Shown piece after piece: positions 1 through 58,056 of a stretch of DNA of 58,056 nt. Source of the stretch: Thermoguttaceae bacterium (GTDB lineage Bacteria; Planctomycetota; Planctomycetia; Pirellulales; Thermoguttaceae); NCBI GenBank assembly GCA_029975295.1, contig JARKPK010000092.1:1-58056 (forward strand), in the 5' to 3' direction. The position numbers were made by a program, and so were the translations under genes. The notes beneath the pieces were generated by a model, which was given only the letters and a program-made list of their open reading frames with translations, did not search any database and had not been told where the DNA came from. The stretch's first letter is position 1. Every line of letters begins with the position of its first letter.

Positions 1-1
1 T

Positions 2-196
2 CTTCCGGACGACCAGCCGGCCCTGGCTTGCACCTTTTTCCACGTTGACACGTGCCTAGAGACGCAGTCTTACTGCAAGGACGTGACGATGATCCCGCCC
101 GATCAGCGAATGCGTTATTCGGAATATCGTCGGATCAGGGAGGAGCATTTGCGGAAGATGGAAGAGCAGGCTCGGCAACAAGACCGCGTTGAATGA
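2..196 (+). CDS. C-terminal end of an unrecognised protein (partial, runs off left edge)
   Basis: An open frame enters from the left edge and ends at TGA 194-196, giving 64 residues with no internal stop. The composition looks like real coding sequence: codons mostly end in G or C, with acidic/basic helical content near the end (REEHLRKMEEQARQQ) and three cysteines (DTCLETQSYC region plus one earlier). I do not recognise the family. Its last 62 bases overlap, tail to tail, the end of the minus-strand gene that stops at 135. The upstream part is outside the window, so function cannot be judged. Confidence 0.55.
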   Translation, partial: LPDDQPALACTFFHVDTCLETQSYCKDVTMIPPDQRMRYSEYRRIREEHLRKMEEQARQQDRVE

Positions 197-1025
197 GAAA
201 GCGATACATGCCGGGAATGCGGTGCGCCGCGTTGGCGGGATTGCGCCAGGATTCCGCCAAAGCTTCGGCAAACGATTCGCTGGAAGAAGACACGATGTGA
301 TCTCGGGTTTTCTCGCCGATGAGCATCAACCGGAGCGCGCCTTTTTCTCTTTCAAGGAGTCGCTGCCATTCGATGTCATCGCTTATACGCCGCGTCGTTT
401 GGTGTCCGTCGATGAGGTGCGCTAATTCGTGGTAGTACACCGATTGTTCATCGATTGATGAGCCTCCGTTCCAAACAACCAGCGGAACATTGATTCGAAC
501 AGGATTCCCACCTTTCGTTCCGGCCAGTTCGACGGGACGCCACTTCACAAAGGCGGTGCTCTTCTTAGCTGTGTCATGGCCGCCAAGGTGTTTATTCCAC
601 TGTTGTACCTCCTTCTCGTCAGCGCAAATGATGATCGCCACATGATGGTCGGCCAGGCGGCGACGGGCTTCCGGGCCGATCCGCGGGCGAAGGGCCAGAA
701 TCGCCTCGCGCACCTTGGCGCGATTGCGTTCCCGCCGCCGTTCATGCAGATCATGCAAGTCGGCCTCCGTCGGCCGGTTCATCGTTTTGCGGACCGTGTC
801 CACAAGGCGTCTGATCCCTGCGCGCACCAGCGAGCGGAGGAGCGGATCGGTCCGCGGACCGCGATGCGGCTTCTCCGCTTTGGCGATCTCCCGCAACCGT
901 TGTTCGGGATCGGTGGGCAGGTCGATGCAATGGCAGCAGCCGATCGGAGCAGGAGCAAGTTCAATGCGATCGATAAATCGCATTCGCTTCGGCAGGCCGC
1001 ATGCAAGCGAAGCGATCCGAACCAC
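135..1025 (-). CDS. Hypothetical protein with a HELAH zinc-protease-like motif
   Basis: 296 aa from a GTG at 1025; an ATG at 983 (MRFIDRIELAP) is an alternative start, and neither has a strong ribosome binding site. The diagnostic element is YYHELAHLIDG in the C-terminal half, an HExxH zinc-binding motif preceded by a strand-like segment (INVPLVVWNGG). A downstream SESFAEALAESW stretch could give the third ligand (Glu), as in many minimal zincin-like proteins. The N-terminal half is rich in Arg/Glu and probably helical (HDLHERRRERNRAKVREA). No signal peptide is visible, so it is probably cytoplasmic. Peptidase activity is inferred from the motif only; the substrate is unknown. Its 3' end overlaps the gene entering from the left edge. 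Confidence 0.65.
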   Translation of the reverse strand: MVRIASLACGLPKRMRFIDRIELAPAPIGCCHCIDLPTDPEQRLREIAKAEKPHRGPRTDPLLRSLVRAGIRRLVDTVRKTMNRPTEADLHDLHERRRERNRAKVREAILALRPRIGPEARRRLADHHVAIIICADEKEVQQWNKHLGGHDTAKKSTAFVKWRPVELAGTKGGNPVRINVPLVVWNGGSSIDEQSVYYHELAHLIDGHQTTRRISDDIEWQRLLEREKGALRLMLIGEKTRDHIVSSSSESFAEALAESWRNPANAAHRIPGMYRFLIQRGLVAEPALPSSANAPP

Positions 1026-2075
1026 TCACCGCGCGACGCCGCAAGAGCGACTCGATCAACGATTGCTCTCTCGCGCGTTTTTTTGGCAAGCAGCCTTTCT
1101 GGCTGCGAAAATTTTTTCTTGGTGTTCGTTGATGGCCCGCGTCCGTCGAACTTGCGTGCCGCTTGCTCAACGCGGCAACAACGCAACAGCCGTCGCGGAA
1201 AGACCGTCTTCCGAAAAGAGCAGAGCGCCGCGCGCTGAGAACGACCGTGCGAACGCCGAAGGATTCCTCCGCCGCCGCCGCAACCGAAAAGAAGATCATG
1301 GCCCGCGATGGACGACTGAAGATTAGTTAGTGTAAACACACCAGCGTGGCTGCGCCGGATTCGTAATCGAGTTCGCGTGCGAATCGCGCCGATGGCGCGC
1401 GGCCGGCGGACTCAGTCGAGCAATTCTAAGTTCTTGAAAAAAACCACTTGCAATCATCGCGCGGCATGCCGGTTTTCCTCGGCCTATTGCCGCGGCCTCG
1501 GCGGCGCGGCCGCAAGCCGGCCGCGCGATCATCAACGGCATAGCCATCGTCGGCGCACGCGCCCGACGAGCGGCCGCGAAGCAACGGAGCAACGTTGCCG
1601 TCCTGCCGCGACAGGCTCTCACTCGTCGGTCATGGTCCACTGAAGCGCGTCGCCGAATCGCGCGGCGCGATGCCTCGGGCCGCTTCGCCACAAGTTTTCA
1701 CTTGGCTCCAACGCTGCCCATCGGCGAGGCGCTTGCCGCGGGGCAGCGGGCGCGCGTTGTCGCCGCAGCGCAGAAGCGAAACTCGGCGCACGAGCGCTGA
1801 TTGAGCTTGAACGATTTCCGAATTTCGATACGATCTAACACAGTCGCGGTAAGGATCGTACGGGAAGTGCGCGTTCGGATCGCGGCAGGCGCCCGGGCAC
1901 GGTTGCCCGGGAGGCAACACGGGATCACAGCGACGGCTTGTTTCGGCACGAGGTTGTGCCGGTGGCAGGATGTCGCATGGTTCGTTGTTTGTTTCCGTGG
2001 CGAACGGTGGCCAGTGCGGTCCCAGCCCGCACAGCGTTTCACCCGAGCCGAACCCTGTTTGAGGAGGACTTTGCG
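1026..2075. other. About 1-kb gap with structured DNA ahead of the mini-gene
   Basis: No convincing long gene. Translations in this stretch are Arg/Ala/Pro-rich shadows; the minus frame over roughly 1630-2000 is the only one with more protein-like composition, and it lacks a credible start. Two short hairpins are visible: a perfect 8-bp inverted repeat with a 4-nt loop (1892-1899 / 1904-1911) and a 6-bp one (1944-1949 / 1956-1961). Both lie between a possible promoter near 1807 and the mini-gene at 2076, so they may be part of its leader. Confidence 0.5.
1807..1834 (+). promoter_or_regulatory. Possible sigma70-like promoter upstream of the mini-gene
   Basis: TTGAAC (1807-1812), a 16-nt spacer and TACGAT (1829-1834), each matching 4 of 6 consensus bases. 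It would give a leader of about 235 nt containing two hairpins before the 25-codon gene at 2076. Found by eye; weak. Confidence 0.25.
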
Positions 2076-2153
2076 GTGGCCAAAAAGAAGGCAGCCAAGA
2101 AGGTCGCGAAGAAGGCTGTGAAGAAGGCAACGAAGAAAGCGGCCAAGAAGTAA
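2076..2153 (+). CDS. 25-aa Lys/Ala mini-protein (histone H1 tail-like)
   Basis: A GTG at 2076 is preceded at 7-nt spacing by a near-perfect ribosome binding site GAGGAGGA (2061-2068). The frame runs 25 codons to TAA (2151-2153). The product is almost wholly Lys and Ala with a few Val/Thr, a KKxxKK pattern like the C-terminal tails of bacterial histone H1-like and AlgP-type proteins. Such tails bind DNA or RNA electrostatically. An intrinsic terminator follows 74 nt later, so the unit has leader, binding site, ORF and terminator. A longer frame from an ATG at 1938 exists, but its N-terminal part looks non-coding. Function is not established; a nucleoid or RNA-binding peptide is an inference from composition. 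Confidence 0.55.
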   Translation: MAKKKAAKKVAKKAVKKATKKAAKK

Positions 2154-2226
2154 GGCCCGCGCTTTCCGCCGAACTCGCATGAGGCGGATCGCCGTTGATC
2201 TTCTGAACTGCTCCGACGAGAAAGAG

Positions 2227-2260
2227 ACGCCCGGCACGGCTGACCGGGCGTTTCTAGTTT
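2227..2260 (+). terminator. Intrinsic terminator between the convergent mini-gene and rnc
   Basis: A perfect 8-bp GC-rich stem (2227-2234 with 2244-2251) and a 9-nt loop is followed on the plus strand by TTTCTAGTTTCTT. Read on the minus strand the same stem is followed by CTCTTTCT, so it may end rnc transcripts as well. Confidence 0.7.
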
Positions 2261-2306
2261 CTTGGCCAATTTCTCGGCCAACGACGGCGGGCGGACGGGC
2301 TTTCGT

Positions 2307-3044
2307 TCAGTCGGACGGATGCGGCGCGGTTTGGCCGGCCATTTCGCTCAGTGCGTTGCGGGCCGCGCGCTGCTCGGCCTCTTTCTTGTTTCGGCCCCAG
2401 GCGGCCGAATACTGGTTGCCCGCCACCGAGGCCGCGATTTTGAAGCATTTGCTGTGGTCGGGCCCTTTTTCGTCGAGCAGTTGGTAGATCGGCGTTGCCC
2501 CCAAGTCGCGTTGAGCCACTTGCTGCAAAAGCGACTTGTAGTTGTTGCCGGTTTCGCCATCGACGGCGGCCTCGATCTCCGGGCCCATGTGGCAGAGCAC
2601 AAACTGCTGGCATGCGTGGCTGCCGCCGTCAAGATAAATCGCCGCCACGAGCGATTCGAACACGTCGGCCAAAACCGACTGGGGCACGCACGGGCTGGTG
2701 GTCATGCCTTTGCCGAGAATCAGCACGTCGTTCAGTCCCAATGACTGGCTGATTCGCGCGCAGGTTTGCCGACTGACGACCACCGACTTGACCTTCGTCA
2801 AATCCCCTTCGAGGTAGTCGGGGTATTGGTGAAAGAGCCGTTCGCACACAATCGCGCCGAGCAGCGCGTCGCCGAGGAACTCCAATCGCTCGTTCGAGAG
2901 CAACCGGTGATCGGCGCCCGAGGCGTGAGTTAGCGCCGATTGCAACAACCTCTTGTCGCGAAAGACGTAACCGAGGCGCCGTTCGCAATTTTCGAGCAAT
3001 GCGGAAAGCTCGGAATCGCTGATCGAGGAGTGGTCGCTGCTCAT
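2307..3044 (-). CDS. rnc: Ribonuclease III
   Basis: 245 aa, normal length. It cleaves double-stranded RNA, acting in rRNA precursor processing and RNA turnover in the cytoplasm. The family signature NERLEFLGDALL lies at residues 51-62, supplying acidic catalytic residues (E55, D59). The second metal-binding pair is in ADVFESLVAAIYLDGG (D127, E130). A dsRNA-binding domain covers about 168-238, with GPDHSKCFKIAA and the basic helix GRNKKEAEQRAARNAL. No strong ribosome binding site precedes the ATG. It is alone on the minus strand, convergent with the mini-gene, and not joined to era or acpP as in some bacteria. Assignment is firm. Confidence 0.97.
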   Translation of the reverse strand: MSSDHSSISDSELSALLENCERRLGYVFRDKRLLQSALTHASGADHRLLSNERLEFLGDALLGAIVCERLFHQYPDYLEGDLTKVKSVVVSRQTCARISQSLGLNDVLILGKGMTTSPCVPQSVLADVFESLVAAIYLDGGSHACQQFVLCHMGPEIEAAVDGETGNNYKSLLQQVAQRDLGATPIYQLLDEKGPDHSKCFKIAASVAGNQYSAAWGRNKKEAEQRAARNALSEMAGQTAPHPSD

Positions 3045-4089
3045 ACGTGCGGATCGAGCCGTGGAACTGCCGCAAGCGAAATGCCCGCGGCCCGGGGAGC
3101 TTCAAAGAAGACCTTCTACGCCTCCTACACCAAGGTCGCTTCGAAACAGCGCAACGCTGCGCGCTCCTCTGCGGGAGACCTCGCTGGCTTGCCATCGAGC
3201 GCGGTGTTTTCCTTTGCGAACCGGTTTGGCGACTTGAAACGCAGCGGCAACGCCGGGCTCGCGTTCTTCCCTGAAAACCGGCCGCCTGTCGGGCAGCCTC
3301 GCTGCCCATCTGGCGTGTCCGAGTCGCCTTCGATCCCCGAAGAACAATGCAACACCGGCAACAACCGCGGCCTGGAGAAGCCGCCCTGCCAGCCATCGGA
3401 CTCATTCCATCGTTCGCTCGAGTCTCATCGCTGAGGCCCAAACGGACAATGCAATCCCGCCGAGGAAGGCAACGGAGGGCTCCAAACGGCGCGCGCCCGG
3501 GGGCCGCTGCTGCATGATCGCCGAAAGGATCAATACGCCTTTCAACTTACGGCCCGCCGGCGTTTGTGTCAACGTCAAGCGTGCCCCTCAGAGGTGGCGA
3601 TACCGAATCTGTGTCGTTTTTGTTCGTGAAAAACCGAGCGACCGGCTGAATTCCTGCCCCTTGCCCAACGCAACAATGCCGAGTCCCCGGAACGAACACA
3701 TGCTGCCCAAGGGTCGGCGGACCGACGCGGCCTTTTCTCCTTCACCCCCTAGCCGATGCCCAAACACCGTGGCAAGATAGGGCGGCAGTGTAAGACGAGT
3801 GTAAAGCTCGCCGGCCCATGATGCGACCAAAACGGCCCGGCAGGAAGGCCGGCCGGGCGATCGCAGGTGGGGATTGCCCCCAGGGATAACAAGGGCAACA
3901 CACCCGATGAGGGGCCCCGCGCGAAGGCAATAGATCGCTGCATCGCCATCGGGAATCGACGGCCGGAGGCCTTTCGGGCCCAGGGGCGTCGGTCTTCGGC
4001 GGTTGTTGATTGGGCGGCCGGTCCCGGGCAGGCAGATGTTCGCTCGCATCGGTGGTGGGCGCAAACGCTACGGTTGGGGAGAATTCCGA
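3045..4089. other. About 1-kb gap between divergent rnc and the glmU-like gene
   Basis: No frame has convincing composition or a ribosome binding site. A GC-rich hairpin (3835-3841 with 3852-3858) stands about 230 nt ahead of the downstream gene. I saw no clear promoter consensus and no known structured RNA. Confidence 0.5.
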
Positions 4090-4848
4090 ATGGCGAAGGA
4101 AATCGCGGTCGTGCTGGCCGCCGGCAAGGGCACTCGGATGAAGTCGGAGCTGCCCAAGGTGCTCTTTCCCGTGCTCGCCCGACCGATGATCGATTATGTT
4201 CTCGACGCGCTGGGCGCGGCCGGGCTTTCTCGGGTTGTGGTGGTGGTCGGGTATCGGGCCGAGTTGGTCCGCGGCGCGATCGAGGGACGGCCCGGAATCG
4301 AGTTCGCCCTGCAAACCGAGCAATTGGGCACCGGCCATGCGGTGATGGCCTGCCGAAGCCAACTCGAAGGGCACGATGGGGCCGTGCTGGTTGTGGCGGG
4401 CGATGCGCCGATGATCCAGCCCGGCACCGTTCGGCAACTGCTCGACGAGTTCCATCGCACCCGGCCCGCCTGTTTACTGGGAACGGTTCGGCACCCGAAT
4501 CCGGCCGGGCTGGGGCGGATCGTGCGCGACGCGGCCGGCCGCTTCGTCGGCATCGTCGAACATAAAGACGCCACCGAAGCCCAGCGTCAGATCACCGAAG
4601 TGAACATGAGTTACTATGTGTTCCAATGCTCCGATCTGCTCGGCGCCCTGGAACACCTGCGTGCCGACAACGCCGCTGGTGAATACTATATTACCGACGT
4701 GCCGGCGGTTTTGGCGGCCCAGGGAAAGAAGATCGAAGCCCTGTGCGTGCTCCAACCGTGCGAGGCGCTGGCCGTCAACAACGTTGACGAGCTTGCCGCC
4801 GTCGAGGACGAATTGCGCCGCCGCGGCGAGTCAGGGGCGCCAAGATAA
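4090..4848 (+). CDS. GlmU-type UDP-N-acetylglucosamine pyrophosphorylase domain protein
   Basis: 252 aa from ATG 4090, with GGGGAGAA (4076-4083) at 6-nt spacing. Matches the uridylyltransferase half of GlmU: nucleotide-binding LAAGKGTRMKSELPK (residues 9-23), QTEQLGTGHAV (75-85), GDAP (104-107, metal/nucleotide aspartate), GLGRIVRDAAGRF, then EHKDAT and an ExN motif before YYVF. GlmU makes UDP-GlcNAc for peptidoglycan and lipid A. Here the protein ends after NNVDELAAVE, so the left-handed beta-helix acetyltransferase half (about 200 residues) is absent. Acetylation would need another enzyme, or the substrate may differ. It precedes prs by 127 bp, as glmU does in Bacillus, which supports a GlmU origin. 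Confidence 0.85.
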   Translation: MAKEIAVVLAAGKGTRMKSELPKVLFPVLARPMIDYVLDALGAAGLSRVVVVVGYRAELVRGAIEGRPGIEFALQTEQLGTGHAVMACRSQLEGHDGAVLVVAGDAPMIQPGTVRQLLDEFHRTRPACLLGTVRHPNPAGLGRIVRDAAGRFVGIVEHKDATEAQRQITEVNMSYYVFQCSDLLGALEHLRADNAAGEYYITDVPAVLAAQGKKIEALCVLQPCEALAVNNVDELAAVEDELRRRGESGAPR

Positions 4849-4975
4849 CCAAGATAAACAGTGCGGCACAGCTGGCTTGGGCCCGCCGTGGGGAAGAAAC
4901 GATTGCCGGCGGTCGGCTGATGCGGGCCGACGCCGGCGTCGAACGAGTGTCGAGAAAGCTGAGTGGAATAAGATC

Positions 4976-5923
4976 ATGGATTCGATGAAGGTGTTTAGCG
5001 GGCGGGCGCATCCGGCGCTGACGGCGGCGATTTGCGACTATTTGGGATTGCCGATGGGCCGAGCGCTTATCGGCAACTTTCCCGACGGCGAAATCTCGTG
5101 CAAGATCGACGAAGACGTTCGCGGGCGCGACGTGTTCATCGTGCAGCCGACCTGTCCGCCGGTCAACGAGAACCTGATGGAACTGTTGATCATGATCGAC
5201 AGTTGCGCTCGGGCCAGCGCCGAGCGAGTGACCGCCGTCATTCCCTACTACGGCTACGCCCGGCAAGACCGCAAGGACGAAGGCCGCGTGCCAATCACCG
5301 CCAAATTAGTGGCCAACCTGCTGACACGGGCGGGAGTGAACCGAGTGCTGACCATGGACATGCACACGGCCCAGATCCAGGGATTCTTCGACATTCCCGT
5401 TGATCATCTTTACGCAGCGCCGGTGATCGACGAGTACATCAAGACGACGCTCTGCCTTCAAGACGACGATTTCGTCGTTGTCAGCCCCGACGAGGGAAGC
5501 ATCAAACGGGCGTTGGCCCACATGGCCCGTCTCGGCGGACGCTTGGCGATCATCGACAAACGCCGGAGCAGCGCGGAGAACACCCGTCAGGCCAACGTGG
5601 TGGGCGAGCGCATCGAAGGACGGATCGCCCTGATTTTCGACGACATGATCAGCACAGCAGGTTCGATCTGCGGAGCGGCCGAGGTGATGCGCCGCGCCGG
5701 AGCCCGGGCCGTTCACTTGGCGGCAACGCACGGCCTGCTGGTCGGCAGCGCTGTCTCGCGGTTGCAGTCGGCGCCGATCGACAGCCTGATCATCACCGAC
5801 ACCGTGCCCACCCCGGCCGAAAAGCGATTCGAAAAACTCACGATTCTCTCGGTGGCGCCCATGCTCGGCGAGGCCATCAAACGGATCCACCGCAACGAAT
5901 CGGTGAGCAAGCTTTTCCGCTAG
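4976..5923 (+). CDS. prs: Ribose-phosphate pyrophosphokinase (PRPP synthetase)
   Basis: 315 aa from ATG 4976, normal for class I enzymes; an in-frame ATG three codons later is also possible. It transfers pyrophosphate from ATP to ribose 5-phosphate, making PRPP for purine, pyrimidine, His, Trp and NAD synthesis. Seen: FPDGEISCKI near 35-44, the PRPP synthetase signature MDMHTAQIQGFF (127-138), the flexible-loop arginine region YYGYARQDRK (91-100), and the PRPP-binding loop ALIFDDMISTAG (218-229). It lies downstream of the GlmU-type gene on the same strand, and co-transcription is plausible. Confidence 0.97.
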   Translation: MDSMKVFSGRAHPALTAAICDYLGLPMGRALIGNFPDGEISCKIDEDVRGRDVFIVQPTCPPVNENLMELLIMIDSCARASAERVTAVIPYYGYARQDRKDEGRVPITAKLVANLLTRAGVNRVLTMDMHTAQIQGFFDIPVDHLYAAPVIDEYIKTTLCLQDDDFVVVSPDEGSIKRALAHMARLGGRLAIIDKRRSSAENTRQANVVGERIEGRIALIFDDMISTAGSICGAAEVMRRAGARAVHLAATHGLLVGSAVSRLQSAPIDSLIITDTVPTPAEKRFEKLTILSVAPMLGEAIKRIHRNESVSKLFR

Positions 5924-6451
5924 TCGGGACGAGTCTTCGCTGCCTGCCGAGTTGCAGCACGCGGGTTTGAAAAACCGAGCGTGGCGGCCGGCCGATCCCC
6001 GGCGCCCGTGCGGCTGCGATTTGCGTTGCTCGGATGGTTCGCCCCGCCCCGACTGCGATTGCAAGTCGTTTTCCAATAGCTGCTTGCGACATCGGCGTTG
6101 GGGCTGATCCGGTGTTGCGATTGAGGGCTGCTGCGGTCCGAAAGGCGAACCGGACGGCCGGCCACGGTTGTCGAGCGCGTTGTTCGCGCGCCGACGGGCC
6201 GACGTGCATCCGTTTCAAGCTGATCTTGTTGAAAATCAGCCAATTGAGTAGATTCCGGCGCAATGGCGAAGGCGCAAAGCGGGCGGCCCCGGCAACCTCG
6301 CCCCGCAGCAGCCAGTGTTCCCCAAAACCAGCGACCCGAGCGCCGGCGCGCGGGATAGGGACTGCTGCGGCCAAGGCGTTGAAAAACAACAAGTTACGAA
6401 TTGCGCCCGCGTGGCGGTCGTAATCCTCAAGGGCGGAAAGGAATCCTCACC
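5924..6451. other. Gap between prs and lpxD
   Basis: About 530 bp. Frames here give only Arg/Ala-rich shadow peptides. I see no convincing promoter, hairpin terminator or RNA gene. A frame running into lpxD from 6401 is discounted because the ribosome binding site points to 6452. Confidence 0.4.
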
Positions 6452-7528
6452 ATGCGGACGACTTTGGGCGAACTCGCGGCTCTAGTATCCGGGATGGTTG
6501 TGGGCCGGCCCGACCGCGAGGTGAGCGGCGCCGCCCCGTTGGCCGACGCAAAGGCCGAAGACATCACGCTGCTCGACGGCGGCGATCGCTCGCACCGCCC
6601 GACAACCTTGGCCACGGCCGCCGTGTGCCCCAAGGGGTTTCGCTTAGACGGGTTCGACCTGATCGAGTCGGACGATCCGCATGCGGCGTTCTCGGCCATC
6701 ATTCGGCGGTTTCGACCTGCCCGTCCCCGGCAGCGGATCGGCATCAGTCCGCTGGCCTATGTGAGCCCGACGGCCGTGATTGCCGACGATGTCGATGTTC
6801 ATCCGTTCGCCTCGATTGGCGACGAAGCGGTCATCGAACACGGCGCGACCATTCATTCGGGGGCGCGGATCATGGCCGGCGCGCGGGTGGGCGCCGAGGC
6901 CGAAATCTTTCCCAACGCCGTTTTGTACGATAACACCGTCGTCGGGCCGCGCGCCATCATCCACGCCAATGCCGTGTTGGGGGCCTACGGATTCGGCTAC
7001 GCCTTCGCCGAGGGGCGCCATCGTCTGACGGCCCAGTTGGGCAACGTGGTTGTCGGCGCTGATGTCGAGATCGGCGCCGGCACGACCATCGACCGCGGCA
7101 CCTATGGCTCGACGATCATCGGCGAGGGCACCAAGATCGACAACCTCGTGATGGTGGCGCACAACTGCCGCATCGGGCGGCATAACATGCTTTGCTCGCA
7201 GGTGGGAATCGCCGGAAGCACGACTACGGGCGATTATGTGGTGATGGCGGGCCAGGTGGGGGTGCGCGATCATGTGCATATCGGAGATCGCGCCGTGCTC
7301 GGGGCAAAGGCGGGCATCGTCAACGACGTGCCCGCGGGCCAACGCTTCATCGGCATTCCCGCCACGCCCGAACGCGATCAGAAGATCAAGCAGGCCGTCT
7401 TCTCCAAGCTGCCGGAGATGCGGCGCGACCTGAAGGAGTTGCAGGCTACGGTGGAGCGGATCGTCGGCGCCTTCGCAGCGCCGTCCGACGGCGGCGCAGA
7501 CGAACAACACGATCGGGCAGCCGCCTAA
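6452..7528 (+). CDS. lpxD: UDP-3-O-acylglucosamine N-acyltransferase
   Basis: 358 aa from ATG 6452, with GGAAAGGA (6435-6442) at 9-nt spacing. LpxD adds the second hydroxyacyl chain (N-linked, from acyl-ACP) to UDP-3-O-acyl-glucosamine, the third step of lipid A synthesis. The N-terminal uridine-binding domain covers about 1-100. Left-handed beta-helix hexapeptide repeats run about 105-295 (for example VSPTAVIADDVDVHPFASIG). The catalytic histidine motif MVAHNCRIG sits at 234-242 (H237), and a C-terminal helical tail (KLPEMRRDLKELQATVERI) follows. lpxI follows 21 bp downstream, so the pair is probably one operon. Its presence implies a lipid A-type outer membrane. Confidence 0.96.
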   Translation: MRTTLGELAALVSGMVVGRPDREVSGAAPLADAKAEDITLLDGGDRSHRPTTLATAAVCPKGFRLDGFDLIESDDPHAAFSAIIRRFRPARPRQRIGISPLAYVSPTAVIADDVDVHPFASIGDEAVIEHGATIHSGARIMAGARVGAEAEIFPNAVLYDNTVVGPRAIIHANAVLGAYGFGYAFAEGRHRLTAQLGNVVVGADVEIGAGTTIDRGTYGSTIIGEGTKIDNLVMVAHNCRIGRHNMLCSQVGIAGSTTTGDYVVMAGQVGVRDHVHIGDRAVLGAKAGIVNDVPAGQRFIGIPATPERDQKIKQAVFSKLPEMRRDLKELQATVERIVGAFAAPSDGGADEQHDRAAA

Positions 7529-7549
7529 AGGCAGCGTTGCGATTGAACC

Positions 7550-8437
7550 ATGACGTCCAACTCAGACCATTCGCATCGCAAGGTGGGGCTATTGGCCGGC
7601 TGGGGGAAGTTTCCCATCCGAGTCGCCGAAGCCTTGCGGGCGCAGGGATTTCACACGTACTGTCTCGGAGTGACGGGTTTCGCCGATCCGGCCTTGGCCG
7701 AACTGTGCCACGACTTCCGTTGGAGCGGGCTGGCCAAGTTCGGCCGGGCGATCCGCTATTTTCAACGCCACGGCGTGACCGACGCCACCATGGCCGGCAA
7801 GGTTCACAAGGTTGTTCTCTTTCAACCCTGGCGGTGGTTTCGCCATTTGCCCGACTTTCGAACGATCCGCATGTTCATTCCGCATTTCCTCACCCGACGC
7901 AAAGACTGCCGCGACGACTCGCTGCTGACGGCCATCTGCGATGAGTTCGCGCGCGAGGGAATCCGCTTCGGCCCGGCCACCGACTACGCGCCGCAATTGC
8001 TGGTGCGCCGGGGGCAGTTGTCGGCTCGGGGGCTGACCGCCTGGCAGAAGAAAGACGTGGCCTTCGGTTGGCGACTTGCCCGGGAGATGGGCCGGCTGGA
8101 TGTCGGCCAGAGCGTTGCCGTGCGTGATCAGGCGGCGCTGGCCATCGAGGCCGTCGAGGGAACCGACCTGTGCATTCGCCGGGCGGGCGAGCTTTGCCGC
8201 GCCGGCGGTTTCACCGTCGTCAAAGTGGCCAAACCGCAACAAGACATGCGGTTCGACGTGCCGACCGTCGGCCTGGGCACGCTGGAGACCCTCTGCGCGG
8301 CCGGCGGCAAAGTGCTGGCGATTGAGGCCGGCCGAACGATCATTCTCGACGAGCCCGAGGTCGTCGCCTTCGCCGACAAACATAAGCTGACGCTCGTGGC
8401 GCTCACCGACGAAGACGTTGCAACGATGGTCGATTGA
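7550..8437 (+). CDS. lpxI: LpxI-type UDP-2,3-diacylglucosamine pyrophosphatase
   Basis: 295 aa. LpxI hydrolyses UDP-2,3-diacylglucosamine to lipid X and UMP, replacing LpxH in many bacteria. Seen: N-terminal GLLAGWGKFPIRVAEALRAQG, a middle AGKVHKVVLF, DDSLLTAICDEFAREG, and the family-typical C-terminal block AIEGTD-like (EAVEGTDLCIRRAGEL) with VVKVAKPQQDMRFDVPTVG. This last block is the hallmark of DUF1009/LpxI. The gene starts 21 bp after lpxD, consistent with a shared transcript and consecutive work in lipid A synthesis. No membrane segment is evident, and it probably works at the cytoplasmic membrane surface. Confidence 0.93.
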   Translation: MTSNSDHSHRKVGLLAGWGKFPIRVAEALRAQGFHTYCLGVTGFADPALAELCHDFRWSGLAKFGRAIRYFQRHGVTDATMAGKVHKVVLFQPWRWFRHLPDFRTIRMFIPHFLTRRKDCRDDSLLTAICDEFAREGIRFGPATDYAPQLLVRRGQLSARGLTAWQKKDVAFGWRLAREMGRLDVGQSVAVRDQAALAIEAVEGTDLCIRRAGELCRAGGFTVVKVAKPQQDMRFDVPTVGLGTLETLCAAGGKVLAIEAGRTIILDEPEVVAFADKHKLTLVALTDEDVATMVD

Positions 8438-8596
8438 CCGCCGCGGCCGCATCGCCCGGGGCGTCGATCGATCCTCGGAACGACTTGGCAACGCGGCCGA
8501 CCAACGGACAACCGCTTTCCGCAAACCAAGGACGCGATTGCGGCTGCGATCCTTCTCCGACAATCGCAAGATCGGCCGAAGCCGGCGGAAAAGCGG

Positions 8597-8634
8597 CCGG
8601 AAACGAAACGGCCCCAGGCTTTGCCGGGGCCGTT
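8597..8634 (-). terminator. Intrinsic terminator of the small minus-strand gene
   Basis: A perfect 9-bp stem (8607-8615 with 8626-8634) and a 10-nt loop. Read on the minus strand it is followed by TTTCGTTTCC, 30 nt after the stop of the gene at 8664-8891. On the plus strand no T-run follows. Confidence 0.7.
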
Positions 8635-8663
8635 GAGCCGCGCACGGTTTTCGCCGGTTCTGT

Positions 8664-8891
8664 TCAGGCCCAATCGAGGCCGGTGTTTCGGCGGATGCGT
8701 TCTTCGTAGTTGCCCAACAGTCCGCCAATCACTTCCCAGCCGTGGGGCAGACGAATCTCGATATCGCCCTGGCGATTGACGCGGATGATGCTCTCGTCGT
8801 TCAGTCCGACTTGCCGCAATGCCGCCAGCGGCACCTCGTCGTCGTGCAGCAACTTCAGCAGCGTTTTGCCCGACATCTCAATGAACTGCAT
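8664..8891 (-). CDS. Small conserved-looking protein, 75 aa
   Basis: ATG 8891 follows an AAGGGGC ribosome binding site at about 9 nt. A longer frame to 8978 has unconvincing N-terminal sequence. The protein (MQFIEMSGKTLLKLL...) reads as a compact alpha/beta domain with a VNRQGDIEIRL strand pair and an acidic/Trp-containing end (NTGLDWA). It has its own terminator and no close same-strand partner (rsmA ends 387 bp upstream of its start). I do not recognise a named family; it resembles small planctomycete-restricted proteins, which is impression rather than search. No signal peptide. Confidence 0.7.
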   Translation of the reverse strand: MQFIEMSGKTLLKLLHDDEVPLAALRQVGLNDESIIRVNRQGDIEIRLPHGWEVIGGLLGNYEERIRRNTGLDWA

Positions 8892-9278
8892 CCGCGATTG
8901 CCCCTTTTTCGGCCGACGAACATGCTGAGAGACAAGACACCCGCGACTAACTACTGAACCCGGGAAAACCGCTTCCACTTTGCCAACGCCCGCGATCGGC
9001 GGGAGCCCCGCCTTACGTTTTCGGGCCTTACCGCGTTCCTGTTCCGAGCCCTCCCCAAGCCCGCAAACAACAGTGGCCGACGCTCTTCTTCAAAGGACCT
9101 CGGGTTGTCGGGCGTGCGGCAAGGACGGGCGGGCGCCGTCTCGTGCGGCAATCGCCGTTTCTGGCCCGAAAGTCCCATTGATCGTAGCATCGCCCCCTTC
9201 GGTCCGTCAACGAATCGATCGGGCGTTCGGAAGGCTGAAGCGAACCGAAAGAGACCGGCGGAACAGCACGCCGCGTGC
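8892..9278. other. Gap between rsmA and the small 75-aa gene
   Basis: 387 bp. No plausible gene, promoter consensus or stable hairpin was seen on either strand. Confidence 0.4.
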
Positions 9279-10253
9279 TTACGCATCGGTGGAATGGTCG
9301 TCCGCGTCAGAACCGCTCTCGGCGTCGTCGGCAGCGTCTGCGACGGCCAACGGCGGGCAGGCGGCGGAGACAACCCTGCTGAGGCGGATGAACTCCTCGA
9401 CGGAGAGTTGTTCGGCCCGACGCTGCGGGTCGATGCCTGCCTCGGCCAGAACGCGATCGACCTGCGGCTTATCGAGCAATCCTTTGAAGGCGCTGAGCAA
9501 TTCGGCGCGGACAAACTTGCGGCGATGCAGAAACATGGCCCGGGCAAACCGGTGGAAGAACCCATGATCGCCGGTTCGTTCGCGGAGCCGGGGATCGAAC
9601 CGCACCCGCACAAAGGCCGACGACACCTTCGGGCGAGGCCAAAAGACCTCGCGGGGCAGGATGCGCAATACCTCCGCGGTCGCCTGGCTTTGAAGCCAAA
9701 CGCTGAGCGACCCGTAGTCTTTTGTTCCGGGTTGGGCCACCACGCGATCAGCCAGTTCTTTCTGGATGGTGACGGTCATCGACTCCGGCGGATCATCGAG
9801 GGCGAGCAAGTTCATCATCAACGGGGTGGCGATCGCGTAGGGCAGATTGGCCGCCAGCTTCCAAGGGCGACGACCGTCGCGGCGACCGGCCACTTCGGCC
9901 AAAACCCCGGCGTCGAGCCGGTGCTTGCCTTCGAGAACGTCGGCCAAAACAAGCGTAACGTTCGAAAAGCCGGCCAACTCCTCACGAGCCAACTGGTGCA
10001 TCGCCCGATCGATCTCGACAGAGACGACATGCGACGCCATAGCCGCCAAACGCTGGGTGAGCGAACCCGTGCCCGTGCCGACTTCGAGCACGACGTCGTC
10101 GGGTCCAATCTGCGCCTCGGCCGCCAAGACGTCGAGCAAATTCAAGTCGATCAAAAAGTTCTGTCCGTATTGAACCCGCGGCCTGATGCCCACCTCGGCA
10201 AAACGGCGTTGAAGGTAGCTCAGGGTTTGTCGCGGCGAACGGTTTTCTACCAT
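9279..10253 (-). CDS. rsmA: 16S rRNA (adenine1518-N6/adenine1519-N6)-dimethyltransferase
   Basis: 324 aa, slightly longer than usual because of an acidic C-terminal tail (SGSDADDHSTDA). KsgA/RsmA dimethylates two adjacent adenosines near the 3' end of 16S rRNA late in 30S assembly. Seen: GQNFLI (30-35), SAM-binding motif I LEVGTGTGSLT (56-66), the acidic SVEID (78-82), catalytic motif NLPYAIATPL (136-145), and the C-terminal helical domain with WPRPKVSSAFVRV. It is on the minus strand, 181 bp from the zinc-ribbon gene upstream in transcription. Assignment is firm. Confidence 0.96.
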   Translation of the reverse strand: MVENRSPRQTLSYLQRRFAEVGIRPRVQYGQNFLIDLNLLDVLAAEAQIGPDDVVLEVGTGTGSLTQRLAAMASHVVSVEIDRAMHQLAREELAGFSNVTLVLADVLEGKHRLDAGVLAEVAGRRDGRRPWKLAANLPYAIATPLMMNLLALDDPPESMTVTIQKELADRVVAQPGTKDYGSLSVWLQSQATAEVLRILPREVFWPRPKVSSAFVRVRFDPRLRERTGDHGFFHRFARAMFLHRRKFVRAELLSAFKGLLDKPQVDRVLAEAGIDPQRRAEQLSVEEFIRLSRVVSAACPPLAVADAADDAESGSDADDHSTDA

Positions 10254-10434
10254 CGGGCTGGCGTTCTTTCAGGGGCGAAGTTGCGGCTCGCTTCGGCAAG
10301 GCGGTTGTTCCAGCGAGACAGATCCACACAAAAAAATCGGCCGCGCGGCCCAATCAGCGGACAACAAAGTTGAAGCGATTTCGGTCTTTCGCGGTATCGC
10401 TCCGTGCAATGCACGTCAGCGATGCCGCCGCGAG

Positions 10435-11526
10435 TTACATGAGCGACAGCGCCCCCCAGGCAACCAGCGCCGCCGCCACGCCAAGGGCCACGGCGATGGC
10501 GACCTTCACGGCCGACACCGGCTTGGCGCCCGTAACCCGTCCCGTTTGCCCGTTCATCACAAAGCGGTAATTCTTGCCCCGATAACGATAGGTGAGCATG
10601 TACACGGGCAACAAAACAAGATCGGAATTGATATCGCTGAAACCGGTGCTCACGGAGAGCCCGCGGTGCTCGTCTCCCGGAAGGTGATTGGCCACGGCGT
10701 TTTGTTCGCGGCGTTGGAACTCTTCGGTGGCGATGGTCAGCGCTTCCTCGCGGGCGACCGAATACTCCTCGGCCGCCCAACCGGCCAGGAATTGCGGGCG
10801 ATAGCGCTTCAACGCAGCCAATCGGTACGGCTGCATCTGCAACGCCACCTGATGCGGCAATCCGCCGCTGGCCGAGATGAGAAACCCGCTGTAATACGCG
10901 TGATGCCCTCCGCGGAGCGGCCACCACTCCGTTTCGCGGACGCGCCGCGTTTTCGTCACGGTTTTCCCGTTTTCCACGGTGGTGTATGTTTCGGTGCGGT
11001 ACCAGTATTCGCCGATCTGCGCCGACCACGAACTGCGCGCCAAGAGCGTGAACGACCAGAACGGCACATACACCCCGCGCAACTGCTCGACGATCTCCGC
11101 GCGCGCCAGATCGCGCGGGCGAAACCACGAGTTGCTTTGGAACCAGCGGCGAAATCGGTCGCGGGCGTCGTCGAGCGGGATGGCGAACCCGATCACGAAC
11201 TCCGGATCCTGCCGGCCGGTTTCCGCCGGAGGCAACTCAACAACATAGGTCGAATCGCAAAACGCGCAAACATAGCTCCGCTGATCCGGGTCGATTTGAA
11301 CCTCGGCCCCGCAATTGTTGCATTTCAAGTGCCGGACAGCGGCCGGCGTGCCCGGGGCCGACCGGTCGATGGCCCCTTCGGCGCTGGCGGCGCCGCACGC
11401 GGGGCAGAAGCGGTCGCCGCTTTCCATGGGCGACCCGCACGAACCACAGGCCGACGCGCCGGCGCTGGGAAGCGGCAAGTCGGGCGCAAGTTCAACGTCG
11501 TAAATCTCAGAAGCGCTTACGGCCAT
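10435..11526 (-). CDS. Double zinc-ribbon protein with C-terminal membrane anchor
   Basis: 363 aa. Two zinc ribbons open the protein: CGSCGSPMESGDRFCPACG (about 27-45) and CNNCGAEVQ...YVCAFC (about 70-91), both with paired CxxC knuckles. A globular region of about 230 residues follows, rich in aromatic residues (RGVYVPFWSFTLLARSSW, GEYWYRTETYTTVENG), then a single transmembrane helix at the end (VAIAVALGVAAALVAWGAL). It looks like a tail-anchored, cytoplasm-facing protein. Similar zinc-ribbon proteins are often mis-annotated as primosomal protein N'; nothing here supports a helicase. Role unknown. Its neighbours, rsmA and the glycosidase, give no clear hint. Confidence 0.75.
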   Translation of the reverse strand: MAVSASEIYDVELAPDLPLPSAGASACGSCGSPMESGDRFCPACGAASAEGAIDRSAPGTPAAVRHLKCNNCGAEVQIDPDQRSYVCAFCDSTYVVELPPAETGRQDPEFVIGFAIPLDDARDRFRRWFQSNSWFRPRDLARAEIVEQLRGVYVPFWSFTLLARSSWSAQIGEYWYRTETYTTVENGKTVTKTRRVRETEWWPLRGGHHAYYSGFLISASGGLPHQVALQMQPYRLAALKRYRPQFLAGWAAEEYSVAREEALTIATEEFQRREQNAVANHLPGDEHRGLSVSTGFSDINSDLVLLPVYMLTYRYRGKNYRFVMNGQTGRVTGAKPVSAVKVAIAVALGVAAALVAWGALSLM

Positions 11527-11769
11527 CGAACGCCCTCCCCATCCCTTTCAACCGGTTCGCCGCACACGCCCCGCAACACCGGCCATCCTTCGCCGACCCG
11601 AAACGCTCCGGTTTGCCGCAAACGGCGATTCTCGACAGGCATCGTGCAATCCGGCCCATTGTGTACCCCGGTCGGCGCTTCTGCAAGCGGACCGACCACC
11701 TCCGTCCGCCGGCATGGCAGACAGTCCGCCGATTCCGCCCATCGAAAAGAACGCCAGAGGCGAAAGGGG

Positions 11770-12732
11770 TCAATCGTCTTGGGCCGTGGAAACGGTCAGC
11801 AGAACCGGAACGGGCCGCACGACGATCTTGACGCCCAAAAGCCGATCGGAAGGGCTGTTGACCACGCGCAATGCGCCGTCGGCGCCGCGCACGGCCATCA
11901 CGCTGCTGCCACCGCCGTCGAGGTTGATAGCGCGGAATGAACCTTGTTCCGCCATCAACCCGGCCAACTCGTCCAAGGTCATCCCTTCGCTGAATCCCGG
12001 CTGACGGCCATCGACGACGACCAGAAGGAGAACTCGGCCCTCCCGGTCCAGTCCGATGGCCGTTCGGGGATGCCGCGGCCCGCCCGGCTCGACGCACGGT
12101 TTGCCCTCGCGGACAAGCCAACCGAAGCCCGCAACGCCATCCCGGACGGCTTTTTCTCCCGCAGCCTCATCGAACCGGACTCGCCCCTCGGAATCGAACC
12201 AAACCGAGGGATAACCGCGTTGCGGGGGGCTGAAGATCGTGCCGCGCGCCGCAGCCAAGCCCTGAATATCGACCGCTTGGCCCGAGTGCCATCGCCGATT
12301 CCGTCGGCCGTCGGCATCGGGAATCGCGTCCCAAGGGTTGGCATTGACGAAGGCAACCACACGCGGGCCGTCGCCCAGTTTGAGCGGATTGGTCAGAGCC
12401 GCCTCGGCGGGGCCATCGGCGTCGGGATCCGGTGCAACCGCCGCACCGGCGCGAACCTTTCCCGACCGCAAATCGACCCGCAGCAAATGCGCCCGATTGA
12501 GAACGGGGTTCTTCAGGTCGATCCGCCGGTGGTCCCAGCCCGAACGAGCCAGTTCCGTCGCGGTCGTCGGCTCGGCTGCCGCGCCCACCGCAACGACAAA
12601 CGAAACCCCAGCCACAAAGAGCCACCCATGAAGCCAAGAGCGGCGCAGACCGTTCCCCGGTCGCAGTTTCCGGCCAAGGCTGCGCCAGGCGGCGGGACGG
12701 ATTCGCTCGGTCGTCATCGGACAATCACTCAT
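11770..12732 (-). CDS. Exported phosphodiester glycosidase family protein (NAGPA domain)
   Basis: 320 aa from ATG 12732, preceded by AAGGGGC at about 5 nt; a longer frame to 12774 lacks such a site. A basic N-terminus and hydrophobic stretch (WLFVAGVSFVVAVGAAAEP) form a signal peptide or anchor. The C-terminal half carries the family hallmarks HPRTAIGLDREGRVLLLVV, DGRQPGFSEGMTLDELA and the glycine-rich INLDGGGSSVM. The family includes the human enzyme that uncovers mannose 6-phosphate by removing GlcNAc from a phosphodiester. Bacterial members act on envelope or extracellular phosphodiester sugars. The specific substrate is unknown. Divergent from the GNAT gene. Confidence 0.85.
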   Translation of the reverse strand: MSDCPMTTERIRPAAWRSLGRKLRPGNGLRRSWLHGWLFVAGVSFVVAVGAAAEPTTATELARSGWDHRRIDLKNPVLNRAHLLRVDLRSGKVRAGAAVAPDPDADGPAEAALTNPLKLGDGPRVVAFVNANPWDAIPDADGRRNRRWHSGQAVDIQGLAAARGTIFSPPQRGYPSVWFDSEGRVRFDEAAGEKAVRDGVAGFGWLVREGKPCVEPGGPRHPRTAIGLDREGRVLLLVVVDGRQPGFSEGMTLDELAGLMAEQGSFRAINLDGGGSSVMAVRGADGALRVVNSPSDRLLGVKIVVRPVPVLLTVSTAQDD

Positions 12733-13147
12733 GGCAGCCCCTTTGCAACCGATCATAGACACCTCGCAGAGCACGGCGTTGGCGACCTTCGTCGCGCCGT
12801 TGACCCAAAACGGGCGTCGCGCCTCGCGACAAACGACAAGCCTTACCGCAAACCCAGTCTAGCAACGGCACCGGTCCGCGGGAATCGAGCGGCCCGGCTT
12901 GCACGGCCCAGCGCCGCTATTCGCGCGGCATCGCTCGACGATTACAATGGGGGCCGAGCAATCGATACGGGACGGCAGCGTCGGCCATGCGGGCCGGGCT
13001 GCGCCGTCGAGGGGCGATGGGCCGACGTGGTTCGGCGCGAACACGCTTCGAAGCCGATCGTGCCGGCGCATGCGGGCAAAGCATCCCCTGATCGACGGCG
13101 ATGGCGGGACGGAACAGAGTCTCCTGGTCAAACGCGGCAGCGGCGGG
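12733..13147. other. Divergent gap upstream of the GNAT gene
   Basis: 415 bp between oppositely oriented genes. A TACAAT (12943-12948) matches the -10 consensus at 5 of 6 bases on the plus strand, but no -35 element lies at the right distance. Frames continuing upstream of 13148 are Arg-rich and unconvincing. Confidence 0.35.
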
Positions 13148-14095
13148 ATGGTCATCTATCGTTCCTTTCGCAACACGGATCCCCCGCGGCTGGCTGAGTT
13201 GCTGCGCGCGCATGTCGGGCGAATCGATCTTCCCTCGCATGTGACGATGGATTTGCTCGAACAACTCGTTTTCGCCAAGCTCTACTTCGACTACGACGGT
13301 TTGATCCTTGCGTGCGAGGGCGACCGGCTGATCGGATTCGTCCACGCGGGATTCGGGGCCGATCCGGGGGGCGAAGGGATCGACCGCAGCGTCGGCGTGA
13401 TTGCCTGGCTGCTCATGCAGCCCGACGCGGCAGGCCCCGAGCTGGCCGCCGAACTGATTCAGCAGGCCGAGGCGTATTTGCGCCGGCACGGCGCGCAACG
13501 ATTGGTTGCCGGCAGCCTTCGGCCGCACTGCCCCTTTTACGCCGGCATTTTGGGATTGGCCGAGCCGCCCGGCGTCAGCCAGTTCGACGAAGCGTTCGAA
13601 CGCGCCCTGCTGTCGCTGGGGTTCCATCCGCAACTGCGCACGATCACCCATCAGCGGACGCTGGCGGATTTCGAGGCGCCGATCGACCGCCGGCAGATGG
13701 ATATCCGCCGACGGATGATCGTCGAGGCAACGGTGGACGTGCCGACGCGCACTTGGTGGGAGGCCTGCCTGTGGAACGAATTCGAGTTGACGCGGCTCGA
13801 CCTGATGCCGCGCGGATCGAAGCAGGCGGCCGCTTCGGCCGTCTTTCGCGCGCTCGAGGCCGCCGGTTCGTCCACGGCCTACCGCGGCGCCGGGTTGATC
13901 GACATCACGGTCGATGAAAACTACCGGCGCAGAGGACTAGCCGTCTATCTTCTCAGCGAAGCATGCCGGCAATTCTCCCGGCAAGGAATGACGCACCTTT
14001 TCGCACTGGTGCGCACAGGCGACCTGCCCGCCGAGGGATTGCTCGCCAAGGTCGGATTCAAGCCGGCGTTTCGCGGCACTCTGTACGAGAAATAG
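13148..14095 (+). CDS. Tandem GNAT-family acetyltransferase
   Basis: 315 aa from ATG 13148 (MVIYRSFRNTDPPRLAELL), chosen because the GNAT fold begins there; upstream in-frame sequence is not protein-like. The N-terminal half (about 1-150) has GNAT features (DGLILACEGDRLIGFVHAGF; then a degenerate acetyl-CoA region). The C-terminal half (about 180-315) is better preserved, with the pyrophosphate-binding VDENYRRRGLAVYLLSEA (Q/RxxGxG/A-like) followed by GMTHLFALVRTGDLPAEGLLAKVGFK. The second domain is therefore probably the catalytic one. Acceptor unknown. The neighbouring minus-strand ferredoxin ends 15 bp away and is convergent, so no operon clue is available. Confidence 0.82.
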   Translation: MVIYRSFRNTDPPRLAELLRAHVGRIDLPSHVTMDLLEQLVFAKLYFDYDGLILACEGDRLIGFVHAGFGADPGGEGIDRSVGVIAWLLMQPDAAGPELAAELIQQAEAYLRRHGAQRLVAGSLRPHCPFYAGILGLAEPPGVSQFDEAFERALLSLGFHPQLRTITHQRTLADFEAPIDRRQMDIRRRMIVEATVDVPTRTWWEACLWNEFELTRLDLMPRGSKQAAASAVFRALEAAGSSTAYRGAGLIDITVDENYRRRGLAVYLLSEACRQFSRQGMTHLFALVRTGDLPAEGLLAKVGFKPAFRGTLYEK

Positions 14096-14110
14096 GGCGA
14101 CCGCCCGACG

Positions 14111-14281
14111 CTACATGCTGATCGCTTCGGTCGGGCAAACGTCGACGCACGCACCGCAATCGCCGCAGGTATCGGGATCGATGACGGCCAAACCGTCTTG
14201 CATCGAAATGGCTTCCAATGGGCACGACTCGATGCACGATTCGCAACCGGTGCACTTTTCCTTATCAACTACTGCTGCCAT
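14111..14281 (-). CDS. 2[4Fe-4S] ferredoxin
   Basis: 56 aa from ATG 14281, with GGGGAG in front at suitable spacing; a longer frame to 14476 is not protein-like. Two complete cluster motifs: CTGCESCIESCP (10-21) and CGDCGACVDVCP (39-50), each CxxCxxCxxxCP, related by internal duplication. Length and layout are those of clostridial-type ferredoxins carrying low-potential electrons in the cytoplasm. The partner enzyme is not evident nearby. A candidate promoter lies about 200 nt upstream. Very secure as a ferredoxin; its pathway is unknown. Confidence 0.95.
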   Translation of the reverse strand: MAAVVDKEKCTGCESCIESCPLEAISMQDGLAVIDPDTCGDCGACVDVCPTEAISM

Positions 14282-14662
14282 GAACGGTTCTCCCCAAAAG
14301 CGACCTAGCCCCGGTTGAATCGCGGCTCCCATGCCGACCATCCCGCTGACGGTCTTGTCACTGGCGCCTTTCCGGGCTTCCGCGAGCGCGGCCGCCCACT
14401 TGGGCCTGAGGTTGCCGAACGGGGGCGCCGACCGCCCTTCGCCCGCCGACCTTGCCCAACGCGCCGCCGCACGCAATCGGAAACTTGAACATAATCAATC
14501 GGCCCGCCGCGTCAAGTCCCTTGAGAAACAACCGTTTCAGATCGCCGCTTTATCGCAAATCCTTTGGCGAAAAAGGCATTTGAATAACGTGAGTGTAATC
14601 GCCGCCGCCGGCGTTCATCGCCTTCCGCCCCGTGTTGCCAACGCCCTTTGGTGCCAAGACAA
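14282..14662. other. Gap upstream of the ferredoxin gene
   Basis: 381 bp. It holds the candidate minus-strand promoter at 14488-14515 and no other gene. Frames that extend the ferredoxin upstream are Ala/Arg-rich without a ribosome binding site. Confidence 0.4.
14488..14515 (-). promoter_or_regulatory. Possible promoter of the ferredoxin gene
   Basis: On the minus strand TTGACG (14515-14510), a 16-nt spacer, and TATGTT (14493-14488). The -35 matches 5 of 6 and the -10 matches 4 of 6. It would give a leader of about 200 nt. Confidence 0.35.
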
Positions 14663-15691
14663 TCAATCAACGCTTGCCTGCCGGCTGAATCGATCGGCCC
14701 AATAGAGCGGCTCGGGCAGGCGGCGGCCGCCGGTCATCTGTCGCACCCAACGCTCGGCAAAGCTCACATCGCAACGGTGCCCCGGCGAAATGAAGACGCA
14801 CTTCCGGCTCGACTTGCTCGGCCGAAACGCAACGCCGAGCCGTTGCCCGCCCACAACGATCGGCTCCGAATGGCCCGTTGCGATGCCCGCGGTGTCGCAT
14901 CGCCCCAGCAGCGGCGTCTTGCTCACGCCGACCGAAGGCAGACCGGCCAGCACGCCCAAATGAACGGCAATCCCCGCCCCCCGCGGATGCAGCGTTCCGC
15001 TGCCGTCGATCATCAACAGATCGGGCTCGTGACCTTCCGTTTGGAGTCGGTCGAGCAATTCCGCATAGGCGGGCAATTCGCGGAACGCCAGCAGCGAGCT
15101 GATGTAGGGGAAGCCGACCGGCCGGCGAATCACATTGCGGACAAGCAGCGCGCCTTCCCCGTCGCAGATCGTACAAGCTGCTTGAATCGTTCCATCGCTG
15201 CGATACGCGGCGTCGAAACCGGCGATCCGTCGCGGCGGCTGCCGCGGAGTTTGATCGCTGCGCAAGGCGGCCACGCGGTTCTGAAGGTCGACCAGCGCGG
15301 CCAGCGGCCGATCGCATTGAAACCCCGTGAACAGAAACCGATCGATCTCCAACCGCGGCGGCCATGCGCCGTCATCGGCGGCCATTGCTACGCCTTCGCT
15401 GCGAAGAAGCGAAACCTTTTCGGCGGTTGGTCCCGCAATGAACGGGCCCGGCTCGCCCGAGGCACGGACAATGCGATGGCAGCGGCAACCATCGCAATGA
15501 TCGTGATCGGCCGACCATTGCGCCACCCACACGGCGGCCCCGCGAAACCCAAGCGCCTCGGCCAGCGCGCCGCACGTGGCGACCCGGCCCGCGGGAATCT
15601 GCGCGACCAACTCGGCCAAGGCCGATTCCAAGTTCGGCAGCGGCGGGAGCAGCGACGAACGATCTAACGGCATTCGTATTCGCCGATTCAT
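14663..15691 (-). CDS. Alkyltransferase-like / endonuclease V fusion protein
   Basis: 342 aa from ATG 15691; ATGs at 15703 and 15673 are alternatives, and none has a clear ribosome binding site. Residues about 18-105 match the C-terminal domain of O6-alkylguanine alkyltransferases: IPAGRVATCGALAEALG as the helix-turn-helix, and CHRIV at 71-75 with the nucleophile cysteine C71. The usual PCHR is RCHR, the arginine-finger AARAVG is AAVWVA, and the Asn before the active site is missing. Residues about 130-340 are endonuclease V, which nicks beside deoxyinosine: GFDAAY (D160), LAFRELP (E205), MIDGSG (D229) and HPRGAGIAVHLGVL are intact. The same AGT-EndoV order is known from the archaeon Ferroplasma acidarmanus. 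The EndoV half is probably active; the AGT half is uncertain. Confidence 0.88.
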   Translation of the reverse strand: MNRRIRMPLDRSSLLPPLPNLESALAELVAQIPAGRVATCGALAEALGFRGAAVWVAQWSADHDHCDGCRCHRIVRASGEPGPFIAGPTAEKVSLLRSEGVAMAADDGAWPPRLEIDRFLFTGFQCDRPLAALVDLQNRVAALRSDQTPRQPPRRIAGFDAAYRSDGTIQAACTICDGEGALLVRNVIRRPVGFPYISSLLAFRELPAYAELLDRLQTEGHEPDLLMIDGSGTLHPRGAGIAVHLGVLAGLPSVGVSKTPLLGRCDTAGIATGHSEPIVVGGQRLGVAFRPSKSSRKCVFISPGHRCDVSFAERWVRQMTGGRRLPEPLYWADRFSRQASVD

Positions 15692-15994
15692 GCGCGCCAG
15701 CATATCGCCGAGCAACCCGTTGCGAAAGCCGGTCGCGACATTCGGAAAGAATCGCCCGCGGCATCGGGTGAAATTGGCCGGCGGCGGGCGACCGAACCCG
15801 CCACATCTGCCGCGGCGACTGGTTGCACGATGGCGTGCGCGCCCGCTACACTGAGCGTCGCTCGCCAAAACTGCGTTCTGGGGCGGCTCCGGCAAAGCCG
15901 CTCGCCGCCGTCGCCTGCGACACCGTGCGGCGGAGCGGAACGGCGTTGCCCGGCCCCTCTGGCATTCCCGGTTTGATTCTCACTGGAACCGATC
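15692..15994. other. Divergent gap between the EndoV fusion and the beta-helix gene
   Basis: 303 bp. It holds one candidate plus-strand promoter (15823-15852). The EndoV frame stays open to 15895, but that part is Arg/Pro-rich and unlikely to be translated. Confidence 0.35.
15823..15852 (+). promoter_or_regulatory. Possible promoter of the beta-helix gene
   Basis: TTGCAC (15823-15828), 18-nt spacer, TACACT (15847-15852). Each box matches 4 of 6 consensus bases. About 140 nt ahead of the start codon. Confidence 0.3.
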
Positions 15995-18979
15995 ATGCAC
16001 ATGCAATCCGCCCCTGCCGGCTCGACTTCTGAACGCTTCATTCACCGGACAATCGTCCGACCATGCGGCCTCGCAGGGCGAACCCCGGCAGGGGTCGTAT
16101 CGACCGAATCACTCCTCAACGGAACCGCGGACGACACGCGCATCAAGCGGCCGAAACGCGCAATGGGCCGTTTCGCTGCGATCGCGGCCGTTTTCTTCGC
16201 AACGTGCTCGTATCTAACCGGCGGCACCGAGCAACAGGCCACAGCCGCGGCTGCGGCAGCCGACGCGGCCGCGCCCGTTCCGGCCGCCTCGTCGGCTCAT
16301 GGGCCCGCGCGGTTGTTCGTCGCGCCGCAGGGTGACGATCGGTTCTCCGGCCTGATCCCGGAACGCAACGCGGAAGGCGCCGACGGCCCGTTGGCCACCC
16401 TCAACGCCGCCCGCGATCGGCTGCGCAGCCTGCGGAAGGAGGGCGGGTTGCCCCGCGGAGCGATCATCGAACTGCGCGGCGGCGTGTATTCGCTGCCGGA
16501 GACGTTGAAGCTGTCGAAAGAAGACGCCGCCACGGCCGAGGGCCCAATCGTTGTTCGCGCCTTCGACCGCGAGAGGCCGATTGTAATGGGCGCCAAGCCT
16601 CTTTCCGGCTGGACGAATCATCGAGGTCCGATCTGGAAGACCGACGTCCGGTCGCAGGGATTCGGCACAGTCTATTTTCGGCAGCTCTATTTCGACGGCC
16701 GGCGCCAGCAGTTGGCCCGCTATCCGAATTACGATCCGGAAAACCCCTACAGCGGCGGCTGGGCCTACGTCGATGGCGAGCCGGTGAACATGTATCAAGA
16801 GATTCCCGGCGAGAATCGCAATGAATTGGTCTTCCGCGAACAAGACCGCCGTGATTGGTCTCGGCCCGACGAGTTGGAGGTGTTCATCTTTCCCCGATAC
16901 AACTGGTGGAACAATATCGTCGGCGTCAAGTCGATCGACGGCAGGACCCGCAAGATCACGCTCAAGGGCAACTGCTCCTATCCGCCGCGCCCGCTAGACC
17001 GCTACTACGTCCGCAATGCGCTCGAAGAACTCGACGCGCCCGGCGAATGGTACCTCGATAAGCAGGACGGAACGCTCTACTTCTATCCGCCGCGCCCCAT
17101 TTCGGCCGCTGCGGCCTATGCGCCGCACTTGCGAACGATCATCGAGGCGAACGACGTGGCCCATTGGCGGCTAGAAGGCATCGGGTTTGAGAATTGCGAG
17201 GGCAACGCGCTGGTGTTCAATCGGTGCGAAGATTGCACGGTCGAGCGTTGCGTGATTCGCAACGTGGGCGATTACAACGGCTCGGGCGCGACGGTCAACG
17301 GCGGGCGCAAGGTGCGCGTCGTCGGCTGCGACATCAGCGAAACGGGCAACCACGGCATCGCTCTTTCCGGCGGCGATCGGGTCAAACTCGTCGCGGCCGA
17401 GCACGAGGCCGTCAACAACTACATCCACCATGTCGGCGTATTCTACAAGCACGGCGTCGGGGTCAGCATGAGCGGATGCGGAATCCGCGCCGCCCACAAT
17501 TTGATTCACGACGGGCCGCGGATGGGCATTCAATTCAGCGGAAACAACCTGCTCATCGAACTGAATCGGATTCGGCACGTCAATTTGGAAACGGAAGACA
17601 CCGGGGCGGTTTACACGGGCGGGCGCGATTGGATCAGCTCGCGCGGCACGGTCATCCGCCACAACTATTTCCACGACATCCTCGGCTTCGGCCGCCACGG
17701 CCGACAGTGGGTTTCGCCCTACTTCGCCTGGGGCGTGTATCTCGACGACAATGCCGGCGGGGTGGATGTGGTGGGCAACATCGTGGTGCGCGCCTTCCGC
17801 GCCGGGCTGCACTTGCACAACGGCCGCGACAACCTGATCGAGAACAACATCTTCGTCGACGGCAAACAGCAGCAAATCGAGTTCAGCGGCTGGACCGACC
17901 AGCACCGCTACTGGACCAATCACATGCCGACGATGCTCAAGGGCTACGAGTCGGTGATCAACGAGCCCGCCTGGAAAACAATGCGCAACATGCACATCCA
18001 TCCGTCGCAGGCCGTGCTGCCCGACCGCACGATCATGTCGGGCAATGTGGTGCGGCGGAACATTATCTTCTACCGCGATCCGCAAACAAAACTCTATACG
18101 CTCAAGAATGTCAATCTCGATCACAATCGCTTCGAATCGAACCTGGTGTATTGCGGCGGCCCCAGCCCGCAAACGGGGTATTTGCAACTCGATCGGACAA
18201 CCGGGCCGAACGTGCTGCTCAATGCCGATTTTGCCGAGGGCCAGCCGGGCAAGCTGCCGCCCAAATGGCACTTCCAGCACCGCCCGGCCGAGGCGACCGC
18301 CGTGCTCGACGAAGTCCATCTGCCGCCCGAAAGCGACGCAGAGGCGCCGGCGGCCCGGGCAATTCGTTTGTCGGTGAAGGAACTGAAAGACGCTCAGGGC
18401 AAGGCCTCGGCGGCGGCCGTGGTGAGCCAAGCCGTCGAGGCTGCGCCCGGACGGGCCTACCGAATCACGGCGCAGCTTCGGGCCGATCAGCCCGACACCT
18501 CCGTGAAACTCCTGGCTCAATCGTACGAGCATAAGGCGTATTTCTGGGCGAAGGAAAAGGTGGTCAGCGTCGGCCCGAAGTGGCAAACCTTCGATTTGGT
18601 GTTCCGCCTGCCGCAGCCGGGCGAGTCGGGATATCACGAGCAGATGAAGTCGGTGGCCGCGCGGTTCGATCTGAACAGCCCGAACCGAACGCTGTGGATT
18701 CGCAAGCCGTCGCTTCAACCGGCCGAGATGCTCGACCCGTGGCGCTCATGGCAGGCCATCGGCCAAGATCGCGGGTCGCTCGTGGCCGATCCGCTGTTCG
18801 TCGATGCAGACCGCGACGATTATCGGCTTCGTCCCGAATCGCCCGCCTGGAAGCTCGGGTTCCAGCCGATCCCGGTAGAGCGGATCGGTCCGCAGCCCGA
18901 TTTGCCGCGGGCCACTTGGCCGATCGTCGAAGCCGAGGGTGTGCGCGAGAAGCCGATTCGCACGATCGAGGTCCGCTAA
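15995..18979 (+). CDS. Large exported right-handed beta-helix protein (putative glycoside hydrolase or lyase)
   Basis: 994 aa from ATG 15995; an internal ATG at 16163 (MGRFAAIAAVFFATC) would place the signal peptide at the very N-terminus and may be the true start. After the export signal comes the entry typical of secreted beta-helix enzymes: RLFVAPQGDDRFSG, PLATLNAARDRLRSLR and IIELRGGVYSLPETL. Repeated helix turns lie about 385-690 (ENCEGNALVFNRCEDCTVE, NLIENNIFVDGKQQQ). A C-terminal carbohydrate-binding-like region starts near NVLLNADFAEGQPG (about 740), then ADPLFVDADRDDYRL, the usual closing motif. Such proteins act on polysaccharides, for example in GH141 or polysaccharide-lyase-like groups; no catalytic residues can be named here. 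It stands alone, with acs downstream. Confidence 0.8.
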   Translation: MHMQSAPAGSTSERFIHRTIVRPCGLAGRTPAGVVSTESLLNGTADDTRIKRPKRAMGRFAAIAAVFFATCSYLTGGTEQQATAAAAAADAAAPVPAASSAHGPARLFVAPQGDDRFSGLIPERNAEGADGPLATLNAARDRLRSLRKEGGLPRGAIIELRGGVYSLPETLKLSKEDAATAEGPIVVRAFDRERPIVMGAKPLSGWTNHRGPIWKTDVRSQGFGTVYFRQLYFDGRRQQLARYPNYDPENPYSGGWAYVDGEPVNMYQEIPGENRNELVFREQDRRDWSRPDELEVFIFPRYNWWNNIVGVKSIDGRTRKITLKGNCSYPPRPLDRYYVRNALEELDAPGEWYLDKQDGTLYFYPPRPISAAAAYAPHLRTIIEANDVAHWRLEGIGFENCEGNALVFNRCEDCTVERCVIRNVGDYNGSGATVNGGRKVRVVGCDISETGNHGIALSGGDRVKLVAAEHEAVNNYIHHVGVFYKHGVGVSMSGCGIRAAHNLIHDGPRMGIQFSGNNLLIELNRIRHVNLETEDTGAVYTGGRDWISSRGTVIRHNYFHDILGFGRHGRQWVSPYFAWGVYLDDNAGGVDVVGNIVVRAFRAGLHLHNGRDNLIENNIFVDGKQQQIEFSGWTDQHRYWTNHMPTMLKGYESVINEPAWKTMRNMHIHPSQAVLPDRTIMSGNVVRRNIIFYRDPQTKLYTLKNVNLDHNRFESNLVYCGGPSPQTGYLQLDRTTGPNVLLNADFAEGQPGKLPPKWHFQHRPAEATAVLDEVHLPPESDAEAPAARAIRLSVKELKDAQGKASAAAVVSQAVEAAPGRAYRITAQLRADQPDTSVKLLAQSYEHKAYFWAKEKVVSVGPKWQTFDLVFRLPQPGESGYHEQMKSVAARFDLNSPNRTLWIRKPSLQPAEMLDPWRSWQAIGQDRGSLVADPLFVDADRDDYRLRPESPAWKLGFQPIPVERIGPQPDLPRATWPIVEAEGVREKPIRTIEVR

Positions 18980-19308
18980 GCGGGGTCGGTCCCGGCGGAG
19001 ATTGACGGTCACCGCCGGCCGGTGGGCGGCGGGATTCGCGGGCCGGGGACGGCGGCCGGCCGGCATGAGAGCGGAGCGGCCGTGTCCTTCTGATAGGGGG
19101 GCAATGATTGACACGGCAGGCGGTTTCCCTAAAATGCCCCACATTGTTTGCTTTTTCTGCCTTCTTGTCATTCACGACAACTTGGTCCGCACGACAACAA
19201 GAAACGGCCGCGGGCGCAACTGCGCGGCCGCAGAGCGTGGTTCTCGCGTTTGCGTCGCTTTCCGTTTTTCGCGGTAGTTCAAGAACCCATGTCGGAGGTC
19301 GAGTGCAC
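18980..19308. other. Gap and leader upstream of acs
   Basis: 329 bp. It contains a good sigma70-like promoter (19108-19135) and then a leader of about 165 nt up to the acs ribosome binding site. The first 100 bp are very GC-rich with overlapping GGCCGGC repeats that could fold but form no clear terminator. Confidence 0.5.
19108..19135 (+). promoter_or_regulatory. Strong sigma70-like promoter of acs
   Basis: A perfect TTGACA (19108-19113), a 16-nt spacer, and TAAAAT (19130-19135, 5 of 6). Transcription would begin near 19142. The TTG at 19108 that opens a longer reading frame is part of this -35 box, which argues against using it as a start codon. Confidence 0.6.
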
Positions 19309-21270
19309 ATGGCAGAAGCCAAGTCTGGGCAAATCGTCAATGTGATGAAGGAAGAACGGTTGTTCCCGCCGTCGGCCGAGTTCGCCGCGAAGGCTCGCAT
19401 CAGCTCGATGGAGCAGTATCAGAAAATGTGGGACGAGGCGGCGCGCGACATCGAGGCGTTTTGGAATAAATTCGCTTCCGAGCTGCATTGGTTCAAACCG
19501 TACGAAAAAGTGCTCGAATGGAACGAGCCGTTCGCCAAGTGGTTTGTCGGCGGGCAGACCAACGTTTCGTACAACTGTTTGGATATCCATTTGGGCACCC
19601 CGCGGGCGAACAAGGCAGCTCTAATTTGGGAGGGCGAGCCGGGCGACGTGCAGGTGATGACCTACCAGATGCTCCACCGCGAGGTGTGCAAGTTCGCCAA
19701 CGTGCTCAAGAAGATGGGCATCAAGAAGGGCGACGTGGTGGCGATCTACATGCCGATGATCCCCGAGTTGGTGATCACTATGTTGGCCTGCGCGCGGATC
19801 GGGGCGGCCCATTCCGTGGTGTTCGGCGGATTCGCGGCCGAGGCGATCGCCGATCGGAGCAACGACGCCAAGGCGAAACTGCAAGTGACGGCCGACGCCG
19901 GTTGGCGCCGCGGCAAGCAGATTCCGCTGAAGGCCAACGTCGATGCCGCGCTGGCCAAGGTGCCCACCACCGAAAAGTGCATCGTGGTGAAGCGCACCGG
20001 GTGCGATGTGACGATGCAGCCGGGCCGCGACTACTGGTGGCACGAATTGATGGCCGAGGCCGACGACGATTGCCCCGCCGAACCGCTCGACAGCGAGAAC
20101 GTGCTGTTCATTCTCTACACCAGCGGTTCCACCGGCAAGCCGAAAGGCATCAAGCACACCACCGCGGGCTACAACCTCTACGTCAAGAAGACGATGGAGT
20201 GGGTGTTCGACATCCGCGACGAAGACGTCTATTGGTCGACGGCCGACATCGGCTGGATCACCGGCCATTCGTACGTGGTCTATGGCCCGCTTTCGGCCGG
20301 CGCCACCGTGCTGATGTACGAAGGCTCGCCCGACTTCCCCGCTCAAGACCGCTGGTGGGACATCATCGAGCGCTACAAGGTCTCGATTCTCTACACCGCC
20401 CCGACGGCGATTCGCACCTTCATCAAATGGGGCGACGAGTGGGTCGATAAGCACGATTTGAGCAGCCTGCGCCTGTTGGGCACGGTGGGCGAAGGCATCA
20501 ACCCCGAGGCCTGGATGTGGTATCACAAGAAGATCGGCGGCGAACGTTGCCCGATTGTCGACACCTGGTGGCAAACCGAGACGGGCGGAATCATGATGAC
20601 GCCGCTGCCCGGGGCGATTCCCACCAAGCCGGGAAGCTGCACCAAGCCGTTGCCCGGCATCATTTCCGAGATCGTCGGCGAAGACCGCAAGCCCGTGCCC
20701 GTCGGCGCCGGCGGTTGGTTGACAATCACCAAGCCGTGGCCGTCGATGCTCCGCGGCATTTGGGGCGACGACGAGCGTTATAAGATCCAGTATTGGACCG
20801 ACGTGCCCGGAAAGTACCTCTGCGGCGACAACGCCCGTCAAGACGAGGACGGTTACTTCTGGATCATGGGCCGAATCGACGACGTGTTGAACGTCTCTGG
20901 CCATCGGCTTTCGACGATCGAAATCGAAAGCGCCTTGGTCAGTCATCCGGCCGTGGCCGAGGCGGCGGCCGTGGGGCGGCCCCACGACATCAAGGGCGAG
21001 GCCGTGTGCGTGTTCGTTACGTTGGGCGGCGGTTTCGATCCCTCCGACGCGCTGAAGCAGGAGCTGAAGAATCACGTCCGCAAGGAGATCGGCGCTTTGG
21101 CCGTGCCCGACGACATCCGATTCACCACCTCCTTGCCCAAAACCCGAAGCGGCAAAATCATGCGGCGGTTGCTCCGCGACATTGCCGCGGGCCGCGAAAC
21201 CGTCGGCGACACCACCACGCTGGAAGACTATAGCGTGCTGGTCAAGCTGCGGCAGAAGGACGAAGAGTGA
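19309..21270 (+). CDS. acs: Acetyl-CoA synthetase (AMP-forming)
   Basis: 653 aa from ATG 19309, with GGAGGT (19294-19299) at 9-nt spacing; normal length. It makes acetyl-CoA from acetate, ATP and CoA via acetyl-AMP. Seen: the N-terminal Acs domain ([33 protein letters not shown]), the AMP-binding P-loop [25 protein letters not shown] for the adenylate/carboxylate pocket, the [20 protein letters not shown] hinge, and the C-terminal [15 protein letters not shown], whose lysine is the conserved catalytic residue subject to acetylation in this family. It stands as a single unit with its own promoter and a downstream hairpin terminator. Assignment is firm. Confidence 0.97.
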
Positions 21271-21573
21271 CGGCTTGCCGAGCGGCCATCGGCCGATGGC
21301 GTGCCGCTGCCGAGCAAACCCGACAGGCGCCCGACAAGCGGCGGGAAGAAACCGCCCGCGGAGTCGCTGCGGGCTTGCGAAGCTTGATAATGTGAGGACT
21401 GCCGCGGGGTGAGTTGGGGTTGAGTGCCGGCTGGCGGACACCGGCCGTACGCAACCTTGCTCACCCCGTGCTTCTTTTCCCAAGGCACTTCGAATCGCCG
21501 AAGAACGCTTGTGACGAGGGACGCCGTCCGACCGCGGCCTTCGCTTTCTTGTTCGTGTCAGGGGCGCCAAACA
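21271..21573. other. Gap between acs and the flavin reductase gene
   Basis: 303 bp. Dominated by the long three-part hairpin at 21403-21470 described separately. No gene is supported. Confidence 0.5.
21403..21480 (+). terminator. Long hairpin followed by a T-rich tract, probable acs terminator
   Basis: Nested pairings: an outer 11-bp stem with one G-U (21403-21413 with 21460-21470), a middle 5-bp stem (21418-21422 with 21452-21456), and an inner 5-bp stem (21426-21430 with 21441-21445). CTTCTTTTCC follows immediately. It is 132 nt after the acs stop and 94 nt before the next start, so it could instead be a leader element of the downstream gene. Confidence 0.55.
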
Positions 21574-22149
21574 ATGAAACTCGTTGTGCTCAACGGAAGC
21601 CCGCGCGAGACCGGCGCCGTGGCCACGCTGTTGCGGGCCATCGCGGAAGGCGCCGGACGACGCCACGAAATCGAATGGATCGACGTTTACAAGCTGCAAT
21701 TCGGCCAATGCCGAGGATGCATGAATTGCCGTCCCGACGGTGAATGCTGCCTGCCGGACGACGACGCTCATCGCGTGGGGCGGGAAATCGGCAACTGCGA
21801 TGGTCTGGCCGTGGGCACGCCGACCCATTGGGGCAACATGTCGGCGCCGCTGAAGGGATTGTTCGATCGGCTGGTGCCGGTGTTTATGGGCGAAAGTCGG
21901 GCGGGGTTGCCTTTGGCCCGGCACAAGGGAAAGCCGGCGGTCGTGGTTGCGGCTTGCGCCACCCCTTGGCCCTTCAATTACCTGTTTGCCCAAAGTCGCG
22001 GGGCGGTCCGGGCGGTGCGCGAGGTGTTGCACTACGGCGGATTTCGCATCCGCGGGGTGATTGTCAAACCGGGGACAAAAGCCGACCCGGCCGTCGCCGA
22101 ATCACTCATCACTCGCGCGCGATCGCTTGGAAAGAAAGTCTGGGGATAA
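21574..22149 (+). CDS. NAD(P)H-dependent flavin reductase / flavodoxin-fold protein with cysteine cluster
   Basis: 191 aa from ATG 21574, preceded by AGGGGC; the longer frame from 21424 lies in the hairpin region and is discounted. The start MKLVVLNGSPRETGAVATLL is the FMN-phosphate loop of the NADPH-dependent FMN reductase family. A cysteine cluster CRGCMNC with a following CC (C46, C49, C52, C58, C59) resembles the compact motif of iron-sulfur flavoproteins. GTPTHWGNMSAPLKGLFDR is the second flavin-binding segment. It probably passes electrons from NAD(P)H to a flavin or quinone-like acceptor in the cytoplasm; the substrate is not predictable. Whether a [4Fe-4S] cluster is bound needs testing. 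Convergent with the PEP-CTERM gene. Confidence 0.85.
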   Translation: MKLVVLNGSPRETGAVATLLRAIAEGAGRRHEIEWIDVYKLQFGQCRGCMNCRPDGECCLPDDDAHRVGREIGNCDGLAVGTPTHWGNMSAPLKGLFDRLVPVFMGESRAGLPLARHKGKPAVVVAACATPWPFNYLFAQSRGAVRAVREVLHYGGFRIRGVIVKPGTKADPAVAESLITRARSLGKKVWG

Positions 22150-22371
22150 GCCCGCCGACACGCGCATCCGATCCGCCCGCCCGCGGCCTGCATCGCCTTC
22201 CGCTCAGTCGGCCGGCACAGCGTTTCGCTGGGCCGGTCTGCGGCGACTTTCGCTCGGTCATGTCGTATCGCCGTTTGGCGTCGCGCCCGATCGCTGCCCA
22301 TTCGCGGGCAGACGCGTTGCAAACACCGATTCCCCTGCCCGATCGCAACAATGTGTTGCTTCGCTGCGTGA

Positions 22372-23031
22372 TTAACGAAATCTTTTCGCTCCATGCCGTC
22401 TCGACCACAGGCGCCCAACGGCAATCCCGCAAGTGGCGATTAGAATAATTCCAGCCGGCTCGGGCACCGGCGACAACTGAACTTTGTCGACAAACATTTC
22501 GATACCTTGAAAATGGATTCCTTCTTGAAACTCGTCACCAAAGGCCATCGCGTTGACCTGAATCTCGATCAGGTAGACGCCTGAACTCGGCAGCGAGGAG
22601 AAAATGATCGGCGTCCAATCAAACCAAGGGCCCGAGAACCACTGGTCGAAATCGCCGTCGATCTGGAAAAGATGAATATTGGAATCGGTAAAGCCATCAC
22701 CTATTGTAGTTGTGTTGTTACGGACAACAAGCGAGAGGATTTGCCCCTCCTCCGCGTTGAATTGTTGTGCCACCGCACTCCACCCACTCCCGTATGCAGT
22801 GAATTGATCGGCGTAAGCATATGAATCGAGATGAAGGTAGTTCGACCCTTCAGGAGCGCCGTCCGTGGCAATGGACACCCCGCCGTTGCCACTGTAGCCG
22901 CCGAAGATTTCGGACCAACCGGGCCAAGAAGAAACGCTGGCCTCGAATCCCCCATTGATGATTCCACCCCATGCCCATCCGGCATGGGCGCACACGATGA
23001 TCGCGATGAATTGGGTAAGACTAGATCTCAT
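22372..23031 (-). CDS. PEP-CTERM sorted exported protein
   Basis: 219 aa. N-terminal signal peptide (SLTQFIAIIVCAHAGWAWGG), then a beta-rich domain opening with GIINGGFEASVSSWPGW, typical of CenC-like carbohydrate-binding modules in extracellular proteins. The C-terminus has the tripartite sorting signal: VPEPAG, a hydrophobic helix (IILIATCGIAV), and a basic end (RLWSRRHGAKRFR). PEP-CTERM proteins are processed by an exosortase (not in this window) and attached or released at the surface, often with exopolysaccharide. Base composition is visibly less GC-rich than neighbouring genes, so recent gain is possible. No enzyme motif is seen. Confidence 0.85.
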   Translation of the reverse strand: MRSSLTQFIAIIVCAHAGWAWGGIINGGFEASVSSWPGWSEIFGGYSGNGGVSIATDGAPEGSNYLHLDSYAYADQFTAYGSGWSAVAQQFNAEEGQILSLVVRNNTTTIGDGFTDSNIHLFQIDGDFDQWFSGPWFDWTPIIFSSLPSSGVYLIEIQVNAMAFGDEFQEGIHFQGIEMFVDKVQLSPVPEPAGIILIATCGIAVGRLWSRRHGAKRFR

Positions 23032-23551
23032 GGCTTAACTCTCAATGGGTTCAAGAGGACGAATCGCACCGCCGAAAGCAAGTGCGCGCCTTGCCGTTCC
23101 GAGCCGGCCGGGCAGCGATCGAGAAGGCGCTAACTGCCAGCAATCTGCGTGTTCGCAGCTAGTGCAGCTTAGCGCGGGCGCTACCTCTGGCGAAGTCGCC
23201 GTTAAGCCATTTGCCCCAGGAAGATATAGCTGCAGTCTAGAAACGCCAGCCACCGGCGTCAATTTAATTACAAGACATTCTTGCCGAATATCCTGATTAT
23301 TCTCCGACATGGCTGCTACTAAAGGACTTACGCCGTGGCACAGTCACCACAACTCATCCCCTCTGCCAATGCAGGGAGCGGCAACAAGACTGCTGACCGA
23401 ATGTCTCCGTCGGCTAGAGACAGGCTGCCCGTTGCGGAAGTATGCCACAAGGGAAGGTTCGCGGCTTGCCTCGATCGGCACGTTGCATCGACATTCAAGA
23501 TAGGAAGTTGCGGTGGTCCCACACAGGCGCGAAAGACCATTACGCTGACGG
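23032..23551. other. Gap upstream of the PEP-CTERM gene, lower GC
   Basis: About 520 bp with lower GC than its surroundings. A 91-codon minus frame (23035-23310) ends 4 nt before the PEP-CTERM start but has no ribosome binding site and atypical codon use, so I do not call it. No promoter or hairpin stood out. Confidence 0.35.
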
Positions 23552-24610
23552 TCACCCGCCCGATCGCTGCCGCAGCCACAGTTCCAGTCGCGGCGGTAGC
23601 TGATCGGCCCGCGCGGTGCCGGTGGTGGCAAGCTGTTCGATCGTGATCGATGCGGCCAGGTTGCCGGCCAACGCGGCCTCGGGCAGCGATGCCCCGGCAG
23701 CCAAGGCGGCCACGGCGGCAGCAGTGGCGCTGTCGCCGGCGCCGGTGGTGTCGATCGGGCCTTCGACACGCACGGCTGGAACCCATGTGGGCTCATCGAC
23801 TCCGACCATCATTCCCTCGGCACCGCAAGTCGCGCACACGGCCGCGCCGGTTTCGGCGCTCAGTTCGCCGATGGCGGCCGCAAGCTGTTCGCGCGGCACC
23901 TGTGCCCCGGGAGGCGGAGCCGACCAGCCGACGGCCTCGAACTGGTTCGGCTTGACGATCACCCGGCGGAACAAGCGAATCCGTCGGCGGCTGTCGGCCC
24001 AAAAGACGATTCGCGGGAACCGCACGGCCCAATCGGCCAGCGCGCAGCGAATCTGCTCGGTAACCACGCCGCAATCCTCCTCGTCCACTTGATCGAGCGC
24101 GATCACGGCATCCACCTGGGGCAGCAGTTCTTCCATCGATCGGATGATCCGCTCTTCCAACGCGGCAGGCGTCGGCAAACGGTTCTTGGTATCGTAGCGC
24201 GAGTGTTCGCCGGCAAGGGTCGGGTCGGTTCGGTCGCGCGGTTTCAAATAGGTCGGCGTCATCCGCGCGGCGTCAACATGCAAGTGTCGGCATCCGCAAC
24301 CCAACGCGGCCAATCCTTTTCGCAGGTCGTAGCCTTCGCCATCGTCACCGGTGTAGCCGACTGCTTCGATCGCCCCGACGCCTAAGGCCGCCAAGTTGGC
24401 CGTCACGGTGCCGGCCGCGCCGGGGCTGTGGCGGACCGCGGCCACCTGATGGGCCACGCGGCCCGTCTCCAGACTGGGTTCCGCCCAGGCCGGTTCGACA
24501 TCGAGATACTTATCGAGGAAGAAGTCGCCGACCACTGCGATGCGCAACCGCGGAAAGCGATCGAGCAGGGCCTGCAACCGCTCGATGGAATAGTCGCGAA
24601 ACACATTCAT
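23552..24610 (-). CDS. PfkB-family sugar kinase (heptose-kinase-like)
   Basis: 352 aa. Ribokinase/PfkB fold: the N-terminal RIAVVGDFFLDKYLDVEP, the substrate glycines in SPGAAGTVTANLAALGVGAIEAVG, and the ATP/anion-hole signature IDTTGAGDSATAAAVAALAAG with its catalytic Asp near 290-300. The opening VGDFFLDKY resembles the kinase half of HldE/RfaE, which phosphorylates D-glycero-manno-heptose 7-phosphate for lipopolysaccharide core. An HAD phosphatase gene lies just upstream on the same strand (137 bp gap), a kinase-plus-phosphatase pairing like HldE-GmhB. That pathway link is inference. Other sugars such as fructose or ribose derivatives are possible. Confidence 0.85.
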   Translation of the reverse strand: MNVFRDYSIERLQALLDRFPRLRIAVVGDFFLDKYLDVEPAWAEPSLETGRVAHQVAAVRHSPGAAGTVTANLAALGVGAIEAVGYTGDDGEGYDLRKGLAALGCGCRHLHVDAARMTPTYLKPRDRTDPTLAGEHSRYDTKNRLPTPAALEERIIRSMEELLPQVDAVIALDQVDEEDCGVVTEQIRCALADWAVRFPRIVFWADSRRRIRLFRRVIVKPNQFEAVGWSAPPPGAQVPREQLAAAIGELSAETGAAVCATCGAEGMMVGVDEPTWVPAVRVEGPIDTTGAGDSATAAAVAALAAGASLPEAALAGNLAASITIEQLATTGTARADQLPPRLELWLRQRSGG

Positions 24611-24747
24611 CGTCGTGCGTTTCCCGTCATTGGTTCACCTACCGAGCAACGCCGCCGCTCAAGCGGCTCTTCTCGGCACGCCGGCGCCCTCTCGGTCATC
24701 GATGCCGCCGGCGGCCGCAGCCGGCCCTGCCCTTTGCGCCCGGCGGG

Positions 24748-25626
24748 TCATTCGCCCCATAGATAGGCGGTCAGGGCCTTCCAGTCCTGATAATCGGGAA
24801 TCACCAGATCGGCGCCCACGCCGACCAGGCGGTCGCGCTTCCACGGGTCGGGCCGACCGCTGCGCCCGGCCTCGTCGGAGGCCACGGCCACGGCCGTTCC
24901 ACCGGCGGCCTTGATGTTCTGAATCTCCACGTATCCGTCGCCGAAGCCCAACAACGCAGCGCCGGGAACCCCGTGTTCTTCGAGGATTCGGCGGATGACC
25001 ATCGCCTTGGAGAACGAGCGATAGTCGTCGATCGCGCCATACACCCGAGGGCCGAAGAAACGGTCGAGCCCCAGCAGTTCGGCCTCTTCGCGGACATAGA
25101 CCTCATCGGTGCCGCTGGCCAAATAGAGCACCGCCCCGCGCCGCGTCAGCTCGGCAAGCAATTCGATCGAATAGGGGACGAGCATCTCCGCCGGGGCGAT
25201 TTCTCCCCGGCGCAGCGCCTCGCGCCGCCCGGCGATCCGCTGCATCAGCCGATCGTGGTATCGGTGCTTATACACCAACGGATCTTCGGGCGTGCCGCCG
25301 CGAAGCCGGACCTCGTCGGCCAAGCGGATCATTTGATAGATCGTCTGCTTGCCGTTCAGTTCCATGATGAAGCGGTGGACCAACTCGGTGAGCTGCTCGG
25401 GCGTTTCGTTGGCGCCGCAGGCCGAAAGAACCTCGACCATCATCGGGGCCATCACCTCGGGCCAGCCTTGGCGAATGAGGCTCAGCGTGCCGTCGAAATC
25501 GAAAACGACGTGGTCGGGCGGCGCGGCGCGATGCAACGGGCGAATCACCTCGATTTGCGTGCCCGGCAGAAAGCGGCCGCGCCGATGCGAGTCTTCGACA
25601 AGGCGATAGTCTTCTTCGTATTCCAT
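24748..25626 (-). CDS. HAD-family hydrolase (phosphatase)
   Basis: 292 aa from ATG 25626 (MEYEEDYRLVEDSHRRG); the longer frame to 25725 is not protein-like at its start. HAD motif I is VVFDFDGTLSLIRQGWP (nucleophile Asp and acid/base Asp). A helical cap region covers about 60-150, motif II is VLYLASGTDEVYV, and motif IV is LLGFGDGYVEIQNIKAAGG with GVGADLVIPDYQDW as the usual ending. It dephosphorylates a small metabolite, probably a sugar phosphate. It is followed by the PfkB kinase on the same strand, which suggests one carbohydrate pathway. The 25-residue N-terminal extension before motif I is unusual for phosphoglycolate phosphatase-like members. Confidence 0.85.
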   Translation of the reverse strand: MEYEEDYRLVEDSHRRGRFLPGTQIEVIRPLHRAAPPDHVVFDFDGTLSLIRQGWPEVMAPMMVEVLSACGANETPEQLTELVHRFIMELNGKQTIYQMIRLADEVRLRGGTPEDPLVYKHRYHDRLMQRIAGRREALRRGEIAPAEMLVPYSIELLAELTRRGAVLYLASGTDEVYVREEAELLGLDRFFGPRVYGAIDDYRSFSKAMVIRRILEEHGVPGAALLGFGDGYVEIQNIKAAGGTAVAVASDEAGRSGRPDPWKRDRLVGVGADLVIPDYQDWKALTAYLWGE

Positions 25627-25939
25627 CGACCTATTCTTGTTACTGGCTTCGCATCGCCGCCAAGCTGAATGCTGTCTTGCGCGGTGCCGAACCGGCACCG
25701 CGGGTTCCGTCGCCGGGCCGCACAACCATGGCGGCTGCCGCCCATTTCTTCGTTGCGCGAACCTGTTTGAATCTCACGGTTCGGCTGCTGTGCGGTTCCA
25801 GATGTCGGACTTTGGGGCAAAGCGTTGACATAGCTAAGTCGAGCAATAAGAATAGCAGTCGCGTTTGCGTTTGCCCACCCTTTGGTTGAACGTCGGGCCT
25901 CGCTTCTGGGAATGGTTTCGCTTTCAAGAAGGGCTTGCC
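25627..25939. other. Divergent gap upstream of the Gfo/Idh/MocA gene
   Basis: 313 bp between diverging genes. The stretch 25826-25860 is relatively AT-rich and holds the candidate promoter described separately. Nothing else is supported. Confidence 0.4.
25826..25853 (+). promoter_or_regulatory. Possible promoter of the Gfo/Idh/MocA gene
   Basis: Perfect TTGACA (25826-25831), then 16 nt and TAAGAA (25848-25853), a poor -10 (3 of 6), within an AT-rich patch about 90 nt upstream of the start codon. Confidence 0.35.
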
Positions 25940-27286
25940 ATGAACAAACGTGTTTCCAATCGCCGCGATTTTTTGGGCGCCGGGGCGGCTGCCGCAACGG
26001 CTTGGGCCGGCGCCAAGCTTTATGCAGCCGACGCTGCGGCCCACCCCGGCCCGAACGACACGATCAATTTGGCGCTGATCGGTTGCGGCGCTCGCGGCGG
26101 CGGGCAAGTGATGCCCGCCTTCATGGAGCTGCCCGGCGTGCGTTTTACGGCCGTGTGCGATGTGAACGCGAACCATCTGGCCCGCACGCGTCAGCGCGCC
26201 GGCGGCGAGAAGGTGGCCGCCTACAGCGACTTCCGCAAGCTGCTCGAAGACAAAAGCATCGACGCAGTGGTCGTCGCCACGCAAGCTCATTGGCATGTGC
26301 CCATTGCCGTGGCCGCCTGTCAGGCGGGCAAAGACGTCTATCTGGAGAAGCCGCTGGGCAACTTCATCGGCGAGGGGCGATACCTGATCGAAGCGGCCGA
26401 CAAGTATCGGCGGATCGTGCAAATCGGCACTCAGCAACACAGTCAAGAACACTATCGCAAAGCGGTCGAGATCATACAGTCGGGGCGGCTGGGCGACATT
26501 TCGATGGTCGAAGTGTGGGATCACACCTACTGGGCCCCGGGCCGGGGATTTCCGCCCGACTGCGACCCGCCGCCCGAGCTTGATTGGGAGTTCTACGTCG
26601 GGCCATCGCCGATGCGCCCGTACAACCCCAACATCTACTACAACTACGGCTACGATTGGTTCAAGATCTCCGGGGCCGGGCATCAGGTGGCCTGGGGCGT
26701 GCATCATTTCGACATTGTTCTCTGGGCGATGGGCGTGAAGCATCCGACGGCGGTTTCCGCCTTCGGCGGGCAATTCGCCTACCAAGACAATTCGGAATGG
26801 CCCAACACGTTCGACGCCATCGCCCAATTCGGGCCGGGACCGGTGGCAAAGAACGGCTTTGTGCTCAATTACACGATGCGATTGGGTTCGCGCCGCGTTC
26901 GCCGTTCGCATTCCAAGTGTTTCTACGGCACCGAAGCCACGATGGTCGTCGATCGCAGCCGCATCTCGATTGCGCCCGAGCCGAAGAACGAGCGCGTTCA
27001 GGCCGGGCCGGGGTACTTATTGAGCAAAGAGGAAGAGATTCTTCCGGCCGACGACCAGAACCGCCACTTCGCCGTGTTTCTGGAGAACATCCGCACCCGG
27101 CGTCAGCCGGAAACCGACGCCGCCACCGGCCATCGGGCAACGAACCTGGGGCACCTTATGAACATCGCCTGGCAGGTGGGCCGCAGCATTCGATGGGACG
27201 GCGAGCGCGAGCAAGTCGTCGGCGATAACGAGGCCAACGCCTTGGTCCATCAGGCTTACCGCAAACCGTGGGAGCTGAAGGTCTGA
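25940..27286 (+). CDS. Tat-exported Gfo/Idh/MocA family oxidoreductase
   Basis: 448 aa from ATG 25940, preceded by AGAAGGG at about 6 nt. The N-terminus NRRDFLGAGAAAATAWAGAKL is a twin-arginine signal, so the protein is probably folded with its cofactor and exported. The Rossmann nucleotide loop is ALIGCGARGGGQVM, followed by VVVATQAHWHVPIAVAAC and the family-defining YLEKPLG (catalytic Lys). The C-terminal sheet domain includes DWEFYVGPSPMRPYNP and VAWGVHHFDIVLW (His). Such NAD(P)-dependent sugar oxidoreductases occur in large numbers in planctomycetes, often with the same Tat signal. Substrate unknown. It could be co-transcribed with the HD gene, which begins 97 bp later. Confidence 0.92.
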   Translation: MNKRVSNRRDFLGAGAAAATAWAGAKLYAADAAAHPGPNDTINLALIGCGARGGGQVMPAFMELPGVRFTAVCDVNANHLARTRQRAGGEKVAAYSDFRKLLEDKSIDAVVVATQAHWHVPIAVAACQAGKDVYLEKPLGNFIGEGRYLIEAADKYRRIVQIGTQQHSQEHYRKAVEIIQSGRLGDISMVEVWDHTYWAPGRGFPPDCDPPPELDWEFYVGPSPMRPYNPNIYYNYGYDWFKISGAGHQVAWGVHHFDIVLWAMGVKHPTAVSAFGGQFAYQDNSEWPNTFDAIAQFGPGPVAKNGFVLNYTMRLGSRRVRRSHSKCFYGTEATMVVDRSRISIAPEPKNERVQAGPGYLLSKEEEILPADDQNRHFAVFLENIRTRRQPETDAATGHRATNLGHLMNIAWQVGRSIRWDGEREQVVGDNEANALVHQAYRKPWELKV

Positions 27287-27383
27287 CGGCTTGCCGCAGC
27301 CAAAGGTTGCTCGCGGGAATCGGCGGCGCGGGCTTTGGCGGGGAGTTTTCCCGAAGGCGACGATTTGCGATAATGCCGCCGAT

Positions 27384-28904
27384 ATGAAAGACATTCGCCA
27401 CCAAAGCCTCAGCCACGACCCGATCCACGGGTATATCCCCTTCACCTCGGCCGGCGAAAGGAAACAAGACCCGTTCGGCCGGCAGCCGGCGTCTTCGCGC
27501 GCGGCGGCAGAGGCTCTGCACGATCGGGCCGCGCTGGCCGGGGCAAGGGCCGCGGCCAAGGGCGGTCCTCCGGCAGGCGAATCCGAGCCGCCGCCCTGCG
27601 AGCGGGATTTCATCGATCACCCCTGGCTGCAACGGCTGCGGCACATCCATCAACTGCAAACCGCTTGGTGGGTTTTTCCCACGGCCGAGCATACTCGATT
27701 CCAACATGTCCTCGGGGCGATGCACTTGGCAAGTCGGGCGGCCGACGCGCTCTACGACAGCCTGCGCGAGGTGTGCCCCGACGCGCCCAGCCGCGGCTAC
27801 GTCGAGTCGCTGCTGCGGTTGGCCGGCCTGCTGCACGATGTCGGGCACGGACCGTTCGGACATTTCTTCGACGAGCATTTTCTGGCCGATTTCGGCCTGA
27901 CGCACGAAACCTTGGGCGGGGCGATCATTCGCCACTTCTTCGCCGACGCGATCATCCGCATTCGCGGCAATCCCTTCAGTCGTCTGACGCCGCTCGAATC
28001 GCTCGATCCCGAGCACATCGTCTTCTTGATCACCCGGCCGCGCGAGGAAGCACCGGCCGACTCCCCGCTGTGGCTGCGATTGCTGCGGTGCTTGTTCAGC
28101 GGGCTGTACACGATCGACAACATGGATTTCGTCCTCCGCGACGCCTATATGTCGGGCTACAGTCCCAAGGCGTTCGACGTCGAGCGGTTGCTCCATTACA
28201 GCATGTTCACCGAGAAAGGGTTGACGATCCACGAGCGCGGGCTGTCGGCCCTCATCCGATTCATCTCGGTCCGGGCCGAGTTGTTCCGAGCGATCTACTT
28301 TCACCGTACGGTCCGCGCCATCGACCTGGCGCTGGAAGACCTCTTCCGCGAAAGCAAGTCGTATCTCTTTCCCGGCAATCCGCTCGATCACCTCGACGAA
28401 TATTGCGAACTGACCGAATCGTCGCTGCTGGTCGATGTGGCGCGGTGGCGAAGACATCCCGACGAACAATTGCGGAAACTGGGCGAGCGATGGCAAGAGC
28501 TCCTCTCACGCCGCGTTCGTTGGAAGATGGTTTGCGAGCGGACCATCTTCTTCGCCCCGGGCCAATCGGAGCGCAGCAGCATCTTTAGCGATCGTGAAAC
28601 GTTCGAACGGGCATTGCGGGCGGCGCTGCCCGCGGCGTGCCGCGACATTCCGCTGAAGGTCGATACCGCCCGGCATGTGCATCGGCCGGGCACCCGCGCG
28701 CCGGCCGGCCGGCAGAACTTCCTGTACGATCCGCTGACCCGCGAGATTCGCAGTCTCGACGATCGGGAAATCTTCCGCCGCATCGCGATCAGCTTTCGGG
28801 TGTGCCGCGTTTATGCCCTCGATCACGAGCACGACCGTGCGTTGGCCGCAGCCGTCGACCAGCTCAGCGGCGCCGGCTGCGAAGACGACCCGACCAATAT
28901 GTAG
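27384..28904 (+). CDS. HD-domain phosphohydrolase (dNTPase/SAMHD1-like)
   Basis: 506 aa from ATG 27384. The HD core is clear: WLQRLRHIHQLQTAWWVFPTAEHTRFQHVLGAMHLA, then LLRLAGLLHDVGHGPFGH (the HD pair) and a later DNMDFVLRDAY aspartate, as in SAMHD1-type dNTP triphosphohydrolases. N-terminal DPIHGYIPF is also typical. Between residues about 25 and 75 is an Ala/Gly/Pro/Arg-rich insertion (AAAEALHDRAALAGARAAA) absent from usual members. By family it probably removes triphosphate from deoxynucleotides, affecting nucleotide pools or phage resistance; activity on another phosphorylated substrate is possible. Cytoplasmic. It follows the oxidoreductase gene and precedes purB. Confidence 0.88.
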   Translation: MKDIRHQSLSHDPIHGYIPFTSAGERKQDPFGRQPASSRAAAEALHDRAALAGARAAAKGGPPAGESEPPPCERDFIDHPWLQRLRHIHQLQTAWWVFPTAEHTRFQHVLGAMHLASRAADALYDSLREVCPDAPSRGYVESLLRLAGLLHDVGHGPFGHFFDEHFLADFGLTHETLGGAIIRHFFADAIIRIRGNPFSRLTPLESLDPEHIVFLITRPREEAPADSPLWLRLLRCLFSGLYTIDNMDFVLRDAYMSGYSPKAFDVERLLHYSMFTEKGLTIHERGLSALIRFISVRAELFRAIYFHRTVRAIDLALEDLFRESKSYLFPGNPLDHLDEYCELTESSLLVDVARWRRHPDEQLRKLGERWQELLSRRVRWKMVCERTIFFAPGQSERSSIFSDRETFERALRAALPAACRDIPLKVDTARHVHRPGTRAPAGRQNFLYDPLTREIRSLDDREIFRRIAISFRVCRVYALDHEHDRALAAAVDQLSGAGCEDDPTNM

Positions 28905-29046
28905 TGTGCTCAGCGACTGTGATCCTGCGCAGTCGCCGCGATTCGGATCGAACGCGTCGGCGGTACTGCAATTGATTGCACCGAGCGGTGCTGCGTGCGA
29001 GTGATGACATATCCAGCTTGGCTGAATAGATGGAGTGTGAGCACTG

Positions 29047-30480
29047 ATGAACCAATCGCATTTGCACTACGACAATCCGCTAATCGCCCGATACGCCTCC
29101 GACGAGATGAGCCGCCTTTGGGGGCCGCAACGCAAGTTCTCTACGTGGCGGCGGCTTTGGGTGGCCTTGGCCGAGGCCGAGGCCGAGTTGGGCCTGCCGA
29201 TCAGCCAAGAGCAGTTGGCCGAACTGCGCGCGCATGTTGACGACATCGACTTCGAGGCCGCCGATCGCTACGAGCGCCAGTTGCGGCACGACGTGATGGC
29301 CCACGTTCACACCTACGGCGACGTGTGCCCGACAGCGCGGCCGATCATCCACTTGGGGGCTACGAGTTGTTATGTTACCGACAACACCGATCTGATCCTT
29401 ATGCGCGAGTCGCTGGAGTTGGTGCGCGGCCGGCTGGCTTCGGTGATCGACGCCTTGGCCCGATTCGCCGCCCAATACCGCGACCTGCCCTGCTTGGCCT
29501 TCACCCACATGCAACCGGCGCAGCCGACCACCGTGGGCAAACGCGCGTGCCTGTGGGCGTACGACTTCGCACTCGATCTGACGGAGATCGACCACCGTTT
29601 GGCGGAGCTGAAGGCCCACGGCTGCCGCGGCACCACGGGCACGCAGGCGAGCTTTTTGGCGTTGTTCGACGGCGACCATGAAAAGGTCCGCCGGCTGGAC
29701 GAATTGATCTGCCGTAAGATCGGTTTCGATTCGTGTTATACGGTCACCGGCCAAACCTATCCGCGCAAGATCGACGCCCAAGTGTTGGCCGCGCTGAGCG
29801 GTATTGCTCAGTCGGCCCATAAGATGGCCACCGATATTCGCCTGCTGGCCCATCGCAAAGAGATCGAAGAACCGTTCGAAAAGCATCAGATCGGTTCCTC
29901 GGCCATGCCGTACAAACGCAACCCGATGCGCAGCGAGCGCATCTGCTCGTTGTCGCGGTTCCTAATGAATCTGGAGAACAACGCCGCGCAAACGCTGGCC
30001 GTTCAATGGTTCGAACGCACGTTGGACGACAGCGCCAATCGCCGGCTGGTGCTGCCGCAAGGCTTCCTTACGGCCGACGCGGTGTTGATCCTCTGCCGCA
30101 ACGTGGCCGATGGGCTGGTGGTCTATCCGCAGGTAATCGCCAAGGCGCTGGCCGATGAGCTGCCGTTCATGGCCTCGGAAAATATTCTGATGGCGGCGGT
30201 GGCCGCCGGCGGCGACCGCCAAGACCTTCACGAGCGCATTCGCCGCCACAGCCAAGCGGCGGCGGCCGTGGTGAAGGAGCAGGGCGGGCGGAACGATCTG
30301 CTCGAACGGCTCGAGGCCGACCCGGCCTTCGCCAAGGTGGACTTGCGAACGGTGGTCGATCCGCGACAGTTCGTGGGCCGATCGGCCGAGCAGGTGGACG
30401 AGTTTATCGCGGACGTGGTCGAACCGATCCGTCGGCACCGCGCCGCCGAGGCATCGCCCACCGCTGAGGTTCGGGTTTGA
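29047..30480 (+). CDS. purB: Adenylosuccinate lyase
   Basis: 477 aa, normal length, ATG 29047 with GGAG upstream. It belongs to the fumarase/aspartase superfamily and catalyses two steps of purine synthesis: SAICAR to AICAR, and adenylosuccinate to AMP. Seen: [11 protein letters not shown] near the N-terminus, the conserved region [26 protein letters not shown], the superfamily signature [17 protein letters not shown] (catalytic Ser loop) and [16 protein letters not shown]. It resembles the animal-type PurB in the last motif. Stands as a single gene with 142 bp upstream and 403 bp downstream. Confident. Confidence 0.96.
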
Positions 30481-30883
30481 CCCCCAAGCTTGAGTCAACG
30501 CTAAAGACCAGATGCCGCTCTCGACGGTCCGGGCTTCCGCCCGTTCTGCCCATGACCCCCATTTTCTCTGATCACAGATAATCTGACATTGACCCCCTAC
30601 GCCGAACCACTAAAATGCCGAACTTGAGCGTCGGGTTATGGTCGGCTGCTTCGGCGTCTGATCGCTGCTGCCCGGCCTGTTGCGAGTCGGGCCGCGGCGC
30701 TGCCGTTGCACCCTGGTGCGAACGCAAGCGAGGCTCTTGTCGCAAAGCGTTGCGAAATAGAAGCTTACTATACGCTGCCAACTGCAAATGCTTTGGCGGC
30801 GAGCGGCCGGAACGCGCCGCTGGGCCGGTCTGCTGCGTCGGCCGTTGCGTTGTTCTCGGTGGGGAACTGTTTAGAACGAGATC
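30481..30883. other. Gap between purB and lysS with three TGACCCCC motifs
   Basis: 403 bp. TGACCCCC occurs at 30478 (over the purB stop), 30553 and 30590, all on the plus strand. The 30553-30600 part is AT-rich. This may be a decayed insertion-element end, but no transposase sequence is present. No clear lysS promoter was identified. Confidence 0.35.
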
Positions 30884-32395
30884 ATGAATCAATCGAATAA
30901 GCCCGAACCGGTTTCGTCGTCGGCAATCTTGGAAGCCTCGCGCCGCGACAAGCTGCAAGCGATCCGCGACTTGGGTTGCGACCCGTGGGGCGGCCGCTTC
31001 GACGATCATCAGCCGATCGGCGCCATACGCCGCCGCGAAAACGAGTTGCGCGAAGAGCCCGTGCCCGATCAGCCCGGCAAAACGGTTGTTCGCGGCCCGG
31101 CGGTTCGGGCGGCCGGACGAATCATCCTGCGCCGCCCTTCAGGCAAGTTGCATTGGCTCCAGATTCGCGATTGGACCGGCACGATCCAGGTGATGATCGG
31201 CAAGGCGCAGGTGGGCGATGCGAACTGGGAGCTGGCGCAGCAGTTCGACTTGGGCGACTTGGTCGGTGTGGACGGGCAATTGATCCGCACCCGAACGGGC
31301 GAATTGACCATCGCCGCCGAAAAGCTGACCTTCTTGACCAAATCGTTGGAAACACCGCCGGAAAAGCACCACGGGCTGAGCGATCCCGAACTGCGCCAGC
31401 GGCTTCGCTACCTCGACCTGGTCTATACCGACGGCGTTTGGGAGCGATTCTTGCGGCGGACGAAGATCGTCCATTCGATTCGTTCCACGCTGGCCGCTCG
31501 CGGATTCGTCGAAGTGGAGGGGCCCACACTGCACGCCATCGCCGGTGGGGCGGCCGCCCGGCCGTTCATCACCCATCACAACGCGCTGGACATCGACCTT
31601 TACCTGCGCATCGCGCTGGAGCTGCACCTGAAGCGGCTGCTGGTCGGCGGGGTGGAACGGGTGTACGAACTGGGGCGCGTCTATCGCAACGAGGGAATCA
31701 GCCCGAGGCACAACCCCGAGTTCACCATGCTCGAAGTGTATCAGGCCTACGGCGACTATCGCTCGATGATGGACCTGACCGAGGCGTTGATCGTCGGTGC
31801 GATCGAGGCCACCGGTCAACCGTTGCAGTTGCCCTGGGGCGATACGACGATCGATTTCAGCCCGCCGTTCGCACGAAAGACATACGACGAGTTGTTTTCC
31901 GAGCACACGGGCGTTGATCCGGGCGACGCGGCGGCGGTGGCCCGTTTCGCCCGATCGATCGGACTGGAACCGGCGGGAAAGCACCCCGACGTGGTTAAGA
32001 GCGAGGTCTTCGAAGCGAAGGTCGAAGACGAGTTGTGCGGGCCGGTGTTCGTGTGCGACTACCCGGCGAGCGTCTGCCCATTGACCAAGCGAAAGGCGTC
32101 CGATCCGACCGTGGCCGAACGGTTCGAGCTGTTCATCAACGGCATGGAAGTGGCCAATGCCTACACGGAATTGAATGATCCCGACTTGCAAGAAGAGCTG
32201 TTCAGCAAGCAGCTCGAAGGGCTTTCCGAAGAAGATTCGATGGCGCGGATGGACCGCGACTTCATCCGCGCGCTGAGGCACGGGATGCCTCCGGCCGGCG
32301 GCCTGGGGGTGGGCATCGACCGGTTGGTGATGCTGCTGACCAATTCGCAGACCATTCGTGATGTCATCTTGTTTCCGTTGCTTCGGCCCGAGTAA
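30884..32395 (+). CDS. lysS: Lysyl-tRNA synthetase, class II
   Basis: 503 aa, normal length. It charges tRNA-Lys in the cytoplasm. An OB-fold anticodon-binding domain covers about 60-165 (VRAAGRIILRRPSGKLHWLQI, LGDLVGVDGQLIRTRTGEL). The class II catalytic core follows: motif 2 ELGRVYRNEGISPRHNPEF, with FTMLEVYQAYGDY typical of LysRS, and motif 3 GLGVGIDRLVMLLTNS near the C-terminus. The ABC permease gene begins 64 bp downstream and may share its transcript. Confident. Confidence 0.97.
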   Translation: MNQSNKPEPVSSSAILEASRRDKLQAIRDLGCDPWGGRFDDHQPIGAIRRRENELREEPVPDQPGKTVVRGPAVRAAGRIILRRPSGKLHWLQIRDWTGTIQVMIGKAQVGDANWELAQQFDLGDLVGVDGQLIRTRTGELTIAAEKLTFLTKSLETPPEKHHGLSDPELRQRLRYLDLVYTDGVWERFLRRTKIVHSIRSTLAARGFVEVEGPTLHAIAGGAAARPFITHHNALDIDLYLRIALELHLKRLLVGGVERVYELGRVYRNEGISPRHNPEFTMLEVYQAYGDYRSMMDLTEALIVGAIEATGQPLQLPWGDTTIDFSPPFARKTYDELFSEHTGVDPGDAAAVARFARSIGLEPAGKHPDVVKSEVFEAKVEDELCGPVFVCDYPASVCPLTKRKASDPTVAERFELFINGMEVANAYTELNDPDLQEELFSKQLEGLSEEDSMARMDRDFIRALRHGMPPAGGLGVGIDRLVMLLTNSQTIRDVILFPLLRPE

Positions 32396-32458
32396 TCGGC
32401 CGCGCGCGGCAGGGTCGCCCGGCGGAGCGTTCGTCGCTGTGCGTCAAGGAAGACGATC

Positions 32459-34207
32459 ATGTACAAGCTGTTGCTGTGCTTGCGGTATCTGCGCACCCGC
32501 TGGATCGCGCTGGCGTCGATTGTCAGCGTGATGTTGGGCGTGGCCACGATGATCGTGGTCAACAGCGTGATGGCCGGTTTCGCCCGCGAAATGGAAGACC
32601 GCATTCACGGCGTTCTGGCCGACTTGAGCTTCCAAGCCCGCGATTTCAACGGCGCGCCCGACGCCGATTGGCACATGGAGCAGATTCGCCGCATCGCCGG
32701 CGACTACATCGAGGGCATGACGCCGGTGGTCGTTGTGCCGGGGATGCTCAACTTCCGCGTCGGCGGCAACTGGATGACGCAGCAGGTGGAGATCGTCGGC
32801 ATCGAGGAGCAGAGCCATTCGCTGGTGAGCGACTATGCCCGCTATTTGCAGCATCCGGAAAACCGGCGCCAATTCGCCTGGTCGTTGCGCGACGGCGGCT
32901 ACGACGTTTACGATCATCAGGCGGGCAGTGAAGCGCCGGCGCGGCCGCAGATGAACGAGGCCGGCTGGAGCCACCGCCGCTATGTGGCCGAGCGGGAGAT
33001 GTTCGAAGAGCGGCTGCGGCGCAATCGGACCCCTCAGGCGTTCGCGCCTTCGTCGCTGGGCCAACAGGCGCCGGCCGCCGCGCCGGCAACAGAAAGCGCC
33101 GCGATGGCGGCCCCGGCCGAGGTGGGCGAACCGCGCCGGTCGGAGACGCCCGAACCGAACGAGTCGGCCGCTGCCCCGCGCGATTTTGCCGCCGACGCCG
33201 GCGGAACGTCGGCCGGCACGGCCGGCGCTAATGCCGGCGAGTCGGCCTCGCCGCCGCCTGCGGCCGATCCCTTCCTCAACCGCGCCGATCCGTTTGCGCC
33301 GTACAACGCCGCCTCCGCTCCCATGGAAAGCTCGTTCGACCCCCGGCAGCACCAGCATACCGGCGCCGTGTTGGGCATGGCGATGGCCTCCTTCCGCGGC
33401 CGCGACGGCGCCGACCGGTTCATCATGCTGCCCGGCGACGACGTGAAGCTCACCTTTCCCACGGTGGGCATGCCGCCGAAGATCCTTAGCGACGAGTTCA
33501 CCGTCGTCGATCTCTACGAAAGCAAGATGAGCGAGTACGATTCGCGGTTCGTTTTCGTGCCGATCCGCAAACTGCAAGAGCTGCGCGGCATGATCGACCC
33601 GACGACCGGCGTGGGCATGTTCAATTCGATTCAAATCAAGCTCAAGCCGGGCGTCGATGGGAACATGGTCCGCGACCTTTTGGCGGCCCAATTTCCGGAA
33701 GAGCTGTTCATCGTCGCCACCTGGCGCGACAAGCAGGGCGCCCTGCTGGCGGCCGTGCAAATGGAAACGGCGATCCTCAACGTGTTGCTCTTTCTGATCA
33801 TCGCTGTGGCGGGTTTCGGCATCTTGGCGATCTTCTTCATGATCGTCTTCGAAAAGACCCGCGATATCGGCATCCTCAAGTCGTTGGGCGCGCACGGACG
33901 CGGCGTGATGGGGATTTTTCTCAGCTACGGGCTGTCGCTTGGCGCGGTGGGCTCGGGCGTGGGGATGGTGATGGGGCTGCTGTTCGTGCGCTACATCAAC
34001 GAGATTGCCGACTTGCTGGGGCGAATTACCGGGCGAAAGGTGTTCGACCCGTCGATCTACTATTTCTACTCGATTCCCGCGATCGTCGAGCCGGCCACGG
34101 TGGCTTGGATCGTCGGCGGGGCGATGCTCATCGCCGTGGCGGCCAGTGTGGCGCCGGCCCTGCAAGCGGCGCGGCTGCACCCGGTCGAGGCCTTGCGCTA
34201 CGAATGA
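32459..34207 (+). CDS. LolC/LolE-type ABC transporter permease with a large insertion
   Basis: 582 aa, preceded by AAGGAAG. N-terminal membrane helix (WIALASIVSVMLGVATMIVV) following a LolC-like KLLLCLRYLRTR start, a large extracytoplasmic domain, then three C-terminal helices (LNVLLFLIIAVAGFGILAI, GIFLSYGLSLGAVGSGVGMVM, PATVAWIVGGAMLIAVAAS) ending in APALQAARLHPVEALRYE, the classic FtsX/LolE finish. The periplasmic domain carries an Ala/Pro/Glu-rich low-complexity insertion at about 195-290, making it about 170 residues longer than usual LolE. LolCDE moves lipoproteins from the inner membrane towards the outer membrane. Only one permease gene is present, so a homodimer or a distant partner is implied. 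The ATPase gene follows. Confidence 0.88.
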   Translation: MYKLLLCLRYLRTRWIALASIVSVMLGVATMIVVNSVMAGFAREMEDRIHGVLADLSFQARDFNGAPDADWHMEQIRRIAGDYIEGMTPVVVVPGMLNFRVGGNWMTQQVEIVGIEEQSHSLVSDYARYLQHPENRRQFAWSLRDGGYDVYDHQAGSEAPARPQMNEAGWSHRRYVAEREMFEERLRRNRTPQAFAPSSLGQQAPAAAPATESAAMAAPAEVGEPRRSETPEPNESAAAPRDFAADAGGTSAGTAGANAGESASPPPAADPFLNRADPFAPYNAASAPMESSFDPRQHQHTGAVLGMAMASFRGRDGADRFIMLPGDDVKLTFPTVGMPPKILSDEFTVVDLYESKMSEYDSRFVFVPIRKLQELRGMIDPTTGVGMFNSIQIKLKPGVDGNMVRDLLAAQFPEELFIVATWRDKQGALLAAVQMETAILNVLLFLIIAVAGFGILAIFFMIVFEKTRDIGILKSLGAHGRGVMGIFLSYGLSLGAVGSGVGMVMGLLFVRYINEIADLLGRITGRKVFDPSIYYFYSIPAIVEPATVAWIVGGAMLIAVAASVAPALQAARLHPVEALRYE

Positions 34208-34307
34208 CCAGTGCGAACGGGCGCCCCCTGGGCCGCTTGAACCCTGGGCCCGACGACAACCGCTTTCCGCTTTCCGCGGTTCTGCTCAAACGCGAAGGAA
34301 ACAACCG

Positions 34308-35054
34308 ATGACGCTGTTGGAAACGTCCGGCCGCCGCGCGATGCACTCGGGCTTGACGCCCGAGAAGCTCCTGCTCTCGGCCCGCGGAATCCGCAAAAGC
34401 TATCGCAAAGGCCCGGCCGAGGTTCCTGTGTTGCGCGGGGTGGACTTGCAGGTCTATCAAGGCGAGCTGCTGGCGATTATCGGCCAAAGCGGATCGGGCA
34501 AAAGCACGTTGCTCCATGTTTTGGGAACGCTTGACGCGCCGGACGAGGGCGAAATTCACTTCGACGGCCAACGGATCGATCGCATGGCGCCCCTGCTGCA
34601 AGACTCCTTCCGCAATCAACGCCTGGGGATGATCTTCCAGTTCTATCATCTGCTGCCCGAACTGACGACGCTGGAGAACGTGCTTGCCCCGCTGATGATC
34701 CGCGACAGCGTGTGGCGCTATTGGCGCAACCGGCGGCGCTATCGCGCCGAGGCCGAGCGGCTGTTGGAGATGGTCGGCCTCGGCCACCGGCTGAAGCATC
34801 GGCCCCGCGAGCTCTCCGGCGGCGAGATGCAGCGGGCGGCCATCGCTCGGGCGCTGATCGCCCGCCCCGAACTCCTTTTGGCCGATGAACCCACCGGCAA
34901 TCTCGATCGCAACACCGGCGGCGAAATCATGCGACTGCTGCGCTCGTTGAACGAGCACGAAAATCTGACCATCGTCATGGTGACGCACGACCAATCGATC
35001 GCCGCCGCCGCCGACCGCATCGTCCGCCTGGCCGACGGACGGATTGCCGCCTAA
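34308..35054 (+). CDS. LolD-type ABC transporter ATPase
   Basis: 248 aa from ATG 34308, with AAGGA at about 9 nt; the longer frame from 34005 overlaps the permease and is a shadow. Walker A GQSGSGKST, Q-loop MIFQFYHLLPELTTLENV (typical LolD/MacB), signature LSGGEMQRAAIARAL, Walker B LLLADEPTGNLD and the H-loop MVTHDQS are all intact. It would drive the preceding permease, together a LolCDE/MacB-type complex handling lipoproteins or envelope substrates. An unusual basic insertion (VWRYWRNRRRYRAEAERLL) sits between the Q-loop and the signature. Gene spacing of 100 bp still fits one transcript. Confidence 0.93.
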   Translation: MTLLETSGRRAMHSGLTPEKLLLSARGIRKSYRKGPAEVPVLRGVDLQVYQGELLAIIGQSGSGKSTLLHVLGTLDAPDEGEIHFDGQRIDRMAPLLQDSFRNQRLGMIFQFYHLLPELTTLENVLAPLMIRDSVWRYWRNRRRYRAEAERLLEMVGLGHRLKHRPRELSGGEMQRAAIARALIARPELLLADEPTGNLDRNTGGEIMRLLRSLNEHENLTIVMVTHDQSIAAAADRIVRLADGRIAA

Positions 35055-35384
35055 ACCGGGCGGCACAATCGCTTAAGCGGCCGCGACGGCTGCAAGGCCG
35101 CCCAACGGAAGGCCCCGGCCGACTGCGCTGGTTTCGGCCGAGGTTTCGTGGTTTCGCTGCAAAGCGGCTCGCGTCCGTTGTTGCCGCGATGCTCTTCTAT
35201 TACAATCGCCCCTTGGGCTCGCGCGGTTTTCTTCCGGCAGGTTTGCGCGGCAGGGCAATGCGGCCGAGGCGCCGGATGCCGACTGGGATGCCGACCTGGC
35301 GGAAGAACCATCGTCCGGATCGAGCGGCCGTGTCGCGGCCAACCCGTTGTCGTCACTTGTTGTTCTGGGATGAAATCGGAGATC
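35055..35384. other. Gap upstream of the aminotransferase gene
   Basis: 330 bp. It holds a good candidate promoter (35178-35206), suggesting that the aminotransferase/PQQ-protein group is transcribed separately from the Lol genes. Confidence 0.45.
35178..35206 (+). promoter_or_regulatory. Possible promoter of the aminotransferase gene
   Basis: TTGTTG (35178-35183, 4 of 6), 17-nt spacer, TACAAT (35201-35206, 5 of 6). About 180 nt ahead of the start codon at 35385. Confidence 0.45.
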
Positions 35385-36242
35385 ATGTCCACCAAAATCT
35401 TCATCAGCGGCCGGTTCTACGACAAAGAAGACGCCAAGATCAGCGTGTTCGACCATGGTCTGCTCTATGGCGACGGCGTGTTCGAGGGCATTCGCAGCTA
35501 CGGGGGCAAAGTGTTCCGTCTCCCCGAGCATCTTGATCGGCTCTGGTACTCGGCCAAAGCGATTCTGCTGGAAATCCCCATGACCAAAGACGACATGGGA
35601 AAGGCGATCTACGAAGCCTTGGCCGTCAACAAAATCACCGACGGTTATATCCGCGTGGTGGTCACCCGCGGCGCCGGCACGCTCGGACTCGATCCCAACC
35701 GTTGCAGCAATCCGCAAGTGATCATCATCGCCGATCGCATCCAACTCTACCCGCAAGAGCTGTACGAGAAGGGTCTGGAGATCGTCACCGTCAGCGTGTT
35801 GCGCAATCATCCGGCGGCCCTCAGTCCGCGGATCAAATCGTTGAACTACTTGAACAACATCCTGGCCAAGATCGAGGGCCTCAAGGCCGGCTGCATCGAG
35901 GCGCTGATGCTCAACCACAAGGGCGAAGTGGCCGAATGCACCGGCGACAACATCTTCCTGGTGCGCGGGGGGCGCATCATCACGCCGCCATTGGATGCCG
36001 GCATTCTCGAAGGAATTACCCGCGACGCCGTGATCGACATCGCCCGCGCCAGCGGCCGCGAAGTGCAAGAGATCGCCATCACCAAGCACGATGTTTATGT
36101 GGCCGACGAGTGTTTTCTCACCGGCACGGCCGCGGAAGTGGTTCCGGTGGTGAAAGTCGATAGCCGACCGATCGGCGACGGTGCGCCGGGCCCGATCACC
36201 TGCGAGTTGATGAAACGCTTCCACGAAGCCACGCGGCAATGA
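35385..36242 (+). CDS. ilvE: Branched-chain amino acid aminotransferase (class IV)
   Basis: 285 aa from ATG 35385 (MSTKIFISGRFYDKEDAKIS); an ATG five codons earlier (35370) is possible. A PLP fold-type IV aminotransferase that interconverts Leu/Ile/Val and their 2-oxo acids using glutamate. Seen: SVFDHGLLYGDGVFEGIR, GYIRVVVTRGAGTLGLDP, the PLP-lysine region RIKSLNYLNNILAKIE, and EVAECTGDNIFLVRGG with TPPLDAGILEGITRD. These fit IlvE; D-amino acid aminotransferase and aminodeoxychorismate lyase share the fold and cannot be excluded. Closely linked to the following PQQ-propeller gene. Confidence 0.9.
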   Translation: MSTKIFISGRFYDKEDAKISVFDHGLLYGDGVFEGIRSYGGKVFRLPEHLDRLWYSAKAILLEIPMTKDDMGKAIYEALAVNKITDGYIRVVVTRGAGTLGLDPNRCSNPQVIIIADRIQLYPQELYEKGLEIVTVSVLRNHPAALSPRIKSLNYLNNILAKIEGLKAGCIEALMLNHKGEVAECTGDNIFLVRGGRIITPPLDAGILEGITRDAVIDIARASGREVQEIAITKHDVYVADECFLTGTAAEVVPVVKVDSRPIGDGAPGPITCELMKRFHEATRQ

Positions 36243-36283
36243 CCGCGCCGGCGGCTGTTCCCGCAAAGACGAGGGGCCCGGCC

Positions 36284-37699
36284 ATGACGACACGCAACGA
36301 ACGCTCAACGCTGCGCGCCCTTGGGGCTTGGGTTCGACAATCGGTGCAGGCCGGCCCGGGGGCGACGGCATGTTTTGCGAGAAGCCCCCTGCGCGCCGCG
36401 CTCGCGCTGACGCTGGCGTTGTGCGCGGCGGCAGCCGGCCGTTCGCCCGCCCGGGGCGACGATTGGCCGCAGTGGCGCGGACCCAACCGCGATGGTGTTT
36501 GGCGCGAAACCGGCGTGATCGAGCGGTTCTCCTCGCCGGAAATCCCGCGCCGCTGGTCGGTGAAGATCGGCAGCGGCTACTCCGGTCCAACCGTGGCCGA
36601 TGGACGGGTTTATGTTTCGGATCGCGTCGTCGAACCCGAAGAAAAGGAACGGGTTCACTGCTTCGCCTGGGAAGACGGCGCGAAACTCTGGTCGTATGAG
36701 TATCCCTGCGTTTACACCATCAGCTACAAGGCGGGTCCGCGTGCGTCGATCACCATCGACCAAGGCCGCGCATTCGCCGTCGGCGCGATGGGGCACATTC
36801 ACGCCTTCGATGCCGCCGACGGCAAAGTGCTGTGGAGCTACACGCCCGAACAACTCAAGGCGAAGGCGCCGATTTGGGGCGTGGCCCCGGCGCCGCTGGT
36901 GGTGGGCGATCTGCTCGTGTGCGTCGTCGGCGCAGAAGACGCCGCGGTCATCGCGTTCGACAAGCGAACAGGCCGACGGCGCTGGTCGGCCTGCCCCGAG
37001 CCGATCGCCTACGCCGCGCCGAACCTGATCGGCCACGGCGAGCGGACGGCAATCGCCTGCTGGTTGGCGGAACGAATCGTCGGCCTCGATCCGCGCGACG
37101 GCGCGGTGCTTTGGGAGCATCCGTTTCGGCCGCGGCGTTGGATCGATCAGATCATCACTCCCGAACGCAACGGCGATCTGCTGTTCCTTTCTTCGTTCGG
37201 CGACGGGTCGCTGATGCTTCGGGTGCACGACGATCGGCCGGCCGTGGAGAAACTTTGGCGGCGCTTCGGCTCCGATGAAAAGAACACCGACGCGCTGCAC
37301 ATCATGATGAGCAACCCGATCATCGCCGACGATCACGTGTACGGCATCGACAGCTACGGCGAGTTCCGTTGCCTGCGGGCCGACAATGGTGATCGGGTGT
37401 GGGAAGACAAGACCGTCGCTTCGCAGGTCCGTTGGGGCTCGGCCCATATGGTCCGCCAGGGCGACCGCGTGTGGGTGTTCAACGACGCGGGCGAGTTGAT
37501 CATCGCCCGGCTTTCGCCTCGCGGTTTCGAGCGGATCAGTTCAGCCAAACTGCTCCGCCCCACGCGCGAGCAACTCAATCGGCGCGACGGCGTAACATGG
37601 TCGCATCCGGCGTTCGCCTACCGCCATGTCTTCAATCGCAACGACGAGGAATTGGTCTGCGCAAGCCTCGAAGCGCCCGCCGGCGCTGCGGGTCGATGA
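36284..37699 (+). CDS. Exported PQQ-type beta-propeller protein
   Basis: 471 aa from ATG 36284, preceded at 6 nt by GAGGGGC. An upstream ATG at 36239 overlaps the ilvE stop by 4 bp (ATGA) and is an alternative that would couple translation. A signal sequence is at LRAALALTLALCAAAAGRSPARG. The mature protein begins DWPQWRGPNRDGVW, the hallmark opening of planctomycete PQQ-like repeat proteins. Repeated blades contain AxDxxxGxxxW-type motifs, for example AFDAADGKVLWSY, AFDKRTGRRRWSA, GLDPRDGAVLWEHPF and LRADNGDRVWED. No quinoprotein dehydrogenase active-site residues can be identified. It could be a BamB-like scaffold or a sugar dehydrogenase-like periplasmic protein. Confidence 0.88.
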   Translation: MTTRNERSTLRALGAWVRQSVQAGPGATACFARSPLRAALALTLALCAAAAGRSPARGDDWPQWRGPNRDGVWRETGVIERFSSPEIPRRWSVKIGSGYSGPTVADGRVYVSDRVVEPEEKERVHCFAWEDGAKLWSYEYPCVYTISYKAGPRASITIDQGRAFAVGAMGHIHAFDAADGKVLWSYTPEQLKAKAPIWGVAPAPLVVGDLLVCVVGAEDAAVIAFDKRTGRRRWSACPEPIAYAAPNLIGHGERTAIACWLAERIVGLDPRDGAVLWEHPFRPRRWIDQIITPERNGDLLFLSSFGDGSLMLRVHDDRPAVEKLWRRFGSDEKNTDALHIMMSNPIIADDHVYGIDSYGEFRCLRADNGDRVWEDKTVASQVRWGSAHMVRQGDRVWVFNDAGELIIARLSPRGFERISSAKLLRPTREQLNRRDGVTWSHPAFAYRHVFNRNDEELVCASLEAPAGAAGR

Positions 37700-37753
37700 G
37701 CGGCCGAAATGCGGCCTCGGTCGGCCGTTTTCCACGGAAAGGACGCCCCGACG

Positions 37754-38437
37754 ATGGAGCTGGTTCGGTACTTCATCGACTTCTTCTTGCACCTTGATCA
37801 GCATCTGCGCGAGATCGTCCAAGATTACGGTGTTTGGACGTATTTGATTCTTTTTCTGATCATCTTCTGCGAAACGGGCTTGGTGATTACGCCCTTTCTG
37901 CCCGGCGACTCGCTGCTGTTTGCCGCCGGCGCGCTGGCCGGCATGTGGACCTCGGCCGACGGCTCGCATTCCGGCCCGCTGGACGTAACTTGGCTGATCG
38001 TCTTGCTGACGGCGGCCGCCATCATCGGCGACACGGTGAACTACTGGATCGGCGCTTGGATCGGTCCCAAGGCGTTCTCCGGCCGCTACCGCTTCCTGAA
38101 GAAGGAATACCTCGACCGAACGCACCGTTTCTACGAGCGGCATGGCGGCAAGACGATTATTCTGGCGCGATTCGTGCCGATCGTTCGCACCTTCGCCCCG
38201 TTCGTCGCCGGAGTGGGCGCGATGAACTATACCCGATTCATCGTGTACAACGTCGTTGGGGCGATTTTTTGGGTAGTGGGATTCGTGCTGTTAGGTTACT
38301 TCTTCGGCAATCTAACCTGGGTGAAAAACAATTTTCAACTGGTCATCTTGGCGATCATCATCATTTCGGTGATGCCGATGGTGGTGGAATATATCCGCGC
38401 GCGGTACGAAAAGGCGCCCGACCCGCCGCAGCAGTAG
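37754..38437 (+). CDS. DedA-family membrane protein
   Basis: 227 aa from ATG 37754. SNARE-associated (VTT) fold: [33 protein letters not shown] is the family's first conserved block (Glu in the re-entrant region). Then [13 protein letters not shown], the basic loop [44 protein letters not shown] with the essential arginines (R in ARFxP and RTF), and further helices towards the C-terminus. DedA proteins are thought to flip lipids (undecaprenyl phosphate or phospholipids) and support membrane energetics. The gene lies 54 bp after the PQQ protein and may be the last gene of that group; a short 6-bp hairpin (38437-38453) begins at its stop. Confidence 0.94.
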
Positions 38438-38574
38438 CCGCCTTTCCGGCGGCTTCCGGCCGTGCCGGCAGACCGCAGCCGCAACAGGCCGATTCGGAGC
38501 TTTTCCAGGCCGATCCGAAACGTCAGCAGGGCGCCCGGCCCCCAACGGGCGGATCGGCCGAAACGCCAGTTCTT

Positions 38575-38602
38575 TTGTCTGCCGTGGGGCCGCGGATATA
38601 AT
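38575..38602 (+). promoter_or_regulatory. Sigma70-like promoter upstream of the BFN gene
   Basis: TTGTCT (38575-38580, 3-4 of 6), 16-nt spacer, perfect TATAAT (38597-38602). The leader to the start codon would be about 260 nt. Confidence 0.5.
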
Positions 38603-38701
38603 ACGGTTTTCCTGTCGAAAACGCGCCCTGCCGCGTGGTTGTCCGACGCGAAAACTCGCGGGTTTGTTCAATGCAGCGCCCCTTCGGCCGAGTGCAAGGC
38701 G

Positions 38702-38707
38702 TATAAT
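38702..38707 (+). promoter_or_regulatory. Second TATAAT box upstream of the BFN gene
   Basis: A perfect TATAAT with no recognisable -35 at 16-18 nt. A second start site or a chance match. Confidence 0.25.
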
Positions 38708-38869
38708 GATATTCGTGATCGCGGCCGCAAGGGGGGAAGATGCACCGCGGTTGGGTCGGCATCGCTGGCTTCGTCGTTTTTTCGAATCGGCCCGCCGCGA
38801 TGGGGCCGATGACTGCAAGTTGGGCCGGCCCCTGTGCCGGCGCGTTGATGTCCATTTGAGGATTCGGCC

Positions 38870-39280
38870 ATGCCTGTGCCCATGGAACTTTCCAGGATCA
38901 TCATCAGCGAGATCAACGACCAGCAAGTGATCTACCTGAAGGAAGTGGGCGGGCAGCGCACGTTTCCGATCATGATCGGCATCTTCGAGGCGTCGAGCAT
39001 CGACCGCCGCGTCAAGCGATCAACTTCACCCCGGCCGTTGACGCACGATCTGATTGTCAACGTGGTCCGCGAGTTGGGGGCCGAACTGCAAGATGTGTTG
39101 ATCACCGAGCTGCGCGACCACACCTACTTCGCCAAGCTGCGCCTCCGCCGCGACGGCGAGTTGATCGAAGTGGACGCCCGACCTTCCGACGCCATTGCCG
39201 TGGCCGTAACCTGCGACCCGCCGCTGCCAATCTACGTGAACGAAGACGTGCTCAACGACGTGCTGGGCGATCAAAGCTGA
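38870..39280 (+). CDS. Bifunctional nuclease (BFN/DUF151) family protein
   Basis: 136 aa from ATG 38870 with GAGGA upstream. The BFN domain fills the protein: ISEINDQQVIYLKEVGGQRTFPIMIGIFEA, RPLTHDLIVNVVRELGAELQDV, DHTYFAKLRLRRDGELIEV and DARPSDAIAVAVTCDPPLPIYV. The last block is the most conserved in the family. Plant and archaeal members degrade RNA and DNA, and many bacterial genes are annotated by this domain alone. Length is typical. It stands alone behind two possible promoters and is convergent with the large secreted protein. Confidence 0.9.
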   Translation: MPVPMELSRIIISEINDQQVIYLKEVGGQRTFPIMIGIFEASSIDRRVKRSTSPRPLTHDLIVNVVRELGAELQDVLITELRDHTYFAKLRLRRDGELIEVDARPSDAIAVAVTCDPPLPIYVNEDVLNDVLGDQS

Positions 39281-39445
39281 CCCGGCCGTGCTTTGCGGCC
39301 ATCCGGAACTACGACTGGCTTACCTTAGTGCGCTTGCGCCGGCTGGCTCGCCCGTCTTGCCCGTCGATGCTTTGCACATTGGCTGCCAAGGCAGCGTGCC
39401 CGGCCGTGCTTCATCGGCTGGTCGCCGCAGGCGTTGACGAACGAT

Positions 39446-42400
39446 TCACTTCTCCGGCTCGAACAGCGCCTTCAGCTCGAAGGGGTAGAACGAGAGCCGC
39501 ACGGCCCCATCCGACCGCGGCACGGGCCGATCGGTCGGCGCGTCGCGTAGCCGCTCGCCGCTCAATCGCAATGCGACCTCGCGTTTGTCGCTCATCCCCA
39601 GGTTGACCACGGCGTAGTATATGCCGTGCCCGGGGGCGACGATGCGGCGGACGACGATCTGCGGATCGTCGCACACGCCTTCTAACCGCTCGCTGGGCAG
39701 CGCGGGCAGAGAAAGATAGGCCGCATTGAATCGCCGCACGTAGTACGGGAACCCGCGGGCCAGGGTTCGGCCGGTCAGGTAGCCGATGATCGTCGGGTCG
39801 CCGTGGGCCACGGCCGTCGCCTCGGCCATCATGCAGTAGGGGCCGGCGCGTTCCACATCGGCGCAGAAGTAGCTCAGCTTCGGTTTGCCTGCCCGGTCGA
39901 ACATCATGTCTTCGTTCAGCGCGTAGTGGCGAACGATGGCCAAGCCCGACGGCCCGCGAAACTCGTCGAACGTGGCGGGCGAGCTTACCGTGTAGAGCCG
40001 GTTGAAGGCGTGCGTCAGCAGCACGCCGGGTGTTTGTTTATAGCGGGCCGGGTCGGGCGGGGGCGAGGCGTGGTGTACTTCCCAGCCGCCCCAGTTGAGC
40101 GGCGAAGCAAGCAGCGCCTTCAAATACAGCCGCTCGGCCACGACCTCGTCGATGCTGAGAATCTTCAGCTTGCGATCGGGCGAATAGTTGACGGCCTCGG
40201 TGTTGGCGGCCCAAGCGGCCGGATCGTCGGTAACCAGCGTCGGCTCCCACCACGGGAAGGGCACGCCCGGCTCGCCCGGGTGCGCGGTGAACAACACCAA
40301 AGCCTCGGGCAGCCCGTTCTCGCGGAGGTAATCGCGCATCGCGCAAAGGAATTCGCGGCGCTTGCCGTACCACCAATCGAGATATCGGGCCATCAAGTCT
40401 GGGTCTTCGCGCAGTTGTTGACGGGTGATCTCGCGCCCTTTGTTCGCCTCGGCGGCGAAGCGATTGCGGGTGCTTTCGGCAAAGCCGATGGGCCACTGCG
40501 ACCTCGGCCGCAACCAGGCCCCGACGAACTCGGCCCGATCCTTCCACCGCAGCACGGTCAATTCGAGCATCTTTTTGAAGTCGGCGTGGGTGTCGGGATC
40601 GGTGATGTCGGCATTCGACGCCTCGATCCAACGGATGTGCGTGTAGGCGTCGTCGCGGGTCAGGGGCCGAGCGCGGCGCTGATGGCCCAGCCCGTTCTGC
40701 CCGCGGCTGCCGGCGTATTCGTAGTAGGGCATGACACGGAAGCCGCGCCCGCCCATCAGCCCGACGATCTCCGCCCAAAGGTCTTTGTGTTTGCTGTTGA
40801 AATACGCCCACTGATTGCCGCCGTGGGGCGTGGTGTCCCAATGTTGCACCGCACCGAATTCGAGCAGGTCTTTGCCGTAGGTGTCGATGCCCAGCAGTTG
40901 CATCTGCTCGGCCTTGAAGCGATACCAGTCGATCGGTTTGCTTACGCCAGGCTGACCGGTTTTCTCGGCCTCGAAGACGTTGTCGGCCATTTCTTCTCGC
41001 CAAAAGACGGCCCGCCGCGGCAATCCCTTGGGCGGCAGGCGGTAGGCGGTCGGCGGCGGTTGGTCGCCCAACTCGTACAGCCGGATGCGCGACACGGCAG
41101 CCCCGTCGCCAACGGGCAGATTCTCGGCCGAGAACTGCCCGATGACCACGGTGAAGCCGTCGTCGGGCGTCAGTGGCCGCTCGCCCTCGCCGCGCGGATA
41201 GCCCAATTCGCAGGTGCGATCGTGCAGGTTGAAGAACATCCGCCAGCATTCGAACTTGCCCGAAAGCGGCACGCGCAGCGATTCGCACAGGTTGTTCACG
41301 TACTTCGGGCGGAAGGCGTTGCCTACGGTCGTGCCGGTATGGAAGCCCACCGAGCTTTCGTTGCCGTGGTTGAGCACGATGAAGCTGCGGGGCCGATCTT
41401 CGGGATACTCGATCTCGAGCACATACCGCCCGCCGGCTCGCAAAAGCTTGTATTGCCCGATGCGAAAAGCCATGTAGGCCGCCTCGCCGGGCGTTTTGTC
41501 GAGCACGCGGCAGCGTCGGCCGAGCAGTTCGACCACCTTCGACACGCCGGCGGGGCTTTCCGTGAACAGATGCCCGGGCCGCTCGGCCGCGGCGTCGATT
41601 TCATCGACCAGCGTTGCCCGGCCGAACGGCTCGCCCAGGTCGATCACCGGCCGGTGCGGCAATTCGGCGCGTGCGCGGGCCAGGCCGGCCTCGCGTTCGG
41701 CCTGCAATCGGGCGGCGGCCGCCTCGCGTTCGGCCTTGGCCTTGGCCTCCGCTTCGCGTTTGGCCACGGCCGCCTTGTGCTGTTCTTCCGTTTCTTCGAA
41801 CAGCACCAGCTCGGCAAACAGCGCGCCGGGCTCTTCGCGCGACACGCGCAGGTAGCGCGTTTTCGCGTGCAGCGGAATCTCGACCCATTGGCGATAAGCG
41901 CGGCAATCGTATTCGGCCGCCGGGCGCCAATCGTCGGGCTTGCCGATAGAGAACGTCAGCTTGCCGGTATTGTTCGTATCGAACACCCAGGCCGAACGCA
42001 GGCAGCGCTCTCGTCCGAGGTCGAAGTACGCGCGGGCCGGATGGCCTTCGCGCGTGTGGCGCGAATCGACGTTCCAACTCGTTTTCGGTTCGCCGCGGGG
42101 CGGATCGCCCTCGACCGCGTCTTGCTCATCGACCATCGCCTGCGGGTCGCCGTGGGGCGTCTCGGGCGTAAGCATCTCCGCCGAAAGCATGATACGGCCT
42201 GCCGCGCCCGCCTGCCGACCGCCGACCGTTCGAACGGAAGCGGAATCGCCCGGCTGCCCTTCACCCGGCTGCTGCGGGCCCGGCTGTTCCGCGGCAAAGG
42301 CTTCAGCCGCCAAAGGCAACAGTGCTTGAGGGAAGCCCAGAGGGAACCCAAGGCCGCAGGCCGCCACGGCGGTCATTATCGCCCATCGAAGCCGGCGCTT

Positions 42401-42484
42401 GCCGGCGACGGCCCGGCTCGCGGTTGAACAAGGAGCGTTAGAAGTGCGATCAATGGTGAACGGATTCAACATAGCAGGATGCAA
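39446..42484 (-). CDS. Large exported multi-domain protein, glycosidase-like
   Basis: 1012 aa. Signal sequence or anchor at about 33-66 (WAIMTAVAACGLGFPLGFP). Residues about 130-225 look like a discoidin-type carbohydrate-binding domain (ARAYFDLGRERCLRSAWVFD, TRYLRVSREEPGALFAELVLF). A charged coiled coil follows at about 232-270 (AKREAEAKAKAEREAAAARL). Beta-rich sequence covers about 275-480. From about 500 to the end it looks like a TIM-barrel glycosidase region: DWYRFKAEQMQLLGIDTYG, GFRVMPYYEYAGSRGQNG, and WEPTLVTDDPAAWAANTEAVNY. I do not recognise a named family, and catalytic residues cannot be assigned. The antisense strand is also open for 874 codons, an effect of high GC. Confidence 0.75.
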   Translation of the reverse strand: MHPAMLNPFTIDRTSNAPCSTASRAVAGKRRLRWAIMTAVAACGLGFPLGFPQALLPLAAEAFAAEQPGPQQPGEGQPGDSASVRTVGGRQAGAAGRIMLSAEMLTPETPHGDPQAMVDEQDAVEGDPPRGEPKTSWNVDSRHTREGHPARAYFDLGRERCLRSAWVFDTNNTGKLTFSIGKPDDWRPAAEYDCRAYRQWVEIPLHAKTRYLRVSREEPGALFAELVLFEETEEQHKAAVAKREAEAKAKAEREAAAARLQAEREAGLARARAELPHRPVIDLGEPFGRATLVDEIDAAAERPGHLFTESPAGVSKVVELLGRRCRVLDKTPGEAAYMAFRIGQYKLLRAGGRYVLEIEYPEDRPRSFIVLNHGNESSVGFHTGTTVGNAFRPKYVNNLCESLRVPLSGKFECWRMFFNLHDRTCELGYPRGEGERPLTPDDGFTVVIGQFSAENLPVGDGAAVSRIRLYELGDQPPPTAYRLPPKGLPRRAVFWREEMADNVFEAEKTGQPGVSKPIDWYRFKAEQMQLLGIDTYGKDLLEFGAVQHWDTTPHGGNQWAYFNSKHKDLWAEIVGLMGGRGFRVMPYYEYAGSRGQNGLGHQRRARPLTRDDAYTHIRWIEASNADITDPDTHADFKKMLELTVLRWKDRAEFVGAWLRPRSQWPIGFAESTRNRFAAEANKGREITRQQLREDPDLMARYLDWWYGKRREFLCAMRDYLRENGLPEALVLFTAHPGEPGVPFPWWEPTLVTDDPAAWAANTEAVNYSPDRKLKILSIDEVVAERLYLKALLASPLNWGGWEVHHASPPPDPARYKQTPGVLLTHAFNRLYTVSSPATFDEFRGPSGLAIVRHYALNEDMMFDRAGKPKLSYFCADVERAGPYCMMAEATAVAHGDPTIIGYLTGRTLARGFPYYVRRFNAAYLSLPALPSERLEGVCDDPQIVVRRIVAPGHGIYYAVVNLGMSDKREVALRLSGERLRDAPTDRPVPRSDGAVRLSFYPFELKALFEPEK

Positions 42485-42837
42485 CCGGAGCGAGGGATGT
42501 TAGGGCGATTGAGGGCGTCAGCGCTCGACAACTGCTTGCCGCATGGCGAGTTTGCCCTACGCTACCTCTCGAGAGCGGTGAAGTCAAATCCCCGGCTCGG
42601 CGCGCCGGCCGATAGGCTTGCCGATCGATGGTTGTCGGGCGTATGATAGTAGGCTCGATTTCGTGTGCCGTCGGTCTTGCCGCCCATTCCGCGAGGGGCC
42701 TTTCCGTCGAGCGGCTCGGGCTGGATTTCGGCCCGTCGGGCGGCCGGTGCGTTACCGCTGTTTGGGCCTCAGTTCATCGCTGCGGCAGGCCGATCGGGCG
42801 AGTGATGCCGTGTTTTTCTCCAAGGAGTATCCAAGTC
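42485..42837. other. Divergent gap and leader upstream of ahcY
   Basis: 353 bp with a candidate promoter (42618-42647) and a leader of about 190 nt. I looked for the S-adenosylhomocysteine riboswitch common before ahcY in other bacteria and did not see its conserved core. Confidence 0.45.
42618..42647 (+). promoter_or_regulatory. Possible promoter of ahcY
   Basis: TTGCCG (42618-42623), 18-nt spacer, TATGAT (42642-42647, 5 of 6). Confidence 0.4.
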
Positions 42838-44265
42838 GTGTCGCAGGTCAAAAGCCGGATGTCGAGCAAGGTGGCCGATCTTTCGTTGGCCGAGTGGGGG
42901 CGCAAGGAAATCGAGTTGGCCGAGAAGGAAATGCCCGGCCTGATGGCGCTGCGCCGGAAGTATGGTCCGACCAAGCCGCTGCGCGGGGCGCGGATTGCCG
43001 GCTGTTTGCACATGACGATCGAGACGGCCGTGTTGATCGAAACCCTCGTCGAGTTGGGGGCCCAAGTTACCTGGACGAGCTGCAACATCTACTCGACGCA
43101 AGACCAGGCGGCGGCCGCAATCGCCGCGAAGGGAATCCCGGTGTTCGCCTGGAAGGGCGAAACGCTGCAAGACTACTGGGACAACATCCTCCGCCAGCTT
43201 CATTGTTTTGAAGATGCAGACGGCCCGAACCTGCTGCTCGACGACGGCGGCGACCTGACGCTGCTGGTTCACAAAGGCGTCGAGTACGAGGCTGCGGGCG
43301 CCGTGCCCGATCCGGCCGCTGCTTCGCATCCCGAGCAAACGGCGCTGCTGACCACGCTTCGGCGAAGCCTCGAAGAGGATCCGCAGCGGTTCACCCGCAT
43401 GGCCAAAGCGATCCTCGGCGTCAGCGAAGAAACGACCACCGGCGTGCATCGGTTGTACGACATGGCCGCCCGCGGCTCGCTGCTGTTCCCGGCGATCAAT
43501 GTGAACGATTCGGTCACCAAGAGCAAGTTCGACAATCTCTATGGCTGCCGCGAGTCGCTGGCCGACGGGATCAAAAGGGCCACCGGCGTGATGGTGGCGG
43601 GCAAGGTCGTGGTTGTGGCCGGCTACGGCGACGTGGGCAAGGGCTGCGCCCATTCGATGCGCAGTTACGGGGCGCGGGTGATCGTTACCGAAATCGATCC
43701 GATTTGCGCCCTGCAAGCGGCTATGGAAGGTTATGAAGTCACCACAATGGAAGAGGCCGCCCCGCAGGGCAACATCTTTGTGACCGCCACCGGCTGCTGC
43801 GACGTGATCCGCGGCGAACACATCGAGAAGATGCCCGACGGCGCCATCATTTGCAACATCGGGCACTTCGATCTGGAAATCGACGTGGCCTGGTTGAACA
43901 ACACCCCCGGCGTGAAACGCATTCAGATCAAGGACTTGGTCGACAAGTATGTGCTGCCCAACGGGCGATTCGTTCTGTTGCTGGCCGAGGGGCGGTTGGT
44001 CAACTTGGGTTGCGCCGAGGGCCATCCGTCGTTCGTGATGTCGAATTCTTTCACCAACCAGGTTTTGGCGCAATTGGCCCTTTACACCGAGCGCGATCGC
44101 TACCCGCTGGGCGTGCATACCCTGCCGAAGAAGCTCGATGAAGAGGTGGCCCGATTGCACCTCGAACAATTGGGCGTGAAACTAACGCGTCTCACACCCA
44201 AACAATCCGAATACTTGGGCGTGCCGAGCACCGGCCCGTTCAAGCCCGACCACTACCGCTACTAG
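42838..44265 (+). CDS. ahcY: Adenosylhomocysteinase
   Basis: 475 aa from a GTG at 42838, chosen because AAGGAG (42822-42827) lies 10 nt upstream; the frame is open further back to 42628 but that part is not protein-like. It hydrolyses S-adenosylhomocysteine to adenosine and homocysteine, clearing the product inhibitor of methyltransferases. Seen: [35 protein letters not shown], the NAD-binding [33 protein letters not shown] and the C-terminal lysine/tyrosine tail FKPDHYRY that closes over NAD of the neighbouring subunit. Tetrameric cytoplasmic enzyme by family. Confident. Confidence 0.97.
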
Positions 44266-44459
44266 ATAGAGCCTCTACAAAACAGAACTGCGAAGCCGCT
44301 TGCGGCGCAGACGTGGATGCTGCACCGTCAGCCGCGCTTCGCGTTCAGACCGTTCGATCCTCGGAAGTTTCCGAATTGTCCGCGAACGATCGCGGCGATT
44401 AACACGCGTTCGGCCTGCCAAACACGGCCTGCCCGGCGGTGTTGCCTTGTTGATGTTCC

Positions 44460-46952
44460 ATGGCGGCAATGATCCCCACCCCGAATAACGCCGAAAAGAG
44501 CGACCGTCGGCCATTCCCGTTCACGGCCGGCCCGCGGCCCTTGCCGGCGTGGAGGCCATTGTTGGCGCTGTTGCTGTTCGCGGCCCTCGGTTCGGGGGCC
44601 GGTTCGGTGGCGCGGGCGGAATCGCTCGGCGGCGAACCGAAGCGGTTTTGGGCGGTCGGGTTCGACGGCCGGCCGTTCTCGTCGGCGGCGATCGACGGGC
44701 CGTGGTGGGATTCGTCGTCGCGGTTGAGCGGGCGCCTTCTGTTCGACCCGCATCGCCCGCTGCGGTGCGTATACGACGCCTCGCGGCGTCCGCGTCAGCC
44801 GGCGGCCTTCGTCGTCTTGGCCAATGGCGACGTGTTGCCCGGCCGGGTTGTTCGTTATCAGGCCGCCTCGGGCGACGATGAATGGCCCGCACGATTCTTG
44901 GTCATGCCCGAACCGGCGACGATGTCGCCGGAACCTTCGGGCATCTGGATCCGTGCCGATCAAGTGTTCCGCATCGTCGCCGCGGCCACGGACATGCCGG
45001 CGGAAACGCCCGGACAGATCGTGACGCTCGACGGCCGAGCCCTTTCGGCCAATGTGATTCGCTGGTCGGAGCGAGGGTTGCGCGCGCTGACCGACAGCGG
45101 GGTTGTGGTTCTGTCGCTCGATCAGGTGGCCGCCTTGGCCGTGCCGAAGGTCGATCGCACGGCCGCGGTTTGGGCCGATGGCGAGTTCGCGGCGCTGGCG
45201 TCGTTGCCTTGGGTGGCCCGAGCCGAAACGGAGGGCGGCGCAGTGGTCACTTGGCAACGCGGCGTCGAGCAGGTCGTACATCATACGATCAGCCGTCGGA
45301 CGCGAAACGGTTTGGTGCGCGAAACCACCACGTCGCTGGCCGTGCGGCCGCGGTGGGCGATCTCGGGCGTGCTGATACCGGCCGAGGCCGTGGTCAGTCT
45401 TTCGTTGCGAAGAGCCGAGGAGCTGCCCCTGAGCCTCCTGCCCGCCGAGTTGGCCGCTCAAGAGACGGGCATTTACGAATGGCCCTGGCGCGTCAACCGC
45501 GGGGCCCGCGGCGGCGTATTGCGGGTCGGCCCGCTTTGGGCCGATTTGGGGTTGGGCATGCACTCGCGACAGGTGTTGGCGTTCGATCTGCCCGCCGGGG
45601 CGGAAGAATTCGACGCCTGGGTGGGGCTCGATGCCGACGTCTGCCCAACGGCCTGCGCCGGTTATGTCGTCAGCGTCGTCCCGTCCGGTCAAACCGCCCC
45701 GGTGGTGAAAGCACGCGGGATTCTGCGCGGCGGACAAACGGCTGGGCGCGTCGGGCCGATTGATTTGGCGGGCGCCGATCGGTTGATGCTGGCTGCGGAG
45801 TTTGCCGACGACCCTCAAACCGAAGACGCCGCTCCGTGGGACATCGGCGATCATGTCAACTGGTTGTTTCCCATCGTTACGGTTGGCAAAGGCAGCCCCA
45901 TGTCGGCCGCGTCAACGGCATCGATCAATGGCAACAACGGCGGCAACGGCAATAACAGCGGCCATGGCGGCAGCAATGGCGCGCCGCCGACCGCTGCGCG
46001 CGTCGGGGTTCCCGGCAGCCGCGAGGCGATGCTGCGTTGGCTCACACCGGGATGGGAGCTTTGGGCGGTCGAGTTCTCGCGCCCCGATGTGGCGGCAGCC
46101 GCCCGGTTTGACGAAGCCATGAATTGCTGGATATCGGTGCTTGAGCGAAAGGCCTCCGACCGCTTCGTTCTGCGACGCCGGGTCGAGGTTCGTCCGATGT
46201 GCGGCGATGTGTTAGAGGCGATTGTCGGTGTCGATGGCTTCGACCAACGCGATCAGTTTCGTTTGGTGGTTGATGGTCAAGAACAGGAGCCCGCCGACGC
46301 GAGGATGATTACCGTCGGTCCCCAACGAAAGCATCGCCGAGTGCAAAGCGGTTCCCCTGCGCCTCCGGTGGCCAAGTGCATGTTTCTCCGCTGGGACTTG
46401 CAGCGGTTCGCCGGCAAGACGATCGACCTGGAACTGTCGGCCTCGTCGCCCGACAACCGGCCGCAGCAGTGGTACGGCCTGCGTTTCACCGGCCCGTTGG
46501 ACCAACCGCCGGAAGAGCCGCTTCCTCAGCCTCAGGCGGCCCTCAGCGACTTGAAACCATCCGGCGTCAAGTCTGCCCGCGAAGGCCTTGGGCCCCAGGC
46601 CAACCGCCTTCCCCGATCGAGCAGGGGCGTGTCGTCGATCCGACTTCGGGGACGGGGGTTCGAGCAGGGCTACGGGTTTTCGGCCGGTTCAGAGGCCACG
46701 TTCGATCTCGACCCGTCGTGGCGGCGATTCACCGCGTTGGTCGGCTGCTGCGTCGAGGCTGTCGGCCCAGTTCAAGTGCTGATTGACGACGAAGTTGTTC
46801 ACGAGATTGCCCAGCTTGACGAGCTTTCGCCAGCCGCGCCGATCGACGTTCGCCTGCCGGAAGGTTCGAAGTCGCTCACTCTGCGCGTACTCGGAAGCAC
46901 CATGGGCTATTCGGCCGCGGCATTTGTCGAAGCCGGCTTTAGCGTCCGGTAA
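44460..46952 (+). CDS. Exported protein with two NPCBM-like carbohydrate-binding domains
   Basis: 830 aa. Signal sequence at LLALLLFAALGSGAGSVARAE. An N-terminal beta-rich region contains LANGDVLPGRVVRY and IVTLDGRALSANVIRW, a repeated strand motif seen in planctomycete surface proteins. The first NPCBM-type domain covers about 355-475 (LGLGMHSRQVLAFDLPAGAE, FDAWVGLDADV). A Gly/Asn/Ser linker (NGNNGGNGNNSGHGGSNG) follows near 484-503, then a middle domain, and a second NPCBM-like domain at about 720-830 (GYGFSAGSEATFDLDPSW, RFTALVGC). The NPCBM fold binds sugars beside glycosidases; no catalytic domain is seen, so this may be a binding or structural surface protein. It stands alone, 194 bp after ahcY. 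Confidence 0.78.
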   Translation: MAAMIPTPNNAEKSDRRPFPFTAGPRPLPAWRPLLALLLFAALGSGAGSVARAESLGGEPKRFWAVGFDGRPFSSAAIDGPWWDSSSRLSGRLLFDPHRPLRCVYDASRRPRQPAAFVVLANGDVLPGRVVRYQAASGDDEWPARFLVMPEPATMSPEPSGIWIRADQVFRIVAAATDMPAETPGQIVTLDGRALSANVIRWSERGLRALTDSGVVVLSLDQVAALAVPKVDRTAAVWADGEFAALASLPWVARAETEGGAVVTWQRGVEQVVHHTISRRTRNGLVRETTTSLAVRPRWAISGVLIPAEAVVSLSLRRAEELPLSLLPAELAAQETGIYEWPWRVNRGARGGVLRVGPLWADLGLGMHSRQVLAFDLPAGAEEFDAWVGLDADVCPTACAGYVVSVVPSGQTAPVVKARGILRGGQTAGRVGPIDLAGADRLMLAAEFADDPQTEDAAPWDIGDHVNWLFPIVTVGKGSPMSAASTASINGNNGGNGNNSGHGGSNGAPPTAARVGVPGSREAMLRWLTPGWELWAVEFSRPDVAAAARFDEAMNCWISVLERKASDRFVLRRRVEVRPMCGDVLEAIVGVDGFDQRDQFRLVVDGQEQEPADARMITVGPQRKHRRVQSGSPAPPVAKCMFLRWDLQRFAGKTIDLELSASSPDNRPQQWYGLRFTGPLDQPPEEPLPQPQAALSDLKPSGVKSAREGLGPQANRLPRSSRGVSSIRLRGRGFEQGYGFSAGSEATFDLDPSWRRFTALVGCCVEAVGPVQVLIDDEVVHEIAQLDELSPAAPIDVRLPEGSKSLTLRVLGSTMGYSAAAFVEAGFSVR

Positions 46953-47060
46953 ACGGCGTTTTCGGGGCCGCGGTCGCCGTCGCCTCTCTCGGCGTAGAGC
47001 TAAGAAAGCCCGCGAAGGCTGGGCAGTTGGGCTGTCGGGAAGAAATGAAAAAAATCCCTC

Positions 47061-47090
47061 TGGACGTGGTATCGAGAATCGGGATACACT
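47061..47090 (+). promoter_or_regulatory. Possible promoter of the TPR protein gene
   Basis: TGGACG (47061-47066), 18-nt spacer, TACACT (47085-47090), behind an A-rich stretch (47046-47054). About 128 nt upstream of the start codon. Confidence 0.35.
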
Positions 47091-47217
47091 AGCCGCCCAG
47101 GTTGCCCGGTCTGCCACGCTCCCGTGCCGGCGGGGATGCTGAGGGAACAGCTCCTCGAATCAACCGGCCTTCCGCGTCTTTAGCGCCCGGTGCAACCGAA
47201 TCCAGGAGGGATTCGTC

Positions 47218-49782
47218 ATGCGTCAGAACACACCGTCTGATCCGCGTTCCAACGAGGCCGACCGCAATCGTGTTGTCCGCTTCGCTCGGCTGAATTGTTT
47301 GTTGTGCGCGTGCAGCAAGGCCGGGCGAACGTCGGCGCTGACGCTTTCGGTGGTTGCCGGTGGAATCGTCGGCTTGATGGCGAGCCATTGCTTGGCCCAA
47401 AACGGATCTGATCGGCCGCGCTTGGTGATTCCCTCGGAGGCCGCCATCAAGATCGGCCCGCGTATCGAGCCGCAACCATCGGCCGGCGATGATCGGACTG
47501 TTGACGCGCGCAATGCCGTCGAAATGCGCGGCGCGCCCGGTGCAACGCGCGAGCCGGCAGTGCGACGCGCCCATTCGGCCGAGGCCGACGGCGAGGTCGA
47601 TTTCCGTCGGCCGCAAGCCGCGCCGATTCGGCACGCCTCGCCCGGCGATGCCGGCGACGACACCTCGGGACTGCCTTCGCCGTTGCTTGCCGCTCGGCCC
47701 GGACAGGGAGCCGACGCGGCCGACACCCCCGCGCCCAATCGTTCAAGCAACGCGCGTTCTCCCCTGATGGGCGAACCGACGCCGGCAACCTCGTCGCCGC
47801 CGAACCAGATGCGCCCGTCGTCCAGCGGCGAGGCCCCTTGGGGCAGCGATCGGCGACAAGCGGTTGATGAACGCGGCAACGTGCCTCTGCCGGCCGACGA
47901 GCCGATTGCCCCGGAACGCCCTGCCGACGACGAGTTCGCACGGCCGAGTCCGAAGCCGTCGCCACTGTCCCGCGACGGCGAACCGCTGCCGACTCCTCCC
48001 GCCGCCGACAGCCCGAACCGAACCCCCGCGCCCGACGACAAGCCGTTGCCGGCAAGCGACGACGAGCCGTTGCGTCCGATTGCCGAAACGCGCGAAGGCC
48101 CCGCCCGGGTCGAGGCGGCCAGTTTCAGCGGCATCACCCCCGGAGTGACCAAACTGGCCGAGGTGGAAAAGATTTGGGGATTGCCCCGCGAGATGGGCAA
48201 ACAAGACGGATTGCTGATTCAGCGATTCAAGGTCGATCCGTTCGAACGCGTGGAAGTGCATTACGAAGGCGAAACGGTGTCGGCCGTCATGATCCGCTTC
48301 GCCGAAGCGTTTCCGGCCTCGGGCGTGGCCAAACAGCTCGAGTTGCTCGATGTCCGCCCGGTGCTCGTCTCGAACGAGCTGGGCGAAATCCTCGGGCAAG
48401 CGTTTCCCGAACGGGGCGTCTTGTTCGCCTTCGAGCCCAGCGTTGACGATAAGCCGTCGATGAAAGTGGCGCAAATCATCCTCGAACCGATCAGTGCCGA
48501 GCCTTTTGTGTTGCGGGCCGAAACCGATCTGGAGAGCCGCACCAAGTCGGCCTCGCTCGATCTGGAACAGGCGCTAAAGCTCGATCCGAAGAACGCGCGG
48601 GCCTATTGGCTCTACTCGCGGGCGCTGGCTTCATTGGGCAAGATCAACGAGGCGGCTGCCGCCGCGGCCGAGGCCGTTGCGCTGGCCCCGAACGATCCGC
48701 AGTTCCGCGTCAGCCGCGCGCAAGTGCTCGCCCGCCAGGGAAAGATGGTCGAGGCGATGCAAGAGGCGCAGCGGGCCGTCGCGTTGGCAGAAAAGCGCCC
48801 GCACGTCAAAGCCCGCGCTCTGTGCCTGCTGGGCGATCTATCGGCGTCGGGGCCGTCGCCGAACTATCGCCAAGCGTTGCAACTGCACACCGAGGCGGTC
48901 AAGCTGGCCGATCAATGGTCGGAAGACAAGCACCCGGCGATTCGGGTTGTAGCCAAAGAAGTGCTGATCGACGCTCACTTGGGCGCGGCCCACGATATCG
49001 CCTGGGGCGAGTGGAAAGACAAAGAGGCCGCCGTGCCTCATTGGTTGGAGCGAGCGGCAGCAGCAGCCGACGACCTGATCGCCCGCGAGGGCGCCGGCGA
49101 AGACCAGCGATTCCGCGTATGCACCCGCGCGTTGGCGGCCTGCGTGGGCGTCCGCGGCGGGGTGGATCCGACGGTTTGGGCCAAGGCGGTCGTCCATATC
49201 GGCGAAAAGCTGATCGCCTCGACCGAAGACCCGTCGCGTCAATCGCAACTGCGTTGGGATTTGGGCATGGCGCTGTACGACGCCCTGCAAACGTTCCAGA
49301 TGCGCAACGATCACTCGTCGGCGTTGAAATACGGCGAACTGGCCGTGCAACACCTCAGCGCGGCCGACCCGCAACGCTCGCCGGCCACGGAATACCTGCT
49401 CGGTCGGCTCTATTTCCGGCTGGGGGCGGTCTATTCGCTGCGACAGAAAGACCACCGTTCGGCCGTGGCTTGGTTCGACAAGGCCGTGCCCCTGCTGGAA
49501 AAACCGCTGCCGCCCGAGGCCGCAACCGACGTCGGCCGACACGGCGAAACCTTTGTGAGCATGGGCGTTTCCTACTGGGAGATCGGCAAGCGGGATCAGG
49601 CCGTCCGATTGACTCGCCGCGGGGTCGAGTTGATGGAACAGGCCGTGCGGCAAGGCGTTGCCGAAACCGCTTCCCTGGCCGTGCCCTACGGAAACCTTTC
49701 GGCCATGCATCGCCAGTTGGGCGCCGCCGAAGAGGCAAACAGGTATCAGACCATGGCCGCCCGAGCCCGAACGAGCCGATAG
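47218..49782 (+). CDS. Exported Pro-rich TPR-repeat protein
   Basis: 854 aa from ATG 47218, with AGGAGG (47204-47209) at 8 nt. An N-terminal hydrophobic helix (SALTLSVVAGGIVGLMASHCLAQ) acts as signal or anchor. Residues about 75-300 are a Pro/Ala/Asp-rich low-complexity linker. A small domain at about 303-400 starts SGITPGVTKLAEVEKIWGLP, like the repeats of SmpA/OmlA-type lipoprotein domains. TPR repeats occupy about 440 to the end (ALKLDPKNARAYWLYSRALASLG, EAVALAPNDPQFRVSRAQVLARQG, KYGELAVQHLSA). It is probably a periplasmic scaffold. Partners are unknown. Convergent with the cysteine desulfurase gene. Confidence 0.82.
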   Translation: MRQNTPSDPRSNEADRNRVVRFARLNCLLCACSKAGRTSALTLSVVAGGIVGLMASHCLAQNGSDRPRLVIPSEAAIKIGPRIEPQPSAGDDRTVDARNAVEMRGAPGATREPAVRRAHSAEADGEVDFRRPQAAPIRHASPGDAGDDTSGLPSPLLAARPGQGADAADTPAPNRSSNARSPLMGEPTPATSSPPNQMRPSSSGEAPWGSDRRQAVDERGNVPLPADEPIAPERPADDEFARPSPKPSPLSRDGEPLPTPPAADSPNRTPAPDDKPLPASDDEPLRPIAETREGPARVEAASFSGITPGVTKLAEVEKIWGLPREMGKQDGLLIQRFKVDPFERVEVHYEGETVSAVMIRFAEAFPASGVAKQLELLDVRPVLVSNELGEILGQAFPERGVLFAFEPSVDDKPSMKVAQIILEPISAEPFVLRAETDLESRTKSASLDLEQALKLDPKNARAYWLYSRALASLGKINEAAAAAAEAVALAPNDPQFRVSRAQVLARQGKMVEAMQEAQRAVALAEKRPHVKARALCLLGDLSASGPSPNYRQALQLHTEAVKLADQWSEDKHPAIRVVAKEVLIDAHLGAAHDIAWGEWKDKEAAVPHWLERAAAAADDLIAREGAGEDQRFRVCTRALAACVGVRGGVDPTVWAKAVVHIGEKLIASTEDPSRQSQLRWDLGMALYDALQTFQMRNDHSSALKYGELAVQHLSAADPQRSPATEYLLGRLYFRLGAVYSLRQKDHRSAVAWFDKAVPLLEKPLPPEAATDVGRHGETFVSMGVSYWEIGKRDQAVRLTRRGVELMEQAVRQGVAETASLAVPYGNLSAMHRQLGAAEEANRYQTMAARARTSR

Positions 49783-49934
49783 CCGCCGGCCCCGGCCGAA
49801 ACGAATCAGACTTCCCCGGAGCGATGGGCGCCGGCGGCGCGGGGCCAATTCCCGCAGATGTCAGAGGCTGTCCGGAAGGCGGCGAACAGGGGCGCCCTCT
49901 TCCAGTGGGCAAGGGAGACTTTGCGGAAAGCCTC

Positions 49935-51089
49935 TCAGTCTTTCAACTGATTCCACACCGCCGCGATGCGCCGCACGGCCGCGTCAATCTCCTCCTCGGT
50001 ATTCGTGTGCCCAAGGCTGAACCGCAGCGATCGAGCGGCCTGCTCCAACGAAAGCCCCATCGACATCAACGTGGGCGACACCTCGGCCGCCCCGCTGGAA
50101 CAGGCCGATCCGAGGGAACAAGCAATGCCATTGATGCTCAACGCGACCAGCAACACCTGACCATCAACCGCCGGAAAGGTGACGTTGCTCGTTTGCGGCA
50201 CGCGCGGACCGGCAACTCCGTTGATCGCCGCGCCCGGAACGGCCGCCAACAACGCCGATTCGAATCGCTCGCGCAATCGCCGCATCCGCGCAGCCTCGGC
50301 AAAGCCTTCGCGGATGCTCAAATCGAGGGCTTCGGCCATTCCCACCGCCAAGGCGACCGACTCCGTTCCCGGCCGGAGCGAACCTTGCTGCGCGCCGCCG
50401 AACATCAGCGGGCGAATCGGCACGTCGCGTCGAAGCACCAGTGCGCCAATGCCGATCGGGCCGCCGAACTTGTGCGCGCCGACCGCGAGCGACGACACCC
50501 CAAGGTCGGCGAAGCGGATCGGCATCTTTCCGGCTGCCTGCACCGCATCGGTGTGAAACGGCGTCCCAACGTTGCCGCAAAGGCCGGCCAATTGCTCGAT
50601 CGGCTGGACGACGCCCGTCTCGTGATTCGCCATGGTGACGCTGACCACGGCCGTTTCCGCTGAAAGCCAACGTTCGCAGGCTTCGACCACAACCACCCCG
50701 CGTTGATCGACAGGGATCGTATCGAGCCGCCAGCCCTGCTCGAGCAGGTGCTCGGCCGGTTCCAGCACGCTTTGGTGTTCGATTGCCGAAATCATCACCT
50801 GCCCGGGGCTCGAACGGCGCGCCCGGGCAATGCCCAACAGGGCAAGGTTGTTCGCCTCGGTCGCACTTGAGGTGAACACCAAACGGTCGCCCGAGGCTGC
50901 CGACAGATCGGCCCCCAACGCAGCGGCCACACGCCGTCGGGCCTCCTCCAGCAGTTTTTGGGCCGCCTGGCCTAAGCCATGCTGGCTCGCAGGATTGCCC
51001 AAATCCTGCTGCCAAACGCGCCGCATGGCGTCAACCACCTCGGGGCGGATCGGCGTGGTCGCATTGTGGTCGAGATTGATGAAACCCAT
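49935..51089 (-). CDS. Cysteine desulfurase (NifS/IscS family)
   Basis: 384 aa, normal length. A PLP enzyme that removes sulfur from cysteine as enzyme persulfide for Fe-S clusters and thio-modifications. Seen: FINLDHNATTPIRPEV at the N-terminus, VFTSSATEANNLALLG, ISAIEHQSVLEPAEHL (His stacking on PLP), FHTDAVQAAGKM, the PLP-lysine VGAHKFGGPIGIGAL, LRPGTESVALAVGMAEAL, and the catalytic cysteine loop SLGSACSSGAAE. The short loop fits the group I (IscS/NifS) type. No iscU or other assembly gene is adjacent, so its exact role is not fixed. Its promoter must lie in the repeat-bearing gap 51090-51733. Confidence 0.94.
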   Translation of the reverse strand: MGFINLDHNATTPIRPEVVDAMRRVWQQDLGNPASQHGLGQAAQKLLEEARRRVAAALGADLSAASGDRLVFTSSATEANNLALLGIARARRSSPGQVMISAIEHQSVLEPAEHLLEQGWRLDTIPVDQRGVVVVEACERWLSAETAVVSVTMANHETGVVQPIEQLAGLCGNVGTPFHTDAVQAAGKMPIRFADLGVSSLAVGAHKFGGPIGIGALVLRRDVPIRPLMFGGAQQGSLRPGTESVALAVGMAEALDLSIREGFAEAARMRRLRERFESALLAAVPGAAINGVAGPRVPQTSNVTFPAVDGQVLLVALSINGIACSLGSACSSGAAEVSPTLMSMGLSLEQAARSLRFSLGHTNTEEEIDAAVRRIAAVWNQLKD

Positions 51090-51733
51090 GCGTCACATTA
51101 TTGACGGTTGTGCAGGGAAGGCAACGGCGGGCGGCCGCCCGGGCCGAAAAACTGACGAACCGATCGGCCAATGCTCGGCCGAATCGCCCCGCTCATCCGA
51201 GGGGCGATTCGGGTTGGCCCGTGCGACGGAACGAGTTCGCACCGTGGGAAAAACGGCCCAAGGGCTTGCAACTCCTGGCCCGAGCTGCGTTCCGTCCTTC
51301 ACGGTTTCGTCGAGAAAGCAACTCCGAGGCGATCGCCGCCGACTTGCCGGGCCAGACCATTCCCCGCGCCAATGCCCCGCGCCGGCGCTCCGTGCTAATG
51401 TGCCGTGCCAAAGCTCTATACCAGTCTTCCGCGTCAATACCCCGCGCCGATGTTCCGTCCCGATGTTCCGTGCCAGTATCCCGCATCAAGCCGGCGGGAA
51501 CTGCGGTTGCCCTCCGGGTCGCCGTTTGAGTATGATTCTGCCCGCTCGCTCCGCCGGCAAGTGCGAGTTGCACGCGGGTCCGGGCGTCTTTTGATCCTCA
51601 GAGAAACAATGCAACCGCGAGGCTTCTGTTCGCGGAAGTCGGTCGCATGCCGTTCGGCCGGTTTGCATCGGTGCTGTGAGGGTCAAGCCATGAGTTGACA
51701 GACAAATCGTCTATTCGGTCGAAGGAGTCGCCG
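51090..51733. other. Divergent gap carrying the 13-bp tandem repeat array
   Basis: 644 bp between the divergent cysteine desulfurase and a secreted-protein gene. Apart from the array at 51357-51486, only Arg/Pro-rich shadow frames are seen. A TTGACA occurs at 51695 without a matching -10. Confidence 0.5.
51357..51486. repeat. Ten tandem copies of a degenerate 13-bp repeat
   Basis: The stretch divides exactly into ten consecutive 13-mers with no gaps. Consensus is CRATGYYCCGYGC. The two most alike neighbours (51448-51460 and 51461-51473) differ at one base; copy four (51409-51421) is the most diverged. The CCG core at unit positions 8-10 is kept in nine of ten copies. The unit is not a multiple of three, so any translation would change pattern from copy to copy, arguing against coding. 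It looks like an iteron-type binding array or a decaying minisatellite. Confidence 0.85.
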
Positions 51734-52663
51734 ATGAGCAGACGGTCTTCCGGCACGGCGCTGCGCGCCATCGTCATTCTCACGGTGTTGGCGGTTCTGC
51801 CTGTGTTGGCCTTGGGCAGCGCCGTGGTGCCCGATTCGGTTCGCGATTGGTTGTCGCGCTATTGGCCCGCCGTCAAACCGGCGACCGCGCCTGCCCCATC
51901 GCCGTCGCCGCAGTTTCAGCCGGTTCCAGCAACGGCCGTGCCGCCGCTGAACTCCACGGCGCCGTGGCAATCGGGCGGCGAGAACGTTCATCCGGCCAAC
52001 CCGCGTGTTGGGCCGTCGGGCCTGATCGCCCACGGCGGCGAAAACCAACGATTCGCGCCGGCAGCGGCTTCGGGGCATCGCACCGCTGGGGCGCCGCTCG
52101 ATGCTCCGGTCCGTTCCCCCGATTACGCCCCGGCCGCACTGCCGCCAGCCGACGCCATTGCCGGCCGGCCGACGCCTCTGCCGCAGCCGTCTTCGGCACA
52201 ATCGCCCTGGGCGTCCAACGCCCCCGAAGCCGGTTCGAGCGAATCCAACGATCGCGCAACAGCAGTGCTGCCGATCAGCTACCAGGCGCCTCCCCGCGAA
52301 TCGCCCGACGCGAGGGCTGCGGCCGCGGTGTCGCATCAGTACGATGCCCCCATCCCGATGGCCGAGATGCCTGCTGCGGCCTCACCGGCGGGTTCTGGCA
52401 ACTGGTCTGCCGGAGCGCAAGGCGACGGCAACCAAGGCGCACAGTTCCAGTCGTTCCAACGTCGGCTGCACGATTTGGGCGCAACCTATTTGTTGCTCGA
52501 AACCTGGGGCAGCCAGCAGCAGTTGTACCGTTGCTTCTGCAAGGTGGCCATCGGCGGGAACCCGAATTGCACGCGGCATTTCGAGGCCACCGACCCCGAC
52601 CCGCTCCGCGCCCTGGCCGTGGTGACCGAACAGGTCGAGCACTGGCAACACGCTCAACCGTAG
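51734..52663 (+). CDS. Exported Pro/Ala-rich protein with a small C-terminal domain
   Basis: 309 aa from ATG 51734, with GAAGGAG (51721-51727) at 6 nt. An N-terminal hydrophobic helix (AIVILTVLAVLPVLALGSAVV) is signal or anchor. Residues about 45-235 are a Pro/Ala/Ser-rich linker without recognisable domains. A compact domain at about 240-309 has FQRRLHDLGATYLLLETWG, then YRCFCKVAIGGNPNCTRHF with three cysteines, and DPLRALAVVTEQVEHW. The ending reads like a conserved planctomycete domain, but I cannot name it. Located at the inner membrane or exported. It precedes the J-domain-like protein by 183 bp on the same strand. Confidence 0.75.
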   Translation: MSRRSSGTALRAIVILTVLAVLPVLALGSAVVPDSVRDWLSRYWPAVKPATAPAPSPSPQFQPVPATAVPPLNSTAPWQSGGENVHPANPRVGPSGLIAHGGENQRFAPAAASGHRTAGAPLDAPVRSPDYAPAALPPADAIAGRPTPLPQPSSAQSPWASNAPEAGSSESNDRATAVLPISYQAPPRESPDARAAAAVSHQYDAPIPMAEMPAAASPAGSGNWSAGAQGDGNQGAQFQSFQRRLHDLGATYLLLETWGSQQQLYRCFCKVAIGGNPNCTRHFEATDPDPLRALAVVTEQVEHWQHAQP

Positions 52664-52846
52664 CGGCCGAGGCAGCGGCGACAACGGAAAAAACCTCGCC
52701 CGGCGGCGATTGCCAACGGGCCGGACTCGCCACCGATCGCGCGGCGTTCTGCCGTCGTCTTAGCGGCGTTTCGCTGCCTTCTAGGCTGGCGCAACAGCCC
52801 CGGAGAATCGCTTGCCGTTGGCGGCTTCGCACCGCATAATGGCGGT

Positions 52847-54886
52847 ATGGCCGAAGGCTTCGATCCGTATCTCAGTTGGCTGGGGATTCGCGACCCGCGA
52901 CGGCCGCCGAATCACTACGCGCTGCTTGGTCTGGCCCTGTTCGAAAACGATCCCGAGGTGATCGCCCACGCCGCCGACCGGCAGATGGCCCATGTCCGCA
53001 CCTTTCAAACCGGGCCGCGCAGCGCCGAGTCGCAGCGGATTCTCAACGAACTGGCGGCCGCGAAGATCTGCTTGCTCAACCCCGCGAAAAAACAAGCCTA
53101 CGACGCCGCTCTGCGGCAGCCGGCCGCGGCCCTGCCCATCTCGCGCGCGGCGCAAACATTCGCGCCCACGGCCACCCCGGTGGCAACTCATAGCCTGCCC
53201 CCGCCCCGACCACCCGAAATCGCTCCGCCGGCGGTTGCACCCCCAACCATCATCACGGGAATGGCCGAGCCGGTGGCGGCCAAGCCGGTGGCCATCGCCA
53301 TCGAGGCCGGTTCGCCCCCGCGCGGCGTGCCTGTCTCGACCGTGTTGATCGCCGTGCTTTCCATCTCGGTGCTGGTGCTTTTGAGCCTGATTGTTTGGTT
53401 GAGCATCGACCCGGCGGCCCGCGAGCTCGTAAAGAACGGTCAAAAAAATCAACAGCAGAACGGACAGCAAAACCGGCAGCACAATGGCTCGGGCGAGGCC
53501 CCGGTCGATCGATCGCCCCCGGGCGCCACCCCGGCGACCGATCAGCCGTCGCCCGCCACGCCGGCGCCGCCGCACCCGCCGCAAGCCGCTCCCGGCGGTC
53601 GCAAGCCGAGCGAGCCTCCTGCCGCCGATCCCTCGAAGACGCCGACCCGCTCGGGCGAACAACCGCGGCAGCCCCCGACAGAGCCTTCGCCCGAAGAGCC
53701 GCCGACCGATCCGGCCATGCCCACGCCCGGCGCCAACCCGCCGGCGAGCGAGCCGCGCGGCGAACCCCAGCCGCCCGTCGCGCCCCCGGCTGAAACCCCA
53801 AGCACTCCAACAACCCCAACCGAGCCGTCTGAGCCAACCGAGCCATCCGAGCCGCCTGCTCAGCCGCCCACCGAGTCGCCGTCGCAACCGCCCACCCAAA
53901 CCACCGAAAACGGCAACCCGAAAGACCCGTCGGCCGCGCCAAGCCGTCAGCCGCGAGTGCAGCCCGACACGCGTCACGAAATCCCCAGCGGGCCAACCTT
54001 CGATGAGGCCGTCAAAACCATCCGCGAATTGTTTGCCGAGTCGTACTCGTCCGCCGTCAACGCGCCCAAACGCAAGGCCTTGCCCGAGGAATTGCTCCGC
54101 CGGGCTCGTCAAGAACGTTCCGACGCGGTGGCTCGCTATGCCCTGCTCAACGAGGCCTACGAGCAGGCGATTGAAGTGGGCGACGCCGTCCGCTTCGAGG
54201 CCGCCGTCGGAGCGATCGCCCGCGACTATCGGGCGTCGTGGCCGGCGCTGGCGCTGGCCGGCATCACCCGCGCCGTCAAGCGAACGCGCGACCCGGCCGT
54301 GGCGCGCGAGTACATCCGCCTGTCGATCCAAATGGCGACGAAGGCCGCCGACGAAAATCACATGGACGAATCGGTGGCGTTGGCCACCGCCGCCCGCGAC
54401 ATGGCCCGAGAACTGGCCCTCCGCACCAAAGACACCAAAGACGGCAAACGCGACTCGGAAACCGTGCGCGAGGCCGTGGCCGTGATGAAAGATGTCGAGC
54501 AACGCCGCGATCAATATGCCGAGTTCCACAAGGCCGAGTTGCGACTGGCCGAACAGCCCGACGACGCCGAAGCGCTGCGGCTCGTCGGCCGCTTCCACTG
54601 TCTGGTGCGCAACGATTGGCGGCGCGGGCTGCAAGCACTGGCGCAGGCCGACGAAACCGTCAAGAAACTCGTCGAGGCCGAAACGCAAACGCCCTCCGAA
54701 CCGCTCGCCCTGGCCGATCAGTGGTTCGAAGCCGTTGCCGACGCCGAAGCCGCCCTGCGGCCGGTGTGCCAAGCCCGCGCGCTGCATTGGTACAGTCGAG
54801 CCGTCGACGGGCTGTCCGGCTTGCAACGCGTGCGCGTCGAAGCCCGAATCAAAGAACTCAAAGAAGCCCGACTCAAGTCGGGCTGA
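52847..54886 (+). CDS. J-domain-like single-pass membrane protein with Pro-rich linker and helical-repeat domain
   Basis: 679 aa. Residues about 5-90 resemble a DnaJ-like helical domain: DPYLSWLGIRDPRRPPNHYALLGL, VIAHAADRQMAHVRTFQTG, LNPAKKQAYDAALR. No clear HPD tripeptide is present, so Hsp70 stimulation is doubtful. A transmembrane helix lies at about 163-186 (VSTVLIAVLSISVLVLLSLIVWL). A Gln/Asn then Pro/Glu/Thr-rich linker of about 180 residues follows. The C-terminal domain, about 385-679, is alpha-helical and TPR-like (ARQERSDAVARYALLNEAYEQA, AELRLAEQPDDAEALRLVGRF). Topology would place the J-like part in the cytoplasm and the repeats outside. Homologous N-terminal modules occur in planctomycete kinases; the job is unknown. 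Confidence 0.8.
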   Translation: MAEGFDPYLSWLGIRDPRRPPNHYALLGLALFENDPEVIAHAADRQMAHVRTFQTGPRSAESQRILNELAAAKICLLNPAKKQAYDAALRQPAAALPISRAAQTFAPTATPVATHSLPPPRPPEIAPPAVAPPTIITGMAEPVAAKPVAIAIEAGSPPRGVPVSTVLIAVLSISVLVLLSLIVWLSIDPAARELVKNGQKNQQQNGQQNRQHNGSGEAPVDRSPPGATPATDQPSPATPAPPHPPQAAPGGRKPSEPPAADPSKTPTRSGEQPRQPPTEPSPEEPPTDPAMPTPGANPPASEPRGEPQPPVAPPAETPSTPTTPTEPSEPTEPSEPPAQPPTESPSQPPTQTTENGNPKDPSAAPSRQPRVQPDTRHEIPSGPTFDEAVKTIRELFAESYSSAVNAPKRKALPEELLRRARQERSDAVARYALLNEAYEQAIEVGDAVRFEAAVGAIARDYRASWPALALAGITRAVKRTRDPAVAREYIRLSIQMATKAADENHMDESVALATAARDMARELALRTKDTKDGKRDSETVREAVAVMKDVEQRRDQYAEFHKAELRLAEQPDDAEALRLVGRFHCLVRNDWRRGLQALAQADETVKKLVEAETQTPSEPLALADQWFEAVADAEAALRPVCQARALHWYSRAVDGLSGLQRVRVEARIKELKEARLKSG

Positions 54887-54898
54887 CCCCGCCGCGAT

Positions 54899-55063
54899 CG
54901 ATGGCCGGGGTTGAAGGCGATCGGTGTGGCCATCAGCAGCACGCAGCGCGACGGGAAGGATTGCAACGAGGTGCGCTACTACATCCTCAGCCGGCAGATG
55001 TCGGCGCGAGATTTCGCCCGCGCAGTGCGGGGCCATCGGGGGATCGAAAACCGGCTGCATTGG
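54899..55063 (+). mobile_element. ISAs1-family transposase fragment
   Basis: In-frame translation gives WPGLKAIGVA at the start, then EVRYYILSRQM, SARDFARAVRGH and IENRLHW. This is the C-terminal third of ISAs1-type transposases, which normally continue with a DDE-domain ending beyond LHW. Here the similarity stops abruptly at 55063. It begins 13 bp after the stop codon of the upstream gene. Too short to be active. Confidence 0.75.
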
Positions 55064-55132
55064 CAGCCATTGATGGCCGCAATAGCGGTGCGCTGGGGCC
55101 GAACAACGAAAGGTCGCCACCTGCCGGCCCGC

Positions 55133-55297
55133 TGGCACCTGGAGTGCAACCACTGCCGGCCGCACAGTTCGCTGGGGTACGCGACCCCTGCGGGGTTCGC
55201 CGTCGGGTGTGCGGCTGCTGTCGCTCCGGCTATGGCGACGCTCCCGCAGCCGCACAGCCGAGACCCTGAAGTTCCAACCCATCCGATACTCTCATAA
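55133..55297 (+). mobile_element. IS3-family transposase C-terminal fragment
   Basis: The same frame later reads NHCRPHSSLGYATPAGFA, the conserved end of IS3-family (IS2/IS51-like) integrase-type transposases (RPHSSLGYxTPxEFA), followed by a tail ending THPILS and a stop. Only the last about 50 residues remain. It lies 70 bp after the ISAs1 fragment and directly ahead of the HNH gene, so the junction records at least two insertion/deletion events. Confidence 0.75.
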
Positions 55298-55325
55298 CCC
55301 CTGGTACCGAAAACGGGGCATTTCA

Positions 55326-55901
55326 GTGCCATTCGCGGAACGAAACACCGTTGGCGAACGTCTCTATTGGTGCTATGCCAATCTTGGAATGGCCGAAATG
55401 GCGGTCCACGGGCACTGCGCTGTTTACGAACGCAAACACTTCATGGTTAGAGCTCGCTTATACAAGGGCTTAGTTACCGGCACGATGTCGCCACGAACGC
55501 TCATGCGGGACCAAGCCATACGAATGAGACTGCCTCAAGAGTGTGTCTACTGTGGATCAAAAGAGAGCTTGTCGATCGATCACATTGTACCGACTAACCT
55601 CGGCGGCGAGGACGTTGGCGATAATTCAATCTGGGCGTGCCGGCGCTGTAACTCATCGAAATCCGATAAAGATCTGTTCGAGTGGTGGGCGATGGCTCGC
55701 AGTGGACTTCCTCCACTTTTGGTAATACGAGTGTATTTGAAGCAGGCGATACGATATTTCCGATGTCGTGATCTTCTTGCGTCGGAGTGGCAATCAATCA
55801 AGAACAGCCCGTTCAAATTGGATTTCCTGCCCGACACGTTTCCTGCACCTGGGCAGTTGGTATTCTCTCCTCACCATGCACGAAAGGCGGCTTTTGAATA
55901 G
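55326..55901 (+). CDS. HNH endonuclease-like protein
   Basis: 191 aa from a GTG at 55326, with GGGGC about 7 nt upstream; the frame is open back into the transposase remnant, which is unlikely to be translated with it. The HNH core has two Cys pairs and the histidine: CVYCGSKESLSIDHIVPTN, then LGGEDVGDNSIWACRRCN and SSKSDKDLFEWW. The N-terminal half (ERLYWCYANLGMAEMAVH, RARLYKGLVTGTMSPRTL) is basic and helical, probably for DNA contact. Base composition is clearly more AT-rich than most neighbours, and the gene sits directly behind two IS remnants, so gain by transfer is likely. Target unknown: restriction, homing or phage defence are all possible. Confidence 0.82.
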   Translation: MPFAERNTVGERLYWCYANLGMAEMAVHGHCAVYERKHFMVRARLYKGLVTGTMSPRTLMRDQAIRMRLPQECVYCGSKESLSIDHIVPTNLGGEDVGDNSIWACRRCNSSKSDKDLFEWWAMARSGLPPLLVIRVYLKQAIRYFRCRDLLASEWQSIKNSPFKLDFLPDTFPAPGQLVFSPHHARKAAFE

Positions 55902-56081
55902 CTCTACGCTGCGAGCGTAGTGATCCATGCGTCCTAAGAGTCCATAGGCTTCTGGAAGGGGCGAGGAAGACTCTCGGTGTCACGGCGACGGAAGCGACAT
56001 GGCCCAGGAGTTTTGGACTTTGCAATAGCGAAAACACATCGTCGGTGAAGGCGGCCGCTTCAACTGGCCCGTGAGCAGTCT

Positions 56082-56720
56082 ATGTGCGAACAACGTAAGC
56101 CGAACGCCGTCAGAGTCGGACGGATTTGCAAGAACACTCTGCTGCTCTTGACGGTTGGCATCGCGGGCTGTCAAGTCGGCAGCTTCGGCGGCGACGTGCG
56201 GTCGGCGGCCAGGGAAGCGCAATGCAAGAGAAATCTGCGGGCGCTTTACGATGCGCTGGTAGAATTCGTTGCGCTGCATGGCGACGTGCCGCGCGGTGAA
56301 GATGGAAAAGCGTCGATTGAGCCGCTAAACGACCCCAAGGTGCAGAAGGCGGTCGGCATCGACTTTTCAACATTGAGATGCCCGGCTGACAATTCGCCGG
56401 GGCCATCCTATATGCTCAATCCCGCCTTGTCGGCACACGACTTGGGCAGCACTTCTGCGACCATCATCGCATGCGATCGCCTTCCCAATCATCTTGGAGC
56501 GCGCACGCACAACAGTGTCACGGTTGTGTTGATCGGCGATGGGACCACGGTAGTGATGGACCTCTCGCCGAAAGAGCAGCAAGAATGGCGACGATTGTTT
56601 CTATCGGGCGACAAGCGCGCGGGCAGCGTGACTACGAAGGATGGGTCGAAAGGAAACTGGACAAGCAGTGGTGTCCTGTGGTACGTCGGGCACGAAAGAG
56701 GATGCGTGCCGAACGAGTGA
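56082..56720 (+). CDS. Putative lipoprotein related to planctomycete prepilin-like (DUF1559-type) proteins
   Basis: 212 aa. Signal peptide with lipobox: NTLLLLTVGIAGCQ, cleavage before Cys-30. Then AAREAQCKRNLRALYDALVEFVALHGDVP, which closely follows the conserved N-terminal helix of DUF1559/pseudopilin-like proteins (C..NL..L..AL..Y...HG..P), but here behind a lipobox instead of a prepilin peptidase site. Later SVTVVLIGDGTTVVMDL and WRRLFLSGD fit the C-terminal part of that group. It should be an outer or inner membrane lipoprotein, possibly exported by the Lol system. GC content is moderate. Function unknown. Confidence 0.72.
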   Translation: MCEQRKPNAVRVGRICKNTLLLLTVGIAGCQVGSFGGDVRSAAREAQCKRNLRALYDALVEFVALHGDVPRGEDGKASIEPLNDPKVQKAVGIDFSTLRCPADNSPGPSYMLNPALSAHDLGSTSATIIACDRLPNHLGARTHNSVTVVLIGDGTTVVMDLSPKEQQEWRRLFLSGDKRAGSVTTKDGSKGNWTSSGVLWYVGHERGCVPNE

Positions 56721-56848
56721 GGCCAAGGTCGCGGCCGATTGCACACTCGTCGGTCGGCCTCGATGCGTTAGCGATCTGAGCATCAAAGCTGTTTTGTGCA
56801 ATCCAGGTTTCGAGAAGTTGGTGCGACTTGCCGAGGGGAGGCGGCAAC

Positions 56849-57637
56849 ATGGATCGCCGCAGGCAGGAAAAATCCCTGGGAAACGGTCGATTGAGTGCTG
56901 ACGCCGGAACGGCCCGAAAGCGACTACGCAGTCTCGGTTGTCCCCAACAGGCCGCCATCCTCGCCCGTTTCTTCAAAACAGGCCCCGGCCAGTATGGCGA
57001 AGGCGACCGGTTCATCGGCGTAAAAGTTCCGGCGACTCGGAAGGTCGCCAAGGAGTTCGGAAATCTGCCTGTCCCCGAAGTCGAATCGCTCCTGCATTCC
57101 GACATCCACGAAGAGCGTCTGCTGGCGCTGGTGATTCTCGTCGCCCGGTTCCAAAAGGGCGACGGAGCCGCTCGCAAGTCGATCTACAACCTCTACTTGG
57201 CCAACACCCGGCTCATCAACAACTGGGATTTGGTCGACCTGTCGGCGCCGCAAATCGTCGGCGGCTACCTCGAGAGCAGGAACCGCCGGCCGCTCGACCG
57301 GCTGGCCAAGTCGGCGAGCTTGTGGGAACGGCGGATCAGCGTCGTGGCTACCCATTGGTTCATCCGTTGCGGCGACTTTGCCGACACGTTGCGGATCGCC
57401 GAAAAGCTGCTGGGCGACAAGGAAGACCTCATCCACAAGGCCGTGGGCTGGATGTTGCGGGAGGTCGGAAAGCGCAACACAGCGGCGCTGGAGGAGTTTC
57501 TCGGAAAGCACTGCGCGATTATGCCCAGGACAATGCTGCGATACGCCATCGAAAGGTTCACCGAGGAGAAGCGGCAGAAGTATTTGGGCGAGAAGGCACG
57601 GGCGGCGCGGCGCCGGCAGGCCCGACCAGGGCGATGA
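56849..57637 (+). CDS. AlkD-like DNA alkylation repair protein
   Basis: 262 aa from ATG 56849, with GGGGAGG (56834-56840) at 8 nt; a TTG start at 56828 is less likely. The protein is a HEAT-like helical repeat (ALK) fold: FFKTGPGQYGEGDRFIGVKVPATRKVAKEF is the strongly conserved AlkD opening, followed by LLHSDIHEERLLALVILV, LVDLSAPQIVGGYL (the catalytic Asp region) and SLWERRISVVATHWFIR, DLIHKAVGWMLREVGKR and MPRTMLRYAIERF. AlkD removes N3- and N7-alkylated bases without flipping them. Length is normal for the family. It lies 128 bp after the lipoprotein gene. A basic tail (RAARRRQARPGR) closes the protein. Confidence 0.92.
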   Translation: MDRRRQEKSLGNGRLSADAGTARKRLRSLGCPQQAAILARFFKTGPGQYGEGDRFIGVKVPATRKVAKEFGNLPVPEVESLLHSDIHEERLLALVILVARFQKGDGAARKSIYNLYLANTRLINNWDLVDLSAPQIVGGYLESRNRRPLDRLAKSASLWERRISVVATHWFIRCGDFADTLRIAEKLLGDKEDLIHKAVGWMLREVGKRNTAALEEFLGKHCAIMPRTMLRYAIERFTEEKRQKYLGEKARAARRRQARPGR

Positions 57638-58031
57638 GATGCCGCCCTCCGCGGGTCGTCGAGCACGAAATCCGCTGCTTCCCGCTCGGCGGCGGTTCTT
57701 CTTTGCGAACGCGGCATCCACGATCCAAGGCCGTCGTCTTCCGGTTGGCCGCGGCACCCTGCCGTTGCCGTCGTTTTGCCGCCGCCGATCGATTATCCGT
57801 CGTTGACCTGTTCTGAACGCCTTCATTCTGCCGGCCCGCGTCATGCGTTTCCACCGGCGTTTCCACCGGCGTTTGCGTCCATCGGGACCGCTTGCAGGGA
57901 ATCGTCGGCCGCGACACATCCGGCGAAGCGTGTTCCGCGAAGAATCAAGCAGATCAAACGGCGACTCAATTGCGTATTACAAAGGGAGCAAGGGCCAGGC
58001 GAAGGGCTTTGCCGCGGAAAGGACGGGTTCG
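57638..58031. other. Gap before the right-edge gene
   Basis: 394 bp without a supported gene. A 12-bp perfect direct repeat GTTTCCACCGGC occurs back to back (57847-57858, 57859-57870). A less GC-rich patch (57940-57985) precedes the right-edge start codon and may hold its promoter; no clear boxes were seen. Confidence 0.4.
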
Positions 58032-58056
58032 ATGAAGGCGCAGAAACTCACGTATC
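58032..58056 (+). CDS. Start of a gene leaving at the right edge (partial)
   Basis: ATG 58032 follows AAAGGA (58018-58023) at 8 nt and reads MKAQKLTY before the window ends. Too little for identification; the call rests on the ribosome binding site. Confidence 0.4.

Follow-up and report, generated by a model that had tools for sequence, protein, structure and literature searches.

Fusions of an alkyltransferase (AGT) domain to endonuclease V (EndoV) are known from archaea. The AGT-EndoV fusion of Ferroplasma acidarmanus has been described in print (Kanugula et al. 2005, as cited in the consulted parts of PMC10779285 and PMC3489907), and the first of these sources states that it repairs O6-alkylguanine. 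The same source, in the parts consulted, describes alkyltransferase-like proteins (ATLs) as lacking the Asn hinge, with a capping loop in its place, and suggests that an ATL-EndoV fusion in archaea mimics ATL-driven excision repair (PMC10779285). It speculates further that EndoV acts as the excision nuclease for the ATL, and that EndoV contacts speed the sliding of the archaeal ATL-EndoV protein. The consulted parts of PMC3950489 mention archaeal ATLs and make no mention of such a fusion. The literature that we searched, with most subscription journals outside its coverage, held no report of a planctomycete fusion or of the HxH/CxC site described below, and none of an AGT fold whose catalytic domain carries a zinc-type site.

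Here we describe a fusion gene from a Thermoguttaceae bacterium (Planctomycetota; assembly GCA_029975295.1). It lies on a stretch of 58,056 nucleotides of contig JARKPK010000092.1 which was analyzed as a whole and is called the window; the product of the gene is called the window protein. Like the Ferroplasma acidarmanus fusion, the window protein carries an AGT active-site domain and EndoV in one chain, and the order of AGT fold followed by EndoV is common to it and its archaeal relatives. Unlike the Ferroplasma fusion, as judged from the archaeal relatives that keep the cysteine, it lacks the Asn hinge, the Arg finger, the Tyr and the Pro and possesses an HxHx3CxC motif. With the archaeal ATL-EndoV fusions, as described in the consulted parts of PMC10779285, it shares the combination of a sensor-type AGT fold and EndoV, whereas its own subfamily, in the rows seen, comprises bacterial sequences and retains the cysteine as part of a putative metal site. 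Among free-standing proteins, S. pombe Atl1 (3gva, 3gx4) resembles residues 17-123 in fold and in the absence of the N-terminal AGT domain and of the Asn hinge (the latter for Atl1 according to the consulted parts of PMC10779285); unlike the window protein, it carries Trp in place of the acceptor cysteine and lacks a CxC. The EndoVs of T. maritima and E. coli (2w35, 4xpu), also free-standing unlike the window protein, correspond to the whole EndoV domain including its catalytic residues.

A single gene encodes both domains

The gene runs on the minus strand through 342 codons to its stop in a single open frame (Table 1). An AGT-type domain and EndoV in one frame had been proposed in an earlier sequence-only reading of this DNA, and both families were matched above their cut-offs: PF01035 scored 48.4 bits at residues 24-101 against a cut-off of 27, and PF04493 scored 174 bits at residues 146-334 against 23.4. 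The start codon is uncertain, with ATG at 15691 or at 15673 (M7), and homology begins at about residue 15-18. Four NCBIfam models matched, each on one half or the other and all under their own cut-offs. The EndoV equivalog models scored 152 bits against a cut-off of 230 and 125.4 against 300, which speaks against those narrower-group equivalogs and not against EndoV; TIGR00589 (ogt) scored 21.3 bits against 46.4. In the host genome (190 contigs, 5.0 Mb) the fusion gene was the one EndoV match; the other PF01035 gene of this genome, with a score of 103 bits, had an ordinary PCHR site. An AlphaFold2 model of the window protein, with 45 relatives in the input alignment (45 of the 69 fusion loci of the species-genome scan), reached a mean pLDDT of 95.1 and a pTM of 0.91.

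All residues named in the sequence-only reading were found in place, namely the helix-turn-helix IPAGRVATCGALAEALG (32-48), C71 in CHRIV, D160, E205, D229, AAVWVA, C66, C69 and H72. Its "C-terminal AGT-type domain" is indeed the C-terminal domain of AGT and sits in the N-terminal half of this protein. Separate genes or an intervening stop were looked for among the homologues: the remaining 102 of the 103 non-redundant fusion rows likewise carry both parts in a single frame, with a shortened EndoV part in L142. A sequencing error or a chance frame was rejected as the origin of the gene, as the fusion was present in all 103 rows.

Table 1. Coordinates of the fusion gene, its domains and residues, and neighboring genes in the window
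Feature	Position	Strand	Basis or remark
AGT/ATL-like domain-EndoV fusion gene, 342 aa + stop	14663..15691	-	open frame; homologous fusions
AGT/ATL-fold domain with tail, residues 18-123	15323..15640	-	PF01035 match; model against 3gx4
Helix-turn-helix of AGT fold, residues 32-48 (IPAGRVATCGALAEALG), C40 in place of base-flipping Tyr	15548..15598	-	
V54, arginine finger position	15530..15532	-	fusion alignment
H63-x-H65-x3-C69-x-C71, putative four-ligand metal site on acceptor cysteine C71	15479..15505	-	joint presence/absence
H72 and R73 of AGT CHR motif	15473..15478	-	fusion alignment
E99, taken as human AGT E172 position	15395..15397	-	fusion alignment
EndoV domain, residues 128-342	14666..15310	-	PF04493 match; 2w35_A structure match
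Catalytic D160 (T. maritima D43)	15212..15214	-	103/103 fusions; printed alignment
Catalytic E205 (T. maritima E89)	15077..15079	-	103/103 fusions; printed alignment
Catalytic D229 (T. maritima D110)	15005..15007	-	103/103 fusions; printed alignment
L234, before conserved HP	14990-14992	-	
Conserved K258	14918..14920	-	102/103 fusions; exception L142, frame ends early
Two-cluster 4Fe-4S ferredoxin gene	14111-14476	-	directly downstream
Large beta-helix protein, GH141 insertion-domain match	15995-18979	+	divergent from fusion gene
Acetyltransferase, two GNAT stretches	12899-14095	+	
Phosphodiester glycosidase (NAGPA) family protein	11770-12774	-	
Ribosomal RNA adenine dimethylase	9282-10253	-	

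The gene directly downstream, on the same strand, encodes a two-cluster 4Fe-4S ferredoxin. A ferredoxin motif was also found downstream of the fusion in L034-L038, the five best-matching loci of the species-genome scan, and a scan of the other loci, many of them with short flanks, gave none. A conserved operon partner was rejected: the only candidate was the ferredoxin in the nearest relatives, and most of the shared neighbor frames resembled antisense shadows.

Distribution of the fusion

Within the phylum sample, 156 of 392 genomes matched the window protein. Of the 30 loci that were fetched, 21, counting that of the window, were full-length fusions. All 21 belonged to the same class as the window, and the other phylum matches, among those listed, were EndoV or AGT alone. 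The species-genome scan gave at least 69 fusion loci among the 80 matches listed, the 11 others lacking a full AGT part. Among the matches listed, fusion-bearing records were named as planctomycetes, Fraserbacteria, Acetothermia/Bipolaricaulota, Hippea and Campylobacterales, and further as Thermoplasmata, Methanomassiliicoccales, Aciduliprofundum, an Aenigmatarchaeote and others. One of the fusions (L050) belongs to Thalassoglobus neptunius, a planctomycete available in culture that also has a separate AGT gene. Two long EndoV frames (L026 and L027) were rejected as extra fusions; their extra stretch was, by eye, an arginine-rich reading of another frame.

The 120 fusion rows were reduced to 103 non-redundant ones by identical C-terminal stretches. 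These fell into 29 canonical fusions (C71 without C69), 31 with the full H63-x-H65-x3-C69-x-C71 set (HHCC), 3 with C69 and C71 without HxH (xxCC) and 40 without the cysteine (Cys-less). As the first three labels are defined by HxH, C69 and C71, these residues are constant within them by definition. One locus, L142, comes from a genome of the window's class and has a PCHR site without the HHCC set; its EndoV part ends early by a frame change, with the remainder in another frame (L167), and it was left out of the EndoV tree for this reason.

The EndoV half

The second half of the structure model aligned (VIA-align) to T. maritima EndoV 2w35_A with a Z of 32.8 and an rmsd of 1.7 over 221 aligned residues. 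The rows under the EndoVs were ATLs, 2qh9 and Argonaute-type folds, the latter two covering the EndoV half. D160, E205 and D229, which the earlier reading had taken for the EndoV site, align to the T. maritima residues given in Table 1, and H235 is likewise kept in 103 of 103 fusions. The EndoV half is complete in fold and catalytic residues and is a predicted nuclease.

L234 precedes a conserved HP. This Leu was found in all 21 fusions of the first alignment, and the three bacterial EndoVs aligned, those of T. maritima and E. coli among them, have Ala or Ser at its place.

The first half has an AGT/ATL fold with altered AGT residues

An AGT fold was looked for in the structure model and found at residues 17-123. 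The closest VIA-align matches of this part were the S. pombe ATL 3gx4 (Z 15.2, rmsd 2.2, 104 aligned of 108), 3gva (Z 15.1) and 2kif (Z 13.7). The last of these, from V. parahaemolyticus, bears the name of an O6-methylguanine DNA methyltransferase family protein, yet its acceptor position is Trp. A PDB search with a profile of HHCC-type first halves returned 3gva (1.2e-13) and 2kif (1.7e-13), then Ada (6.6e-11) and the AGT 1t39 (8.9e-10); with a full-length profile, the lead of 3gva and 2kif over Ada was small (7.2e-18 and 1.8e-17 versus 4.7e-17). A tree of the AGT domain (101 columns) gave no decision for or against ATL descent. As in ATLs, the AGT C-terminal fold is present and the N-terminal AGT domain absent. 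ATLs are also marked by replacement of the acceptor Cys. Because C71 is present, we liken the window protein to an ATL in action and do not class it as one.

Several residues of the AGT reaction are changed in the window protein. The base-flipping Tyr (human Y114) is C40; Y40 was found in 29/29 canonical and 24/31 HHCC fusions, and C40 in 6/31 of the latter. The Arg finger position is V54, where R54 was found in 29/29 canonical and 26/31 HHCC fusions and V54 in 4/31 HHCC fusions. Both Tyr and Arg finger are gone in the window protein, as they are in L040 and L042 (C, V) and in L046 (P, V), so that ATL-type lesion flipping is doubtful here. The position which we take to be the Asn hinge is H63; it is N63 in 24/29 canonical fusions and His in 34/34 rows with the motif in the planctomycete-type clade of the EndoV tree. 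The loss of the Asn hinge and of the arginine finger, claimed from the sequence alone, was borne out. So was that of the Pro before the acceptor Cys, which is R70 in the window protein, with Cys, His and Arg of the PCHR motif kept. P70 was present in 28/29 canonical fusions, but since just 16/31 HHCC relatives carry it, the missing proline is not diagnostic. Among the 31 HHCC fusions H72 was found in 29 and R73 in 30, two members (L052 and L057) having F instead of H72, and the E99 position was E in 26 and D in 5.

The AGT half might be a mere DNA-binding handle, which would raise the affinity or the speed of EndoV with zero lesion recognition. The window protein retains its helix-turn-helix but no longer has the flipping residues (C40, V54), which would fit such a handle, and the speculation on faster sliding of the archaeal ATL-EndoV protein (PMC10779285, in the parts consulted) points in the same direction. 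The retention of Y40 and R54 by most HHCC relatives suggests, however, that bases are flipped elsewhere in the subfamily, and we consider a pure handle improbable.

A conserved set of two histidines and two cysteines at the acceptor site

The residues H63, H65, C69 and C71 showed a nearly two-state distribution in the planctomycete-type clade (56 rows in the EndoV tree, 57 with L142 added): all four were present in 31 members, none in 21, and 5 were intermediate. Of the intermediates, L041, L048 and L080 possess H63, C69 and C71 with H65 replaced, L101 has C69 only, and L142 has C71 without the other three. The H65 position of L080 is Cys, and His to Cys is a common ligand exchange. C71 was kept in all 34 clade members with H63 and C69. 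Outside the clade (46 rows), 28 rows had C71 and C69 was found in 0/28; one of the outside rows, L066, has HxH and one cysteine, with serine at position 71. Both motif halves are kept in L044, where 26 residues instead of 3 separate HxH from CxC. The sequence-only reading had pointed to a gain of Cys and His residues near the acceptor. Of the residues that it named, C69 and C71 belong to the conserved set; C66 lies outside the conserved motif, and H63, H65 and the change of Tyr to Cys40 had been missed.

On the best tree, and with a single gain of the set in the clade assumed, 9 losses of C71 are needed. The whole set of four disappears in 8 of them and three of its residues in the ninth; two additional inferred events touch H65 alone. 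The joint losses may be fewer than counted because the tree of the EndoV part is weakly supported (26/99 inner branches starred, support of 88 for the planctomycete-type clade), and tests with independent pairs on this tree comprised few pairs only. L067, at the clade base, may never have carried the site. The branch of the window protein is long (0.82).

Joint presence and absence of H63, H65, C69 and C71 argues for one co-operating site. Most simply, the set would be a putative metal site with C71 as a ligand, which replaces the asparagine hinge of AGT. As judged from the alignment, the HHCC acceptor site is a conserved trait of the subfamily and not a peculiarity of the window protein. The protein might instead be an ordinary Ferroplasma-type AGT-EndoV fusion in which odd neighbors of the acceptor are tolerated and HxH/CxC represents a disulfide, a redox feature or a lineage quirk. 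Both families do stand in one chain in the same order as in archaeal fusions, and C71, H72, R73 and E99 are kept. S. pombe Atl1 moreover has an H-x-H in the same loop, shifted by one position when aligned and without cysteines, so that HxH in that loop need not signify metal. An ordinary fusion is at odds with the loss of the four residues mostly together and not singly, with the absence of C69 from all 28 rows outside the clade that have C71, and with the His at the Asn hinge position in every clade row with the motif. We give it a low probability, and prefer the putative metal site.

Stand-alone HHCC domains were not found: the best 45 matches to an HHCC profile listed from 297 genomes of the class were all fused by sequence, and 9 unfused genes among the next-ranked matches (L158-L166) had no HxH and no CxC. 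The profile score alone cannot separate fused from unfused genes, as the fusion L157 (G476) ranked below some of the unfused ones. The HHCC subfamily was bacterial in the rows seen. One HHCC fusion inside the planctomycete-type clade (L043) comes from a bin titled Candidatus Fraserbacteria, which indicates either transfer or misbinning.

The acceptor cysteine is dispensable in part of the family

Across the 103 non-redundant fusions C71 was kept in 63 and replaced in 40, by S (11), V (11), A (7), W (6), T (3), I (1) or R (1). The Cys-less fusions retain R73 in 40/40 and H72 in 34/40. Among archaeal fusions L073, L076, L087, L097 and L103 are Cys-less, and the archaeal relatives with the cysteine mostly read N..PC[HYF][RK]. 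Ten more fusion loci (L148-L157) lie outside the 103. Two of them are repeats (L149 of L067 and L156 of L044). None of the other eight has the cysteine, as judged by eye, so that their inclusion would raise the Cys-less share.

Pairwise dN/dS (Nei-Gojobori) of the first half ranged from about 0.05 to 0.5 and was close to that of the EndoV half; these values are rough, since synonymous divergence was high in many pairs, and they were obtained from pairs of relatives, with the window protein in none, as its nearest relatives are too distant for such a comparison. For Cys-less pairs, the values of first and EndoV half were 0.18/0.17 (L012-L013), 0.07/0.10 (L018-L021) and 0.12/0.11 (L049-L051). 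By this measure the Cys-less first half is maintained under purifying selection and is not decaying in the relatives tested. Replacement of C71 in 40/103 fusions while dN/dS stays near that of the EndoV half indicates that the acceptor is dispensable in the family.

Another PF01035 gene was found alongside 35/39 non-canonical versus 7/25 canonical fusions (Fisher p 5e-7, kinship ignored). This count covers 64 genomes (14 plus 50 of the remaining 55; L047, L051, L086, L099 and L100 left out), in which absences are uncertain, most being metagenome bins of unstated completeness, and independent pairs are few. The archaeal rows gave a separate PF01035 gene with 5/5 Cys-less versus 4/17 canonical fusions (p 0.005), and 15/17 of the HHCC genomes tested have another PF01035 gene. 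The second genes that were read, in the 14-genome subset, mostly had PCHR, with PWHR in L191. A fusion that is the sole AGT of its genome would keep its acceptor, and one with a backup AGT may lose or rebuild it.

Proposed function of the fusion protein

We propose that the window protein tethers an active EndoV-type nuclease to a lesion sensor that resembles an ATL and is braced by a metal, while a separate AGT carries out alkyl repair; we give this reading a probability of about one half. The first half would dock on DNA through its helix-turn-helix and hold or position EndoV at damaged sites, in the way in which ATLs hold nucleotide excision proteins, and would do so in place of a self-consuming alkyl transfer. 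The EndoV half, judged by its fold and catalytic residues, would nick next to deaminated bases. The Asn hinge and the loop before the cysteine appear to have been remodelled into H63-x-H65-x3-C69-x-C71, which, given the joint presence and absence of these residues, is most likely a zinc-type site with a structural role. The metal would brace the loop between recognition helix and pocket, with the old acceptor cysteine as one of its ligands. Ordinary alkyl repair would fall to the canonical PCHR AGT encoded elsewhere in the genome, a presumed division of labor.

A lesion sensor that directs EndoV and a metal-binding domain had been offered by the sequence-only reading as two possibilities. Both gained support and they are mutually compatible, so that the proposal can be called partly supported by sequence comparison and modeling. 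The sensor is favored because the first half comes nearest to ATLs both among solved folds and in profile searches, because the window protein has lost Asn hinge, Arg finger and Tyr and C71 is absent from 40/103 fusions, and because the domain is under purifying selection in the relatives tested. The metal is favored because the four residues are mostly present or absent together. Contrary to a sensor, the HHCC group keeps C71, H72 (29/31) and E99, as a working transferase needs, and residual alkyl transfer to C71 may occur. The family as a whole is not just ATL-like, as canonical fusions with an intact acceptor exist.

A zinc-thiolate cysteine that accepts alkyl groups is known from the N-terminal domain of Ada. 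By convergence with this precedent, C71 of the HHCC proteins might be a zinc-bound thiolate that still accepts alkyl groups, which would make the first half a metal-activated alkyltransferase, with EndoV handling deamination or other damage. The presence of C71 in all 34 clade members with H63 and C69 would be explained in this way, as would the frequent retention of H72 and E99, and the Ferroplasma fusion does repair O6-alkylguanine (PMC10779285, in the parts consulted). Such a function is difficult to reconcile with the replacement of C71 in 40/103 relatives, with F in place of H72 in the HHCC members L052 and L057, with the loss of Arg finger and Tyr from the window protein and with the other PF01035 gene in nearly all HHCC genomes tested. 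It seems to us unlikely, if the least so of the alternatives to the metal-braced sensor.

More speculatively, the zinc site formed by H63, H65, C69 and C71 could be a switch, in which alkylation of C71 or binding of a lesion would reshape or release the metal loop and license EndoV to cut. The chances of this are small in our estimate. If it were true, the AGT fold would here have given rise to a sensor of alkylation that works by a metal-thiolate, in convergence with the N-terminal Ada domain and wired to a nuclease instead of to transcription.

Meaning for the AGT/ATL-EndoV family

AGT/ATL-EndoV fusions were known from archaea (PMC10779285, in the parts consulted) and are found here also in several bacterial groups. 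The fusion is probably of the known archaeal kind, to which the subfamily of the window protein adds a conserved, remodelled and putatively metal-binding acceptor site. If the metal site is real, the catalytic domain of the AGT fold would here hold a site of the zinc type. The family offers a natural series of acceptor sites, from the canonical Cys through the HHCC Cys to Ser, Val, Ala, Trp or Thr, with the catalytic residues of the nuclease kept throughout. Comparison of these sequences suggests that a self-sacrificing repair domain was turned into a damage sensor, and the series makes the transition from transferase to sensor directly testable with natural proteins.
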